Under the pieces are notes generated by a model, which searched no databases, was not told the DNA's origin, and saw nothing but the letters and a program-made list of their open reading frames with translations. The position numbers were made by a program, and so were the translations under genes. DNA of 64,000 nucleotides from Hyphomicrobiales bacterium (GTDB lineage: Bacteria; Pseudomonadota; Alphaproteobacteria; Rhizobiales; Beijerinckiaceae), in NCBI GenBank assembly GCA_900466745.1, contig UBNE01000018.1:1-64000 (forward strand), given 5' to 3'. Of this stretch, positions 1-64,000 are shown in pieces. The first letter of the stretch is position 1, and every line of letters starts with the position of its first letter.

Positions 1-1515
1 CGCATCTTCTACGAGCCGCTGGCCGGCTGGGACAAGGAAGGCAACCTCATCCCGCAGCTCGCCGCCGAAGTGCCGACCAAGGCCAATGGCGGCCTGTCGG
101 AGGACGGCAAGAGCGTCGTCTGGAAGCTGAAGCAGGGCGTGAAATGGCATGACGGCAAGCCGTTCTCGGCCGACGACGTCGTCTTCACCTGGGAATATGC
201 CAAGGACCCGGCGACCGCCGCCTATACCTCCGGCGCCTACACCAACATCACCGTCGAGAAGGTCGACGACTTCACGGTCAAGGTCCTGTTCAAGGAGCCG
301 ACGCCGTTCTGGGCCGATCCCTTCGTCGGCGTCGCCGGCATGATCATCCCGAAGCATCATTTCGGCGATTACAAGGGCGCCAAGTCGCGCGAGGCCCCGG
401 CGAACCTGAAGCCGGTCGGCACGGGCGCCTACAAATTCGTCGAGTTCAAGCCGGGCGATATCATCCGGGCCGAGCGCAATCCCGATTACCATGTCGTCAA
501 CCGGCCGCATTTCGACACGCTCGAGGTCAAGGGCGGCGGCGACGCCGTCTCGGCGGCGCGCGCCGTGCTGCAGACCGGCGAATACGACTATGCCTGGGAT
601 ACGCTGGTCGAGGAGGATGTGCTCAAGCGCATGGAGACCGGCGGGCGCGGCAAGGTCAGCGTCGCGGTGGCCGGCGACATCGAGTTCATCACGCTGAACA
701 CCACCGATCCCTGGACCGAGGTCGACGGCGAGCGCTCCAGCATCAAGACCAAGCATCCGACGCTGTCGGACCCGGCCGTGCGCCAGGCGATCAACCTGCT
801 GATCGACCGCGACTCGATCCAGAAGTTCATCTATGGCCGCGCCGGCATCGCGACGGCGAGCTTCGTCAACCAGCCGAAGCAGTTCAAGTCGGAGAAGCTG
901 AAATACGAGTTCAGCATCGCCAAGGCGAACCAGATCCTCGACGAGGCCGGCTGGAAGAAGGGCGCCGACGGCGTCCGCGAGAAGGACGGCAAGAAGCTCA
1001 AATACGTCTTCCAGACCTCGATCAACGCTCCGCGCCAGAAGGTCCAGGCGATCATCAAGCAGGCCTGCCAGAAGGCCGGCATCGAGCTCGAGCTGAAGTC
1101 GGTCACGGCCTCGGTGTTCTTCTCGTCGGACGTGGCGAACCCGGACACCTACACCAAGCTGTACACCGACATCGAGATGTACACGACCACGCAGCCGCAG
1201 CCCGATCCGGAACGCTTCCTCAACCAGTTCACCTCCTGGGAAGTCGCCAGCAAGGAGAACAAGTGGCTGGGCCGCAACGTCTCGCGCTACACCGACCCGG
1301 AGGCCGACAAGGCCTATAGGGCGGCGCAGAAGGAGCTCGACCCGGCTAAGCGCGCCGCGCTGCTGATCAGGGTCAACGAGATCTTCTGCGAGGCCAACGT
1401 CATCCTGCCGGTCCTGTCGCGCACGAAGGTGGTCACCGCCGCGCAGAACCTGGCCATCGACCATTCCGGCTGGGACGTCGATACCTGGAACCTCGCGGCC
1501 TGGTACCGTAGCTGA
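1..1515 (+). CDS. Peptide/dipeptide ABC transporter substrate-binding protein (5' end outside window)
   Basis: This is a periplasmic solute-binding protein of the SBP_bac_5 (DppA/OppA) family that delivers peptides or related solutes to an inner-membrane ABC importer. The reading frame is open from base 1, so the signal peptide and first residues lie outside the window; 504 residues are visible. The hallmarks are the N-terminal RIFYEPLAGWD block, WKLKQGVKWHDG with the following FSADDVVFTWEY, then PVGTGAYKF and FKPGDIIRAERNPDY, and a C-terminal region matching the family up to WNLAAWYRS. No permease or ATPase gene follows, because a terminator and an opposite-strand gene come next; the transporter genes would have to lie upstream. 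The substrate cannot be told from sequence alone. Confidence 0.93.
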   Translation, partial: RIFYEPLAGWDKEGNLIPQLAAEVPTKANGGLSEDGKSVVWKLKQGVKWHDGKPFSADDVVFTWEYAKDPATAAYTSGAYTNITVEKVDDFTVKVLFKEPTPFWADPFVGVAGMIIPKHHFGDYKGAKSREAPANLKPVGTGAYKFVEFKPGDIIRAERNPDYHVVNRPHFDTLEVKGGGDAVSAARAVLQTGEYDYAWDTLVEEDVLKRMETGGRGKVSVAVAGDIEFITLNTTDPWTEVDGERSSIKTKHPTLSDPAVRQAINLLIDRDSIQKFIYGRAGIATASFVNQPKQFKSEKLKYEFSIAKANQILDEAGWKKGADGVREKDGKKLKYVFQTSINAPRQKVQAIIKQACQKAGIELELKSVTASVFFSSDVANPDTYTKLYTDIEMYTTTQPQPDPERFLNQFTSWEVASKENKWLGRNVSRYTDPEADKAYRAAQKELDPAKRAALLIRVNEIFCEANVILPVLSRTKVVTAAQNLAIDHSGWDVDTWNLAAWYRS

Positions 1516-1521
1516 GGACCT

Positions 1522-1558
1522 GCCGGCCGGGTCGCGATGCGTCCCGGCCGGCGCTTTT
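1522..1558 (+). terminator. Rho-independent terminator after the binding-protein gene
   Basis: A perfect 10-bp stem (GCCGGCCGGG at 1522-1531 pairing with 1543-1552) with an 11-base loop is followed by a T5 run. It starts seven bases after the stop codon and ends the transporter transcript before the convergent acyltransferase gene. Confidence 0.85.
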
Positions 1559-1593
1559 TCATGTCGCGCCGGCCCGCCGGGCCAGCGCGCCGG

Positions 1594-3468
1594 TCACTTG
1601 CAGATTTCGTCTTCGACCGAGGCCATGGCGTTCCGGTAGGAGCGGACATGGATGCCGTCATGGGTGCTGCCCGGCTTGGCGAAGCCGTCGGTTCCCTCGC
1701 GCGTCCCGGCGAAGGGGTCGATATAGGTGCAGGCATTGCGGCCGCAGGCCCGCTTCAGCCGCTCCGACAGGGCGACGACCGCCGCCGGCTCGTAATATTT
1801 GGTCATCCAGGGTTCGGCCGGGGGAACGGCGGCGATGAAGACCTTGGGCGACACCGCGGCCGCGCGGGCGATCAGCCGCTCGGCGCTGCTCTCGAAGGCG
1901 TCGAGATATTTGGGCTGGGTCGGCTTGCGCTTGCGGTGCAGGTCGTTGGTGCCGACCAGGATGACGACCCGGCCGGGCTTCCTGGCGAAGGCGAACTTCT
2001 CCCAATGGCCGTTCATGTCCTTCATCTTGGCGCCGCTGATCCCGGCATTGACGACGTTGCGGCCGCAGAGCCCGTGGGTCGCGTTGATCATCTCGGCATT
2101 GGAATCGCCGACGATCAGGACGTAGTCAGGGTCGGCCTCGCCGATCTGGGCGTTGATGACGGCGAGCCGGGCCAGCAGCGGGAAATTCTCGGCGGGCGGG
2201 CGCAGCGCCAGATAGGTGCCGGCCGCCGCGGCGACGACCAGGAGCGCGGCGAGGCCGGCGAGCAGGCGCCGGCGGGTGAACCATCCGGCGAAGGCGGCGG
2301 GGCGAGGCAGGCGCGCGAGCAGGCTGGTCTCGGTGGCGAGCAGGCGGGGGCGGAGTTTCATCGCGTTCTTTTCGACGAGGTGCCAGGAGAAAAAGGCGAG
2401 GGCGAAGGCCAGGCACCAGGAGATCGCGGCATTGGCCCACCAGCTCTGGCCTCCGGCGCCGAAGGTAGCGACCACCGCCTGCTGGATCGGGAAGCCGTAG
2501 AGGAACAGGCCGTAGGAATAGTCGCCCGAGGAGACCAGCCAGGTGCGGGGCGGGCGGGTCAGGCCGAGGAAGGCGGTGAGATAGGCGCAGGGCAGGGCGA
2601 TCAGATAATCGCCGCCATGGACGCCGAGCCCCAGCAGGACGGCCGCCAGCGACAGCGCGAACAGCCCCCCGCTCCACGGGATCCGCCGGCGCAGCAGGTA
2701 GAAGCCGATGCCGTGGAGGAAGCAGAGGATCAGGACCGGCCCGGAGACGGTGACGCCGGGCTGGTGGCGCCTGACCAGGACGTAGAGGACGAAGAAGACG
2801 GCGTTGACGATCAGGATCGTGGCGAGCGCGACGCCGTCCCGGCGCAGCAGGCCGAGCGCCGTGATGCCGGCGATGATCAGGTAGCAATAGAGCTCCCAGG
2901 GCAGGGTCCAGAGCTGGCCGTTGACCAGCCCTGACCAGGGATTGTCCTGGAAGACGCCCGGCAGCACGAACTGCACGACGCCGACGATGTTGAGGAAATA
3001 GCGCCGGAAGAGCGGGCTGGAAAAATACTCGGAGAGCGGCAGCGTCGTGAAGATGGCGCCGATGACGATGGCGGCCGCGACGGTCTCCACCGCCAGCGCC
3101 GGCACCAGCCGGATCAGCCGCAGGCCGAGGAAGGAAATCAGCGAGCGGCAGCGCTCCAGGCTGCCGGCGACCAGAAAGCCGCTGAGCGCGAAGAACATCG
3201 GCAGGATCAGCGCCACCGCCGGGCGCAGCGCGCCGCCGAAGACCCGCAGCGTCTCCGCGACGCCATAGGCCACCCCGACCGCATGGCTGACGATGACCAG
3301 CGTCGAAAGCAGCAGGCGCATGTAGTCGAAGCCCGCCGGCCGGTTGCCGGCGTCGGCGAGCCGCTCCGCGAAGGAGGGGCCGCTCAGCGCGCGCCGCCAG
3401 ATCCCCGCCATGCCGGCGGCCGGGCTCCGCGCCCCCGGCATGGCGGGTTCATCGTCCTGCCGTGTCAC
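1594..3468 (-). CDS. Acyltransferase 3 fused to a C-terminal SGNH hydrolase domain (OafA-like)
   Basis: This 624-residue membrane protein has two parts. Residues about 45-380 form a multi-spanning acyltransferase-3 domain: FDYMRLLLSTLVIVSHA near the start carries the expected conserved His, followed by about ten hydrophobic segments including FFALSGFLVAGS. After one more membrane helix (about residues 405-425) comes an SGNH hydrolase-like domain with VIVGDSNAE (block I Ser), VGTNDLH (block III Asn) and DGIHV (block V Asp/His). Family members O-acetylate surface polysaccharides, lipopolysaccharide or peptidoglycan, the membrane part moving acyl groups across and the SGNH part completing transfer. 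It stands alone, convergent with the transporter gene and 24 bp downstream of the FMN dehydrogenase gene, with which it may be co-transcribed. The acceptor is unknown. Confidence 0.9.
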   Translation of the reverse strand: MTRQDDEPAMPGARSPAAGMAGIWRRALSGPSFAERLADAGNRPAGFDYMRLLLSTLVIVSHAVGVAYGVAETLRVFGGALRPAVALILPMFFALSGFLVAGSLERCRSLISFLGLRLIRLVPALAVETVAAAIVIGAIFTTLPLSEYFSSPLFRRYFLNIVGVVQFVLPGVFQDNPWSGLVNGQLWTLPWELYCYLIIAGITALGLLRRDGVALATILIVNAVFFVLYVLVRRHQPGVTVSGPVLILCFLHGIGFYLLRRRIPWSGGLFALSLAAVLLGLGVHGGDYLIALPCAYLTAFLGLTRPPRTWLVSSGDYSYGLFLYGFPIQQAVVATFGAGGQSWWANAAISWCLAFALAFFSWHLVEKNAMKLRPRLLATETSLLARLPRPAAFAGWFTRRRLLAGLAALLVVAAAAGTYLALRPPAENFPLLARLAVINAQIGEADPDYVLIVGDSNAEMINATHGLCGRNVVNAGISGAKMKDMNGHWEKFAFARKPGRVVILVGTNDLHRKRKPTQPKYLDAFESSAERLIARAAAVSPKVFIAAVPPAEPWMTKYYEPAAVVALSERLKRACGRNACTYIDPFAGTREGTDGFAKPGSTHDGIHVRSYRNAMASVEDEICK

Positions 3469-3492
3469 GGCGCGTCGTCCCTCGCAGGCGGA

Positions 3493-4644
3493 TCAGGGCT
3501 TCGGCTTGCCGCCGACGAGGATGCTGGCGTCGACATCCCTGATGTCGCGCTTGCCGCAGAGCGCCATGGTGATGTCCATCTCCTTGCGGATGATGTCGAG
3601 CGTGGCGGTGACGCCCTGCTCGCCCATGGCGCCGAGCCCGTAGAGGAAGGCGCGGCCGATGAAGGTGCCCTTGGCGCCGAGCGCGATCGCCTTCAGCACG
3701 TCCTGGCCCGAGCGGATGCCGCCGTCGAACAGCACCTCGATGCGGTTGCCGACCTGCTCGACGATCCCAGGCAGGGCCTCGATTGAGGAGAGCGCGCCGT
3801 CGAGCTGGCGCCCGCCATGGTTGGAGACGATCAGCGCGTCGGCGCCGCTCTTTGCGGCCATCTCGGCGTCCTCCGGGTCGAGGATGCCTTTCAGGATCAG
3901 CTTGCCGCCCCACTGGTCCTTGATCCACTGGACGTCGTCCCAGTTCAGCTTCGGGTCGAACTGGCTGGAGGTCCAGTTCGACAGCGAGGACATGTCGGCG
4001 ACTCCGGTGACATGGCCGACGATGTTGCCGAACTGCCGGCGCGGCGTGTCCAGCATCTTCAGGCACCAGCGCGGCTTGAAGGCGAGGTTGATCAGGTTGG
4101 CGATGGTCGGCTTCGGCGGGGCGGAGAGGCCGTTGCGGATGTCCTTGTGGCGCTGGCCGAGGATCTGCAGGTCGAGCGTCAGCACCAGCGCCGAGCAGCC
4201 CGCCGCCTTGGCGCGCTGGATCAGCCGGGAAATGAAGTCGCGGTCCTTCATCACATAGAGCTGGAACCAGAACGGCGCCTGGGTGTGGTTCGCCACGTCC
4301 TCGATCGAGCAGATGCTCATGGTCGAGAGGGTGAAGGGCACGCCGGCCTTGGCGGCGGCGCGGGCGGCGAGGATCTCGCCATCGGCGTGCTGCATGCCGG
4401 TGAGGCCGGTGGGCGCCAGCGCCACCGGCATCGAGACCGGCTGGCCGATCATCTCGCTGGCGAGCGAGCGGTTCGTCATGTCGACGGCGACGCGCTGGCG
4501 CAGCTTGATCTTGGCGAAGTCGGCCTCGTTGGCGCGATAGGTGCCTTCGGTCCAGGCGCCGGAATCGGCGTAGTCGTAGAACATGCGCGGCACGCGGCGC
4601 TTCGCCAGCAGGCGCAGGTCTTCGATGGTCAGGGGCTGGGCCAT
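3493..4644 (-). CDS. lldD: FMN-dependent alpha-hydroxy-acid dehydrogenase (L-lactate dehydrogenase-like)
   Basis: This 383-residue TIM-barrel flavoenzyme oxidises an L-2-hydroxy acid, most likely L-lactate to pyruvate, passing electrons to the respiratory chain. The active-site block SNHGGRQLD (274-282) contains the catalytic His276, the FMN phosphate-binding DGGIRSG lies at 308-314, and FWFQLY and LTLDLQ (about 126-160) are typical substrate and FMN segments. I chose the ATG at 4644 because [10 protein letters not shown] is the usual N terminus of the family; the reading frame continues upstream without resemblance. A length of 383 fits LldD (about 380-400). Substrate is not proven: glycolate, mandelate and other 2-hydroxy-acid oxidases share these motifs, so the gene symbol is tentative. 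Confidence 0.85.
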
Positions 4645-5003
4645 GGTCCTCGCGGCTCCGCATTCCTCTCGGGCATTGCCTCGACGAAAAGCCGGTTTCC
4701 GCCTCTCGCTCAATGCCCTGGACAGTCGAGATCTGCTCGGTCGCACAGATGGCCTCGGCAGGCAACAGGCTGGGCGGGATGGCCGCATCGCGCCAGGCTG
4801 GCGGCGGGATTGCGGGCGGAGACACTCTCGGCACGGCTCTGATCTTGGCGAAGACGCCGAATCTTGGCGAAGACTTGAGGCGCCGCCGATTCGCGCGCTC
4901 AAGCTTTGGCCTCGACAAGGTCCGATTTTCGGTCAATCCTTTCGATGCCGGCTTTCGGATCGCGGTCCGTGGGCCTGCGGGCGCGGCTTCGAGGGATGTG
5001 GCG
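4645..5003. other. Intergenic region between divergent lldD-like and cold-shock genes
   Basis: I see no credible gene in these 359 bases, although open frames cross them in both directions. The region must hold the promoters of both divergent genes, and the part before 5004 may be a long cold-shock leader. No clear operator was recognised. Confidence 0.5.
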
Positions 5004-5207
5004 ATGGCGACCGGAACCGTCAAATGGTTCAATACTGAGAAAGGATACGGCTTCATTCAACCGGCGGATGGCGGCAAGGATGTGTTCGTGCACATCACTG
5101 CCGTAAAGGAAGCCGGGCTGATGACGCTGACCGAAGGGCAGAAGGTCTCGTTCGAGCTCAAGACGGAACGCGGCAAGACTGCTGCAGGGGACCTCAAGGT
5201 TCTCTGA
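5004..5207 (+). CDS. Cold-shock protein (CspA family)
   Basis: This 67-residue single cold-shock domain binds single-stranded RNA and DNA and acts as an RNA chaperone in the cytoplasm. The start [10 protein letters not shown], the RNP1 motif KGYGFI (residues 13-18) and the RNP2 motif VFVHI (27-31) are complete, and the length is that of the family. The ATG at 5004 has AGGGA seven bases upstream; the frame is open further upstream, but that part has no cold-shock similarity. A GC-rich hairpin follows 29 bases after the stop. Which paralogue this is, and whether it is cold-inducible, cannot be read from the sequence. Confidence 0.95.
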
Positions 5208-5236
5208 ACCGGCCTATCTCGGAAAATCCTGCGAAA

Positions 5237-5260
5237 CGCCGCCCCTGGAACGGGGCGGCG
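5237..5260 (+). terminator. Probable terminator hairpin downstream of the cold-shock gene
   Basis: CGCCGCCCC (5237-5245) pairs perfectly with 5252-5260 around a six-base loop. There is no T run after it, so it could be a weak terminator or a 3' end-stabilising hairpin. Confidence 0.55.
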
Positions 5261-5720
5261 GGAGCGCGTTCGACGGCATGAGGGACAGACGGCCTCCGGC
5301 ACAGCCGGATCCGCCCGCCATCTGGCCTGCGCTCAAGGCCGGCGCCGGCCTCGGAGGGCCGACCCGAGACGCTGCTGTGGCCGGGTGAGCCGAGGGGCCG
5401 GCCCTGCTTGGCCGGCGGCGCAAAAGAGCCTCGTCCTCCGTTTCCGTGCCATCCCGGCCTTCTCCGTCACGGCGGGAAGCGTCGGCGACGCAGCAATCAG
5501 GGAGCGGACGCACGGTCAGTCCGGTCCTTCCGGACCGCCTCGCGGAGCCGGCCCCTGGGCTTGCCGAAGGCAAGACCGAGGGCGCGCAACGACGGGAAGC
5601 GCAGAACGATCCCTGATCCGTCAGGGCTGCGCGCCGACGCTTTCTTCCGCACAGGCAGAAGGCAGGGGTGGCGTCCTGTCTTCCGCACGATAATTCGCTT
5701 GCACGAACGGTCCTTTCGAC
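5261..5720. other. Intergenic region without a recognised gene
   Basis: No reading frame here looks like a known protein. It leads up to the palindromic operator and promoter of the regulator-methyltransferase gene. Confidence 0.45.
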
Positions 5721-5736
5721 ATAAAGATATCTTTAT
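5721..5736. promoter_or_regulatory. Perfect 16-bp palindrome before the ArsR-methyltransferase/metF genes (SahR-type operator)
   Basis: ATAAAGATATCTTTAT is a perfect inverted repeat 34 bp before the GTG start at 5770, in an AT-rich pocket of otherwise GC-rich DNA. ArsR-family dimers bind such sites. Its place before an ArsR-type gene followed by metF and metH fits autoregulation and control of the methionine cycle by a SahR-like repressor; the link to SahR is from memory of that regulon and is inference. Confidence 0.75.
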
Positions 5737-5769
5737 ATCTTTTTTCTCGGTCGAGGGGAGTGCGAGCAG

Positions 5770-6783
5770 GTGCGGCAGCCGACGACATTGTCCTCCGAAG
5801 TGCTTCTGGCGGGCCTGCGGGCGGCGGGCGAGGAGACGCGGCTGCGCATCCTGGCGCTGCTCTCCGAAGGCGAGCTCTCCGTTTCCGACCTCACCGACAT
5901 CCTCGGCCAGTCGCAGCCGCGCATCTCGCGCCATCTTAAATTGCTCGCCGAGGCCGGGTTGGTCCGGCGCTCGCGCGAGGGCGCCTGGGCCTTCTTCCGG
6001 CTCGACGAGACCGGGCCGGGCGGGGCCTTCGCCGCTTCGCTCGCGGCCTGGCTCGATCTGAACGATCCGGTCCTCGCCGCCGACCGGGAAAGGCTCGCCG
6101 CCGTCCGGGCGACGCGGGCGGAGGCCGCGCAGAGCTATTTCGCCAGCGTCGCGCGCGACTGGGACCGCCTGCGCAGCCTGCATGTGCCCGACCATGCCGT
6201 CGAGGCGGCGGTCGAGGCCGCGGTCGGCGAGGGCACGCCCGGCGCCATGCTCGATCTCGGCACCGGAACGGGGCGCATGCTGGAGCGGATCGCGCCGAAA
6301 TTCGGTCGCGCCGTCGGCGTCGACGCCAACCATGCGATGCTGGCGGTGGCGCGGGCCAATCTGGAGCAGGCGGGGCTGTCGCGCGTCGAGCTCCGGCAGG
6401 GCGACATCTATGCGCTGCCCTTCGCGCGCGGCTCCTTCGACCTCGTCATCATCCATCAGGTGCTGCATTTCCTCGACGATCCGGCCCGGGCGGTGCGCGA
6501 GGCCGCCGCGATGCTGGCGCCGGGCGGGCGGCTGATCGTCGTCGATTTCGCGCCGCATGAGATGGAGTTCCTGCGCACCGAGCATGCCCATCGCCGGCTC
6601 GGCTTCTCGCGCCAGCAGATCGCGGGCTGGTTCGCCGAGGCGGGGCTCGCCTGCGATCTGTCGCAGGAGGTGACGCTCGCCGATGGCGGCTCCGGCCAGT
6701 TGCCGGTGATGCTCTGGCGCGGCCGCGACCGCCGCATCCAGGCCGACCCGCCGGCCCGCAAGATCAATCTCGAGGTTGCGTGA
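5770..6783 (+). CDS. ArsR-family regulator fused to a SAM-dependent methyltransferase (SahR-like)
   Basis: The 337-residue protein has an N-terminal winged helix-turn-helix (about 10-95; SVSDLTDILGQSQPRISRHL is the recognition region) joined to a class I methyltransferase domain (about 120-325) with the SAM-binding motif LDLGTGTGRM (161-170) and the acidic VGVDAN strand at 182-187. The Cys-rich metal site of ArsR/SmtB proteins is absent, so a metal ligand is unlikely; the methyltransferase fold could instead sense SAM or S-adenosylhomocysteine. The GTG at 5770 has GAGGGGAG eight bases upstream. The stop overlaps the metF start (TGATG), and the palindrome at 5721-5736 lies just upstream, so it probably regulates itself and metF, and perhaps metH. 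Whether the methyltransferase domain is catalytic is unknown. Confidence 0.88.
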   Translation: MRQPTTLSSEVLLAGLRAAGEETRLRILALLSEGELSVSDLTDILGQSQPRISRHLKLLAEAGLVRRSREGAWAFFRLDETGPGGAFAASLAAWLDLNDPVLAADRERLAAVRATRAEAAQSYFASVARDWDRLRSLHVPDHAVEAAVEAAVGEGTPGAMLDLGTGTGRMLERIAPKFGRAVGVDANHAMLAVARANLEQAGLSRVELRQGDIYALPFARGSFDLVIIHQVLHFLDDPARAVREAAAMLAPGGRLIVVDFAPHEMEFLRTEHAHRRLGFSRQQIAGWFAEAGLACDLSQEVTLADGGSGQLPVMLWRGRDRRIQADPPARKINLEVA

Positions 6784-7694
6784 TGAATGCCTTCCGCCCC
6801 AGCCGCCACGGCACGCGCCGCCCGCGCGTCTCCTTCGAGTTCTTCCCGCCCAAGACGGCGGAGATGGAGGTCGCGCTGTGGGAGAGCGTGCGCCGGCTCG
6901 AGCCGCTTTCGCCCAGCTTCGTCTCGGTGACCTACGGCGCCGGCGGCTCGACCCGCGAGCGCACCCACGCCACGGTCAAGCGCATGGTCGAGGAGACGGC
7001 GCTGAAGCCGGCCGCGCATCTCACCTGCGTCTCGGCCTCGCGGGCGGAGATCGACGACGTCATCCGCTCCTATTGGGATGCGGGCGTGCGCCATGTCGTG
7101 GCCTTGCGCGGCGATCCGGCCGGCGGCCTCGGCACGGTCTACGAGCCGCATCCGCAGGGCTATCACCAGACCTCGGACCTCGTCGCCGGGCTGAAGCGCA
7201 TCGGCGATTTCGAGGTGACGGTCTCGGCCTATCCCGAGAAGCACCCGGAAGCCCCCTCGCTCGACGCCGATATCGACGCGCTGAAGAAGAAGGTCGATGC
7301 CGGCGCGACGCGGGCGATCACCCAGTTCTTCTTCGATAACGACGTCTATTTCCGCTATCTCGACAAGGTGCGCGCGGCCGGGATCGAGATCCCGATCCTG
7401 CCCGGCATCGTGCCGGTGCAGAATTTCCGGCAGACCGCCGGTTTCGCCCGCAAGACCGGGGCGAGCGTGCCGCAATGGCTGGCCGACCGCTTCGAGGGGC
7501 TGGAAGACGACGTGGCGACGCGCCGGCTGGTGGCGGCCGCCGTCTGCGCCGAGCAGGTGCTGGACCTGATCGATCGCGGCGCCACCGACCTGCATTTCTA
7601 CACGATGAACAAGGCCGACCTCGTCTACGCCATCTGCCATCTCGTCGGCCTGAAGCCGGAGAGGCCGGCAGCGCAGGCGGTGGCGGCGGAGTGA
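6783..7694 (+). CDS. metF: 5,10-methylenetetrahydrofolate reductase
   Basis: This flavoenzyme reduces 5,10-methylene-THF to 5-methyl-THF, the methyl donor for methionine synthase. The 303-residue protein carries the family start SFEFFPPKT, then VTYGAGGSTRERT, HLTCVSAS, ALRGDPAGG, ITQFFFDN and PGIVPVQN, spread over the whole TIM barrel. The ATG at 6783 overlaps the last base of the upstream TGA; a GTG at 6780 is an alternative start giving one more residue. Translational coupling to the ArsR-methyltransferase gene and metH downstream make this a methionine-cycle unit. It lacks the C-terminal regulatory domain of eukaryotic enzymes, as is normal for bacteria. Confidence 0.96.
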   Translation: MNAFRPSRHGTRRPRVSFEFFPPKTAEMEVALWESVRRLEPLSPSFVSVTYGAGGSTRERTHATVKRMVEETALKPAAHLTCVSASRAEIDDVIRSYWDAGVRHVVALRGDPAGGLGTVYEPHPQGYHQTSDLVAGLKRIGDFEVTVSAYPEKHPEAPSLDADIDALKKKVDAGATRAITQFFFDNDVYFRYLDKVRAAGIEIPILPGIVPVQNFRQTAGFARKTGASVPQWLADRFEGLEDDVATRRLVAAAVCAEQVLDLIDRGATDLHFYTMNKADLVYAICHLVGLKPERPAAQAVAAE

Positions 7695-7702
7695 ACTGAC
7701 GA

Positions 7703-7818
7703 GCCCTCATCCTGAGGAGCCGCGACGCGGCGTCTCGAAGGATGGTCCAGAAGGCTCCGGAACCATCTGGAGCATCCTTCGAGACGCGCTTCTGCGAAGC
7801 GCTTCTCAGGACGAGGGC
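7703..7818. repeat. Imperfect inverted repeat between metF and metH (dispersed palindromic element)
   Basis: The left arm begins GCCCTCATCCTGAGGAGC and contains GCGTCTCGAAGGATG (7730-7744); the right arm contains GCATCCTTCGAGACGC and ends in CTCAGGACGAGGGC. The whole can fold into one long hairpin. Elements of this look are common between genes in Hyphomicrobiales. It lies in the metF-metH gap, so it may attenuate or stabilise the transcript. Confidence 0.8.
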
Positions 7819-7860
7819 TGAGTTTTCGAGCAGACCCGTTTCCGGTTGGAAAGCGTAACG

Positions 7861-11613
<3,753 letters not shown>

Positions 11614-11757
11614 GCGAGGCCGGCCGGGAGCCGGCTTCGTCCGGCCGATCGCGGCGGCGGGCCGGATTATACAGATCCGGCTTGTTGAATTATCCGCCCG
11701 GCTCCGCTACCCCGGCCAGGCCGGGATGTCCGGCGGCACGAGACGGGCGGGACGGTC

Positions 11758-12066
11758 ATGGCCGACGACGACGAGGATTACGTTTACGACGAGGCGACCG
11801 GCGAATGGCGCCCGGCTTCTGAAGTGGCGGCGGCAGCCGCGGCCGCGGCGCGCGTCGAGGTGCGCGATTCCGCTGGAAACCTCCTCGCCGATGGCGATTC
11901 CGTCGTGCTGATCAAGGATCTGAAGGTCAAGGGCGCCGGCCAGACCCTGAAGCAGGGCACGGTGATCCGTTCGATCCGGCTGACCGGGAATCCCGAGGAG
12001 ATCGACTGCCGCCACGACGCGATCAAGGGCCTCGTGCTGCGCACCGAATTCGTGCGCAAGCGCTGA
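11758..12066 (+). CDS. PhnA/YjdM-like domain protein lacking the zinc ribbon
   Basis: The 102-residue product matches the C-terminal PhnA domain (VRDSAGNLLADGDSVVLIKD, then LKVKGAGQTLKQGT and a final RTEFVRKR) of the YjdM family, once linked to alkylphosphonate use but of uncertain function. In E. coli YjdM an N-terminal Cys4 zinc ribbon precedes this domain. Here that part is replaced by an acidic YVYDEATGEWRPASE segment and an alanine run with no cysteines, so no zinc site is possible there. The stop codon overlaps the start of the GNAT gene (ATGA), so the two are translationally coupled. No phn genes are nearby. Confidence 0.82.
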   Translation: MADDDEDYVYDEATGEWRPASEVAAAAAAAARVEVRDSAGNLLADGDSVVLIKDLKVKGAGQTLKQGTVIRSIRLTGNPEEIDCRHDAIKGLVLRTEFVRKR

Positions 12067-12479
12067 TGATCCGTCAGGCGCGCCTCGCCGATCAGCCGCG
12101 CATCCACGCCATCCGCATGGGCGTGCGCGAGAACGTGCTCGACGATCCCGCCCTGGTCACGGCCGAGGAGGTCGACTGGTATCGCGAGCAGGCGATCTTC
12201 CTGGTGTGCGAGAGCGCCGGCGAGGTGGTGGGCTTCGCCTGCGCCAATCACCAGAACGGGCTGGTCTGGGCGCTGTTCGTCGATCCGGCGCGGGAAGGAC
12301 GCGGCCATGGCCGCGCCCTGCTCGACGAAACGCTGGCGCGATTGAAGGCCGCAGGCCATGCGCAGGCCTGGCTGACGACGGGCGGCGGCACCCGGGCCGA
12401 GCGCTTCTACCGGCGCCATGGCTGGCGCGAGATGGGCCGGTCGCTCGGCGGCCAGATCGTCTTCATCCGCTCGCTCTAA
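12066..12479 (+). CDS. GNAT-family N-acetyltransferase
   Basis: The 137-residue protein is a GCN5-related acetyltransferase. The acetyl-CoA pyrophosphate loop is visible as REGRGHGRALLDE (about residues 78-90), preceded by the beta-strand VWALFVDP and followed by AWLTTGGGTRAERFYRRHGW, the usual FYxxxGF-type end. It overlaps the PhnA-like gene by one base, suggesting a two-gene transcript. The substrate cannot be predicted; small GNATs of this type act on amines, amino acids or antibiotics. Confidence 0.9.
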   Translation: MIRQARLADQPRIHAIRMGVRENVLDDPALVTAEEVDWYREQAIFLVCESAGEVVGFACANHQNGLVWALFVDPAREGRGHGRALLDETLARLKAAGHAQAWLTTGGGTRAERFYRRHGWREMGRSLGGQIVFIRSL

Positions 12480-12523
12480 CGTCTTCCGGGCGGTTCCGGG
12501 GCGGCCTCGCCCGGCGCCTGCGC

Positions 12524-13324
12524 TCAGGCGACCCGCGCGGATTGCGTCGCGGCGAGCAGGTCGCGCAAGGTCGTGATCGTCGAGGAATCGGCGACGCCGT
12601 CGACCTTTTCCGGGCGCCAATGGCGCTGGAAGGCGGCGACGACAGCCTCCAGCCTCTCGTCATAGATCCCATCGACCGTGACGCCGTAGCCGAGCATGGC
12701 GAACATCGCCTGCAGCGCCTCGACCGGCTGGCCGGCCTCGCCGCGGGCGAAGAAGCGTCCGCCCCGGATCGGCGCCGGCTCGACCCAGAGGCCGACGCCG
12801 CCCTCGGCGAACCGCCGCCAGGGGAACTTCTCGCCCGGGTCGATCTTGCGGCCCGGCGCGACGTCCGAATGGGCGAGCACGCGCTCGGGCGGGATCGACC
12901 AGCGCTCGCAGATGTCGCGGCAGAGGGCGAGCGTCGCGGCGATCTGCGCCTCGGGAAAATCGGGCAGGCCGCCGGGATGGCCGGGATTGGCGATCTCGAT
13001 GCCGATCGAGCAGGAATTGATGTCGGCCTCGCCGCCCCAGTGCGAGGCGCCGGCATGCCAGGCGCGGCGCCCCTCGGGCACGAGCTGGAGGGTGTGGCCG
13101 TTCTCGAAGACGAAATAGTGCGAGGAGACCTGCGAGACCGGGTTGCACAGCCATTGCAGCGCTTCGCCCGCGATCGGCATGCCGGTGTAGTGCAGGATCA
13201 GCATGTCCGGGCGCCGGCCGGGCGTGCCGTCGGGCTGCTTGCGCTCGCCATGATTCGGCGAGGGGAAGACCTTGGCGGCGAAGCGGCTGTCCGGCTTCGC
13301 CATGGCGTCGGTGTCATCGTTCAT
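12524..13324 (-). CDS. N-acetylmuramoyl-L-alanine amidase (AmpD/AmiD type) with peptidoglycan-binding domain
   Basis: The 266-residue protein combines an Amidase_2 domain (about 35-190) with a C-terminal PG_binding_1 domain (about 195-255). Zinc-ligand candidates are in MLILHYTGM (His) and in VLAHSDVAPGRKIDPG (His and the downstream Asp region), as in AmpD. There is no signal peptide or lipobox, so it probably works in the cytoplasm on recycled anhydro-muropeptides like AmpD, although the binding domain is more typical of AmiD. It starts six bases from the stop of the J-domain gene upstream on the same strand and is convergent with the acetyltransferase gene. Confidence 0.9.
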   Translation of the reverse strand: MNDDTDAMAKPDSRFAAKVFPSPNHGERKQPDGTPGRRPDMLILHYTGMPIAGEALQWLCNPVSQVSSHYFVFENGHTLQLVPEGRRAWHAGASHWGGEADINSCSIGIEIANPGHPGGLPDFPEAQIAATLALCRDICERWSIPPERVLAHSDVAPGRKIDPGEKFPWRRFAEGGVGLWVEPAPIRGGRFFARGEAGQPVEALQAMFAMLGYGVTVDGIYDERLEAVVAAFQRHWRPEKVDGVADSSTITTLRDLLAATQSARVA

Positions 13325-13330
13325 GGCGAT

Positions 13331-14080
13331 TCAGGCGGGCTGGTGCGACAGGCGGCGGTGGAGGCCGCGCTCGCGCTCGATCGCCTCCCAGGCGGCGTTG
13401 ATGGCGGCGAGGCGCTTCGTCGCGATCGCCACCGCCTCGGCCGGCAGGCCGCGTGCGATCTCGCGGTCAGGATGGTTCTCGGCGACGAGGCGGCGATAGT
13501 GCCGCTTCAGCTCCTCGTCCTTCATCTCGCGGCTGGCGCGGATGACGAGATAGGGATCGTCGCGCCGGCGGAGATGGCGCGCCTCGATGCGGGCGAAGTC
13601 GCTGTCGGCGATGGCGAAGATGCCGGCGACGGCGCGCAGATAGGCATGCTCCGCTTCATGGATGGCGCCGTCGGCCGTGGCGATCAGGAACAGGCCGTCG
13701 AGCACGTCCTCCAGCAGCGCCGGCTCGTCGCGGAAGGCGGCGGCGATCTGCGCGGCATAGGCCTCGAAGCCGGCGCTGGTCTGCTTGGCGAGGTCGAACA
13801 GCGCCTCGACACGCTGCTGCTGCTCGGGCGGGACCTCGACGATGCGCCGGAAGGCCGTGACCTCGTCACAGGTCACGACGCCGTCGGAGCGGGCCATCTT
13901 GGCGGCAAGCGCGACGAGGCCGGTGGTGAAGACGAGCTCGCGCGGGGCAGGCCCGAACGGGGCGCCCTCGCGGTCGATCAGCACATGCCCGGCGAGGGCG
14001 CCGAGAAGGGCGCCGAGCGGGCCGCCGAGCGCGAAGCCCAGACCGCCGCCGCCGAGCGCGCCCCAGAATGATGAAGCCAT
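13331..14080 (-). CDS. TerB and J-domain co-chaperone (DjlA-like)
   Basis: The 249-residue protein begins with a glycine-rich hydrophobic stretch (about 5-35, probably one membrane segment), has a TerB-like helical domain (about 50-160, with ALAAKMARSDGVVTCDEV and an acidic site in TADGAIHEAE) and ends in a J domain with the HPD signature in LVAENHPD (near residue 205), which stimulates DnaK ATPase. This is the DjlA layout. I chose the ATG at 14080 (MASSFWGALGGG) rather than the one at 14128 because the extra residues are not DjlA-like. It is transcribed ahead of the amidase gene with a six-base gap. Confidence 0.87.
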   Translation of the reverse strand: MASSFWGALGGGGLGFALGGPLGALLGALAGHVLIDREGAPFGPAPRELVFTTGLVALAAKMARSDGVVTCDEVTAFRRIVEVPPEQQQRVEALFDLAKQTSAGFEAYAAQIAAAFRDEPALLEDVLDGLFLIATADGAIHEAEHAYLRAVAGIFAIADSDFARIEARHLRRRDDPYLVIRASREMKDEELKRHYRRLVAENHPDREIARGLPAEAVAIATKRLAAINAAWEAIERERGLHRRLSHQPA

Positions 14081-14450
14081 GAAGGGCCGGGTCTCCCGTG
14101 AATCCGTCGCGCCGGAGCGCGGCAGCATGATGTGTGGGGAGAGGCCCGCCGATCAAGGGGGCGGCCGGCATCGCGACCGCCCGCCGCAGGGAATCGCGTC
14201 GTTTCCGGCCGAATAAGGCGAAAGGGCGGCAGTCGGCCGTTTTTGTTGATTCGCGGCCGCGCCTTCGCGCCGGCAAAGTTTACAGGCCCGATCAATACAT
14301 CCGAATACTTGGCAGATAAATATAGAATTCGGCGCGTGCCATGTAATGAAACCTACGAATTTCTTCGGACGAAGTCAGATTATCGACACATTCGATCAGC
14401 AATTGACCGCGCCTTCTCAACGGGCTGGGACAGAAGAGGTTCGGTTCATC
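14081..14450. other. Intergenic region between the J-domain and transglycosylase genes
   Basis: These 370 bases contain no convincing gene. The AT-rich part at 14285-14350 is the likely promoter area of the transglycosylase gene, but I cannot assign -35 and -10 boxes with confidence. Confidence 0.45.
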
Positions 14451-15092
14451 ATGCGGTATATCTTTGGCGGTCTGGCTGCTGCGGTTCTGATTAGCCTTCC
14501 GGCGCTGGCGTCGGCAGAGGAATTCGTGAACGCGGAAACGGATCCCAGGGCACTGCTCGTCCGCGACGCCGAGATCGCCCGCGAAAAGGCGGCTGCGGCC
14601 GGGGGCGCCGGCGAGGCCCGGGCCGTCGCGCAAGGCGCCAGGGCCGAGGCGGGCCGGTCCGATGCGAGGACGGCCAGGGCCGAGCGGCGCGGCTCCGCCC
14701 CGCTCGCCGCTCCCGCCGGCGCAGAGGGCCTGCGTGCGCTGGTCGCCCGCCATGCGGCCGCCAACGGCGTCCCGTTCTCCCTGGCCGACGCCGTGGTGCG
14801 GATCGAGAGCCGCTACAATCCGCGCGCGGCCCATGCCGGCAATTTCGGCCTGATGCAGATCCGCCACCAGACGGCGCGCGGCCTCGGCTATTCCGGCAGC
14901 GCCAGCGGCCTCCTCGATGCCGAGACGAACGCCCGCTACGGCATGAAATACCTCGCCATGGCCTACAGGATGGCCGGCGGCGACACCTGCCGCACGGTGA
15001 TGAAGTACCAGAGCGGCCATATGACCACCCGGATGAGCGGCGCGAACCGGACCTATTGCGCCAAGGTGCGCACGATCACGGCCCGCAACTGA
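14451..15092 (+). CDS. Secreted lytic transglycosylase (SLT domain)
   Basis: This 213-residue protein cleaves peptidoglycan glycan strands in the periplasm, forming anhydro-muropeptides. A signal peptide (MRYIFGGLAAAVLISLPALA, cut near residue 22) precedes an Ala/Arg-rich linker (about 40-90) and a C-terminal SLT domain (about 94-200) with catalytic Glu119 in VRIESRYNP, then FGLMQIR and YGMKYLAMAY. The ATG at 14451 was chosen because the signal peptide begins there and AGAGG lies upstream; an upstream ATG at 14346 would bury the signal. It is smaller than E. coli Slt70 and resembles the single-domain enzymes common in Hyphomicrobiales. Confidence 0.9.
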   Translation: MRYIFGGLAAAVLISLPALASAEEFVNAETDPRALLVRDAEIAREKAAAAGGAGEARAVAQGARAEAGRSDARTARAERRGSAPLAAPAGAEGLRALVARHAAANGVPFSLADAVVRIESRYNPRAAHAGNFGLMQIRHQTARGLGYSGSASGLLDAETNARYGMKYLAMAYRMAGGDTCRTVMKYQSGHMTTRMSGANRTYCAKVRTITARN

Positions 15093-15104
15093 CGCCGTAT
15101 TTTC

Positions 15105-15135
15105 TTCAAGCGAGGCGGCGCCCGCTTCGCTTGAA
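15105..15135. repeat. 14-bp stem hairpin between the transglycosylase gene and rnpB
   Basis: TTCAAGCGAGGCGG (15105-15118) pairs with 15122-15135 with a three-base loop and one G-T pair. There is no T run on the + strand, so it is a weak terminator candidate. The same TTCAAGCGA core occurs in the element at 24129-24166. Confidence 0.7.
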
Positions 15136-15195
15136 AACGCCCTGCCGTCGCGGTCGCGCTTGACGCCGGCCGCGCCAGCGCGCATCTCCCCCTCG

Positions 15196-15583
15196 CCAGT
15201 CGGCCGGACGGCCGCTCTCGCTCGCGAGGGAGGAAAGTCCGGGCTCCACGGAAACACGGTGCCGGATAACGTCCGGCGGGGGCGACCCCAGGGAAAGCGC
15301 CACAGAGATCGAACCGCCGCCGGTTTCGGCCGGCGGTAAGGGTGAAAAGGTGCGGTAAGAGCGCACCGCGGACCCGGCAACGGGGACGGCACGGCAAGCC
15401 CCACCGGGAGCAAAACCGAATAGGGACGATGCTTCCCGCGCAAGCGGGAAGGGGCTGGTTTCTGAGCCTTGTCGTCCGGGTTGGTTGCTCGAGGCGCGCA
15501 GCGATGCGCGTCCCAGAGGAATGGCCGTCACGTCGGGGGAGCGATCTCCCGGCCATCCAGAACCCGGCTTACAGGCCGGCTGG
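15196..15583 (+). ncRNA. rnpB: RNase P RNA component (class A)
   Basis: This is the catalytic RNA that matures tRNA 5' ends. Conserved blocks appear in the right order: GAGGAAAGTCCGGGCTCC (15227-15247 area), the CACAGAGATCGAACC segment, GGTAAGGGTGAAAAGGTGCGG with GGTAAGAGCGCACC, AGAGGAATGGCCGTC, and CAGAACCCGGCTTACAGGCC near the 3' end. The ends were placed from helix P1: CCAGTCGG at 15196-15203 pairs with CCGGCTGG at 15576-15583. A length of about 388 nt is normal. The exact ends could differ by a few bases. Confidence 0.96.
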
Positions 15584-15625
15584 CACCTTCGCTCGCCGAC
15601 GCTTCGGGCGCTCTTTCGGTATCCG

Positions 15626-15731
15626 CGTCATCCCGGGCGACGGCGGGGAGGCGCAGGTCCATGCCTGAACACGCGCCGGAAGCGCTCCGGCCTGGATCCC
15701 GGATCGCCGCTTCGCGGCGTCCGGGATGACG
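15626..15731. repeat. Dispersed palindromic element after rnpB (GTCATCCCGGG family)
   Basis: CGTCATCCCGG at 15626 is mirrored by CCGGGATGACG ending at 15731, with internal GGATCCCGGAT and a GCCGCTTCGCGGC hairpin. Related elements lie at 21014-21154 and 33691-33831. It separates rnpB from the convergent ohr gene. Confidence 0.8.
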
Positions 15732-15756
15732 GCGCATGCGGGGAGGCGATCCGGCC

Positions 15757-16179
15757 TCAGGCGACCGTCGTCTCGACCGCGATATTGCCCTTGGTCGCAT
15801 GCGAATACGGGCAGACGACATGGGCCTTCCTGACGAGGTCCTCGACCACGGCCTTGTCGACGCCCGGGACCGAGACCGTCAGCTTGGCGGCGATGCCGAA
15901 GCCCTGGCCGTCGTCGCGCGGACCGATGCCGATATCGGCCGAGACCTTCGCATCCTCCGAGATCTTCACCTTCTCCTTGCCGGCGACGAATTTCAGCGCG
16001 CCGAGGAAGCAGGCCGAATAGCCCATTGCGAAAAGCTGCTCGGGATTGGTGCCGTCGCCGCCACCGCCGCCCATCTCCTTGGGCGTGTTCAGCACGAGCT
16101 TGACGTTGCCGGTATCGGTCGCGGCCTTGCCTTCGCGGCCGCCGGTGGCGGAACCGTGGGCGGTGTAGAGGATTTTCAT
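15757..16179 (-). CDS. ohr: Organic hydroperoxide resistance peroxidase (Ohr, OsmC family)
   Basis: This 140-residue thiol peroxidase reduces organic hydroperoxides in the cytoplasm. Both catalytic cysteines are present: Cys57 in MGYSACFLGAL and Cys123 in AHVVCPYSHAT, the Ohr pattern rather than the OsmC one. TATGGREGKA near the N terminus and LVLNTPKEMGG also fit. It is divergent from ohrR, with two operator dyads in between, so it is very probably repressed by OhrR and induced by organic peroxides. Confidence 0.96.
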   Translation of the reverse strand: MKILYTAHGSATGGREGKAATDTGNVKLVLNTPKEMGGGGGDGTNPEQLFAMGYSACFLGALKFVAGKEKVKISEDAKVSADIGIGPRDDGQGFGIAAKLTVSVPGVDKAVVEDLVRKAHVVCPYSHATKGNIAVETTVA

Positions 16180-16222
16180 GATGGCCTCCTTCTCTGCGGT
16201 GAAACCGAGGCTTGCTTTTTAG

Positions 16223-16249
16223 ATTGTACACAATTAGATTGTCAACAAT
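16223..16249. promoter_or_regulatory. Two OhrR operator dyads between ohr and ohrR
   Basis: Two copies of ATTGT-N2-ACAAT occur, at 16223-16234 and 16238-16249, with centres 15 bp apart, in the only AT-rich stretch between the divergent genes. The spacing and dyads fit binding of two OhrR dimers over the ohr promoter. Confidence 0.85.
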
Positions 16250-16352
16250 TAATTTAGGGCAGGCCGCCTGAGTTGCGCCGGAGTTGATTGTCGCTTCGGT
16301 TTCCGCTTTGCCTGCGGCGGCGAGGGCGGGGATGACGGTGTCCGGGGGCAGA

Positions 16353-16817
16353 ATGGAGCGCGAGCGCAGGAGCGGGGGCGGCGAACCCAGGCTGGAGCAG
16401 CAGCTCTGCTTCGCGGTCTATCAGGCGAGCCATGCCTTCAACCGCGTCTACCGGCCGGTGCTCGCCGCGCTCGGGCTGACCTATCCGCAATATCTCGTCA
16501 TGCTCGCGCTGTGGGAGGATGACGGGCCGACGGTGAAGGCGCTCGGCGACAGGCTGATGCTGGATTCCGGCACGCTGACGCCGCTGCTGAAGCGCCTCGA
16601 GGCGGCAGGCTTCATCCGGCGCGAGCGCGATGCCGCCGATGAGCGGCAGGTGCGCATCCGGCTCGCGGCGAAGGGTGAGCGGCTGCGCGCACAAGGCTGC
16701 CGGGTGCAGGAGGCGATCGGCCGGGCGCTCGGCGAGGCGGCGCCGACGGCGGAGGCGCTGCGCGATCAGCTCGGCAAGGTCCGCGACGCGCTGCTGGCGG
16801 CCCTGCGCGAAGACTGA
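16353..16817 (+). CDS. ohrR: Organic-peroxide-sensing MarR-family repressor OhrR
   Basis: OhrR represses ohr until its reactive cysteine is oxidised. From the ATG at 16353 the 154-residue protein has Cys19 in [10 protein letters not shown] and tyrosines 23, 33 and 44, matching the Cys15/Tyr19/Tyr29/Tyr40 set of Bacillus OhrR with a constant offset of four. [12 protein letters not shown] and the wing segment [14 protein letters not shown] complete the winged-helix fold. Another start at 16332, with GAGGG upstream, is possible. Only one peroxidatic Cys lies in the N-terminal part; Cys near residue 116 (RAQGCRVQE) could act as the resolving Cys of the two-Cys OhrR class. Confidence 0.94.
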
Positions 16818-17075
16818 CGGGGCAGGTCACAGGGGCGGGCCGGCGCGGCCTGGAGCGCGGGCGGTCGGCTCGCTGCGCCTCCGGAGCGGCTAGCCAGGCG
16901 CATCATGGCGACCTTTCGCCGTGCCCCGCAAAATTCTTGCTGGGCTTCGCCGGCCCTCTCCGCCTTCGGAAGCGGGTTCCGCGGTCCCGATTCTCCCGTG
17001 CTTACGGTTGCTTAACCATAAGGGGCTGTCATGGCGGCGAGCCCTCGCAAGCACCGACTCGTGCTTACGATTCCA
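16818..17075. other. Intergenic region before the mra promoter
   Basis: No gene is visible. A GCTTAACCATAAGG stretch (about 17010-17023) holds a single CtrA-like half-site (TTAACCAT) without a correctly spaced partner. The dcw promoter and MraZ boxes follow. Confidence 0.4.
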
Positions 17076-17103
17076 TTGACGCCCATGATTACCCATGTTA
17101 TCC
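17076..17103 (+). promoter_or_regulatory. Candidate sigma-70 type promoter of the dcw cluster
   Basis: TTGACG (17076-17081) is followed after 16 bp by TTATCC (17098-17103). It lies about 160 bp before the mraZ start and overlaps the MraZ boxes, as expected for an autorepressed mra promoter. The -10 match is moderate. Confidence 0.5.
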
Positions 17104-17115
17104 CAAATCATCCCG
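17082..17115 (-). promoter_or_regulatory. MraZ-box array: four 10-bp-spaced repeats
   Basis: CCCA, CCCA, CCCA and CCCG occur at 17082, 17092, 17102 and 17112, exactly one helical turn apart. Read on the - strand they are TGGG-type direct repeats with 10-bp period, the known MraZ recognition pattern. They overlap the candidate promoter, which suggests autorepression of the dcw operon by MraZ. Confidence 0.8.
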
Positions 17116-17263
17116 TCGAAGCCGGCAGGCAAGTCTCAGATCGGGGTCCGTGTGCCGCGCGGATCCCGGTCGCCGGGCGCCGCTTGCCTGCTTCGACGGG
17201 TGGATTCTTCGCCGTGCGGGCAGGCGCCCCTCGGCGGTGTGGAGAGCAGGCCGGGAGGCGGCG

Positions 17264-17737
17264 TTGACGGACCGCTTCGTCTCGAACTTCACCAACCGGC
17301 TGGACGCCAAGGGGCGCGTCTCCATTCCGTCGAGCTTCCGCTCCGTCCTGGCGAAGGACGGCTACGAGGGGCTCTACGTCCATCAGGGGCTCGACCTGCC
17401 GGCGCTCGACGCGGGCGGCAATGCGCTGCGGGCGACGATCGACGATATCCTGGCGCGCTTCTCGCCGTTCTCGGACGAGTGGGAATTGCTCTCGACGGCG
17501 CTCAACGGCACCTCGGAGGTGCTGAAGATCGACCCGGAAGGGCGCATCGTGCTGAGCGAGGCGCTGAAGGCGCATGCCGGCATCGGCGACGCCGTGACCT
17601 TCGTCGGCCACGGCCACAAATTCCAGATCTGGGAGCCGGAGCGCTTCCGCGCCCATCTCGACGCGGCGCGGACGCGGCTGCGCGACGTCAAGCGCACGCT
17701 CGGCGGGCTGGCTTCGGCGGGAGGCTCGGGCTCATGA
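17264..17737 (+). CDS. mraZ: Transcriptional regulator MraZ
   Basis: MraZ is the first gene of most dcw clusters and represses its own operon. The 157-residue product has two SpoVT/AbrB-like repeats: [22 protein letters not shown] near the N terminus and [15 protein letters not shown] near residue 85-100. I chose the TTG at 17264 because it begins the conserved TDRFVSNF segment and has GGGAGG five bases upstream; the open frame runs further upstream without similarity. The last bases overlap the rsmH start (ATGA). Confidence 0.94.
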
Positions 17738-18750
17738 CGGAGCGGGGCGAGCCGGCGCGTCATGTCCCGGTGCTGCTGGCGGAGGTGCTGGCCGCGCTCG
17801 CGCCCAGGCCGGGCGGGCGCTATCTCGACGGCACCTTCGGGGCGGGGGGCTACAGCCGGGCGATCCTCGACGCCGCGCCGGATTCGATCCTGCTCGGGCT
17901 CGACCGCGACCCGAGCGCGATCGCCGGCGGGGCCGATCTCGTCGCCGCGATGGCGGGACGGCTGACATTGTCGCAGGCGCGCTTCGGCGATCTCGCCGAG
18001 GAGGCCGAGCGCTTCAGGATGGTGCCGCTCGACGGGGTGGTGCTGGATATCGGCGTCTCGTCGATGCAGATCGACCAGCCGGAGCGCGGCTTCTCCTTCC
18101 GCTTCGACGGGCCGCTCGACATGCGCATGAGCGGCGAGGGGCAGAGCGCCGCCGACATCGTCAACGAGGCCGAGGAAGGACTGCTCGCCAACATCTTCTA
18201 CCATTACGGCGAGGAGCGGCGCTCGCGCGCCGTGGCGCGGGCGCTGGTCGAGGCGCGGCGCAAGGCGCCGCTCGCCACCACCAAGCAGCTCGCCGATCTC
18301 GTCGCCGGCATCGTGCGGGGCGAGCCCGGCGGGGCGCATCCGGCGACGCGGGTGTTCCAGGCGCTGCGCATCGCGGTCAACGACGAGCTCGGCGAGCTGG
18401 TCCGGGCGCTGCACGCGGCCGAGACCGTGCTCAAGCCCGGCGGCCGGCTCGTGGTGGTCACCTTCCATTCGCTGGAGGACCGCATCGTCAAGCAGTTCCT
18501 GGCCGAGCGCTCGGGCCGCGTGCCCGCGGGCTCGCGCCATGCCCCGGCCGCGGCCGCGGCGCGGCCGACCTTCCGCCTGGTCGAGAAGGGCGCGGTCGCG
18601 CCCTCCGAGGCGGAGATGCGGGCCAATCCGCGGGCGCGCTCCGCCAAGCTGCGCGCCGCCGAGCGCAACGAGGCGCCGCCGCGCCGTGCCGAGGCCGGCC
18701 TCGTCGCGCTTGCCGGCATTCCCGAACCCGCGCCCCGCCGGAGATCCTGA
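17734..18750 (+). CDS. rsmH: 16S rRNA (cytosine(1402)-N4)-methyltransferase RsmH
   Basis: RsmH (MraW) methylates N4 of C1402 in the decoding centre of 16S rRNA using SAM. The 338-residue protein begins with [11 protein letters not shown], has the SAM-binding [10 protein letters not shown], then [29 protein letters not shown] and, near the C terminus, [14 protein letters not shown], all family signatures. The ATG at 17734 overlaps the mraZ stop; ftsL starts two bases after its stop. Confidence 0.97.
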
Positions 18751-18752
18751 GC

Positions 18753-19139
18753 GTGATCAAGTTTCTCCATGTCATCGCCATCGGCGCGCTGGTCTCCTCG
18801 GCGGTCTATGCCTATACGATCAAATACGAGACGACGCTGGCGACCGAGCATCTGCAGAAGCTCAGGTCCAAGACCCAGCGCGAGCGCGACGCCATCCAGG
18901 TGCTCAAGGCCGAATGGCAGTTCCTCAACCGGCCGGACCGCATCCAGACGCTGGCCGACCGGCATCTCGACCTGCAGGCCTTCCAGGCGACGCAGGTGGT
19001 GAAGCCCTCCGAGATCCCCAATCGCGGGCCCAAGGTCGACGCCATCGGCCGCAAGCTCGAGGATCTCGGCCTCGGCCTGCCGACCGAGACGCCGCGGAGC
19101 GCCAGGACGAGCGCGACCACGCCCGGAGCCATGCCATGA
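18753..19139 (+). CDS. ftsL: Cell division protein FtsL
   Basis: FtsL is a small bitopic divisome protein that forms a complex with FtsB and FtsQ and helps activate FtsWI. The 128-residue product has one N-terminal membrane segment (about 3-21), a short coiled coil with YTIKYETTLATEHLQKL and a conserved LKAEWQFLNRPDRIQTLADRHLDL block typical of alphaproteobacterial FtsL. The start is a GTG two bases after the rsmH stop, and the stop overlaps the ftsI start (ATGA). The Pro/Thr-rich C-terminal tail is variable. Confidence 0.9.
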   Translation: MIKFLHVIAIGALVSSAVYAYTIKYETTLATEHLQKLRSKTQRERDAIQVLKAEWQFLNRPDRIQTLADRHLDLQAFQATQVVKPSEIPNRGPKVDAIGRKLEDLGLGLPTETPRSARTSATTPGAMP

Positions 19140-20965
19140 CCGACAAGACCCGGACCGAACCGGCTTTCGCCACCGAGGCGCAGATCCACGAGGCGCAGAC
19201 CCACGAAGCGCAGGCCTGCGACCACGCGACACCGGCCTATGAGGAGCCGGCACCGCGCTCGCGGCTCGCCTGGCTGCGCGAGGTCTTCCGCATGAGCGGC
19301 CACAAGGCCCAGCCGCGCGTCGGGCTGGTCATCCTCGGCTTCTCGGTCCTGTTCATCGCGATCACCGGCCGGCTCGCCCTGCTGGCGACGCTGCCGAACG
19401 AGCAGGTCGGCATCCGCCGCGCCAGCTCGAACGCGATCTCGGCGGCGCGCCCCGACATCGTCGACCGAAACGGCGAGATCCTCGCCACGGATATCGGCGT
19501 CGTCTCGGTCTTCGCCGAGCCGCGCAAGATCCTCGACAAGGACGAGGCGACCGAGCTGCTGACCGCCGTGCTGCCCGATCTCGACGCCAAGGACCTGCGC
19601 GACAAGCTCGGCACCAAGAAGGGCTTCGTCTGGGTCAAGCGCGAGATCACGCCGCGCCAGCAGGCCGAGGTCTACCGCCTCGGCATCCCCGGCGTCGGCT
19701 TCCTGCCCGAGCACAAGCGGGTCTATCCGAACGGCCCGGCCGCCGCCCATGTCCTCGGCTTCGCCAATATCGACAATATCGGCATCGCCGGCATGGAGAA
19801 GTATATCGATTCGCAGGGGCTGCAGGACCTGAACGGCGCCGGCCTCGCCAGCGAGGCGAGCGACCTCAAGCCGGTCAGGCTCTCGATCGACCTGCGCGTC
19901 GAGCACGTGCTGCGCGACGAGCTGGTCAAGGGCATGGAGCGCTTCAGGGCGATCGCGGCGGCGGGCGCGATCATGGACGTGACCACCGGCGAGGTGCTGG
20001 CGCTGGTCTCGCTGCCGGACTTCGACCCCAACAACCCGGTCGACGCGCTGGAGAAGGACCGCATCAACCGGATGAATGTCGGCGTCTACGAGATGGGCTC
20101 GACCTTCAAGGCGCTGACCATCGCGATGGCGCTGGATTCCGGCAAGGTCAACATCAACTCGACCTTCTCGACCGCCGGCGGGATGATGCGCTTCGGCCGC
20201 CAGGTCATCAAGGAATACCACGGCACCGGCCGCACCCTGACCGTGCCCGAGGTCTTCGTGCACTCGTCCAATATGGGCTCGATCAAGATGGCGCTCGCCG
20301 TCGGCGTCGACGGGCACAAGGCCTTCCTGAAGAAGATGATGCAGCTCGACCGCATGCAGACCGAGCTGCCGGAGAGCGCCGCGCCGATCGTCCCGCAGCG
20401 CTGGGGCGAGATCAACACCGCGACCATCGCCTTCGGCCACGGCCTCGCGGTGGCGCCGCTGCAGGCGCTCGCCGCCGTCGCCGCGCTGGTCAATGGCGGC
20501 TATCTGATGAAGCCGACCTTCCTGAAGCGCTCGCAGGAGGACGCGATGAAGGTCGCGACCCGGGTGATCAAGCCGGAGACCTCCGAGGCGCTGCGCTACA
20601 TCATGCGCATCAACGGCGAGCGGGGCTCGGCGCGCAAGGCCGACGTGCCCGGCTATTTCGTCGGCGGCAAGACCGGCACGGCCGAGAAGGTCATCAACGG
20701 CCGCTACGCCAAGAACAAGAACTTCACCACCTTCACGGCGATCCTCCCGTCGGACAAGCCGAAATACCTGTTCCTCGCCATCTATGACGAGCCGAAGGGC
20801 TATGCCGAGAGCGGCGGCTATTCGACCGCGGCCTGGAACGGCGGCGTCACCACCGGCAAGCTGATCGAGCGCGCGGCGCCGCTGCTCGGCGTCACGCCGC
20901 GCTTCGAGCCGCCGCCCTCGCCCTTCCCGCTGATGGCGAAGCTGGGAGCGTGGGGTTCGCGGTAG
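19136..20965 (+). CDS. ftsI: Peptidoglycan D,D-transpeptidase FtsI (penicillin-binding protein 3)
   Basis: FtsI cross-links septal peptidoglycan in the periplasm together with FtsW. The 609-residue class B PBP has a cytoplasmic tail, one membrane segment (about 61-83), the pedestal domain beginning ARPDIVDRNGE (104-114) and a transpeptidase domain with the three active-site motifs: S322-T-F-K325, S377-S-N379 and K512-T-G514. The cytoplasmic tail carries three short EAQ repeats (residues 14-27) with no known role. It overlaps ftsL by four bases and is followed by a palindromic repeat before murE. Confidence 0.96.
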   Translation: MTDKTRTEPAFATEAQIHEAQTHEAQACDHATPAYEEPAPRSRLAWLREVFRMSGHKAQPRVGLVILGFSVLFIAITGRLALLATLPNEQVGIRRASSNAISAARPDIVDRNGEILATDIGVVSVFAEPRKILDKDEATELLTAVLPDLDAKDLRDKLGTKKGFVWVKREITPRQQAEVYRLGIPGVGFLPEHKRVYPNGPAAAHVLGFANIDNIGIAGMEKYIDSQGLQDLNGAGLASEASDLKPVRLSIDLRVEHVLRDELVKGMERFRAIAAAGAIMDVTTGEVLALVSLPDFDPNNPVDALEKDRINRMNVGVYEMGSTFKALTIAMALDSGKVNINSTFSTAGGMMRFGRQVIKEYHGTGRTLTVPEVFVHSSNMGSIKMALAVGVDGHKAFLKKMMQLDRMQTELPESAAPIVPQRWGEINTATIAFGHGLAVAPLQALAAVAALVNGGYLMKPTFLKRSQEDAMKVATRVIKPETSEALRYIMRINGERGSARKADVPGYFVGGKTGTAEKVINGRYAKNKNFTTFTAILPSDKPKYLFLAIYDEPKGYAESGGYSTAAWNGGVTTGKLIERAAPLLGVTPRFEPPPSPFPLMAKLGAWGSR

Positions 20966-21013
20966 CGCTTGACCATGGGCGGCTCGACCGTCCAGTTGGG
21001 CTCAAACCCGGGA

Positions 21014-21154
21014 GTCATCCCGGCCGGAGCGAAGCGGAGAGCCGGGATCCATGCCAGAGCCTTTGACGGAGATGTTCCGGCATGGATCCCGGGTCTCGCG
21101 GAGCCTGCCCTTGGGCCGATCGCAGATCGGACCCGAGGGGTCGCCCGGGATGAC
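21014..21154. repeat. Dispersed palindromic element between ftsI and murE (GTCATCCCGG family)
   Basis: GTCATCCCGG at 21014 is mirrored by CCGGGATGAC ending at 21154; inside are GGATCCATGCC and GGCATGGATCC, also mirrored. It is related to the copies at 15626-15731 and 33691-33831 and occupies almost the whole ftsI-murE gap, inside the dcw transcript. Confidence 0.82.
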
Positions 21155-21172
21155 AGCGGAATGGTAGAGGCA

Positions 21173-22621
21173 ATGTCCTGGAGACTAGACGAGCTCTTCC
21201 CCGAGACCTTCGACGCCGAGGCCGCCGGGCAGCCGGTGCACGGCGTCGCCTTCGACAGCCGCAAGGTGACGGGGGACGATGTCTTCGTCGCGCTCGCGGG
21301 GGCCAAGGCGGATGGCGCGCGCTTCATCATGGATGCGGTCGGGCATGGCGCCGTCGCCGTGGTTTCGGGCGGCCCGCGCCCGGCGGACCTGCCGGCCGGC
21401 GTCGCTTTCGCGCAGGTTCCCGATCCGCGGCTTGCGCTTGCGCTGGCGGCGGCCAAGCTCCATCCGCACCAGCCCGAAACCATCGTCGCCGTGACCGGGA
21501 CGAGCGGCAAATCCTCGGTCGCGGACTTCACCCGCCAGATCTTCCAGGCGCTCGGCCATGAAGCGGCGAGCCTCGGCACCATCGGCGTCGTCACCGCCAG
21601 GGGGGCCGATTACGGCTCGCTGACCACGCCCGACCCGTTGTCGCTGCACGCCTCGCTCGACCGGCTGGCGGGGGAGGGCATTACCCATCTGGCCATGGAA
21701 GCCTCCTCGCACGGCCTCGACCAGCGCCGGCTCGACGGGGTGAGGCTGAAGGCCGGCGCCTTCCTCAATCTCGGGCGCGACCATCTCGACTATCATCCGA
21801 GCGTCGAGGCGTATCTCGCCGCCAAGCTCAGGCTCTGGGAGCTGCTGCCGGCAGGCGCGCCGGTGGTGATCAACCGCGACGAGCCTTATGCCGAGGAAGC
21901 CGCGCAGGCCGCCAGCGACGGCGGGCATCCGCTCATCGGTATCGGCCGCAAGGGTGAGACGCTGACCCTGCTCGCCAATGAGCGGGACGGCTTCGCCCAG
22001 CGCCTGACGATCGGTTTCGACGGCGAGCGGATTTCGGTCTCGCTGCCGCTGGTCGGGGACTTCATGGCCGGCAACGCGCTGGTCGCGGCCGGGCTCGCCA
22101 TCGCGACCGGGGCGGAGAAGCGCAAGGCGCTGGAGGCGATCTGCGGGCTCACCGGCGTCGCCGGGCGGCTCGAACGGGTCGGCGAGGCCAATGGCGGGCT
22201 GGTCGTCGTCGACTACGCCCACAAGCCGGATGCGCTGGCGGCGGTGCTTTCGACGCTGAGGCCCTATGCGACCGGGCGCCTGATCTGCGTCTTCGGCTGC
22301 GGCGGCGACCGCGACAAGGGCAAGCGGCCGCTGATGGGCGCCATTGCCGCCGAGAAGGCCGACATCGCCATCGTCACCGACGACAATCCGCGCAGCGAGG
22401 ACGCAGCCACGATCCGGGCCGAGATCATGGCCGCCTCGCCGAAGCTGCGGGAGATCGGCGACCGCGAGGAGGCGATTCGCGCCGCGGTCGGGATGCTCCA
22501 GCCCGGGGATTTGCTGGTCGTGGCCGGAAAGGGCCATGAAAGCGGCCAGATCATAGGCGAGCGCACATGGCCCTTCTCCGACCACGAGGTCGTGCGGAAG
22601 GCGCTGGCGCAGGGGAAATAG
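21173..22621 (+). CDS. murE: UDP-MurNAc-L-Ala-D-Glu:meso-DAP ligase MurE
   Basis: MurE adds the third amino acid to the UDP-MurNAc peptide in the cytoplasm. The 482-residue ligase has the ATP-binding VTGTSGKSS, the FDSRKV N-terminal signature and VVDYAHKPDAL. The substrate motif DDNPRSE shows specificity for meso-diaminopimelate rather than lysine. I chose the ATG at 21173 (MSWRLDELF); an ATG at 21161 giving four more residues is equally possible, since neither has an ideal Shine-Dalgarno site. The upstream repeat element ends 18 bases before it. Confidence 0.96.
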   Translation: MSWRLDELFPETFDAEAAGQPVHGVAFDSRKVTGDDVFVALAGAKADGARFIMDAVGHGAVAVVSGGPRPADLPAGVAFAQVPDPRLALALAAAKLHPHQPETIVAVTGTSGKSSVADFTRQIFQALGHEAASLGTIGVVTARGADYGSLTTPDPLSLHASLDRLAGEGITHLAMEASSHGLDQRRLDGVRLKAGAFLNLGRDHLDYHPSVEAYLAAKLRLWELLPAGAPVVINRDEPYAEEAAQAASDGGHPLIGIGRKGETLTLLANERDGFAQRLTIGFDGERISVSLPLVGDFMAGNALVAAGLAIATGAEKRKALEAICGLTGVAGRLERVGEANGGLVVVDYAHKPDALAAVLSTLRPYATGRLICVFGCGGDRDKGKRPLMGAIAAEKADIAIVTDDNPRSEDAATIRAEIMAASPKLREIGDREEAIRAAVGMLQPGDLLVVAGKGHESGQIIGERTWPFSDHEVVRKALAQGK

Positions 22622-22699
22622 CCCCATGCGCCAGAATAGGATTTCGCGCGAATTCGTTTCGTCCGTCCGGGCGGGAAGCGCGCTGTCGGAGATTCACGG

Positions 22700-24124
22700 A
22701 TGAGCGCCCCCCTCTGGAGCGGAGACAGTCTGGTCGCGGCGCTGGGCGCGCGGGCGGAAGGCGCGGTGCCGCCGGCCGTCACCGGCGCCTCGATCGACAC
22801 CCGCACGCTGGAGCCGGGGGACGCCTTCTTCGCCATCAGGGGCGAGGCCCGCGACGGCCACGACTTCGTCAGGGGCGCGCTGGAGAAGGGCGCCGCGCTT
22901 GCCGTGATCGACGAGGCGCATGCGGCGCAGTTCGAGGGGGCGGGCGCGCTCGCCGTCGTGCCGGACGTGCTGAAGGCGATGGAGCAGGCGGGCGCGGCCC
23001 GCCGCGCGGCGCTGAAGGCGGGCGTCGTCGCCGTCACCGGCTCGGTCGGCAAGACCGGGACCAAGGAGGCGCTGCGCCTCGTGCTGTCGCGCCAGGGCAA
23101 GACCCATGCGCCGGTCGCCTCCTACAACAACCATTGGGGTGTGCCGCTGACGCTGGTGCGCACGCCGGCCGACATCGCCTATGGCGTCTACGAGATCGGC
23201 ATGAACAGCCCCGGCGAGATCCTGCCGCTGGCCCGGCTGGTGCGTCCCCAGGTCGCGATCATCACCACGATCCAGCCGGTCCATCTGGCCGCCTTCGCTT
23301 CGCTGGAAGGCATCGCCGAAGAGAAGGCGGGCGTCTTCTGGGAGCTCGAGAAGGGCGGAACGGCGATCATCAACGCCGACATCCCGCAATCGGAATTGCT
23401 GCGCGACATCGCCAAATCCGGCCCGGCCGGGCGGATCGTCACCTTCGGCGAAAGCCCCGACGCCGATGTCAGGCTGGTCTCCTGCGCGCTCAAGGCCGAC
23501 GTCTCGACGGTTGAGGCGCGGGTGCTCGGCCAGCCGGTGACCTACAAGCTCGGCAGCCCGGGCCGGCATATCGTGCTGAACTCGCTCGCGGTGCTGGCGG
23601 CGGTGCAGGCGCTCGGCGCCGACCTCGCGCTGGCAGCGCTGGCGCTCGGCGACCTCAAGCCCCCGCCGGGCCGCGGCGCCCGGCAGATCCTGCAGGCGCC
23701 GGGCGGAACCCTGACGCTGCTCGACGAGAGCTATAACGGCAACCCGGCCTCGATGCGCGCGGCGATCGAGAATCTCGGGCGCCTGCCCGTGGAGGGCCGA
23801 GGGCGGCGCATCGCCGTGCTCGGCGACATGCTGGAGCTCGGGCCGAGCGGCGGCGAGCTGCACGAGGGGCTGGCCGGGCCGCTCGCCGCCAACGGCATCG
23901 ACAAGGTCTTCGCCTGCGGGCCGCTGATGAAGGGACTCTATGAGAGCTTGCCTTCGGCCATGCGGGGGGCTTATGCCCCCGGGGCGGGCGAATTGGAGCC
24001 GCTCGTGCTCGATGCGGTTCGTGCCGGCGACGTCGTCACCGTCAAGGGATCGCTGGGCTCGCGCATGGGGCCGATCGTCAAGGCGCTCCTCGCGCGCTTT
24101 CCTGCCTTGCCTGCCGAAGACTAA
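22700..24124 (+). CDS. murF: UDP-MurNAc-tripeptide:D-Ala-D-Ala ligase MurF
   Basis: MurF adds D-Ala-D-Ala to finish the UDP-MurNAc pentapeptide. The 474-residue protein has [18 protein letters not shown] (N-terminal domain), the P-loop [12 protein letters not shown], where most MurF proteins have GSxGKTTTK, then [21 protein letters not shown] and [11 protein letters not shown]. It lies 78 bases after murE and 103 before mraY. Confidence 0.95.
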
Positions 24125-24128
24125 AGCC

Positions 24129-24166
24129 TTTTCAAGCGAAGCGGACACCGGTTCGCGTGAAGAAAA
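24129..24166. repeat. Short inverted repeat between murF and mraY
   Basis: TTCAAGCGAA (24131-24140) and TTCGCGTGAA (24152-24161) form a nearly perfect hairpin flanked by TTTT and AAAA. This motif recurs between genes in many Hyphomicrobiales as I recall, and shares its core with the hairpin at 15105-15135. Confidence 0.7.
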
Positions 24167-24227
24167 TGCGACACGCCAAAAGATTCTGATCCGACCTTCC
24201 GACCGTTTCCCGAAAGATAGCCCGCAC

Positions 24228-25310
24228 ATGCTCGCCTGGCTTGCCGAATTGTCCGGCACTTTCCCCGTGCTGAACGTCTTCCGCTACATCACCTTCCGGG
24301 CGGGCGGGGCGACGGCGACGGCGCTGCTCTTCGTCTTCTTCTTCGGGCCGGCGGCGATTTCCTGGCTCAGGATCAAGCAGGGCAAGGGCCAGCCGATCCG
24401 CACGGACGGCCCCGAGAGCCACCTTGCCAAGCGCGGCACGCCGACCATGGGCGGGCTGATGATCCTGTCGGGCCTGTTCGCCGCGGTGCTGCTCTGGGGC
24501 AATCTGCGCAACCCCTATGTCTGGATCGTGCTCTTCGTCACGGCGGCCTATGGCGCCATCGGCTTCTATGACGACTACCTCAAGGTGACGAAGCAGTCGC
24601 ATAAGGGATTCTCGGGCAAGGCGCGCATCGCCATCGAGGTCGTGGTCGCGCTGATCGCCTGCACCTTCGTGATGCAGACCCAGCCGCCGGCGATCGCCTC
24701 CGGCTTCGCCATGCCCTTCCTCAAGGAAGCGATCATCCCGCTCGGCATCCTGTTTCCGCTGGTCACGGCCTTCGTCGTGGTGGGGGCCGGCAATTCGGTC
24801 AACCTGACCGACGGGCTCGACGGGCTCGCCATCGTGCCGGTGATGATCGCGGCCGGCACCTTCGGCTTCATCTCCTATCTCGTCGGCAACGCCATCTTCG
24901 CCAACTATCTCCAGATCCACCACGTTCCGGGCGCGGGCGAGCTCGCGGTGATCTGCGGCGCGGTGATCGGGGCGGGGCTCGGCTTCCTCTGGTTCAACGC
25001 GCCGCCGGCCCAGATCTTCATGGGCGACACCGGCTCGCTGGGTCTCGGCGGCCTGCTCGGCACGATCGCCGTGGCCACCAAGCACGAGATCGTGCTGGCC
25101 GTGGTCGGCGGGCTCTTCGTCGTCGAGGCGCTCTCGGTCATCATCCAGGTCGCGGTGTTCAAGCGCACCGGCAAGCGCGTCTTCCTGATGGCGCCGATCC
25201 ACCATCATTTCGAGAAGCTGGGCTGGACCGAGCCGCAGGTCGTGATCCGCTTCTGGATCATCTCCGTCGTGCTGGCGCTGGTCGGCCTCGCCACGCTGAA
25301 GCTGCGCTGA
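24228..25310 (+). CDS. mraY: Phospho-MurNAc-pentapeptide transferase MraY
   Basis: MraY is the ten-helix membrane enzyme that joins phospho-MurNAc-pentapeptide to undecaprenyl phosphate, making lipid I. The 360-residue protein has the normal length and the motifs [17 protein letters not shown] with the catalytic Asp pair, [22 protein letters not shown] and the HHHFEKLGW loop. The ATG at 24228 gives the standard start; a longer open frame upstream overlaps murF and has no similarity. Confidence 0.97.
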
Positions 25311-25311
25311 G

Positions 25312-26745
25312 ATGACCCCGGTCACCGTCTTCGCCGGGCGCAAGGTCGCCCTGTTCGGCCTCGGCGGCTCGGGGCTGGCCACGGCGCGCGCGCTCAAGGC
25401 GGGCGGTGCCGATGTCGCCGCCTGGGACGACAGCGAGACAAGCCGCGAGAAGGCGGCGGCCGAGGGCATCGCCGTCGTCGACCTGGCGAGCGCGGATTGG
25501 TCTGGCTTCGCCGCCTTCGTGCTGTCGCCGGGCGTGCCGCTGACCCATCCCGAGCCGCATTGGACCGTGGGCAAGGCGAAGGCAGCCGGCGTCGCGATCA
25601 TCGGCGACGTCGAGCTGTTCTTCCGCGAGCGGGCGAAAATCGCGCCGAGCGCTCCGGTCGTTTGCATCACCGGCACCAACGGCAAGTCGACGACGACGGC
25701 GCTGATCGCGCATGTGCTGAAGCAGGCCGGACGCGACGTCCAGATGGGCGGCAATATCGGCACCGCCGTGCTGGCGCTGGAGCCGCCGGCCACGAACCGC
25801 ATCCATGTCATCGAGTGTTCGAGCTACCAGATCGACCTCGCACCTTCGCTCGCGCCCACCGTCGGCATCCAGATGAACCTGACGCCGGACCATCTCGACC
25901 GGCACGGCTCGCTGGAGAACTACGCCGCGATCAAGGAGCGGCTGGTTTCGGCGGCGGATATCGCCGTGGTCGGCGTGGACGACGAGCCCTCGCGGCAGAT
26001 GGCGCTCAGGCGCGCGGCCGGCGGCCGCCCGCTGGTCGAGATCAGCGGCGAGCAGCCGCTCGACCGGGGCGTCTTCGCCGAGACCGTCGCGCATGACGGA
26101 CGGAGCGAGACGCGGATCGTCGCGGCGCAGGACGGCGAGCGGCGCGTCGTCGCCAGCCTCGCCGGCATCGGCAGCTTGCGCGGCACGCACAATGCCCAGA
26201 ATGCGGCGGCCGCCTTCGCCACCTGCGCGGCGCTGGGCCTGAGCGATGCGGAGATCGCCGCCGGCTTCCGCAGCTATCCCGGGCTGGCGCATCGCATGGA
26301 GGAGCTAGGCCGGATCGGCCGCGTCGTCTTCATCAACGATTCCAAGGCGACCAACGCCGATTCGACCGAAAAGGCGCTGACCTCCTTCCGGGACATCTTC
26401 TGGATCCTCGGCGGCAAGGCCAAGGAGGGCGGCATCGAGTCGCTCCGCCGCTATTTCCCGAACATCGCGAAAGCCTATCTGATCGGCGCGGCGAGCGACC
26501 TCTTCGCCGCGACCTTCGACGTCGAGGGCAGCGTGACCTATGAGCGCAGCCTCACGCTCGACAAGGCGCTGGCGGCTGCAACGCGCGACGCGCTCGCCAA
26601 GCCCGGCGAGGGTGAGATCGCCGTGCTGCTCTCGCCGGCCTGCGCCTCCTTCGACCAGTTCCCGAATTTCGAGGTGCGCGGCGATACGTTCCGCAGGCTG
26701 GTCGCGGAACTGCCGGGATTCGTGGCGTTCGGTGGTGGAAAGTAA
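25312..26745 (+). CDS. murD: UDP-MurNAc-L-Ala:D-Glu ligase MurD
   Basis: MurD adds D-glutamate to UDP-MurNAc-L-Ala. The 477-residue protein shows the N-terminal Rossmann signature [26 protein letters not shown], the P-loop [33 protein letters not shown] and [13 protein letters not shown]. It starts one base after the mraY stop. In related genomes ftsW follows directly as I recall; here an AT-rich insert separates them. Confidence 0.97.
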
Positions 26746-26750
26746 ATAAA

Positions 26751-26784
26751 GCGGGTCCGATTTGGGCCGAAAGCGGAAGTAGCG
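26751..26784. repeat. Copy 1 of a GGTCCGA-TGGG-CGAAA motif after murD
   Basis: The core GGTCCGATTTGGGCCGAAA lies just after the murD stop and marks the left edge of the AT-rich insert. A similar sequence is at 27873-27900 and a weaker one at 27106-27141. Confidence 0.5.
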
Positions 26785-26832
26785 AGCCTCCAAACAACGA
26801 CTATGGTGGTGGCGAAGACTCAGGAGAACACA

Positions 26833-27105
26833 ATGTGGGGCATTGTCCTCTCACCCATCACCATGGGCACTGCATTTGCCGTTGCGTTATTTCTCTCGAT
26901 CCGCCGTTGGCCTGCCAGCTTGACCTCGTTGGCTGTCCTCGCTGTAGCCTCGGCTGTTTTTGTCGCTCTCACGACTGTCAACTACATGGACGGCGGGTGG
27001 GCGCTCATAGGTCAGTCGTTGCTGTGGTTGATACCCGCCGAGTTCATCTGGATCGTAGTTTTTAGAGTGCTTGTTGCAAAGTTCGTGGCTTGGTCGAGGC
27101 TCTGA
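26833..27105 (+). CDS. Small three-helix membrane protein, unknown function
   Basis: I do not recognise this 90-residue protein. It starts at an ATG with a strong AGGAGA site five bases upstream and contains three hydrophobic segments: about residues 4-23, 29-48 (LTSLAVLAVASAVFVALTTV) and 56-80. It ends with a short basic tail. GC content is clearly lower than in the flanking mur and fts genes, suggesting acquisition by transfer. It lies between murD and ftsW, where no gene is expected, and is convergent with another small membrane-protein ORF. It has no signature of a toxin, holin or immunity protein that I can name. Confidence 0.6.
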   Translation: MWGIVLSPITMGTAFAVALFLSIRRWPASLTSLAVLAVASAVFVALTTVNYMDGGWALIGQSLLWLIPAEFIWIVVFRVLVAKFVAWSRL

Positions 27106-27141
27106 CCGGGTGTCTCGTTCGGGTCGGAAGCGGACATTAGG
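27106..27141. repeat. Weak copy 2 of the insert-boundary motif
   Basis: TCGTTCGGGTCGGAAGCGGA follows directly after the small membrane-protein gene and resembles the 3' half of the motif at 26751-26784. Confidence 0.35.
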
Positions 27142-27448
27142 AAAGCAGCAGACCAGATGCGAAGTTCGCGAACGCTACGACCACTATTATTCCGCTGAGC
27201 ACGACAATTTGGCGGGGAAATCGGGAGTTGCGGCGTCGAGGAAACCCAATCACTCGCGCTCCTGTCCAATGCGAAACAAGGATCGCAAGGAACATGAGTG
27301 CCGGCGCTAACCTAACCAAGTGAAGCCATATGGACGCCGGCTCGTCACTCAGCGACCACGGTAAAACCGCAAAAGTCATCGCTAGCCCCGACCAAGCCAG
27401 GATCGTTACAATCATGGATTGATGGGGAACGGGGCGGCCATGCAACAT
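27137..27448 (-). CDS. Small three-helix membrane protein, unknown function (uncertain)
   Basis: This is a possible 103-residue protein with three hydrophobic segments (VTILAWSGLAMTFAVLPWSL near the N terminus, LVRLAPALMFLAILVSHW, and IVVLSGIIVVVAFANF near the C terminus) and a basic loop RRRNSRFPR before the last. The ATG at 27448 has GAGG six bases upstream; a TTG start at 27595 would give 152 residues, the added part holding one more hydrophobic stretch. It is convergent with the 90-residue membrane ORF, with 31 bases between them. I recognise no family. The regular membrane pattern argues for a real gene, but this is from composition only. Confidence 0.42.
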   Translation of the reverse strand: MLHGRPVPHQSMIVTILAWSGLAMTFAVLPWSLSDEPASIWLHLVRLAPALMFLAILVSHWTGARVIGFPRRRNSRFPRQIVVLSGIIVVVAFANFASGLLLS

Positions 27449-27594
27449 CGTCAACCTCAAACGCTCCGCGAGATGGTGGACGAGTAAACATATTGCGCTT
27501 GTGAGAGTGCCCGCAACGGGTCGACAGCGGATCTTGTCGGATTGAGAAAGACATGCACATCTGCGGCTGCGACCTTTGATCCCGGGAGGTGGCA

Positions 27595-27741
27595 ATGGGC
27601 GGTTTTCTAGAAGTTTTAAAAGATTTTGTTAGAGATCATCGTAAAGATTATCGCCTATTTAGTTGGCGTGGCCTGATACATCTTGGCGTGATGATGAGCA
27701 TCATCTTAGCAATCAAGTCTCATGATCCAGATATTTTGTGA
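27595..27741 (+). CDS. 48-residue AT-rich small ORF with strong RBS; in-frame continuation beyond TGA
   Basis: The ATG at 27595 is preceded by GGGAGGT four bases upstream, one of the best ribosome-binding sites in the window. It encodes 48 residues: a charged N-terminal part (MGGFLEVLKDFVRDHRKDYR) then a hydrophobic helix (LIHLGVMMSIILAI) and KSHDPDIL before a TGA at 27739-27741. The same frame continues for 22 residues after that TGA with a second hydrophobic helix (ILLLISVLLLSGLWLW) and a basic end, then TGA at 27808-27810. The whole would be a two-helix membrane protein of about 71 residues if the TGA were read through or were originally TGG. It could be a nonsense-mutated gene. GC is very low for this genome. 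No family recognised. Confidence 0.5.
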   Translation: MGGFLEVLKDFVRDHRKDYRLFSWRGLIHLGVMMSIILAIKSHDPDIL

Positions 27742-27872
27742 ATTTTATTGCTTATCTCCGTTTTATTACTCAGCGGACTATGGCTCTGGTGGAGAGAACG
27801 GTCACGGTGAACCGTGATTTGAAAATTTCTATCTACAGAAACTCTTCCGACCATTTACAGGAAACCAATGCA

Positions 27873-27900
27873 AAAGGTCCGAAATGGGTCGAAATTCGCC
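27873..27900. repeat. Copy 3 of the GGTCCGA-TGGG-CGAAA motif
   Basis: GGTCCGAAATGGGTCGAAA repeats most of the copy at 26751-26784 in the same orientation, near the right end of the AT-rich insert. Confidence 0.5.
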
Positions 27901-27964
27901 GTTCGCTTCACGCGGTTCGCGCCTGCTTTGGAAGCCGAGTTTGCGCCACATCGGAATCAAACGG

Positions 27965-27979
27965 TTAACCATTCATTGA
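27965..27979 (+). promoter_or_regulatory. Near-consensus CtrA-type site before ftsW
   Basis: TTAACCATTCATTGA is TTAA-N7-TTGA, one base from the CtrA consensus TTAA-N7-TTAA, with the favoured TTAACCAT left half. It lies 63 bp before the ftsW start and could belong to a promoter that restarts transcription after the insert. Confidence 0.35.
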
Positions 27980-28041
27980 CAGAGTGATTCGTCACGAAGC
28001 GCGGCTCGTCCGCGCCGAAACTGTCGATAGGACGCGCTGTC

Positions 28042-29175
28042 ATGGTCTCCCGCGCCGAACCTTCCCTGAGCGGCCGCTGGTGGTGGTCGATCGACCGCCT
28101 GATCCTCGCCGCGCTGATCGCGCTGATGGTCTCGGGCGTCGTGCTGCTGATGGCCGGCGGGCCGCCGGTGGCGGAACGGCTCGGGCTTTCGACCTTCCAT
28201 TTCGTCAACCGGCAGGCGGCCTATCTCGCCGGCGCCATCGTGATCTTCCTGGGCGTGTCCTTCATGACGCCGCGCCAGGTGCGCCGCGCCGCGCTGATCC
28301 TCTATGTGATCTCGCTCGCCATGGTGGTCGCGACCCTGTATTTCGGCGTCGAGGTCAAGGGCGCCAAGCGCTGGCTGACGCTCAGCATCCTCGGCTCGGT
28401 GCAGCCCTCCGAATTCATGAAGCCGGCCTTCGTCGTGCTCGCCGCCTGGGCCTTCGCCGAGGGCACCCGCCGGCCGGACCTGCCGGGCACGATCCTCGCC
28501 TTGCTCATCCTGCCGGTCTCGATCGTGCCGCTGGTGCTGCAGCCGGATTTCGGCCAGACCATGCTGATCAGCCTGGTCTGGGCCGGGCTGTTCTTCGTCG
28601 CCGGGCTGCACTGGTTCTGGGTGATCGGGTTAGGGGGCATCGGCGCCACCGGCATCTTCATCGCCTATGAGCTGGTGCCGCATGTCCGCGCCCGCATCGA
28701 GCGCTTCATGGACAAGGGCTCGGGCGACACCTTCCAGGTCGATACCGCGCTCGAAAGCTTCGCGCAGGGCGGCTGGCTCGGCAAGGGGCCGGGCGAGGGC
28801 ACGGTGAAGCGCATCCTGCCCGACGCCCATACCGATTTCATCTTCGCCGTCACGGCCGAGGAGTTCGGCGTCATCGTCTGCATGATCCTGGTCGCGCTTT
28901 TCGCGATCATCGTGCTCCGCTCGCTGTTCGTGGCGCAGAAATCCGAGGACCCGTTCACGCGGCTCGCGGTGACGGGGCTCGCGCTGCTCTTCGGCATCCA
29001 GGCGGCGATCAACATGATGGTCAATCTGCACATGATGCCGGCCAAGGGCATGACGCTGCCCTTCATCTCCTATGGCGGCTCCTCGCTGCTCTCGCTGGCG
29101 GTGGGCACGGGTTTCCTGCTCGCCCTGACGCGGCGCCGGCCGCGCTCGGCGGAGCTCGGCTCCTACGGGCGCTGA
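28042..29175 (+). CDS. ftsW: Peptidoglycan glycosyltransferase FtsW (SEDS family)
   Basis: FtsW polymerises lipid II into septal glycan strands with FtsI. The 377-residue protein has about ten membrane helices. SEDS signatures are visible: GVKGAKRWL-type (VEVKGAKRWLTL), QPSEFMK, LQPDFGQTML and, near the end, FISYGGSSLLSLAVGTGFLLAL. It lies just downstream of the AT-rich insert, so its expression may need its own promoter. murG starts one base after its stop. Confidence 0.96.
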   Translation: MVSRAEPSLSGRWWWSIDRLILAALIALMVSGVVLLMAGGPPVAERLGLSTFHFVNRQAAYLAGAIVIFLGVSFMTPRQVRRAALILYVISLAMVVATLYFGVEVKGAKRWLTLSILGSVQPSEFMKPAFVVLAAWAFAEGTRRPDLPGTILALLILPVSIVPLVLQPDFGQTMLISLVWAGLFFVAGLHWFWVIGLGGIGATGIFIAYELVPHVRARIERFMDKGSGDTFQVDTALESFAQGGWLGKGPGEGTVKRILPDAHTDFIFAVTAEEFGVIVCMILVALFAIIVLRSLFVAQKSEDPFTRLAVTGLALLFGIQAAINMMVNLHMMPAKGMTLPFISYGGSSLLSLAVGTGFLLALTRRRPRSAELGSYGR

Positions 29176-29176
29176 G

Positions 29177-30280
29177 ATGGCCGCGGGCAAGCTCGTCATG
29201 CTGGCGGCCGGCGGGACCGGCGGCCATCTCTTCCCGGCCGAGGCGCTGAGCCACGCGCTGCATGCCCGGGGCCAGCGCGTCGTGCTGATGACCGACACGC
29301 GCGCGGCGGAATACGCCGGCAGCTTCCCGGCCGAGGCGGTGCATGCCGTGCCCGCGGCGACGCCGTCCGGCCGCTCGCCATTCGCCATGACCGGGGCGCT
29401 GCTCAAGCTCGCCAAGGGCACCTTTGCGGCGCGGCGCATCATCGGCAGAATCAAGCCCGATGTCGTCGTCGGCTTCGGCGGCTATCCGACCGTGCCGCCG
29501 GTGCTCGGCGCCTCGCTCGCCGGCGTGAAGACGGTGATCCACGAGCAGAACGCCGTGATCGGCCGGGCGAACCGTTTCCTGGCCGGGCGGGCGACCGTCA
29601 TCGCCACCGGCTTCGCCGAGGTCGGCGGCATCGCCGAGCCGCTGAAGGCAAAGTGCCGCCATGTCGGCAACCCGGTGCGCCCGGCGGTGCTGGAGGTGGC
29701 GGACCGCGATTACGAATGGCCGGGCGAGGGCAAGATCCGGCTGCTCGTCTTCGGCGGCAGCCAGGGCGCGCGGGTGATGGCCGATATCGTGCCGCCGGCG
29801 ATCCAGCTCCTGAGCGAGGCCGAGCGGGCGCGGCTCTCCATCGTCCAGCAGGCGCGGGCCGAGGACGACGAGCGCGTGCGCGGCATCTATGAGAAGCTCG
29901 GCATCCGCGCGACGGTCTCGCCCTTCTTCAAGGATTTGCCGGCGCAGATGGCGGCGGCGCAGCTCGTCATCGCCCGCTCCGGCGCCTCGACCGTCGCCGA
30001 GCTGACCGTGATCGGCCGGCCGGCGATCCTCGTGCCGCTGCCCGGCTCGCTCGACCAGGACCAGGCGGCGAACGCGGCCTTCCTCGAAAAGGCCGGCGGG
30101 GCGATGCGCATCCTGCAGCCGGACTTCACCCCGCGGCGCCTCGCCAGCGAGTTGTCGCAGCTCATCGCCCAGCCGGCGCACTTGACGACCATGGCCGCAA
30201 ACGCGAAGAGCGCCGGTATCCCCGATGCCGCCGACCGCCTCGCCGATCTCGTGATCGCGACGGCCAACTTTCAGAACTGA
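29177..30280 (+). CDS. murG: UDP-GlcNAc:lipid I GlcNAc transferase MurG
   Basis: MurG is the peripheral membrane enzyme that converts lipid I to lipid II. The 367-residue GT28 protein has the N-terminal glycine loop [40 protein letters not shown], the second G-loop [11 protein letters not shown] and the UDP-GlcNAc site with [21 protein letters not shown]. It is tightly coupled to ftsW (one-base gap) and followed by murC after 16 bases. Confidence 0.97.
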
Positions 30281-30296
30281 CAGGACACGCAGGACC

Positions 30297-31703
30297 ATGA
30301 AGCTGCCGCCGAAGCTCGGCCCCATCCATTTCATCGGCATCGGCGGCATCGGCATGTCCGGCATCGCCGAGGTGCTGCACAATCTCGGCTACAAGGTGCA
30401 GGGCTCGGACGCTTCCGACGGCGCCAATGTCAAGCGTCTGGCCGAGAAGGGCATCACCACCTTCGTCGGCCACAAGGCCGAGAATCTCGGCGAGGCCGAG
30501 GTCGTCGTGGTCTCGACCGCGATCAAGCGCGACAATCCAGAACTCGCCGCGGCGCGCGAGCTGCGCCTGCCGGTGGTGCGCCGGGCCGAGATGCTGGCCG
30601 AGCTGATGCGGCTGAAGAGCTGCGTCGCCATCGCCGGCACCCATGGCAAGACCACCACGACCTCGCTCGTCGCGACGCTCTTGGAGAAGGGCGGGCTCGA
30701 CCCGACCGTGATCAATGGCGGCATCATCAACGCCTACGGCACCAATGCGCGCATGGGCGAGAGCGACTGGATGGTCGTCGAGGCCGACGAATCGGACGGC
30801 ACCTTCCTGAAGCTGCCGGCGGACGTGGCGATCGTCACCAATATCGACCCGGAGCATCTCGACCATTTCGGCACTTTCGATGCGATCAAGGGGGCGTTCC
30901 GCTCCTTCGTCGAGAATCTGCCCTTCTACGGCTTCGCGGTGATGTGCATCGACCATCCGACCGTGCAGGGGCTGGTCGGCCAGATCACCGACCGGCGCGT
31001 CATCACCTATGGCGAGAACCCGCAGGCCGATTTCCGCCTGCTCGATATCGATCTTTCCGGCGGGCAGGCGCGCTTCACGCTCCTGATCCGCGACCGCAAG
31101 AGTGGTCGGGACGAGGTAATCCGCGACCTCGTCATGCCGATGCCCGGGCATCACAACGCGCTGAATGCGACCGCCGCGATCGCCGTCGCCTACGATCTCG
31201 GCATTCCGGTCGAGCGCATCCGCGAGGCGCTGGCCGGCTTCGGCGGCGTCAAGCGCCGCTTCACCCGGACCGGCGAGTGGAACGGCGCGCTGATCTTCGA
31301 CGATTACGGCCACCATCCGGTCGAGATCGCGGCCGTGCTCAGGGCCGCGCGCGCCTCGACCAAGGGCAAGGTCATCGCGGTGGTGCAGCCGCATCGCTAT
31401 ACGCGGCTGTCGAGCCTGTTCGACGATTTCGCCGCCTGCTTCAACGATGCCGACACGGTGATCGTGGCCGACACCTATGCGGCGGGCGAGGCGCCGATCG
31501 CCGGGGCCGACCGCGATTCGCTGGTCGCGGGCATCAAGGCGCGCGGCCATCGCCATGCCCTGCCGCTGGAGGCCCCCGACAAGCTCGCCGGCATGGTGGC
31601 GGAGCTGGCGGGGCCGGGCGACTATGTCGTCTGCCTCGGCGCCGGCAACATCACGCAATGGGCCTATGCGCTGCCGGGGGAACTGGCGGCGCTGAAGGGG
31701 TGA
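30297..31703 (+). CDS. murC: UDP-MurNAc:L-Ala ligase MurC
   Basis: MurC adds the first residue, L-alanine, to UDP-MurNAc. The 468-residue protein shows [18 protein letters not shown], the P-loop [36 protein letters not shown] and [14 protein letters not shown], in the order expected of Mur ligases. It is followed after 40 bases by murB. Confidence 0.97.
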
Positions 31704-31743
31704 GCCTTTTCGGCTCGGTTTGGACAGGCTAAAGCGTCGAGCC

Positions 31744-32670
31744 ATGGCATTCCAGGACCTTACCTCCGACATCCGTGCCGCCGCGCCCGACCTGCGCGGG
31801 CGGCTCCTCGCCAATCAGAACCTCTCGGGCCTGACGTGGTTTCGCGTGGGTGGGCCGGCGCAACTGCTGTTCACGCCGGCGGACGAGGACGATCTCGCCT
31901 ATCTGCTCTCCAGGCTGCCGGAGGACGTCCCGGTCACGGTGGTCGGGCTCGGCTCGAACCTGATCGTGCGCGACGGCGGCATTCCCGGCCTCGTTATCCG
32001 GCTCGGCGGCAAGGGCTTCGCCGAGATCAGCCGCGAGCCGGGCGACCGGCTGCGGGCGGGAACGGCGGTGCCGGACGTCAAGGTGGCCCGCGCCGCGGCC
32101 GATGCCGCGCTCGAAGGGCTCGCCTTCTATCGCGGCATCCCCGGCTCGATCGGCGGGGCGCTGCGCATGAACGCCGGCGCCCATGGCGGCGAGACCACCG
32201 ATGTGCTGGTCGAGGCGCGCGGCGTCACCCGCAAGGGCGAGCTGGTGACGCTCTCCCACGCGCAGATGGGCTTCACCTATCGCAACAGCGCCGAATCGAC
32301 CCGCGAGATCATCTTCACCTCCGCCCTGTTCCAGGGGCGGCCGGGCGAGCAGGCCGCGATCCAGGCCGAGATGGACCGGGTGACGCAGGCGCGCGAGGCC
32401 GCCCAGCCGATCAAGGAGCGGACCGGCGGCTCGACCTTCAAGAACCCGGAAGGCGGCAAGGCCTGGAAGCTGATCGACGCCGCCGGCTGTCGCGGCCTGC
32501 GCGTCGGCGGGGCGCAGGTCTCGGAGATGCATTGCAACTTCCTGATCAACACCGGCGGCGCCACGGCCGCCGATGTCGAAGGGCTCGGCGAAGAGGTCCG
32601 CCGCCGGGTCAAGGAGAGTTCCGGCTTCGAGCTGCAGTGGGAGATCAAGCGGCTCGGGGTCGCGGCGTAG
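31744..32670 (+). CDS. murB: UDP-N-acetylenolpyruvoylglucosamine reductase MurB
   Basis: MurB is the FAD-dependent reductase that makes UDP-MurNAc. The 308-residue type II-like protein has [13 protein letters not shown], the FAD-binding [15 protein letters not shown], the conserved [20 protein letters not shown] with the catalytic Ser nearby, and GSTFKNP with [11 protein letters not shown] chose the ATG at 31744; a TTG at 31720 would add eight residues without similarity. The last 26 bases overlap the end of the convergent EamA gene. Confidence 0.96.
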
Positions 32671-33535
32671 CGGCCGCGGCTCCCGCCCGCCGGGCGAGAA
32701 GCATCCCGGCGACGGTCGAGCCCAGGATGACCGCGATGCCGAGGAGCTGGAGGCCGCCGAGCCACTGGCCGAGCAGGACGGCGCCGAGAAGCGTCGCGAC
32801 CATCGGGCTGAGCAGGCCGAGGAAGGCGACGCTGGAGCCCAGCGTGGTGATGCCCCTGACCCAGAACCAGTAGGCGAGCGCGGTTCCGATCAGGACGAGA
32901 TAGCCGAGCCCGAGTCCGTTCAGGGCGGTCGGAGCCGGCGGCAGGCCCTCGACCAGCAGCGCGACCGGCAGCAGGACCAGCCCGCCCAGCGTGAGCTGCC
33001 AGGCCGCCAGCGCCAGGGCTGAGCCCATCCTGCCCCAGCGCTCGATCAGCACCGTGCCGGTCGCCATCGAGGCGGCGCTGGCGAGGCCGGCGAGGAGGCC
33101 GACGGCGTCCGGCCGGGCATGCGGATCGAGCACCAGCAGCGCCACCCCGACGAGGCCGGCGAGCGCGGCGAGGATCTGGCCCCGGCCCGGACGCCGGCCG
33201 AGCAGCGGCCAGGCCAGCAGGCCGACGATCAGGGGCTGGATCGAGCCGACCGTGGCGGCCAGCCCGCCGGGCAGCCGCGCGGCGCTGACGAAGAGCAGCG
33301 CGAAGAACAGTCCGATATTGGCAAGACCGAGCGCCGCGAGCGGCAGGAGCCTGTCGCGCGGCGGCAGGCCGGGGCCGAGTGCCATCAGCAGCAGGCCGGC
33401 CGGCAGCGCCCTGAGCGCGCCGACGAGCAGCGGATGCTCCACCGGCAGCGTCTGGGTGAAGACGATATAGGTCGAGCCCCAGAGGCAGGGCACCAGGATC
33501 GTGGTCAACAGGGTGGTATTGAGCTTGAATGCCAT
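32645..33535 (-). CDS. EamA/DMT-family transporter
   Basis: The 296-residue protein has ten hydrophobic segments in two five-helix EamA repeats (N-terminal [13 protein letters not shown] and C-terminal part with [18 protein letters not shown] and [21 protein letters not shown]). Such drug/metabolite exporters move amino acids or other small metabolites out of the cell. The gene runs against the dcw cluster between murB and ddl and overlaps the murB 3' end by 26 bases, an unusual position. It has GGGAG upstream of its ATG. A relic of a MarR-type regulator lies about 370 bases upstream on the other strand, which may once have controlled it. Substrate unknown. Confidence 0.88.
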
Positions 33536-33563
33536 GGTGGGCTCCCGGATGGGGGACGATAGA

Positions 33564-33609
33564 GCATCGGCCCGAAAAGTGGCACGCGGTTTTCGGGAAA
33601 AGCCGATGC
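33564..33609. repeat. Palindromic element, GCATCGG...CCGATGC (family C)
   Basis: GCATCGGC (33564-33571) pairs with 33602-33609, and the inner CCGAAAA pairs with TTTTCGG. The GAAAAGTGG...GGTTTTC core is a motif I recall as widely dispersed in Hyphomicrobiales. A second copy is at 37306-37354. Confidence 0.75.
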
Positions 33610-33690
33610 AAAATCAGAGGCCTGGAACGCCGGACTGACCATCGTACGCGCTTTGCCCGGGCTGTCGGTATCGGCGCAGGATCCGCCAGC

Positions 33691-33831
33691 GTCATTCCGG
33701 GGCGGGCCGCAAGGCCCGAGCCCGGAACCGATAGCCCGGATCGCGAAGGCATCACCCGATCGACCTGCTTCCCGACGAAGCGCGTCGGTTCCGGGTTCCG
33801 GGCTCATGGCTTCGCCATACCCCGGAATGAC
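33691..33831. repeat. Dispersed palindromic element before ddl (GTCATTCCGG family)
   Basis: GTCATTCCGGGG at 33691 is mirrored by CCCCGGAATGAC ending at 33831. It is related to the elements at 15626-15731 and 21014-21154, with TTCCGG in place of TCCCGG. Confidence 0.8.
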
Positions 33832-33904
33832 GGTGGCGGTTCCGTACGGAACCGGAATGTCGTTCCCGTGCCGCGCACGGGTATTCAGTTCGATACTCCA
33901 GCCG

Positions 33905-34053
33905 TTCTGACCGGGGCGGGCTTCGCGCTGGCTAAGCGAATCGTCGTTCCGCATGTCGCGACCGAGGAGCGGCTGGTGGGCGCGCTGTCGCCTGCGGAGC
34001 GCGCGGAGCTGCGGCGCCTGCTCGCCAAAATCGGCCGATCTAAAAGCCGTTAA
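33905..34053 (+). pseudogene. C-terminal relic of a MarR-family regulator
   Basis: In frame from about 33905 to the TAA at 34053, the translation contains LTGAGFALAKR, VPHVATEERLVGALSP and AERAELRRLLAKI, the typical C-terminal wing end and dimerisation helix of MarR proteins. The DNA-binding core upstream is missing and is replaced by the palindromic repeat at 33691-33831, so this is a truncated remnant. It lies upstream of and divergent from the EamA gene. Confidence 0.55.
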
Positions 34054-34070
34054 CGCCTGCGGGCCTATGG

Positions 34071-34085
34071 TTAACGGGCTGTTAA
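34071..34085 (+). promoter_or_regulatory. CtrA-type binding site (TTAA-N7-TTAA) before ddl
   Basis: TTAACGGGCTGTTAA matches the CtrA consensus exactly and is part of a larger palindrome GGTTAACGGGCTGTTAACC (34069-34087). A further GTTAAC is at 34049-34054. The site is 45 bp before the ddl start. CtrA controls ftsQA in Caulobacter, so cell-cycle control of ddl-ftsQ-ftsA-ftsZ here is a reasonable inference. Confidence 0.65.
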
Positions 34086-34129
34086 CCATCTCCGGTGAGG
34101 TTCGGCGGACACGTCGAACGGGGACCGGC

Positions 34130-35044
34130 ATGAGCAAACACGTCGCAGTGCTGATGGGGGGATGGTCCGTCGAACGGGAGGTCAGCCTCAACAGCGGTGC
34201 GGCCTGCGCGCGGGCGCTGGAAGGCCAGGGCTACCGCGTCACCCGCATCGACGTGCAGCGCGACATCGCCGAGGTGCTGGCGAAGCTGAAGCCGGACGTC
34301 GCCTTCAACGCCCTGCATGGCCGCTTCGGCGAGGATGGCACGATCCAGGGCGTGCTCGAGATCCTGCGCATTCCCTATACCCATTCCGGCGTGCTGGCCT
34401 CGGCGCTGGCGATCCGCAAGGACCGGGCGAAGACGGTGGTGCAGGCGGCCGGCGTGCCGGTCGCGCATGGCGTCAACGTCTCCCGCTTCGCCGCCGCGAA
34501 GAGCCATGTGCTGCCGCCTCCCTATGTGCTCAAACCCGTCGATGAGGGCTCCTCCGTCGGCGTGGTGATCGTCAAGAAGGGGCGGGAGCACCCGCCGCAG
34601 GAGATCGCCCGGCCGGACTGGCCCTGCGGCGAGACGCTGCTCGCCGAGACCTTCGTCGCGGGGCGGGAGCTGACCTGCGCGGTGATGGGCGAGCGCGCCC
34701 TGGGTGTGACCGAAATACAAGCCGCAACCGGCGAATTTTACGACTACGACGCGAAGTACGCGAAAGGCGGCTCGATCCACATCTGTCCGGCGCGAATTTT
34801 ACCGAAAATTTACCAGCAGATCGAAGAGTGTGCGTTAACGGCGCATCAAGCAATCGGATGCCGGGGCGTCAGCCGATCTGACTTTCGCTACGACGACGAG
34901 ACCGACACGCTCGTCTGGCTGGAAGTCAATACGCAGCCCGGGATGACCGAAACCAGCCTGGTGCCCGAACTGGCTGCCCATGCGGGCCTGAATTTCGGTG
35001 AGCTCGTCAAATGGATGGTGCAGGACGCCTCCCTCGATCGGTGA
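34130..35044 (+). CDS. ddl: D-alanine--D-alanine ligase
   Basis: Ddl makes the D-Ala-D-Ala dipeptide used by MurF. The 304-residue ATP-grasp protein has VAVLMGGWSVEREVSLNSG, FNALHGRFGEDGTIQG, YTHSGVLASALAIRKD, YVLKPVDEGSSVGV and the metal-binding end LEVNTQPGMTETSLVPE. The region at 34715-34860 is noticeably AT-richer than the rest of the gene. The ATG at 34130 gives the standard start; the frame is open upstream through the MarR relic, but that part is unrelated. The ftsQ start overlaps the ddl stop region. Confidence 0.96.
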   Translation: MSKHVAVLMGGWSVEREVSLNSGAACARALEGQGYRVTRIDVQRDIAEVLAKLKPDVAFNALHGRFGEDGTIQGVLEILRIPYTHSGVLASALAIRKDRAKTVVQAAGVPVAHGVNVSRFAAAKSHVLPPPYVLKPVDEGSSVGVVIVKKGREHPPQEIARPDWPCGETLLAETFVAGRELTCAVMGERALGVTEIQAATGEFYDYDAKYAKGGSIHICPARILPKIYQQIEECALTAHQAIGCRGVSRSDFRYDDETDTLVWLEVNTQPGMTETSLVPELAAHAGLNFGELVKWMVQDASLDR

Positions 35045-35049
35045 AAGCG

Positions 35050-35979
35050 ATGAAGGCGAACTCCTCTTCACGCCTGCCGGTCGTGGCGACCGGCCCGCAA
35101 CTGCTGATCGGCAGCGAGCGGCAGGGGCGCTGGATGCGGCGCCCGCGGCGCTCGGCGCAGCCATGGGCCGAGCGGCTGCCGCGCGGCATCGGCTCCTGGC
35201 TCGCGGTCGGCTTCCTCGCGCTCAGCCTCGGCTCGGGCTTCGTCATTGGCGGGCAGTATCAGGCGATGCAGGAGGCCTACGGGCCGCCGCGGCACATGAT
35301 CGCGCGCATGCTCGGCTTCGGCATCGACCGCGTCACCATCTCCGGCCTGTCGGGGCTGTCGGAGCAGGAGGTGCTGGTCGCCGCCGGCATCGACCCGAAG
35401 ACCTCGCTGGTGTTCTTCGACGCCGACGAGGCGCGCAGGCAACTCGAAGCCAATCCGCTGATCCGCGAGGCCCAGGTCCGCAAGCTCTATCCCGGCGAGA
35501 TCTCGATCTCGCTGACCGAGCGCGAGCCTTACGCGCTCTGGCAGGTCAAGGGCGAGCTCTTCGTGATCGCGGCGGACGGCACGGTGATCGACAAGATGGA
35601 TGACGGCCGCTTCGCCTATCTGCCGCTGGTCGTCGGCAAGAACGCCAACAACCGCGCCAGCGAGTACCTGGCCCTGCGCAAGGAGGCCGGGCCGCTCGCC
35701 CAGCATATCCGCGCCGGCATGCTGGTCTCCGACCGGCGCTGGGACATCAAGCTCGACAACGGCATGGATGTGCGCCTGCCCGAGACCAAGCCCGAAATCG
35801 CGATGCAGCGGCTGATCTCGCTCGAACAGAACGATCGCATCCTCGACAAGGACATCCTGTCGCTCGACCTGCGCCAGCCCGACCGCGTCGTCGCCCGCCT
35901 TTCCGAAGAAGCCGCAGCCGCCCGCGCCGACATGCTGAAGAACCGCAACAAGGCCAGGAAGAAGGGAGGCGAGGCGTGA
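35050..35979 (+). CDS. ftsQ: Cell division protein FtsQ
   Basis: FtsQ is a bitopic divisome protein bridging early and late division proteins. The 309-residue product has a basic cytoplasmic tail, one membrane segment (about 46-70, with SWLAVGFLALSLGSGFVI), a POTRA domain (about 95-165; VTISGLSGLSEQEVLVAAGI, then REAQVRKLYPGEISISLTERE) and an FtsQ beta domain. The start is uncertain: ATG 35050, GTG 35041 (overlapping the ddl stop as GTGA) or ATG 35011 (inside ddl, with GGTGAG upstream) are all in frame. The stop overlaps the ftsA GTG. Confidence 0.92.
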   Translation: MKANSSSRLPVVATGPQLLIGSERQGRWMRRPRRSAQPWAERLPRGIGSWLAVGFLALSLGSGFVIGGQYQAMQEAYGPPRHMIARMLGFGIDRVTISGLSGLSEQEVLVAAGIDPKTSLVFFDADEARRQLEANPLIREAQVRKLYPGEISISLTEREPYALWQVKGELFVIAADGTVIDKMDDGRFAYLPLVVGKNANNRASEYLALRKEAGPLAQHIRAGMLVSDRRWDIKLDNGMDVRLPETKPEIAMQRLISLEQNDRILDKDILSLDLRQPDRVVARLSEEAAAARADMLKNRNKARKKGGEA

Positions 35980-37307
35980 ACCACTTCACCTCCCAGGGCC
36001 TGACGCCGCGCATGCGCCCGCTCTCGGCGCGCAAGAGCGCGATCCTCTCGATCCTCGACATCGGCACCAGCAAGGTCGTCTGCCTGATCGCCGAATTGAA
36101 CCCGGCCGAGGCCAATGAGCGGCTGCGCGGGCGCACCCATGTCGCGCGCATCATCGGCATCGGCCATCAGCGCTCGCTCGGGCTCAAGGGCGGCGCGATC
36201 ATCGACCTCGAAAGCGCCGAGCGCGCCATCCGCGCCGCCGTCGACGCGGCCGAGCGCATGGCCAAGGTCGAGGTCCAGTCGGTCATCTGCAACCTCACCG
36301 GCGGGCGCATCGGTTCGCAGCATTACGCGGCCGGCGTCGAGCTGCGCTCCGGCTCGGTCGGCGATTCCGACATCAAGCGCGTGCTCGCCACCGCCGCCAC
36401 CCATGCGATCCGCCCCGGCAAGGCCGTGCTCCACGCCCTGCCGACCGGCTATGCGCTCGACGGCGTGCCGGGCGTGCTCGACCCGCGCGGGCTGATCGGC
36501 GGCAAGCTCTCGGTCGACATGCATGTCGTCGCCAGCGAGGCGGCGGCGGCGCGCAACGTCATGCTCGCGGTCGAGCGCTGCCATCTCGAAGTCGAGGCGG
36601 TCGTGGCGACACCCTATGCCTCGGGCCTGTCGGTGCTGGTCGACGACGAGGCCGAGATGGGCGTCGTCGTGGTCGATCTCGGCGGCGGCACGACCAGCCT
36701 CGGCGTCTTCTCCGGCGGCCATCTGATGCATGCCGACGCGATCGCGGTCGGAGGCAACCACATCACCATGGACGTGGCGCGGGGCCTGTCCACCCGGGTC
36801 TCGGCGGCCGAGCGGCTGAAGACGCTGCACGGCTCCTGCATCGCCAGCGCCTCGGACGAGCGCGACATGATCGCCGTGCCGCAGGTCGACGACGACGAGC
36901 GCGACATGCCGAACCATCTCGCCAAGTCGCATCTCATCCGCATCATTAAGCCGCGCGTCGAGGAGATCCTCGAACTTGTGCGCGACCGGCTGGCCAATGC
37001 CGGCTTCTCGGCCCAGGCCGGGCGGCGCGTCGTGCTGACCGGCGGCGCCTGCCAGCTCACCGGCCTGCCGGAAGTGGCGCGGCGCATCCTCGGCGGCCAG
37101 GTCCGCACCGGCCGCCCGCTCGGGATCAAGGGCCTGCCCGAGGCGGGCAAGGGCCCGGCTTTTTCGGCGGCGGTCGGCCTGCTGGTCTATCCGCAGGTCG
37201 CCCATGTCGAGCATTTCGAACCACGCGCCGCCGGCGGGCGCTATTTCGCGACCGGGACGGACGGCTACTTCTCGCGCGTCGGGCGGTGGCTGAAGGACAG
37301 TTTCTGA
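35976..37307 (+). CDS. ftsA: Cell division protein FtsA
   Basis: FtsA is the actin-like ATPase that anchors FtsZ to the membrane. The 443-residue protein has the phosphate-1 segment SILDIGTSKVVCLIAE, the SHS2-domain region (about 90-170), the phosphate-2 segment VVVDLGGGTTSLGVF and the adenosine motif VVLTGGACQLTGLPE; the C-terminal RVGRWLKDSF is the amphipathic membrane-targeting helix. The GTG start overlaps the ftsQ stop (GTGA) behind GGGAGG. Its stop codon lies in the edge of a palindromic repeat. Confidence 0.96.
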   Translation: MNHFTSQGLTPRMRPLSARKSAILSILDIGTSKVVCLIAELNPAEANERLRGRTHVARIIGIGHQRSLGLKGGAIIDLESAERAIRAAVDAAERMAKVEVQSVICNLTGGRIGSQHYAAGVELRSGSVGDSDIKRVLATAATHAIRPGKAVLHALPTGYALDGVPGVLDPRGLIGGKLSVDMHVVASEAAAARNVMLAVERCHLEVEAVVATPYASGLSVLVDDEAEMGVVVVDLGGGTTSLGVFSGGHLMHADAIAVGGNHITMDVARGLSTRVSAAERLKTLHGSCIASASDERDMIAVPQVDDDERDMPNHLAKSHLIRIIKPRVEEILELVRDRLANAGFSAQAGRRVVLTGGACQLTGLPEVARRILGGQVRTGRPLGIKGLPEAGKGPAFSAAVGLLVYPQVAHVEHFEPRAAGGRYFATGTDGYFSRVGRWLKDSF

Positions 37308-37354
37308 ACTTGGCGCGGAAAAGTGGGAACCGGTTTTCCGGCGAAGCCAAGTTC
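37306..37354. repeat. Palindromic element between ftsA and ftsZ (family C)
   Basis: GAACTTGGC (37306-37314) pairs with 37346-37354, around GGAAAAGTGGGAACCGGTTTTCC. It has the same architecture and core as the element at 33564-33609, with different outer arms, and begins within the ftsA stop codon. Confidence 0.75.
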
Positions 37355-37460
37355 GAAAGCAAGTGAGTACCGGCGCATTCGAAGGGGTGCGCCACGGCGT
37401 CAAACGTAGCAATCGACGGCTCCCGCCAGGCGCCGGTCAAAGGGATCAGAAGAGGCAATC

Positions 37461-39155
37461 ATGGCGATGAATCTGCAAGCCCCGGACATCCGGGAACTCA
37501 AGCCCCGGATCACGGTGTTCGGTGTCGGCGGCGCGGGCGGCAATGCGGTCAACAACATGATCGAGGCCGGCCTCGACGGCGTCGACTTCGTCTGCGCCAA
37601 CACCGACGCGCAGGCGCTGGCGCTGTCGCGCTCCTCGCGCATCATCCAGATGGGCCTCCAGGTCACCGAGGGTCTCGGCGCCGGCTCGCAGCCGGAAGTC
37701 GGCCGGGCCGCGGCCGAGGAAGTCATCGACGAGATTCGCGATCACCTGGCGGGCGCGCATATGGTCTTCATCACGGCCGGCATGGGCGGCGGCACCGGCA
37801 CGGGCGCGGCCCCGGCCATCGCCCGCGTCGCCCGCGACATGGGCATCCTGACTGTCGGCGTCGTCACCAAGCCGTTCCAGTTCGAGGGCCAGCGCCGCAT
37901 GCGCATGGCGGAGGCCGGCATCGCCGAGCTGAACGAGGCGGTCGACACCCTCATCGTCATCCCGAACCAGAACCTGTTCCGCGTCGCCAACGAGACCACC
38001 GGCTTCGCCGACGCCTTCGGCATGGCGGACCAGGTGCTCTATTCGGGCGTCGCCTGCATCACCGACCTGATGGTCCGCCCCGGCCTGATCAATCTCGACT
38101 TCGCCGACGTGCGCGCCGTGATGCGCGGCATGGGCAAGGCGATGATGGGCACCGGCGAGGCGCAGGGCGAGAAGCGCGCCCTGACCGCGGCCCAGGCCGC
38201 GATCAACAACCCGCTGCTCGACGACATCTCGATGAAGGGCGCGCGCGGCCTGCTGATCTCGATCACCGGCGGGCGCGACATGAAGCTCTACGAGGTCGAC
38301 GAGGCCGCGACCCGCATCCGCGAGGAGGTCGATTCGGAGGCCAACATCATCGTCGGCGCCACCTTCGACGAATCGCTGGAAGGCACGGTGCGCGTCTCGG
38401 TCGTCGCGACCGGCATCGACAAGCCGATCTCCCAGGTCGGCGAGGTCGACGAGACCGAGGCCCGCATCGCCCAGGTCGCCGAGCGCCTGAAGCAGGAAGC
38501 CCGCCTGCGCTCGACCGCCGCGCCCCAGGCCGCCCGCCCGGCGCCGCAGCCGGCGCCCGCGCCGTCGATCGAGACGGCGCGCGTCGCCCCGGCCGCCGAG
38601 CCGGCCCCCGCCGCCCATGTCCAGGACATCCGCATCGAGCCGGTGCAGCCGCGCCCGGTGATGGTCGCCGCCCCGGCGCCCGAGCCGGTCGTCCCGGCCG
38701 AGCCGACCCTGCATCTCGACGACAGCTTCATCCCGCCGGCGCCCGAGCGCGCGGTGCGCCCGACCCGCATGCCGCGGATCGAGGACCTGCCGGCCCCGGG
38801 CCAGGCCCAGCTCCACGCCCAGCGCGGCGCGCAGCCGGTGCCGCAGGCGCCGAGCGCCGTCGAGCAGAAGCGGATGTCGCTGATGCAGCGCCTCGCTTCG
38901 GTCGGCTTCGGCCGCAAGGACGACGAGGCGGAGGCCCCGGCCCCCGCGCCCGTCCCGGTGCGCCAGGCCCCGGCGATGCCGCAGGCGGCCGCGCCGAGCG
39001 CCGCCCATGCCGAGTATATGCGCCGCCCGGCACCGCAGCCGGCCGCGCGCCCGGCGCAGGGCCAGCTCGACCCGCATGGCCGCGCCGCGCCGACTCGCAG
39101 CAGCGAGGACGACCATCTGGAGATCCCGGCTTTCCTGCGCCGTCAGGCGAACTGA
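37461..39155 (+). CDS. ftsZ: Cell division protein FtsZ
   Basis: FtsZ is the tubulin-like GTPase that forms the Z ring. The 564-residue protein has the globular GTPase domain in residues 1-320 with [13 protein letters not shown], the tubulin signature [12 protein letters not shown] (about 108-119) and NVDFAD-type T7 region ([11 protein letters not shown]). A long Ala/Pro-rich linker (about 350-545) follows, then the conserved C-terminal peptide [14 protein letters not shown] that binds FtsA. Such a long linker is typical of alphaproteobacteria. AGAGG lies upstream of the ATG and a strong terminator follows, so ftsZ ends the division transcript. Confidence 0.97.
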
Positions 39156-39183
39156 GTCCGGCCTCCGGAAGGCCTTGTCACGG

Positions 39184-39214
39184 ATCCCGCCGCGCCAATC
39201 GCGCGGCGGGATTT
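39184..39214 (+). terminator. Rho-independent terminator after ftsZ
   Basis: A perfect 12-bp stem (ATCCCGCCGCGC, 39184-39195, with 39201-39212) closes a five-base loop and is followed by TTTC. It separates the dcw operon from lpxC. Confidence 0.8.
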
Positions 39215-39454
39215 CGGCCGTTTAAAAATCGTTATCTTTCAATCTGTTATTGTTCCACCTCACTGGCTTTCCGACTGTAACACAGCGAAAGAAAGCGTGA
39301 TTTTGAGCGGCTGCCGCGAAGGCTTATGTTGCGGCCGCATCAAGAGGACGAGCCTACCGGAACCGGCTTGATGCCGCTTTCGGAGATGTCGCCGCCGGCG
39401 GCCGCTGCACAGGCAGCGCGCAAGGGTCGCGGCGACCAGGATTGGATAGACGGA

Positions 39455-40402
39455 ATGAGCTTCGATCGGCAGACGACCCTGCGGGCAGCGGTGACCTTGA
39501 CCGGGATCGGCGTGCATTCCGGCGCGCCTGCCAGCATCTGCCTGAAGCCGTCCAGCGCGAATTCCGGCGTCGTCTTCCTGCGCACCGGCATCGAGGGCAT
39601 GCCGCCCCAGCTCATCCATGCCAGGCACACCAAGGTCAGCGCCACCGAGCTCTGCACCGTGATCGGCGACCGCGGCCCGGCCTCGGTCTCGACGATCGAG
39701 CATCTGATGTCGGCCTGTTCGGGCTTAAGCCTCGACAACGTTCTGGTCGAGATCGACGGCCCCGAAATGCCGATCATGGACGGCAGCGCCCGCGAGTTCG
39801 TCGCCGCCATCGAGGCGACGGGGATGACCACGCTCGCCGCCTCGCGCCGCTATCTCAAGGTGCTGCAGCCGGTCCGCATCGAGCAGGGCCGCGCCTTCGC
39901 CGAGCTGATGCCGGCGGAGCAGGGCTTCCGCCTTGACGTCGAGATCGATTTCGACACCGCCGTGATCGGCCGCCAGCGCAAGATCTTCGACCTCGAGGCC
40001 AAGGCCTATGCCAGCGACATCGCGAAGGCGCGCACCTTCGGCTTCATGCGCGATGTCGAGCAGCTCTGGAAGGCGGGCTTCGCCCAGGGCGCCTCGCTCG
40101 ACAACACGGTCGCGATCGGCGAGGACAAGGTGATCAACCCCGAAGGCCTGCGCTATGGCGACGAGTTCGTCCGCCACAAGGTGCTCGACGCCATCGGCGA
40201 CCTGGCCCTGGCCGGCTATCCGATCATCGGCGAGTTCCGCTCCTATTGCGGCGGCCACCGGATGAACGTCCGCATCCTCGAGGCGCTCTTCGCCGACCGC
40301 GCCAATTTCGCGATCGTCGAAGCCCAGCCGGTCTTCGCCCCGGCCCGCGCCATGCCGATGGCGGCGGGTGCGCCGGCCGCCTACGCGCCCGATCTCCACT
40401 GA
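39455..40402 (+). CDS. lpxC: UDP-3-O-acyl-GlcNAc deacetylase LpxC
   Basis: LpxC is the zinc enzyme that commits to lipid A synthesis. From the ATG at 39455 the protein has 315 residues and starts MSFDRQTTLRAAVTLTGIGVHSG, the conserved N terminus. Zinc ligands are in STIEHLMSA (His) and DEFVRHKVLDAIGDL (His, Asp), with the catalytic Glu in STIEHL and His in YCGGHRMNV. In-frame ATGs at 39326, 39371 and 39386 would add an unrelated N-terminal tail of up to 43 residues. The position after ftsZ is conserved across proteobacteria. An Ala/Met-rich C-terminal tail is extra. Confidence 0.95.
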   Translation: MSFDRQTTLRAAVTLTGIGVHSGAPASICLKPSSANSGVVFLRTGIEGMPPQLIHARHTKVSATELCTVIGDRGPASVSTIEHLMSACSGLSLDNVLVEIDGPEMPIMDGSAREFVAAIEATGMTTLAASRRYLKVLQPVRIEQGRAFAELMPAEQGFRLDVEIDFDTAVIGRQRKIFDLEAKAYASDIAKARTFGFMRDVEQLWKAGFAQGASLDNTVAIGEDKVINPEGLRYGDEFVRHKVLDAIGDLALAGYPIIGEFRSYCGGHRMNVRILEALFADRANFAIVEAQPVFAPARAMPMAAGAPAAYAPDLH

Positions 40403-40570
40403 AATCCGAAGGGCCGGCCTCGCCGCGCCTTTCCTTTGCCCGGTTTTTGTCCGAGATGCCGCAATGCTGCGGAATCGTGCCGTGACCGGCTTTCGGCAGT
40501 GGCGCGCGGGATGCGTCTGAGGTAAGGCATGCTTCCCGCAGGCAGGGACGATCGAAAGAGGACCGACGAC

Positions 40571-41494
40571 GTGAGCGTGACGCGGCAAAGCCTTCCGGCC
40601 ATCCATCGCGGCCTATCTCCGCGCAAGGGCCTGGCCCTGGCGCTCGGCGCCGCCTTGCTGCTCGGCGGCTGCGATTCGCTGTCCTCGCTCAATCCGTTCG
40701 ACCGGCCCGAGACCTACAAGCCCGACCTGACGCCGCCGACCCCGGCCGACAAGCTCTACAATGAGGGGCTGGCGCGCCTGCAGAACGGCGACAGCGAGGG
40801 CGCGGCCAAGAAGTTCGAGGACATCGACAAGTCGGCGCCGTTCTCGCCCTATGCCCGCAAGGGCATGCTGATGACGGCCTACACCAATTTCCAGGCCTCG
40901 AAATGGGAGGAGGCGATCACCGCCTCCAAGCGCTTCATCGCGCAGAACCCGGCGAGCCCGGACGCGGCCTACGCCCAGTACATCATGGCGATGTCCTATT
41001 ATAACCAGATCCCGGACACGACCCGCGACCAGGAGAAGACCCGCCAGGCGATCCAGGCCTTCGAGGAGCTGATCGGCCGCTATCCCAAGTCGGAATACGT
41101 GCTCGACGCCAAGGAGAAGCTCCTGGTGGCGAAGGACCAGCTCGCCGGCAAGGAGATGAATGTCGGGCGCTACTATCTCGAGAAGCGCAACTACACCGCC
41201 GCGGTGAACCGCTTCCGCGAGGTCATCATCAAGTACCAGACCACGCGCCATGTCGAGGAGGCGCTGGAGCGCCTGACCGAAGCCTATATGGCGATGGGCA
41301 TCACCAACGAGGCGCAGACTGCTGCCGCGGTGCTGGGGCACAACTTCCCCGACAGCCCGTGGTACAAGGACGCCTATGCCCTGCTGCAGAGCCACGGTCT
41401 GGAGCCGCGCGAGGATCGTGGCTCCTATATCAGCCGCGCCTTCCAGGGCTTCTCGCGCACGGTGGGCGGCATCATCGGGCTTGGCAGTCTCTGA
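40571..41494 (+). CDS. bamD: Outer-membrane assembly lipoprotein BamD
   Basis: BamD is the essential lipoprotein of the BAM complex that inserts beta-barrel proteins. The 307-residue product has a lipoprotein signal with the lipobox LLGGC (Cys34) and five TPR-like repeats (ADKLYNEGLARLQNGD at the start; YAQYIMAMSYYNQI; ALERLTEAYMAMGI). I chose the GTG at 40571 with AGAGGA eight bases upstream; a TTG/ATG further up at 40529 would lengthen the signal's basic part. The lpxC-bamD-recN order is typical of Hyphomicrobiales. Confidence 0.94.
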   Translation: MSVTRQSLPAIHRGLSPRKGLALALGAALLLGGCDSLSSLNPFDRPETYKPDLTPPTPADKLYNEGLARLQNGDSEGAAKKFEDIDKSAPFSPYARKGMLMTAYTNFQASKWEEAITASKRFIAQNPASPDAAYAQYIMAMSYYNQIPDTTRDQEKTRQAIQAFEELIGRYPKSEYVLDAKEKLLVAKDQLAGKEMNVGRYYLEKRNYTAAVNRFREVIIKYQTTRHVEEALERLTEAYMAMGITNEAQTAAAVLGHNFPDSPWYKDAYALLQSHGLEPREDRGSYISRAFQGFSRTVGGIIGLGSL

Positions 41495-41557
41495 CGAGAG
41501 GCATGCATGACGGGCCAGAGGCGACCCTGCCGGCTCCGCAAACCGAGCTGAACGCCC

Positions 41558-43240
41558 ATGCTGGCGCAGCTCTCGATCCGTGACATCGTCCTGATCGACC
41601 GGCTCGATCTCGGTTTCCGCGAGGGCTTGAGCGTCCTCACGGGCGAGACGGGCGCCGGCAAGTCGATCCTGCTCGACGGCTTCGCGCTGGCGCTGGGCGG
41701 GCGCGGCGACGGCTCGCTCGTGCGCCATGGCGAGGCGCAGGGCCAGGTCAGCGCCGTCTTCGACCTCCCGTCCGACCATGCGGCGCGCCGGCTCGCCGAG
41801 GCGCAGGAGATCGACACCGACGGCGATCTCATCCTGCGGCGGGTCCAGTACGCCGACGGCCGCACCCGCGCCTTCGTCAACGACCAGCCGGTCTCCGTCC
41901 AGATCCTGCGCATGATCGGGGCCGCGATCGTCGAGATCCACGGCCAGCATGACGACCGGGCCCTGACCGATCCGGCCCAGCACCGCGCCCTGCTCGACGG
42001 CTTCGGCGGGCTGGAAGGGCAGGCGCAGGCGGTCGCCGAGGCGAGCGAGACGCTGAAACGGGCGCGGCAGGCCCTGCAGGCGCAGCGCCTGCGGGTCGAG
42101 GCCGCGCGCAAGGAGGCCGATTTCCTGCGCCACGCGGTCGAGGAGCTCGGCAAGCTCGCGCCGAAGCCCGGTGAGGAGGACGAGCTCGCCGCCGCGCGCC
42201 AGGCGATGATGCAGGCCGAGAAGGTCGCGCGCGATCTCAACGAGGCCTATGAGGCGGTCGGCGGCCAGGGCTCGCCGGTTTCGGCGCTGGCGGCGGTGCT
42301 GCGCCGGCTGGAGCGCCGGGTCGGGCAGGCGCCGGAGCTGGTCGACCCCTCGCTCGCGGCGCTCAACACGGCCATCGTCGCGCTGGAGGAGGCGGGCGAG
42401 GCGCTCGGCGCCGCGACGCGGGCGGCCGAATACGATCCGCGCGAGCAGGAGCGTGTCGAGGAGCGTCTGTTCGCGCTCAGGGCGGCCGGCCGCAAATACG
42501 ATGTGCCGGTCGACGGCCTCTGCGTGCTCGCGGCGAGCATGGCGGCCGACCTCGCCGCGCTCGACGAGAGCGAATCCTCGCTCGGTCGGCTCGAGGCCGA
42601 GCTGACGACGGCGGAGCAGGCCTTCCTCGCGCAGGCCAAGGCCTTGTCCGAGGCCCGCAAGGCGGCCGCGGCGCGGCTCGATGCGGCGGTGAAGGCGGAG
42701 CTGCCGCCGCTCAAGCTGGAGCGGGCGCGCTTCATCACCCGCATCGAGAGCGACGAGGCCGCGCGCGGGCCGGAAGGCTTCGACCGGGTCGAGTTCTGGG
42801 TCGAGACCAATCCCGGCACGCGGCCGGGGCCGATGATGAAGGTGGCGTCCGGGGGCGAGCTGTCGCGCTTCATGCTGGCGCTCAAGGTCGTTCTGGCCGA
42901 GCGCGGCTCGGCGCCGACCCTGGTCTTCGACGAGATCGACACCGGCGTCGGCGGCGCCGTGGCGGACGCCATCGGCGAGAGGCTGGCGCGGCTCGCGGAC
43001 CGGGTGCAGGTGATCTCGGTGACCCATGCGCCGCAGGTGGCGGCCAAGGCGGGGCAGCATTTCCTGATCGCGAAATCGGCGGAGGAGGGCGAGGCCTCGC
43101 GCACCGTCACCCGCGTCACCTCGCTCGCCGACCAGGCGCGGCGCGAGGAGATCGCCCGGATGCTGGCCGGCGCCTCGATCACCGAGGAGGCGCGGGCCGC
43201 GGCCGGGCGCCTTCTGGAAGCGGCCGGGCTGCGCGGCTGA
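41558..43240 (+). CDS. recN: DNA repair protein RecN
   Basis: RecN is an SMC-like ATPase acting in double-strand break repair. The 560-residue protein has the Walker A site GETGAGKS (29-36), EIHGQHDDRALTDP, a central coiled-coil region (about 160-380), the ABC signature KVASGGELSRFMLALK and Walker B TLVFDEIDTGVGG, then VISVTHAPQVAAKA. It follows bamD by 63 bases. No SOS box was recognised before it. Confidence 0.96.
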   Translation: MLAQLSIRDIVLIDRLDLGFREGLSVLTGETGAGKSILLDGFALALGGRGDGSLVRHGEAQGQVSAVFDLPSDHAARRLAEAQEIDTDGDLILRRVQYADGRTRAFVNDQPVSVQILRMIGAAIVEIHGQHDDRALTDPAQHRALLDGFGGLEGQAQAVAEASETLKRARQALQAQRLRVEAARKEADFLRHAVEELGKLAPKPGEEDELAAARQAMMQAEKVARDLNEAYEAVGGQGSPVSALAAVLRRLERRVGQAPELVDPSLAALNTAIVALEEAGEALGAATRAAEYDPREQERVEERLFALRAAGRKYDVPVDGLCVLAASMAADLAALDESESSLGRLEAELTTAEQAFLAQAKALSEARKAAAARLDAAVKAELPPLKLERARFITRIESDEAARGPEGFDRVEFWVETNPGTRPGPMMKVASGGELSRFMLALKVVLAERGSAPTLVFDEIDTGVGGAVADAIGERLARLADRVQVISVTHAPQVAAKAGQHFLIAKSAEEGEASRTVTRVTSLADQARREEIARMLAGASITEEARAAAGRLLEAAGLRG

Positions 43241-43258
43241 GCTGCCGCGAAGGCGGCG

Positions 43259-44083
43259 TCAGGCCGCCGGCACGAGCGCGTAGCCGTCGCCTTGCCGGCG
43301 CACCTGGCGGAAGCCGGTGATGTGCCCTCCCGAAACCGTCCAGCCCTTCGCGGCAGCGCGCTCCAGAATGTCCCGGCGCGACCGGACCGCCTGGTTGGCA
43401 TCCAGGTCGTAGACCATGCCGATGGCGGGATCGGCCGCCTGCAAGGCGCCGAGATGCAGGGCGTCGCCCCAGAGCAGCAAAGAGCGCTCGCCATCGCCGA
43501 TGAGGTAGCCGCTATGGCCGAAGCTGTGGCCGGGCAGGGGCACGAGCGCGACGCCGGGCAGGACCGGCCCGGGCTCCGCCGCCCGGATGCGGCCGGCATA
43601 GAGCCGCCGCAAGCTGGCGGCGATGTCGAAGGCGCCGCGCTTGCTCTCGGGCGTCGCCGCCCGCTTCGCCTCGTCGCCGTAATAGCCGAGATCGGCCTGC
43701 GGGACGACGATCTCGGCCGCGGGGAAGCGCGGCCGCTCGCCGTCGAACAGGCCGAGCGCATGATCGCCATGGAGATGGGTGACGAGCACGCGCCCGACAT
43801 CCTCGGGACGGATGCCGGCTTCGGCCATCGCCTGCGGCGCGTGGCCGAGGGCGGCGCCCCAGGACGGGCCGGTGCCGGCATCGACCAGGGTGACGCCGCC
43901 TGCATCGCGCAGGGCGAAGCAGTTCACCGCGATGCTGATCCGCGGCTGGCCGAAGCGCGCGATCGCCTCGGCGCGGGCGGCGGCGCCGGACTGGTGGACG
44001 ATCACGTCCGCCGGCGCTTCGAAAATGCCGTCGAGCAGGGTCGTGACGTCGTATCCGCCGAAACGGGGAGGCTGCGCGGTCAT
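43259..44083 (-). CDS. MBL-fold metallo-hydrolase
   Basis: The 274-residue cytoplasmic protein is a metallo-beta-lactamase-fold hydrolase with the metal motif VLVTHLHGDHALGL (HxHxDH), a downstream His in PLPGHSFGHSGY and an Asp in LLWGDALHLG, so both metal sites look complete. FALRDAGGVTLVDAGTGPSW is the usual first strand. I chose the ATG at 44083, preceded by AGGAG; the frame is open further upstream without similarity. It is convergent with recN (18 bases). The family includes lactonases and glyoxalase-like enzymes; the substrate is unknown. Confidence 0.9.
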   Translation of the reverse strand: MTAQPPRFGGYDVTTLLDGIFEAPADVIVHQSGAAARAEAIARFGQPRISIAVNCFALRDAGGVTLVDAGTGPSWGAALGHAPQAMAEAGIRPEDVGRVLVTHLHGDHALGLFDGERPRFPAAEIVVPQADLGYYGDEAKRAATPESKRGAFDIAASLRRLYAGRIRAAEPGPVLPGVALVPLPGHSFGHSGYLIGDGERSLLLWGDALHLGALQAADPAIGMVYDLDANQAVRSRRDILERAAAKGWTVSGGHITGFRQVRRQGDGYALVPAA

Positions 44084-44312
44084 CGAGGATCTCCTGTCGC
44101 CTCCTGCGTAGCGCCGGGCCCGGAACGGTGCCAATGCCGCCGGGCAAGGGGCGGCTTTGCGCGCCGTGCGCGGTTGCGCCATTTCCTTTTGGCCCGGCTT
44201 GCTCTATGAGCCGCTTTCGATCGACGGCCTGCAGGTGCTGCGCGCGCCGCTTATCCGTCACCCCAGTTTCGCGATCTTCCCGCGTTCCGAGCCGCAGAAC
44301 CAGGCCTTCCGC

Positions 44313-46310
44313 ATGTCCTTTTCCCTCACGAGCCCGCCGCTCGCGCGCGCGCTCGCCGACCGCAACTATTCCGAGCCGACGCCGGTGCAGAGCGCCGTGC
44401 TGGAGGAGGCCGCGCATGGGCGCGACCTCCTGGTCTCCTCGCAGACCGGCTCGGGCAAGACCATCGCCTACGGGCTCGCCATCGGCGAGACGCTGCTGGA
44501 CGGGGCCGAGAGGCTCGGCCGTGCGGCGCTGCCGCTGGCGCTGATCATCGCGCCGACCCGCGAGCTCGCCCTGCAGGTCCAGCGCGAGCTGGCCTGGCTC
44601 TACGCCCAGGCGGGCGCGCGGGTGATCTCCTGCGTCGGCGGCATGGACCCGCGCCGCGAGGCGATGCTGCTCGACGAGGGCGCGCATATCGTCGTCGGCA
44701 CGCCCGGCCGCCTGCGCGACCATATCGAGCGCCGCCGCCTCGACCTCTCGGAGCTCAAGGCCGTCGTGCTCGACGAGGCGGACGAGATGCTCGATCTCGG
44801 CTTCCGCGAGGATCTCGAATTCATCCTGAAGAGCGCGCCCGAGAGCCGCCGCAGCCTGCTGTTCTCGGCGACCTTTCCGAAGGAGATCATCCGGCTGGCC
44901 GAGAGCTATCAGCGCGACGCGCTGCGCATCGAGGTTCAGGCGACGACCCGCGGCCATGCCGACATCGCCTACAAGGCGGTGCGCGTCTATCCGAAGGAAG
45001 CCGAGCTCGCGGTCGTCAACCTGCTGCGCTTCCACAATGCGCCGGTGGCGCTGGTCTTCTGCAACACGCGCAACGCCGTGCGCCATCTCGAGGCCATCCT
45101 GCTGGAGCGCGGCTTCACCGCCGTCGCGCTTTCGGGCGAGCTCGGCCAGAACGAGCGCAACGCCGCGCTGCAGGCTCTGCGCGACGGCCGGGCGCGGGTC
45201 TGCGTCGCCACCGACGTCGCGGCGCGCGGCATCGACCTGCCGGGGCTCGACCTCGTCATCCATGCCGAATTGCCGCATGATTCCGAGGTGATGCAGCACC
45301 GCTCGGGCCGCACCGGCCGCGCCGGCAACAAGGGCGTGAGCGTGCTGCTGGTGCCGCAATCGCGCCGGCGCAAGGCCGAGCGCCTGCTGATGGAAGGCAA
45401 GGTCGAGGCCGAATGGATCGGCCCGCCGACGGCCGAGGAGATCCATGCGCTCGACCAGCAGCGCCTGCTCCAGGACCCGCTTCTGGCGGGCGAGGAAGGC
45501 GAGGACGACGCCGGGATGATCGAGGCGCTGATGGCGGGCCGCGAGGCGCGCGAGATCGCGGCGGCGCTGGTGCGCCTCTATCGCTCGCGCCTGCCGGCGG
45601 CGGAGGAGGCCGGCGATCCGGGCTTCGGCCGCGACGAGCGCCGGGCGCCGCGCGCGAACGAGGACTACGCCGCCAAGCGCCGCCCCTTCGGCGCCGGCCG
45701 CGAGGCGGATGAGGGCGAGCGTCCGCGCAAGGCCGCCGGCCCGCGCGGCGAAACGGTCTGGTTTCGGCTCGATATCGGCCGCAAGCAGGGCGCCGATCCG
45801 CGCCAACTCCTGCCGATGCTGTGCCGGCGCGGCCGCATCACCCGCGACGAGGTCGGCGCGATCCGCATCTTCGACCGCGAGACCAAGGTCGAGATCGACG
45901 CCGATGTCGCCGATCGCTTCTACGAATCCGCCAAGGTGCCGGATCGCGACCGGATCACGATCGAGCCCGCGACGGAGGAGCGGCGGGCGGCGAAGTCCTT
46001 CGAGGACAAGTCTTCCGAGCGGCGGGCGCCGCCGCGCCGTGGTGCCGCGGACGGCTCCGATTCCGCTGACAGGCCGGAGCGGGGCGGCAAGTTCGAGCGC
46101 CTCGGCAGAGCGGAGCGCCAGGCTGCGCCCTATCGCGGCCGCGAGGCGGGCGAGCGCAAGCCCTATGAGGATTCCGGCGACGGGCGCCCGGCGGGCAAGA
46201 AGCCGTTCAATCCGAAGGCCAAGCGCTTTCCGGGGAAGGCGGAGCGGCCGGAAGGCGGGCGCCCCGCCGGCAAGCCCTTCGGCAAGGGCAAGCCGCCGCG
46301 CCGCGGCTGA
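44313..46310 (+). CDS. DEAD-box RNA helicase with DbpA RNA-binding domain
   Basis: This 665-residue ATP-dependent RNA helicase has the Q motif (YSEPTPVQ, about 19-26), Walker A SSQTGSGKT (42-50), PTRELA (81-86), DEAD (154-157), SAT (185-187) and the C-terminal HRSGRTGRAG. After residue about 480 comes a DbpA-type RNA-recognition domain (ETVWFRLDIGRKQGADPRQL onwards), which in DbpA binds 23S rRNA hairpin 92, then a basic Arg/Lys/Gly-rich tail (about 560-665). It probably works in ribosome assembly or RNA decay. The ATG at 44313 was chosen at MSFSLTSPPLARAL; an upstream in-frame start at 44157 would add 52 residues that do not look like a helicase. Confidence 0.92.
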   Translation: MSFSLTSPPLARALADRNYSEPTPVQSAVLEEAAHGRDLLVSSQTGSGKTIAYGLAIGETLLDGAERLGRAALPLALIIAPTRELALQVQRELAWLYAQAGARVISCVGGMDPRREAMLLDEGAHIVVGTPGRLRDHIERRRLDLSELKAVVLDEADEMLDLGFREDLEFILKSAPESRRSLLFSATFPKEIIRLAESYQRDALRIEVQATTRGHADIAYKAVRVYPKEAELAVVNLLRFHNAPVALVFCNTRNAVRHLEAILLERGFTAVALSGELGQNERNAALQALRDGRARVCVATDVAARGIDLPGLDLVIHAELPHDSEVMQHRSGRTGRAGNKGVSVLLVPQSRRRKAERLLMEGKVEAEWIGPPTAEEIHALDQQRLLQDPLLAGEEGEDDAGMIEALMAGREAREIAAALVRLYRSRLPAAEEAGDPGFGRDERRAPRANEDYAAKRRPFGAGREADEGERPRKAAGPRGETVWFRLDIGRKQGADPRQLLPMLCRRGRITRDEVGAIRIFDRETKVEIDADVADRFYESAKVPDRDRITIEPATEERRAAKSFEDKSSERRAPPRRGAADGSDSADRPERGGKFERLGRAERQAAPYRGREAGERKPYEDSGDGRPAGKKPFNPKAKRFPGKAERPEGGRPAGKPFGKGKPPRRG

Positions 46311-46325
46311 TCGGCGGCGCCGTCC

Positions 46326-46400
46326 TCAGCGCAGGCCGAGGAAGGAGAGGATGGCGAGGACGATGACGATCAGGCCGACGAGGTAGATGATATTGTTCAT
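46326..46400 (-). CDS. 24-residue single-helix membrane peptide
   Basis: A 75-base ORF starts at an ATG (46400) with AGGGGG six bases upstream and encodes MNNIIYLVGLIVIVLAILSF plus four more residues ending Leu-Arg. It is one hydrophobic helix with an uncharged N terminus and a basic C-terminal residue, resembling small conserved membrane peptides that I recall from Hyphomicrobiales genomes. It sits in the gap between the helicase gene and the DUF2189 gene, on the strand of the latter. Its function is unknown; it could assist a membrane complex or be a stress peptide. Confidence 0.6.
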   Translation of the reverse strand: MNNIIYLVGLIVIVLAILSFLGLR

Positions 46401-46640
46401 GAAAAACCCCCTGAATGGATAGGCCGCGAGGCGCGATTTCAGGAGGTTGAACCGGATTCGACGGGGAAAGGTTCCCGTGGGCAGACGATCGCAGCCGCTT
46501 GCCGCGGGATGCGCCCATCCAGGCGAAGCGACGCCCGGACCCCGGGATCCGTGCGTGAACCTCGATCGGGATGCGATCCGGCATCAACCGGATCGCCGCC
46601 ATGCTCTCGGCGTGAGAGGATGCGCCGGGTCGCCGCCCGT

Positions 46641-49816
<3,176 letters not shown>

Positions 49817-49828
49817 GCCGGCGAAGGC

Positions 49829-50803
49829 CTATTCCGCCGCCTGCGCCGAGGGCGCGAACATCGCGGCGGGCGGGGCCTCGCCGGTGGCCCGTACCTGGCT
49901 CGGCGCGGTACCGGTGATGCGCTTGAAGGCGCGGCTGAAGGAGGCTTCCGACTCATAGCCGAGGCGCTGCGCCACCACCGCGATCCGCAGCTTGTCGCGG
50001 GCGAGCCATTGCCGGGCCTGGTGCATCCGGACCTGCGCGACATAGCGGGCCGGCGTCTCGCCGACGACCTCGGCGAAGCGCTGGGCGAAGCCGGAGCGCG
50101 AGGCGCCCATCAGTTCCGCCAGGCTTTCCACCGTCCAGTCGGTCTCGGGATGGGCATGCACCGCCGCCAGCACCTTGCCGATCTGCGGGCAGCGCGCCGC
50201 CGCGACCCAGCCCTTGCTGGTGCCGCAGCCGCTTTCCACCCAGGCGCGGATGATGGTCGCGGCCAGCACATCGGCGAGGCGCGCCAAGATGCCGCCGGCG
50301 CCGACCCGGTCCATCGCCACCTCCTGGCCCATCGCCTCGAGCAGATGCGGGATGCCGGGCTCGTTGGCGATGAAGTCGGACATCCGCATCAGCTCCGGCA
50401 TCAGCCTGAGCAGCGGGTGGTCGGCGTCGACGTTGAAGCTCATGCGGCCGGTGAAGATCAGCATGTGCCGGCCGCTGCCGCCGCCTTCGACATCGAACAC
50501 GTTGCCGTAGAATTCGCGCACCCGGCAGTCGCGGGGCGGGGAGGGGACGACCTCGGGCGAGCTCGCCAGCACATGGCCGCCGCCGCGCGGCAGCAGCACG
50601 GCGTCGCCGTCGTGCAGTTCCAGCCATTCGCCGGCCTGCGTCTTCAGCCAGCAGCTCCCGCGCGAGACGAAGTGAAAATAGGCTTCATGCGTCGCAGGGA
50701 AGGCGACGCCCCAGGGGGCGGCCATCTGGCAGCGGCTGTAGTCGACGCCGTCGAGCCGCAGGCCGCGGAGCATCTCGGTCAGGTGATCGGTGGAGGCGGT
50801 CAT
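49829..50803 (-). CDS. AraC-family regulator (cupin-type sensor domain)
   Basis: The 324-residue protein has an N-terminal cupin-like AraC-binding domain (about 15-180, with LHDGDAVLLPRGGGHVL) and a C-terminal double helix-turn-helix (about 205-305; LAELMGASRSGFAQRF and AQRLGYESEASFSRAFKRITG). It is divergent from the MFS exporter gene with 95 bases between, so it very likely controls that gene. It is convergent with ligA. The ligand is unknown. Confidence 0.92.
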   Translation of the reverse strand: MTASTDHLTEMLRGLRLDGVDYSRCQMAAPWGVAFPATHEAYFHFVSRGSCWLKTQAGEWLELHDGDAVLLPRGGGHVLASSPEVVPSPPRDCRVREFYGNVFDVEGGGSGRHMLIFTGRMSFNVDADHPLLRLMPELMRMSDFIANEPGIPHLLEAMGQEVAMDRVGAGGILARLADVLAATIIRAWVESGCGTSKGWVAAARCPQIGKVLAAVHAHPETDWTVESLAELMGASRSGFAQRFAEVVGETPARYVAQVRMHQARQWLARDKLRIAVVAQRLGYESEASFSRAFKRITGTAPSQVRATGEAPPAAMFAPSAQAAE

Positions 50804-50844
50804 CGCAATCCTGGATGAATGATCAAGGAATGCGGATTATATAG

Positions 50845-50859
50845 CATGGAAACTCCATG
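50845..50859. promoter_or_regulatory. Dyad between the AraC and MFS genes
   Basis: CATGGA-AAC-TCCATG is a 6-bp inverted repeat just after TATATA (50838-50843), in the middle of the divergent promoter region. It is a candidate operator for the neighbouring AraC-type regulator, although that family more often uses direct repeats. Confidence 0.4.
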
Positions 50860-50898
50860 GCGCCAGACCCATCTTCCGGCGACCTCATGGAGATCCCC

Positions 50899-52143
50899 AT
50901 GTCCGACGCTTTATCCGCAACACCTTTCGAACTCGACGACGCGCGGGAGGAAACCCGCGAAAGACCCGCCTGGGCCGCGGTCGTCTCGCTGACCTTCGGC
51001 GTCTTCGGCCTCGTCACCGCAGAATTCCTGCCCGCCAGCCTGCTCACGCCGATGGCGGCGGATATCGGCGTCTCGGTCGGCGCCGCCGGCCAGGCGGTCA
51101 CCGCCACGGCGGTGGTCGGCGCCATCGCCGGCCTCGCCGCCGCCATCGTCACCCGCGGCATCGACCGGCGCGTGGTGATCTGGGCGCTGACCGGCCTGCT
51201 GATCCTGTCGAGCGCCATCGCGGCGGTCGCCACCAACCTGCCGACGCTGCTCTTCGCCCGCGTGCTGCTCGGCATCGGCCTCGGCGCCTTCTGGTCGATG
51301 GTCGCCGCGACCGCGATGCGGCTGGTGCCGCCCAGCGCCCTGCCCAAGGCGATGTCGCTGATCTTCACCGGCGTCTCGGTCGCGACGGTGAGCGCCGCGC
51401 CGATCGGCGCCTATCTCGGCAATCTGATGGGCTGGCGCGTGGTGTTCTGGCTCTCGGCCCTGATCGGCGTGGTGACGCTCGTCATCCAGATGGCGGTGCT
51501 GCCGCGGCTGCCGGCGCGCGGCTCGCCCGACATCCGCACGCTGTTCCGGCTGCTCGGCCGGCCGAGCATCGCGCTCGTCCTCGCCGGCATCGCCGTGGTG
51601 ATCTCCGGGCATTTCGCCGGCTTCACCTATGTCCGCCCGTTCCTGGAACAGATCCCGAAGCTGTCGGTCGAGGCGATCTCGCTGGTGCTGCTGGCCTATG
51701 GCGTCGGCGGTTTCTTCGGCAATTTCGCCGGCGGGGCGATCACGGCCCGCAGCGCCAAGGCCTCGGTGATCTTCGGCGCCTTCGCCGTCGCCCTGATGGG
51801 GGCGAGCCTGCTCGTCCTCGGGGCATCGCCGATCGCCTCGGCCATCGCCGTCGGGCTCTGGGGCTTCGCCTTCGGCGCCCTGCCGGTCGGCTTCCAGACC
51901 TGGCTGGTGCGGGTCGCGCCGGAGGACGAGGCGGAATCGGCCGGCGGCCTGCTCGTCGCCGCCTTCCAGGTCGCGATCGCGAGCGGGGCGATCTTCGGCG
52001 GGCTGCTGGTCGACGGCTTCGGGACGCTGGGCGTCATCGCCTATGCCACGGTCGCGACGCTGGTCGGCGGGCTCGGCGTGCTGCTGCTCGGCGCGAGGAG
52101 CCCCGAGCGGGTCGGAGCCAAGGCGGCCGCGCAGGCCCTCTGA
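50899..52143 (+). CDS. MFS transporter (NepI-like DHA1 exporter)
   Basis: The 414-residue protein has 12 hydrophobic segments and the start pattern TFGVFGLVTAEFLPASLLTPMA with AGQAVTATAVVGAIAG, typical of the DHA1 subgroup containing the purine-nucleoside exporter NepI and arabinose exporters. I chose the ATG at 50899 behind GGAG; ATGs at 50857 and 50887 are in frame. The divergent AraC gene and a perfect terminator after it define a single-gene transcription unit. The substrate is not certain. Confidence 0.9.
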   Translation: MSDALSATPFELDDAREETRERPAWAAVVSLTFGVFGLVTAEFLPASLLTPMAADIGVSVGAAGQAVTATAVVGAIAGLAAAIVTRGIDRRVVIWALTGLLILSSAIAAVATNLPTLLFARVLLGIGLGAFWSMVAATAMRLVPPSALPKAMSLIFTGVSVATVSAAPIGAYLGNLMGWRVVFWLSALIGVVTLVIQMAVLPRLPARGSPDIRTLFRLLGRPSIALVLAGIAVVISGHFAGFTYVRPFLEQIPKLSVEAISLVLLAYGVGGFFGNFAGGAITARSAKASVIFGAFAVALMGASLLVLGASPIASAIAVGLWGFAFGALPVGFQTWLVRVAPEDEAESAGGLLVAAFQVAIASGAIFGGLLVDGFGTLGVIAYATVATLVGGLGVLLLGARSPERVGAKAAAQAL

Positions 52144-52167
52144 CGCGCCGTCGCGGCCGGCGAAACA

Positions 52168-52199
52168 GATCGGGCGCGTGATGCGCCCGATCACTTTTC
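52168..52199 (+). terminator. Rho-independent terminator after the MFS gene
   Basis: A perfect 10-bp stem (GATCGGGCGC, 52168-52177, with 52183-52192) has a five-base loop and is followed by ACTTTTCTT. Confidence 0.85.
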
Positions 52200-52239
52200 T
52201 TCAAGACAGCGGCGGCGCGAGAGGGTTTATGCTCCCGGC

Positions 52240-53103
52240 ATGGAAGCAGTTGCCCAGGGCGAGAGATTTGGCCTCGAACCGCTCGTCGCCGGCGAGCGGG
52301 CGAAGCTGTTTCCGGCCGTGCGCTTCGACGGGCTGGACTGCCTCGCCGCCACTTTCCGCCGCCACGCCTACGCGCCGCACCGGCACGAAAGCTATGTGCT
52401 CGGCACCATCGAGGCCGGCTGCGAGACCTTCCGCGTGCGCGGTGCCCGCCACTATGCCCGGCCGGGGCTGATCACCTTCGTCAACCCGCTGGAGACCCAT
52501 GACGGCGAGCCTTACGGGCCCGGCTACAGCTATCGCATGACCTATCCCGAGATCGGGCTGATGCGCGAGGTCGCCGCCTCGCTGAGCGGCCGGGAGGCGG
52601 ACGGGACCCCGTTCTTCCCGGAGCCGCTCGTCGAGGACGCGGAAGGGGCGGCGCTCTTCGCCGCCGCCCATCGCGCGATCGAGGCGGGCGAGGACCTGCT
52701 GGCGGGCGAGGAGATGCTGCTGCGCTTCTACGCGCATTGCCTGGCCCATCACGCCGATCTGGCGGTGCGGCCGGTCGGGGCGGAGGCCGGCCCGGTCGAC
52801 CGCGCGCGGGAGGTTTTCGAGGCCCGCTACGACGAGGATCTGTCGCTGGCCGATCTGGCGCGGCTGACCGGCCTGCCGCGGCATCACCTGATCCGGGCCT
52901 TCCGGCGCGAAACCGGGCTGACGCCGCATGCCTATCTCGTCGATGTCCGCGTCCGGCGGGCGCGGGAGCGGCTGAGGCGCGGCGAGAAGCCCGGCGACGT
53001 CGCGGCGGCGACCGGCTTCAGCGACCAGCCGCATCTGACGCGGGCCTTCAAGGCGCGCTTCGGCGTCACGCCCGGCGCCTTCCGCGCCGCGCATGCCGGC
53101 TAG
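52240..53103 (+). CDS. AraC-family regulator preceding azlCD
   Basis: The 287-residue protein has an N-terminal cupin domain with the His-rich YAPHRHESYVLGTIEAG (metal or ligand site) and PGLITFVNPLETHDG, followed by two helix-turn-helix motifs (LADLARLTGLPRHHLIRAFR; DVAAATGFSDQPHLTRAFKAR). This subgroup often precedes azlCD-type amino-acid exporters on the same strand. Its stop lies 25 bases before azlC, so it is probably co-transcribed with and controls the exporter. Confidence 0.92.
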   Translation: MEAVAQGERFGLEPLVAGERAKLFPAVRFDGLDCLAATFRRHAYAPHRHESYVLGTIEAGCETFRVRGARHYARPGLITFVNPLETHDGEPYGPGYSYRMTYPEIGLMREVAASLSGREADGTPFFPEPLVEDAEGAALFAAAHRAIEAGEDLLAGEEMLLRFYAHCLAHHADLAVRPVGAEAGPVDRAREVFEARYDEDLSLADLARLTGLPRHHLIRAFRRETGLTPHAYLVDVRVRRARERLRRGEKPGDVAAATGFSDQPHLTRAFKARFGVTPGAFRAAHAG

Positions 53104-53128
53104 GCCGGCCCTTCGAGAGAATCGATCC

Positions 53129-53851
53129 ATGTCCACGATGCGCGACGACATCAGGCGCGGCCTGAGCGATATCTGGCCGGCGGCGGTGGCCGCGGCGCCG
53201 ATCGGCCTGCTGTTCGGGGCCGTGGCGGCGAGCAAGGGGCTCTCCCCGCTCGAGGTCTTCCTGATGAGCGCCATGGTCTTCGCCGGCGGGGCGCAGTTCG
53301 CGGCGGTGGAGCTGTGGGCGACGCCCGCGCCGGTCGCGGCGCTGGTCTTCTCGACCTTGCTGATCAACGCCCGCCATATCCTGATGGGCGCCTCGCTGGC
53401 GCCGAAGCTCCAGGGCTTCAGCCGCTGGCAGAAATTCCTCGGCCTCTACTACATGGCCGACGAGAACTGGGCGCTGGCCGAGAAACGCGCCCGCACCCAC
53501 AGCCTGACGCCGGCCTACTGGTTCGCCATGGTCGTGCCCTTCGTCGCCGGCTGGCTCGTCAATTCGACGCTGGGGGCGACGATCGGCGCGGTCCTCGGCG
53601 ACCCGAAGCGGCTCGGCGCCGATTTCGCCTTCACGGCGCTGTTCATCGCCCTGGTCGCGGCCTTCTGGAAGGGGCGGGTGACGTTCTGGACGGTGGCGGC
53701 CGCCGGCATCGCCTCGGCGGTGACCTATCGCCTCGCCGGGCCGCCCTGGCATGTCGCGGCCGGCGCGCTCTGCGGCCTGCTGGCGGCCTGGCTCGCGGCG
53801 GGCAGTGAGGCGCGGGCGCAGGCGGTGGCGATCGAGGAGGCCGAGGCGTGA
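53129..53851 (+). CDS. azlC: Branched-chain amino acid exporter large subunit AzlC
   Basis: AzlC is the large membrane subunit of the AzlCD exporter (BrnFE type). The 240-residue protein has about seven hydrophobic segments with the family signatures AAPIGLLFGAVAASKGLSP, MVFAGGAQFAAVELW and LLINARHILMGASLAP, and YYMADENWALAE. I chose the ATG at 53129 (GAGAGA upstream). Its stop overlaps the azlD GTG (GTGA). The actual substrate may be Leu, Ile, Val or Met. Confidence 0.94.
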   Translation: MSTMRDDIRRGLSDIWPAAVAAAPIGLLFGAVAASKGLSPLEVFLMSAMVFAGGAQFAAVELWATPAPVAALVFSTLLINARHILMGASLAPKLQGFSRWQKFLGLYYMADENWALAEKRARTHSLTPAYWFAMVVPFVAGWLVNSTLGATIGAVLGDPKRLGADFAFTALFIALVAAFWKGRVTFWTVAAAGIASAVTYRLAGPPWHVAAGALCGLLAAWLAAGSEARAQAVAIEEAEA

Positions 53852-54147
53852 GCGTCGATCCGGTCAATTTCCTCGCCTTTCTCGGCATGGCGATCGTGAC
53901 CTATGTCACGCGCGTCGCCGGGCTCGCGCTGGCGGGGCGGCTCAACCTGTCGCCGCGCGCGCAGGCGGCGTTCGATGCGATTCCGCCGGCGGTGCTGGTC
54001 GCGGTGATCGCGCCGAGCGCGCTCGCCACCGGCTGGGCCGAGACGGCTGCGGCGGCGATCGCGGCGCTGGCCGCGACGCGTCTGCCGCTGCTCGCGGTCG
54101 TGGCGGTGGGAGTCGTGGCGGTGGTGGCGTTTCGCGCGGTGATGTGA
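53848..54147 (+). CDS. azlD: Branched-chain amino acid exporter small subunit AzlD
   Basis: This 99-residue protein has three to four hydrophobic segments and the AzlD signature AIVTYVTRVAGLALAG near the start and FDAIPPAVLVAVIAP. The GTG start overlaps the azlC stop, showing translational coupling. It ends the regulator-azlC-azlD unit and is convergent with the aminopeptidase gene. Confidence 0.92.
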   Translation: MSVDPVNFLAFLGMAIVTYVTRVAGLALAGRLNLSPRAQAAFDAIPPAVLVAVIAPSALATGWAETAAAAIAALAATRLPLLAVVAVGVVAVVAFRAVM

Positions 54148-54199
54148 TCGGCACCCGTCTCCGCGAGGAGGACGGCTGCTCATCGTCCGGGGGCGGCCT

Positions 54200-56032
54200 T
54201 CACAGCGGCCGGCAGGCATCCTCCAGCCAGGCCCTGGCCTCGCCCGCGACCAGCGGGCCGATCTTCTCCAGCACCTTGGCGTGATAGGCGTCGATCCAGG
54301 CGATCTCGCCATCGTCGAGCAGGTTCACATCGATCAGCGCCCGCTCATAGGGCGTCCAGGTGATGGTCTCGAAGCCGTAGATCGTGCGCTCGGCGCCGGG
54401 GATCCTGCGCTCCTCGACGACGAGCAGGTTCTCGATGCGGATGCCGTAATGGCCTTCCTTGTAATAGCCCGGCTCATTGGAGAGGATCATGCCCGGCTCC
54501 AGCGGCGTGGTGCCGAGCTTGGAGAGCCGCTGCGGCCCCTCATGCACCGAGAGATAGCTGCCGACACCATGGCCGGTGCCGTGGTCGAAGTCGAAGCCGC
54601 CCTGCCAGAGCGGCAGGCGCGCGAAGGCGTCGAGCTGCGCGCCGGAGGTGCCCTTGACGAAGACCAGCCGCGAGATCGCGACATGGCCCTTGAGCACGCG
54701 GGTATAGCGGTCGCGCATCTCGGGCGTCGGCGCGCCAATCACGATGGTGCGGGTGATGTCGGTGGTGCCGTCCTCGTACTGCCCGCCCGAATCGACCAGG
54801 AAGATGCCCGGCCCGATCGCCCGGTTGCTCGCCGCCGTCACGCGGTAATGCGGCAGCGCCGCATTGGGCCCGGCGCCGGCGATGGTGGTGAAGGAGACGT
54901 CCTTGAGCAGGCCGGTCTTCAGCCGCTCGTTCTCCAGCGCCGCGACGGCATCGATCTCGGTCAAGCCGCCCTTCGGCGCCTCGCGCGCGAGCCAGGACAG
55001 ATAGTTCGCCATCGCCGCGCCGTCGCGCAGATGGGCGGCGCGGGTTCCGGCGAGCTCGGCCGCGTTCTTGCGCGCCTTCATCAGGGCGATCGGATCGGCG
55101 CCGGCATCGGGCGTGCCGCCGGCCTCGCGGATCAGCGTCGCCAGCGCCGAGGCCGCCGTCGCCGCGTCGAGCCGGACCCTGGCCTTGGCCGCGCCGAGCT
55201 TCCGCAACTGCGCTTCGAGCTCGGCCGGGGAGGCGATCTCGCCAACCGCGCCGATGGCGTCGCCCGCCTCGTTGGTGATCTTCTCCGGCGCGAGGAAGAC
55301 GGTCGGGCGGCCCTCGCGCGGGACGATCGCATAGCCGAGCGGCAGCGGCGTGTGCTCGACATCGCCGCCGCGGATGTTGAAGGTCCAGGCCAGCGCATGC
55401 GGGTCGGAGACGACGAGGGCGTCGACCTTCGCATCCGCGAGCGCCTTGCGGATGCGCGCGAGCTTGGAGGCGGCGTCCTCGCCGGCGTAGTCGGCACGAT
55501 GGGCCTTGACCGGGGCGGAAGGCGCGGCCGGGCGGTCGCTCCAGAGCGCGTCGATTGGGTTTTTCGCGACGGGGACCAGAGAGCCGCCGGCCGCCGCGGC
55601 CGCTTTCTCCAGCCGGGCGACGCCATCGACGGTGTGCAGCCAGGGATCGTAGCCGAGCTTGCCGCCGGCCGGCAGGTTCTGCTCGACCCAGCGCTCCAGC
55701 GGCGACTCCTCCATGCGGACCGGGGTCACCACCCTGGTGTCGGTCTGCTCGGCCGACTGGATGGTGTAGCGACCGTCGACGATCAGCGCCGCCCTGTCGG
55801 CCAGCACCACCGCATTGCCGGCCGAGCCGGTGAAGCCGGTCAGCCAGGCGAGGCGGGCCATATGCGCCGGCACATATTCGCCCTGATGCTCGTCGGCGCG
55901 CGGCACGACGAAGCCGTCGAGCCCCTGCGCCGCCAGAGCCTGCCGCAAGGCGGCGACGCGGCCGGCGACCTGCGCCGGGTCGCTGGGCTCGGTGAAGGAC
56001 TGGAAACGGCAGCTCGGCATCGACTGGCTCAT
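54200..56032 (-). CDS. pepP: Xaa-Pro aminopeptidase (aminopeptidase P, M24B)
   Basis: The 610-residue metallopeptidase removes N-terminal residues before proline. Two creatinase-type N-terminal domains (about 20-300) precede the C-terminal pita-bread domain with metal ligands in FLVDSGGQYEDGTTDITRT (two Asp), FDHGTGHGVGSYLSVHEGP (His), LSNEPGYYKEGHYGIRIEN (Glu) and further C-terminal. I chose the ATG at 56032 (MSQSMPSCRF); ATGs at 56020 and 56062 are alternatives. The three-domain length near 600 is typical of the family in alphaproteobacteria. Confidence 0.93.
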   Translation of the reverse strand: MSQSMPSCRFQSFTEPSDPAQVAGRVAALRQALAAQGLDGFVVPRADEHQGEYVPAHMARLAWLTGFTGSAGNAVVLADRAALIVDGRYTIQSAEQTDTRVVTPVRMEESPLERWVEQNLPAGGKLGYDPWLHTVDGVARLEKAAAAAGGSLVPVAKNPIDALWSDRPAAPSAPVKAHRADYAGEDAASKLARIRKALADAKVDALVVSDPHALAWTFNIRGGDVEHTPLPLGYAIVPREGRPTVFLAPEKITNEAGDAIGAVGEIASPAELEAQLRKLGAAKARVRLDAATAASALATLIREAGGTPDAGADPIALMKARKNAAELAGTRAAHLRDGAAMANYLSWLAREAPKGGLTEIDAVAALENERLKTGLLKDVSFTTIAGAGPNAALPHYRVTAASNRAIGPGIFLVDSGGQYEDGTTDITRTIVIGAPTPEMRDRYTRVLKGHVAISRLVFVKGTSGAQLDAFARLPLWQGGFDFDHGTGHGVGSYLSVHEGPQRLSKLGTTPLEPGMILSNEPGYYKEGHYGIRIENLLVVEERRIPGAERTIYGFETITWTPYERALIDVNLLDDGEIAWIDAYHAKVLEKIGPLVAGEARAWLEDACRPL

Positions 56033-56217
56033 CTGGGAATCCGGTATGGCTGTGGTGCGCATGGTTGCGCCGCCGCCCCGCAAAGCGCCAGCCCCAAAGC
56101 GGCATGGGAGCCGTTCGCCGGACCGGCCGCGGCTGCCGCTTTGCCGGGCGATTGCCCATGTGTCATGCATCGCATGCGCGCGGACTGAGCGATGCTGCTG
56201 GCCGATATGCGGAAGGT

Positions 56218-56234
56218 GCATATCTCGCATATGC
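56218..56234. promoter_or_regulatory. Dyad GCATAT-N5-ATATGC in the pepP/small-gene promoter region
   Basis: A six-base inverted repeat with a five-base spacer lies in an AT-rich pocket 100 bp before the small gene at 56334 and 186 bp before pepP. The pattern suggests a dimeric regulator; I cannot name it. Confidence 0.4.
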
Positions 56235-56333
56235 AAAAACATCTTCTCGCAAGTGCGAAATGACTCCACTTTAGTCGTACAAGAGAACGAGGAAGCGACC
56301 GGGACTGTCCTTCGTTTTTTCGGAGATGGACCC

Positions 56334-56579
56334 ATGACCTATGTGCTGAACAACGCCGACGTGCTGCCCGTGCCGGTGATCGCCGAGAGCGGGGCGCTGC
56401 GTTCGGAGAAGCCTGGCCTGATGCGCCGGATCTATGACGCGATCATCGAAAGCCGGATGCGTTCCGCGGCCCGCGAGCTGCGCGCGCGCAACCTCCTCGT
56501 CAACGAGGCCGGGATCGTTCTCGGCGGCATTCCGTTCACGAGCCTGTCGAACGACGCCGCGCTGCCCTTCAACCGCTGA
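56334..56579 (+). CDS. 81-residue protein of unknown function
   Basis: The ATG at 56334 is preceded by GGAGATGGA. The protein starts MTYVLNNADVLPVPVIAESG, has a central Arg-rich helical part (about 28-52: MRRIYDAIIESRMRSAARELRARN) and a short end with VLGGIPFTSL. It has no membrane segment or cysteines. I do not recognise the family. A second small gene follows after 23 bases and a terminator beyond it, so the two form a unit divergent from pepP. The upstream region is AT-rich with a dyad, suggesting regulation. Confidence 0.65.
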   Translation: MTYVLNNADVLPVPVIAESGALRSEKPGLMRRIYDAIIESRMRSAARELRARNLLVNEAGIVLGGIPFTSLSNDAALPFNR

Positions 56580-56602
56580 CGCCCCGGCGCAGAGAGTAAC
56601 CC

Positions 56603-56731
56603 ATGATCGTCATCGCCAAGCATATCGTCGAGCGGATCGTCGATGCGGCGAAGTTCGCCGCCGCCGTCTGGCACGACGCCCGCAGCCTGCAGGCCGAAGC
56701 CGAGGCCAAATACGGCCATATCGAGTTCTGA
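56603..56731 (+). CDS. 42-residue small protein of unknown function
   Basis: The ATG at 56603 has GAGAG a few bases upstream. The product begins MIVIAKHIVERIVDAAKFAA and continues as one probable amphipathic helix, with WHDARSLQAEAEAKYGHIEF at the end. Codon use and GC match the genome. It lies 23 bases after the 81-residue gene and is followed by a strong terminator, which supports a real two-gene transcript. No known family was recognised. Confidence 0.55.
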   Translation: MIVIAKHIVERIVDAAKFAAAVWHDARSLQAEAEAKYGHIEF

Positions 56732-56782
56732 CGCCGAGAGGCGACGGCCTCGCACCCGGCTTTCGCAGCCGGGCGCATCAGG

Positions 56783-57730
56783 TCAGACAGGGCGGCGGGG
56801 CCTTTGGGCCGCGCCGCCCTTTTTCATGACCAGCGTCGCCCAGCCTTCGCGCAGCGACCGGCTCGCCAGCGCGACCCCCTGGTGCCGATAGGCCGCGATC
56901 ACGCCGGGGACGTCCATGGCGAGCAGGCCGGAGAGGATCAGCGTGCCGTCCGGCGAGAGCGCCCGCGCCAGGGCGGGGGCGAGGCGCCGCAGCGGGCCGG
57001 CCAGGATATTGGCGAAGATCAGGTCGAAATGGCCGGGCCGGTCGGCCTTGGCATGGCGCAGCCCGGGCGCGACATAGAGGTCGAGCGCATGCGGCGCGTG
57101 GTTGAGGCGGGCGTTATGCGCCGAGACCTCGACCGCGATGGCGTCGATGTCGCCGGCGACGACCTTGCGCTTGATCTGCTTGGCGAGCGCCAGCGCCAGG
57201 ATGCCCGTGCCGGTACCGACATCGAGCCCGCGGCGCGGACGGCGCTTCTTCAATTCGGCGTCGAGGGCGAGCAGGCAGCCGGCGGTGGTGCCGTGATGGC
57301 CGGTGCCGAAGGCGAGCGCCGCCTCGATCTCGATGGCGACGTCGTTGACCCGCACGGTGTCGCGGTCATGCGCGCCATGGACGAGGACGCGGCCGGCGCG
57401 CACGGGCTTCAGCCCGTCGAGGCTCGTCGCCACCCAGTCCTGCTGGTTCACCGTGGTGAAGGGCGTGCTGTCGATGCCGTCGCCGACGATCGGCCGCAGC
57501 AGGTCGCGCACCGCCTCCTCGTCCGGGTGGTGGGCGAAGTAGATCTCCACCTTCCAGGGTGCGTTGAGCGAGAGCGTGGTGACGCCTTCCTCGACCTCGA
57601 AGGACGAGATCGCCGTCTCGGTGGGGTCGAAGACCTCGCCCAGCAGCTCGGTCAGGGCGCGGGCCTTGTCGCCCGAGGTGGAGAGTTCGAGGACGGTCGC
57701 GACCGTCGCTGGCAGAAGGCCTTCGCGCAT
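56783..57730 (-). CDS. prmA: Ribosomal protein L11 methyltransferase
   Basis: PrmA trimethylates ribosomal protein L11 using SAM. The 315-residue protein has an N-terminal substrate-recognition part with QQDWVATSLDG, then EIEAALAFGTGHHGTT, the SAM motif GLDVGTGTGILALAL, DIDAIAVEVSAHNARLN and the catalytic DLIFANILAGPL. The last 12 codons overlap the terminator hairpin of the small-gene unit on the other strand. Confidence 0.95.
   Translation of the reverse strand: MREGLLPATVATVLELSTSGDKARALTELLGEVFDPTETAISSFEVEEGVTTLSLNAPWKVEIYFAHHPDEEAVRDLLRPIVGDGIDSTPFTTVNQQDWVATSLDGLKPVRAGRVLVHGAHDRDTVRVNDVAIEIEAALAFGTGHHGTTAGCLLALDAELKKRRPRRGLDVGTGTGILALALAKQIKRKVVAGDIDAIAVEVSAHNARLNHAPHALDLYVAPGLRHAKADRPGHFDLIFANILAGPLRRLAPALARALSPDGTLILSGLLAMDVPGVIAAYRHQGVALASRSLREGWATLVMKKGGAAQRPRRPV
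56789..56824 (+). terminator. Terminator of the small-gene unit, overlapping the prmA 3' end
   Basis: AGGGCGGCG (56789-56797) pairs with CGCCGCCCT (56812-56820), with an inner GGCC stem, followed by T5. On the + strand it ends the 56334-56731 transcript; on the - strand it codes for the PrmA C terminus. Confidence 0.75.
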
Positions 57731-57823
57731 GGCGCGGGATTAGCAGGCGCGTCCGGCGCTGTCATCGGAAATGGCGGCGCGGCTAAACCTGGCGTTCAGC
57801 AAATGGCTGCTAGGAGCGGGACC

Positions 57824-58618
57824 ATGTCGCCCTTCCTGCGGAAGATCATCGTCAAGGCGAGCCTCGCGACGGTGCTGTCGATCGCGGCGTCGCTCGGTCT
57901 CGCCGTGACGATCGTGCCGCTGCTCGGGGGGGTCGTCGACGGCAACGCCTGGCTGATGTGCGTCCTCTGCCCGCTGCTGATCGCCTGGCCCGTGAGCGCC
58001 TGGCAGTTCAGCCAGGCCGAGCGCCTGCGCGAGACCCGCAACGAGATCGCCAGGCTGCACCGGGAGCTGGAGGAGGCGCATCGCAATCTGTCGGCGGCCC
58101 ATGCGGTCACCGTCGAAAAGGCGCGGCGCGATGGCATGACCGGCCTGCTCAACCGCGGGAGCTTCCTCGCCGCCGTCCGGGAGATGATGGCCGGAACCAG
58201 GGCGGGCGCGCTGCTGCTCGTCGACGCCGATCATTTCAAGCAGATCAACGACCGTTTCGGTCATCCCGTCGGCGACGAGGCCCTGCAGGGCCTGGCGGAG
58301 GCGATTGCCGGCGCGCTCGAGGCGGGGCATCTCGCGGGGAGGCTCGGCGGCGAGGAGTTCGCCGTCTATCTGCCGGGCGTCGCCACCGGCGAGGCGCGCC
58401 GCATTGCCGCGAAGATCATCGAGACGGTCAGGCGCCTGCGCGTCGCGGTGTCGGCCGAGGAGGCGATTTCGCTGACGGTGAGCATCGGCGGAGCGACCCA
58501 GGCGGGCGGGGTGACGCTCAACGAACTGATCGCCGAGGCCGATGAGCAGCTCTACAGGGCCAAGATGATGGGGCGCAACCGGGCCGTCTTCCCGCCGGAC
58601 GGCGTCGTCGCCGCCTGA
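57824..58618 (+). CDS. Diguanylate cyclase (membrane-anchored GGDEF protein)
   Basis: The 264-residue protein makes cyclic di-GMP from two GTP. Two hydrophobic segments (about 15-36 and 42-60) are followed by a coiled-coil linker (about 62-100) and a complete GGDEF domain with DGMTGLLNRGSF, VDADHFKQINDRFGH and the active-site RLGGEEFAVYLPG (GGEEF at 175-179). The inhibitory I-site (RxxD five residues before) is replaced by Glu166 and His169, so product feedback at that site is unlikely. TAGGAG lies upstream of the ATG. No sensor domain is present. Confidence 0.93.
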   Translation: MSPFLRKIIVKASLATVLSIAASLGLAVTIVPLLGGVVDGNAWLMCVLCPLLIAWPVSAWQFSQAERLRETRNEIARLHRELEEAHRNLSAAHAVTVEKARRDGMTGLLNRGSFLAAVREMMAGTRAGALLLVDADHFKQINDRFGHPVGDEALQGLAEAIAGALEAGHLAGRLGGEEFAVYLPGVATGEARRIAAKIIETVRRLRVAVSAEEAISLTVSIGGATQAGGVTLNELIAEADEQLYRAKMMGRNRAVFPPDGVVAA

Positions 58619-58639
58619 CGCCCGCGCTTTCGTCCGGCG

Positions 58640-58936
58640 CTATTCGGCGGCTGGCAGAAGGGCGACATCCGGCGCCGGAATCAGCGCGATCGCGAAATCC
58701 GCGATCTCCCGCGCGGCGTCGGGGTCGGCCTTCAATTCGCTCGGCGTGCGGGCGCGCGGAACGGCCTCGTTGTTCTCGCGCAGCGTTCCGATCCAGAGAG
58801 ACAGAGCTTCCGGGGCGTTCCGCAACGCCTCGTCGAGCGTGTCGCCGGCCGCGAAGCAGCCGGGCAGGTCGGGAAACCAGACGCCGACGGCATGGTCGGG
58901 GCCTGCATCCTCGATGATGGCGACGTAATGGGTCAT
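58640..58936 (-). CDS. hicB: HicB-family antitoxin
   Basis: The 98-residue protein has the HicB partial RNase-H fold, with HAVGVWFPDLPGCFAAGDTLDEAL and the following NAPEALSLW helix. The C-terminal part lacks a clear ribbon-helix-helix or helix-turn-helix, so it may neutralise the toxin without being a strong DNA-binding autoregulator. It starts one base after the stop of hicA, the toxin-first order usual for hicAB. Confidence 0.9.
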   Translation of the reverse strand: MTHYVAIIEDAGPDHAVGVWFPDLPGCFAAGDTLDEALRNAPEALSLWIGTLRENNEAVPRARTPSELKADPDAAREIADFAIALIPAPDVALLPAAE

Positions 58937-58937
58937 G

Positions 58938-59132
58938 TCAGTCGCGCGGCCAGCCCGCCTGCTTGTAGATCTTCAACACGAGGCCCGGTCCGAAATTCTT
59001 CTTCGGATGCGGCAGCACGATAGTGTCACGAGCGCCGGGCTTTTTGAAGACATGGTGAGAGCCGGCGACGCGCACGCATTCCCAGCCCTCGCGTTCCAGG
59101 CGGCGCATGATGTCGGCGCTGTTGTTGAGCAT
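58938..59132 (-). CDS. hicA: HicA-family mRNA interferase toxin
   Basis: The 64-residue toxin has a double-stranded-RNA-binding-like fold and cuts mRNA. MRRLEREGWECVRVAGSHHVF carries the GSHHVF motif (24-29) with the catalytic His region, and VLPHPKKNFGPGLVLKIYKQAG is the typical C-terminal half. Gene order and spacing with hicB support a functional pair. It lies just downstream of the uvrD-like gene on the same strand, with 142 bases between. Confidence 0.92.
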   Translation of the reverse strand: MLNNSADIMRRLEREGWECVRVAGSHHVFKKPGARDTIVLPHPKKNFGPGLVLKIYKQAGWPRD

Positions 59133-59274
59133 TGGTCAAATTCCTTGGGAATCCGACCACCCATGCTAGGCATATCTTGGCAAGCCACAACATCCCGCAC
59201 CACGCGGCAAGCCGCTGATTTCGCAGAAGAGTGGGAGTCCGTCTGGCTAGTTCTTTCGTCGCAAGTAGCGGTAA

Positions 59275-61626
59275 TCACCCCGCCTTCTGCACGAACGAGT
59301 CCAGCACCATCTTGCGTCCGGCCTTGTCGAAATCGACGGTGAGCTTGTTGCCGTCGACGCTGGCGACGGAGCCGGGACCGAACTTGATATGGAAGACGCG
59401 GGCCCCAGTGCCGTAGGCGGATTCGCCGGTCGATTTCGCCGTCAGCTCGCCTTCGATCAGCATCGGCCCGCGCTGGCGCGAGCCGCCGAAGCCCCGGCCG
59501 CTGTCGGAGAAACCGCCATTCTTCGCCCGGTTCTCCTGCGCGCGCTGCCAGCCGGGCGTGTTGTAACTGGAGCCGAAGCTCTCCATCCGGTCGAAGCGCG
59601 AGGCGCCGTAGCCGCCCTGCGAATAGCTGGTCGGGGCCTGCTCGACCTCGACATGCTCCTCCGGCAGCTCGTCGATGAAGCGGCTCGGCAGGCTGGTCTG
59701 CCAGAGGCCGTGGATGCGCCGGTTCGAGGCGAAATAGAGCTTCAGCTTCTTGCGGGCGCGGGTGAGGCCGACATGGGCGAGGCGGCGCTCCTCCTCCAGC
59801 CCGGCACGGCCGTTCTCGTCGAGCGCGCGCTGGTTGGGGAAGAGCCCTTCCTCCCAGCCGGGCAGGAAGACCGTGTCGAATTCCAGCCCCTTGGCGGCAT
59901 GCAGCGTCATGATCGAGACGCGGCGCTCGGCCTCGCCGCCATCGGCATCCATCACCAGCGAGACGTGCTCGAGGAAGGCCGGCAGGTCGGGGAACTCGTC
60001 GAGCGAACGGACGAGTTCCTTGAGGTTTTCCAGGCGTCCGGCGGCGTCGGCCGAGCGGTCCTTCTTCCACATCTCGGTGTAGCCGCTCTCCTCCAGCACG
60101 AGCTCGGCGAGCTCGCCCTGGCGCATATGCTCGGCGCGGGCGGACCAGCGGCCGAAGGCGTCGACCAGCTCGCGCAATGCGGTGCGGGCCTTGGGCTTCA
60201 ATTCGTCGCTCTCGACCGCGGCGCGGGCCGATTGCATCAGCGAGAAGCCGGTGGCGCGGGCATGGTTGTGCAGGAGCTGGACGGTGGCGTCGCCCAGCCC
60301 GCGCTTGGGCACGTTGACGATGCGCTCGAAGGCGAGGTCGTCGGTCGGCGAGACGACGCAGCGCAGATAGGCGAGCGCGTCGCGGATCTCGGCGCGCTCG
60401 TAGAAGCGCGGGCCGCCGATGACGCGATAGGGCACTCCGGCCTGGACGAAGCGCTCCTCGATCTCGCGCATCTGCGCCGAGATGCGCACCAGCACCGCGA
60501 CCTCGCCGAGGTCGTGGCCCTTGGCCTGCATCGCCTCGATCTCGTCGGAGACGAGGCGAGCCTCCTCCTGGCTGTCCCAGGCGCCGGTGATGGTGACCTT
60601 GTCGCCGGCCTCGCCCTCGGTGCGCAAGGTCTTGCCGAGGCGGCCCTCGTTGCGGGCGATCAGCTTCGAGGCGGTGGCGAGGATATGGCCGGTCGAGCGG
60701 TAGTTGCGCTCCAGCCGGATCACGGTCGCGCCCGGAAAATCGTGCTCGAAGCGCAGGATGTTGTCGACCTCGGCGCCGCGCCAGCCATAGATCGACTGGT
60801 CGTCGTCGCCGACGCAGCAGATGTTGCGCCGGCCCTGCGCCAGCAGCCTGAGCCAGAGATACTGCGCCGTGTTGGTGTCCTGATACTCGTCGACCAGGAT
60901 GTAGCGGAAGCGCTCGTGATAGGTCTGGAGCACGTCCGGATAATCGCGGAACAGCGTCAGGCAATGCAGCAGCAGGTCGCCGAAATCGACGGCGTTGAGC
61001 GCCTTGAGCCGCTCCTGATAGGCGGCGTAGAGCTTGCCGCCCTTGCCATGGGCGAAGACGGCGGCCTCGCCCGCCGGCACGTCATTGGGGCTAAGGCCAC
61101 GGTTCTTCCAACTATCGATGAAGCCGGCCAGCATGCGGCCGGGCCAGCGCTTCTCGTCGATGCCCTCGGCCTGGATCACCTGCTTCATCAGGCGGATCTG
61201 GTCGTCGGTGTCGAGGATGGTGAAATCGCTGCGCAGATCGAGCAATTCGGCATGGCGGCGCAGCAGCTTGGCCGAGATCGAGTGGAAGGTGCCGAGCCAG
61301 GGCATGCCCTCGGCGACCGAGCCGACGAGATGGGCGACGCGCTCCTTCATCTCGCGCGCCGCCTTGTTGGTGAAGGTGACGGCGAGGATCTGCGAGGGAT
61401 AGGCGCGGCTGGTCGCGATCAGATGACCGATGCGGGTGGTCAGCACGCGGGTCTTGCCGGTGCCGGCGCCGGCGAGCACGAGAACCGGGCCCTCCGTCGC
61501 CTCGACCGCCTGGCGCTGCTCCGGGTTCAGCCCCGCGAGATAGCCGGCGGCCGGCTGCGCCGCGGCGCGCGCGGCAAGGCCGCCGGGGCGCGGCGGGGGA
61601 GCGGAAAAGGGGTCTGCGTCGGACAC
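59275..61626 (-). CDS. uvrD: UvrD/PcrA-type ATP-dependent DNA helicase
   Basis: This SF1A helicase unwinds DNA in repair and replication restart. The 783-residue protein has the Q-motif LNPEQRQAVEA, Walker A AGAGTGKT (52-59), FTNKAAREM, the Walker B segment ILVDEYQDTN, DDDQSIYGWRGA, RLERNYRSTG and VSIMTLHAAKGLEFDTVFL, followed by the C-terminal region with a Tudor-like end (VFHIKFGPGSVASVDGNKL). The Tudor-like tail that contacts RNA polymerase in UvrD/PcrA appears complete. The ATG at 61626 gives the expected start. Confidence 0.95.
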   Translation of the reverse strand: MSDADPFSAPPPRPGGLAARAAAQPAAGYLAGLNPEQRQAVEATEGPVLVLAGAGTGKTRVLTTRIGHLIATSRAYPSQILAVTFTNKAAREMKERVAHLVGSVAEGMPWLGTFHSISAKLLRRHAELLDLRSDFTILDTDDQIRLMKQVIQAEGIDEKRWPGRMLAGFIDSWKNRGLSPNDVPAGEAAVFAHGKGGKLYAAYQERLKALNAVDFGDLLLHCLTLFRDYPDVLQTYHERFRYILVDEYQDTNTAQYLWLRLLAQGRRNICCVGDDDQSIYGWRGAEVDNILRFEHDFPGATVIRLERNYRSTGHILATASKLIARNEGRLGKTLRTEGEAGDKVTITGAWDSQEEARLVSDEIEAMQAKGHDLGEVAVLVRISAQMREIEERFVQAGVPYRVIGGPRFYERAEIRDALAYLRCVVSPTDDLAFERIVNVPKRGLGDATVQLLHNHARATGFSLMQSARAAVESDELKPKARTALRELVDAFGRWSARAEHMRQGELAELVLEESGYTEMWKKDRSADAAGRLENLKELVRSLDEFPDLPAFLEHVSLVMDADGGEAERRVSIMTLHAAKGLEFDTVFLPGWEEGLFPNQRALDENGRAGLEEERRLAHVGLTRARKKLKLYFASNRRIHGLWQTSLPSRFIDELPEEHVEVEQAPTSYSQGGYGASRFDRMESFGSSYNTPGWQRAQENRAKNGGFSDSGRGFGGSRQRGPMLIEGELTAKSTGESAYGTGARVFHIKFGPGSVASVDGNKLTVDFDKAGRKMVLDSFVQKAG

Positions 61627-61758
61627 GGGTGCGGGCTGCTCGTGCGTGATTCGTTCTCCGGCGAATATAGGGCGTCGATGTCAGGATTGCGCCCTGCCGG
61701 AGCGATCATTTTACATCCCGTTCCACAGGGAGGTGGCGGCAGGGGCGTCGCGGGAGGT

Positions 61759-62133
61759 TCAACGCGCCGGGAGAAGGTACTCCAGCGCATGCGTAAAGCC
61801 GCGCGGAGCTACGGAGAGGTGGTCCTCGTCGTTGAATATCGCCGATTTCAGTTTCAAGCTCGGGTATTTCCGGCCGCGTAATGCCGCCTCCAGGGTCCGG
61901 TTGTCGGCGACCATGTCGATCGTTTGGTTGTAGCGCCGGTCGCCTTTGCGCAGCGCCTCGTACTCTCCGACGTAAAGATAAACCTTGGCCGGCAGATCGC
62001 GATTGCGCGCGGCGTAGGTCGCTTCGAGACTCAGCGCGTGGCGCTTGTCGTACCAGAGGGAGGGGCAGGCGCCGGCCGCGGCGCGGGCGGGACGTGCCGC
62101 CAGAACCCGGGCGCCAATCGGGCGGATTCGCAA
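61759..62133 (-). pseudogene. C-terminal remnant of an alpha/beta-hydrolase (esterase D/Fes-like)
   Basis: The 124-codon frame encodes, after about 25 unrelated residues, a stretch starting SLWYDKRHAL and including AKVYLYVGEYEALR, YNQTIDMVADNRTLEAAL and IFNDEDHLSVAPRGFTHAL, matching the last third of COG2819-type esterases, including the catalytic His region (DEDHLS). The nucleophile Ser part of the gene is missing, so this is a truncated gene. It lies between uvrD and the acyl-CoA dehydrogenase gene. Confidence 0.7.
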
Positions 62134-62197
62134 AAGGCGAACGGCGGCATAGTCTGGTGGTTAACGACGGGGCGGTTCGCGGATCGGAGGGAAAGCC

Positions 62198-63868
62198 ATG
62201 GCGGAGCCATCGCGCGGCGATCAGGTCACCAATCAGGTGCCGGTGCTGGCCGGCTACGACGCCTTCGCCGCCGATCCGGTGCTGCCCGGCATCGTCTCGG
62301 CCTTCGGCGCCGATTGGGCGCGCGGGCGGCTGCACGAGGCCGGGCGGGCGGTGGGCTCGGCGCGCGTGCAGGAGCTCGCCTCCCTCGCCAACCGCTACTC
62401 GCCGGAGCTCAGGGCGTTCGACCGCTTCGGCAACCGCATCGACGAGATCGCCTTCCATCCCGCCTGGCACGAGTTGATCGGCCTCGCCATCGGCCAGGAG
62501 ACGCATGCGCTCGCCTGGAACCGGCCGGAGCCCGGCGCGCAGGTGGCCCGCGCCGCGCTGCAATATCTCTGGTACGGCGCCGAGAGCGGCATCTGCTGCC
62601 CGATCAGCATGACCTATGCCGCCGTGCCGGTTCTGAAGCAGGACGCCGCGCTGTGGGAGCAATGGGGGGCGCTCGTCACCTCCAGCCGCTACGATCCGCG
62701 GCAGGGGCCGGCGCAGCTCAAGACCGGGGCAACCGTCGGCACCGCGATGACCGAGACGCAGGGCGGCTCCGACCTGCGCCAGACCCAGACGGTGGCCGAG
62801 GACAATCGCGACGGCACCTGGTCGCTGCAAGGGCGAAAGTGGTTCTTCTCGGTGCCGCATTCGGATCTGTTCCTGACGCTGGCGCGGACGGGCGAGGACA
62901 TCTCCTGCTTCGCCGTGCCGGGCTGGCTGCCATCGGGCGAGCGCAACGGCGTCGCGATCCAGCGGCTCAAGGACAAGGTCGGAAACCGCTCGAACGCCTC
63001 CTCGGAGGTCGAGTTCCGCGGCGCGATCGGCCACCTCGTCGGCGAGCCGGGCAGGGGCATCCGCACCGGGCTGTCGATGAACCACAATTCGCGGCTCGAC
63101 ATCGCGGCGGCCTCGTCCGGGCTGATGCGGATGGCGGTGTCGCTCGCCGCCCATCACGCCCGGCATCGGCGCGCCTTCCAGAAGGCGCTGATCGACCAGC
63201 CGATCATGCAGAACGTGCTGGCCGACCTCGCGATCGAGGCGGAGGCCGCCGCCTGGCTCGCCTTCCGGCTGTTCGCGGCGCTCGACCGGCAAGCGGCGTC
63301 CGCGAGCGAGCGGCTGCTGGCGCGGGTCGGTGCGCCGATCGCGAAATACTGGATCACGCGCCGGGCGCCTGCCGTCGTCACCGAGGCTCTGGAATGCCAT
63401 GGCGGCAACGGCTTCATCGAGGAGCACCCGATCGCGCGGCTCTTCCGCGAGGCGCCGCTCAACGCGATCTGGGAAGGCTCGGGCAACGTCATCTGCCTCG
63501 ACGTGCTGCGCTCGCTGGCGCGGGAGGAGGGGGTGGTCGACGTGCTGCGGGCCGAGCTGATGGCGGCTGCGGGGGCGGACCGGCGCTACGATGCCGCGCT
63601 GCGGCGGCTGGAAGGCGCATTGCCGGATCTGACGCGCAACGAGGGGCAGGCGCGGCGCTTGACGGAGCAACTGGCGCTCGCGCTGCAAGGCTCGCTGCTG
63701 CTGCGGTTCGCGCCGCCCGCGGTGGCCGACGCCTTCATCGCGACGCGGCTCGGCGATGGCTGGGCCGGGCAGTTCGGCGATCTGCCGCCGGGGGTCGATG
63801 CGGCGGCGCTGGCGCGACGGGCCGTGCCGAGCGTTCCGGGTTCGCCGCCGCGCGGCGTCCCGGAATGA
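62198..63868 (+). CDS. aidB: AidB-like acyl-CoA dehydrogenase family protein
   Basis: The 556-residue flavoprotein belongs to the AidB branch of the acyl-CoA dehydrogenases, linked to the adaptive response to alkylating agents in E. coli, where AidB also binds DNA. Typical segments are GIVSAFGADWA, GICCPISMTYAAVP, GTAMTETQGGSDLR, WFFSVPHSDLFLTLAR, GLSMNHNSRLDIAA and ALECHGGNGFIEEHPIARLFREAPLNAIWEGSGNV, the last covering FAD and active-site residues. The C-terminal tail SVPGSPPRGVPE is encoded by a fragment resembling the dispersed GTCATTCCGG palindromes. Its physiological substrate is unknown. Confidence 0.9.
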   Translation: MAEPSRGDQVTNQVPVLAGYDAFAADPVLPGIVSAFGADWARGRLHEAGRAVGSARVQELASLANRYSPELRAFDRFGNRIDEIAFHPAWHELIGLAIGQETHALAWNRPEPGAQVARAALQYLWYGAESGICCPISMTYAAVPVLKQDAALWEQWGALVTSSRYDPRQGPAQLKTGATVGTAMTETQGGSDLRQTQTVAEDNRDGTWSLQGRKWFFSVPHSDLFLTLARTGEDISCFAVPGWLPSGERNGVAIQRLKDKVGNRSNASSEVEFRGAIGHLVGEPGRGIRTGLSMNHNSRLDIAAASSGLMRMAVSLAAHHARHRRAFQKALIDQPIMQNVLADLAIEAEAAAWLAFRLFAALDRQAASASERLLARVGAPIAKYWITRRAPAVVTEALECHGGNGFIEEHPIARLFREAPLNAIWEGSGNVICLDVLRSLAREEGVVDVLRAELMAAAGADRRYDAALRRLEGALPDLTRNEGQARRLTEQLALALQGSLLLRFAPPAVADAFIATRLGDGWAGQFGDLPPGVDAAALARRAVPSVPGSPPRGVPE

Positions 63869-63880
63869 CGGAAGCGGGCC

Positions 63881-64000
63881 TCAGGCCGCTTCCGGCCTGA
63901 AATTCATCGCTTCGCCATTGATACAGTAGCGCAGGCCGGTCGGCGGCGGGCCGTCCGGGAAGACATGGCCGAGATGGCCGCCGCAATTGGCGCAATGCAC
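63881..64000 (-). CDS. msrB: Peptide-methionine (R)-S-oxide reductase MsrB (5' part outside window)
   Basis: The last 39 residues and the stop codon are visible. MsrB reduces methionine-R-sulfoxide in proteins. [20 protein letters not shown] contains the second zinc CxxC pair and [11 protein letters not shown] contains the catalytic Cys of the family. The rest of the gene lies beyond base 64000. It is convergent with the acyl-CoA dehydrogenase gene, 12 bases apart. Confidence 0.92.

Follow-up and report, generated by a model that had tools for sequence, protein, structure and literature searches.

The window analysed here, a 64,000-nucleotide stretch of a Bosea-type genome, contains two short open reading frames on the + strand between two conserved neighbours. 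ORF1 (56334–56579) encodes an 81-residue protein with nine arginines, and ORF2 (56603–56731) encodes 42 residues predicted to form a single helix; the two genes are 23 nt apart, exactly as a preliminary description of this DNA had reported. That description also gave each gene a ribosome-binding site, which holds for ORF1 (GGAG, 56322–56325), but ORF2 has only a weak GAGAG (56592–56596). On the - strand upstream lies pepP (54200–56032), which by Pfam (Peptidase_M24 and Creatinase_N) is indeed an M24 peptidase of the aminopeptidase P type, divergent from the pair as first described. Downstream, the convergent prmA (56783–57730, - strand, with its stop at 56783; Pfam PrmA) encodes the ribosomal protein L11 methyltransferase. 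A T-tailed hairpin inside the 3′ end of prmA (56789–56824, + strand) is the likely terminator of the pair. Folding of 56728–56830 gave −64.1 kcal/mol (z −5.64), and a simple terminator scan did not return this hairpin. The hairpin of the claimed strong terminator is thus confirmed, but its T tail is not general, because a run of at least four T within 170 nt 3′ of ORF2 occurs in just 20 of 36 genus loci. Elsewhere in the window, Pfam identifies a HicA toxin gene (58938–59132) next to a HicB-like antitoxin gene (58640–58936), both on the - strand, and a class A RNase P RNA lies at 15196–15587 on the + strand.

The region between pepP and ORF1 carries several elements. These are an LTTR box, ATGCGGAAGGTGCAT (56207–56221); a first palindrome (56225–56236), which in the source genome is TCGCANNTGCGA with one change; and a second palindrome, TCGCAAGTGCGA (56247–56258), 22 bp after the first. 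They are followed by a possible −10 element, TTTAGT (56270–56275, + strand), assigned from its position, and by the predicted 5′ leader of the mRNA (56281–56333, + strand), whose start site is likewise inferred. A sigma-70 scan found no site in the ORF1 promoter region.

The preliminary description had reckoned with the chance that neither protein would have homologues in related genomes, which is not the case. Among 37 Bosea-type genomes (hereafter the genus, source genome included), searches found ORF1 in 36 and ORF2 in 34; in the three genomes where ORF2 was missed (G025, G030 and G033), a diverged 46-aa version is in place. The pair is present between pepP and prmA in 36 of the 37. One genome (G015, locus L064) has no ORF1 but keeps ORF2 and the beginning of the leader; drift there has affected the C-terminus of ORF2, the first palindrome and the far end of the leader. 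Third codon positions are the most variable in both ORF1 (n=33) and ORF2 (n=34), as in coding DNA, in a comparison that left out the three most diverged genomes. With locus L054 omitted as well, the median pN/pS is 0.53 for ORF1 and 0.48 for ORF2 (from 495 of 496 and 520 of 528 pairs, respectively), and both genes are under moderate constraint. ORF1–ORF2 is a real, probably vertically inherited two-gene small-protein operon that is paired across the genus.

DUF1127 (PF06568) comprises small arginine-rich proteins such as YjiS, CcaF1 and the small DUF1127 proteins of Agrobacterium. ORF1 matches no Pfam family at E ≤ 10, the PF06568 model included; its single NCBIfam match falls far under the cut-off (17.6 of 454 bits), neither ORF1 nor ORF2 has a match in PHROG or PADLOC, and a profile search of the PDB with ORF1 gave a best E of 0.12. 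Its composition, at 9 arginines in 81 aa (11%), can be set beside a DUF1127 family mean of 14% (PMC12501420). AlphaFold places a helix at residues 29–62 with low confidence (mean pLDDT 57.8).

The genomic address of ORF1 adds to this picture. All 111 order genomes yielded prmA, and the stretch past its end was read in 99; pepP was detected in 79 of these stretches and diverges from the stretch in all 79. Judged by eye, 50 of the 61 order pepP/prmA loci with at least 250 nt of room hold a small ORF, often DUF1127 or DUF1127-like, and the other 11 hold none. Elsewhere in the order, other families have small DUF1127-like genes in tandem at this address (L104, L118 and L144). The genus ORF1 profile matches 32 of 149 family genomes, in 14 of 43 genera (E ≤ 0.01), and 24 of the 857 ORFs in the order pepP/prmA regions (E ≤ 0.05). 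Of those 24, 21 are picked small ORFs, which come from 20 of the 50 regions; the remaining three belong to the same type of gene but lie at loci where pepP went undetected. An alignment of syntenic proteins was built from 31 of the 56 listed (25 were left out and some N-termini trimmed); PF06568 matches 9 of these 31 (E ≤ 0.1), and hhalign aligned the genus ORF1 profile with the alignment at 94.1% and E 1.2e-7, over 29 columns only. ORF1 resembles DUF1127 proteins in being short, arginine-rich and helical, in a first helix that aligns by profile, and in an address that holds PF06568 or DUF1127-like genes in other genomes of the order. It differs in that its C-terminal half, by eye, is unlike the LDDRxLxDIG part, so that the second half of DUF1127 is lacking, and in being paired with ORF2. 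Because the case is made by the pepP/prmA address and the first-helix alignment, without a Pfam match, we call ORF1 DUF1127-like rather than a PF06568 member, and treat it as a candidate diverged relative of these small arginine-rich proteins.

ORF2 is predicted by AlphaFold to be a single helix over residues 2–37 (mean pLDDT 87.8) and has no match in Pfam. By eye, an ORF of 34–46 aa directly follows the ORF1 relative in 14 of 24 family loci read (13 of the 23 outside the genus); the other ten show no ORF2-like frame there. Eleven of the family proteins in the ORF2 position align with the ORF2 profile (89.6%, E 1.9e-6, 22 columns). A direct search with that profile missed the ORF2-position proteins of the family outside the genus: it matched 8 of 149 family genomes, seven of them from the genus and the eighth within a 788-aa frame.

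The promoter region is conserved as a rigid array. Within the LTTR box, ATGC-N6-TGCA occurs exactly at 56207–56220, and on the other strand this reads TGCA-N6-GCAT, the LsrB motif upstream of nfeR1 in S. meliloti (about −72 to −57), which was checked by EMSA and point mutations (PMC10746234). A single match to the LTTR element in the window is not significant by itself (shuffle mean 0.44). Across the genus, the element ATGCRN5YGCAT is present in 36 of 37 ORF1 promoters against 0.16 in shuffles, and 31 of 37 loci carry the literature LsrB motif against 0.50, although such shuffles overstate the significance because genus promoters share ancestry. Across the order, 21 of 50 loci carry the literature motif (1.17 in shuffles), whereas a coding control yielded it in 0 of 50. 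One genus promoter (L042) lacks the element, and in another (L065) it is placed elsewhere. The distance from the element to the conserved leader block is 78 bp in 28 of 32 loci, 77–79 bp in 31 of 32 and 69 bp in the remaining one. An exact TCGCANNTGCGA palindrome lies at +40 from the element in 31 of 32 loci and at +18 in 20 of 32, and with up to one mismatch TCGCANNTGCGA is found in 36 of 36 genus promoters. The conserved unit is an array in which the LTTR box is followed by palindromes at +18 and +40 and then, at about +78, by a leader stretch. The preliminary description had instead pointed to a dyad, GCATAT-N5-ATATGC (56218–56234), in the AT-rich promoter region shared by the two genes. 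No other site in the window comes within one mismatch of it (shuffle mean 0.01), yet just 11 of 36 genus promoters have it in exact form. This dyad, which partly coincides with the LTTR box and with the first palindrome, is not the conserved operator. The broader proposal, that the two genes form a compact transcript under deliberate regulation, is supported by the genus-wide pairing and the rigid array.

A regulator that fits the LTTR box is encoded in the source genome. Here, trxB is followed by an LTTR gene whose best PDB match is 9HH1 (E 2e-112), deposited as LsrB of A. tumefaciens (PMC11975290), which makes it an LsrB orthologue. At E ≤ 1e-80, LsrB was found in 27 of 28 genus genomes scanned; the exception, G025 (L067), is a small, fragmented genome that keeps the ORF1–ORF2 pair. 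Directly after lsrB, a match to ar15 (AbcR; L217, 4665–4798) scored 29.4 bits (E 0.0054), below the gathering score of 40. The promoter region of this AbcR-like RNA is conserved in 27 genus genomes, all drawn from the 30 lsrB loci read. The LTTR element is present in 22 of these 27 abcR promoters at a fixed place, 30 bp before a TGYTGCATTGC box, and absent from the other five. In the source genome, subtraction places the start of the element 74 bp ahead of the ar15 match and equally 74 bp ahead of the ORF1 leader at 56281. Pairing between AbcR and the leader gave a duplex energy no better than shuffled sequences (59% and 68% of shuffles were as good).

Published work gives these matches a context. 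In Brucella, three DUF1127 genes are activated by VtlR (PMC12595884), as is atu1667 in Agrobacterium (PMC7486931); in S. meliloti, LsrB activates AbcR1 (PMC8844928). The Bosea-type genome resembles the VtlR/LsrB regulons of Brucella, Agrobacterium and Sinorhizobium in having an LsrB motif at about −65 from the inferred start, and LsrB beside trxB and an AbcR-like RNA. It differs from them in its tandem TCGCANNTGCGA palindromes and in lacking two sites described elsewhere: none of 37 genus promoters has the GCAT-N3-TG-N3-T box proposed for Brucella and Agrobacterium, and none of 36 has the VtlR 15-mer of Brucella (up to three mismatches). Across the order, that 15-mer occurs in 15 of 50 loci against 0.55 in shuffles. 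A further difference is that cysteine is absent from the source LsrB (L212, 2562–3482) and from the 28 readable copies of the 30 fetched (L218–L247), whereas LsrB of Agrobacterium and Sinorhizobium is described as a thiol redox sensor (PMC11975290, PMC10746234, PMC8844928). Taken on motif, spacing and gene neighbourhood, the ORF1–ORF2 operon most likely belongs to the LsrB regulon.

The strongest alternative is that a different dimeric regulator acts through the two TCGCANNTGCGA palindromes, with the LTTR box incidental or secondary. The palindromes stand in tandem, 22 bp apart (up to two mismatches), in 23 of 24 genus genomes scanned, being absent in G015, and the arrangement is nearly unique to the ORF1 promoter, with one extra site each in G013 and G048. 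Moreover, no such palindrome occurs in the lsrB–abcR stretch of the source genome or 5′ of its three other DUF1127 genes. What speaks for LsrB is that the LTTR element is placed as rigidly as the palindromes, fits an experimentally tested LsrB motif and recurs at abcR, and we consider the separate regulator unlikely, if still a serious contender. Across the order, TCGCANNTGCGA with up to two mismatches showed no enrichment (14 sites against 9.8 shuffled). One lead towards another regulator was pursued: a MarR-type gene has 5′ of it the sole other place in the source genome that fits TTCTCGCANNTGCGAA with no more than one mismatch, a TCGCA-N2-TGCGA-like site (L070) that is probably due to chance. 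The lead was dropped, because by our own estimate about 1.4 matches are expected by chance and the MarR-type gene has its own palindrome, TAAGCAGGCTTA.

The leader, too, is conserved. In 32 genus loci (a profile excluding L058 and the three most diverged), the 30 nt at 56284–56313 are nearly invariant, with a mean identity of 1.00 after rounding, above that of the coding parts; L040 carries one change, and the ORF1 leader of G025 (L067) lacks the stretch. A 25-mer from it (up to three mismatches) occurs once in the source genome and in 2 of 297 order genomes, the source and G153. The G153 copy, which sits upstream of a TerB-like gene, was taken as chance. By eye, some other genera of the family show a related core, GGAA-CG-CCGGG, in their leaders.

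Such a leader could work as that of S. meliloti duf1127-1 does, by attenuating transcription or translation, and the main control would then reside there rather than at the promoter. A leader attenuator has been described for this one DUF1127 gene (PMC12218461), and both are DUF1127-type genes with a regulatory-looking leader. In the genus, moreover, the near-invariant stretch lowers the predicted accessibility of the ribosome site in 31 of 33 loci (0.30 against 0.50). In the source sequence, however, no such drop is predicted (0.49 against 0.42). Judged by eye, the genus conserves no frame for an upstream ORF; folding of the leader shows no covariation and no unusual stability (z −0.42 and −1.03), and the genus has no conserved U-tract, on which ground an intrinsic attenuator was rejected. 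The S. meliloti leader is also reported at 279 nt (PMC12218461), as against about 53 nt for ORF1. Attenuation as the main control therefore seems improbable to us.

Since the conserved sites lie between pepP and ORF1, they might instead serve pepP; yet their spacing to the ORF1 leader is fixed, whereas the distance from the LTTR element to the projected pepP start ranges from 161 to 319, and we think this very improbable. That two short adjoining genes form a toxin–antitoxin pair is hardly credible for ORF1–ORF2, which has no match to a known toxin or antitoxin family in Pfam, NCBIfam, PHROG or PADLOC, occurs once per genome at a single address across the genus, does not look mobile, and in G015 has lost ORF1 yet kept ORF2.

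The reading we favour, and consider somewhat more probable than not, is an LsrB-activated operon in which ORF1 acts like a DUF1127 protein with ORF2 as its partner. Regulation by LsrB (= VtlR) is a well supported but unproven candidate within it; the functions of the two proteins are what we infer. LsrB would bind the LTTR box some 65–67 bp 5′ of the start site, with the two palindromes serving as activation sites, and would switch on ORF1–ORF2 alongside AbcR. PhoR is bound by small DUF1127 proteins, and RNA by CcaF1 (PMC12501420); the arginine-rich, helical ORF1 may likewise bind RNA or a sensor kinase (PhoR, for example), and the ORF2 helix would be its partner. The nearly invariant leader would add a post-transcriptional layer. 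More tentatively, and with the chances against it, the 30-nt stretch could be a new cis-acting RNA element, bound by the ORF1 protein or a partner RNA and feeding back on the operon, which would make this a self-limiting, LsrB-driven pair.

Among the papers of an open library listed for combinations of DUF1127, prmA, aminopeptidase P, LsrB and Bosea, none was on the ORF1–ORF2 locus by its title or abstract. The 'unknown function' of the preliminary description is too weak a verdict, as ORF1 is tied by locus and profile to DUF1127-like proteins and its promoter carries an LsrB motif. Phosphate uptake, RNA stability and stress have all been connected with small DUF1127-type proteins, which are easily overlooked when they fall outside Pfam. 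A fixed pepP/prmA address combined with an LsrB box would let diverged members be found across the order and would tie them to a regulator studied in both symbionts and pathogens. The nearly invariant leader, in turn, offers a clean test case for how such genes are controlled after transcription has started.
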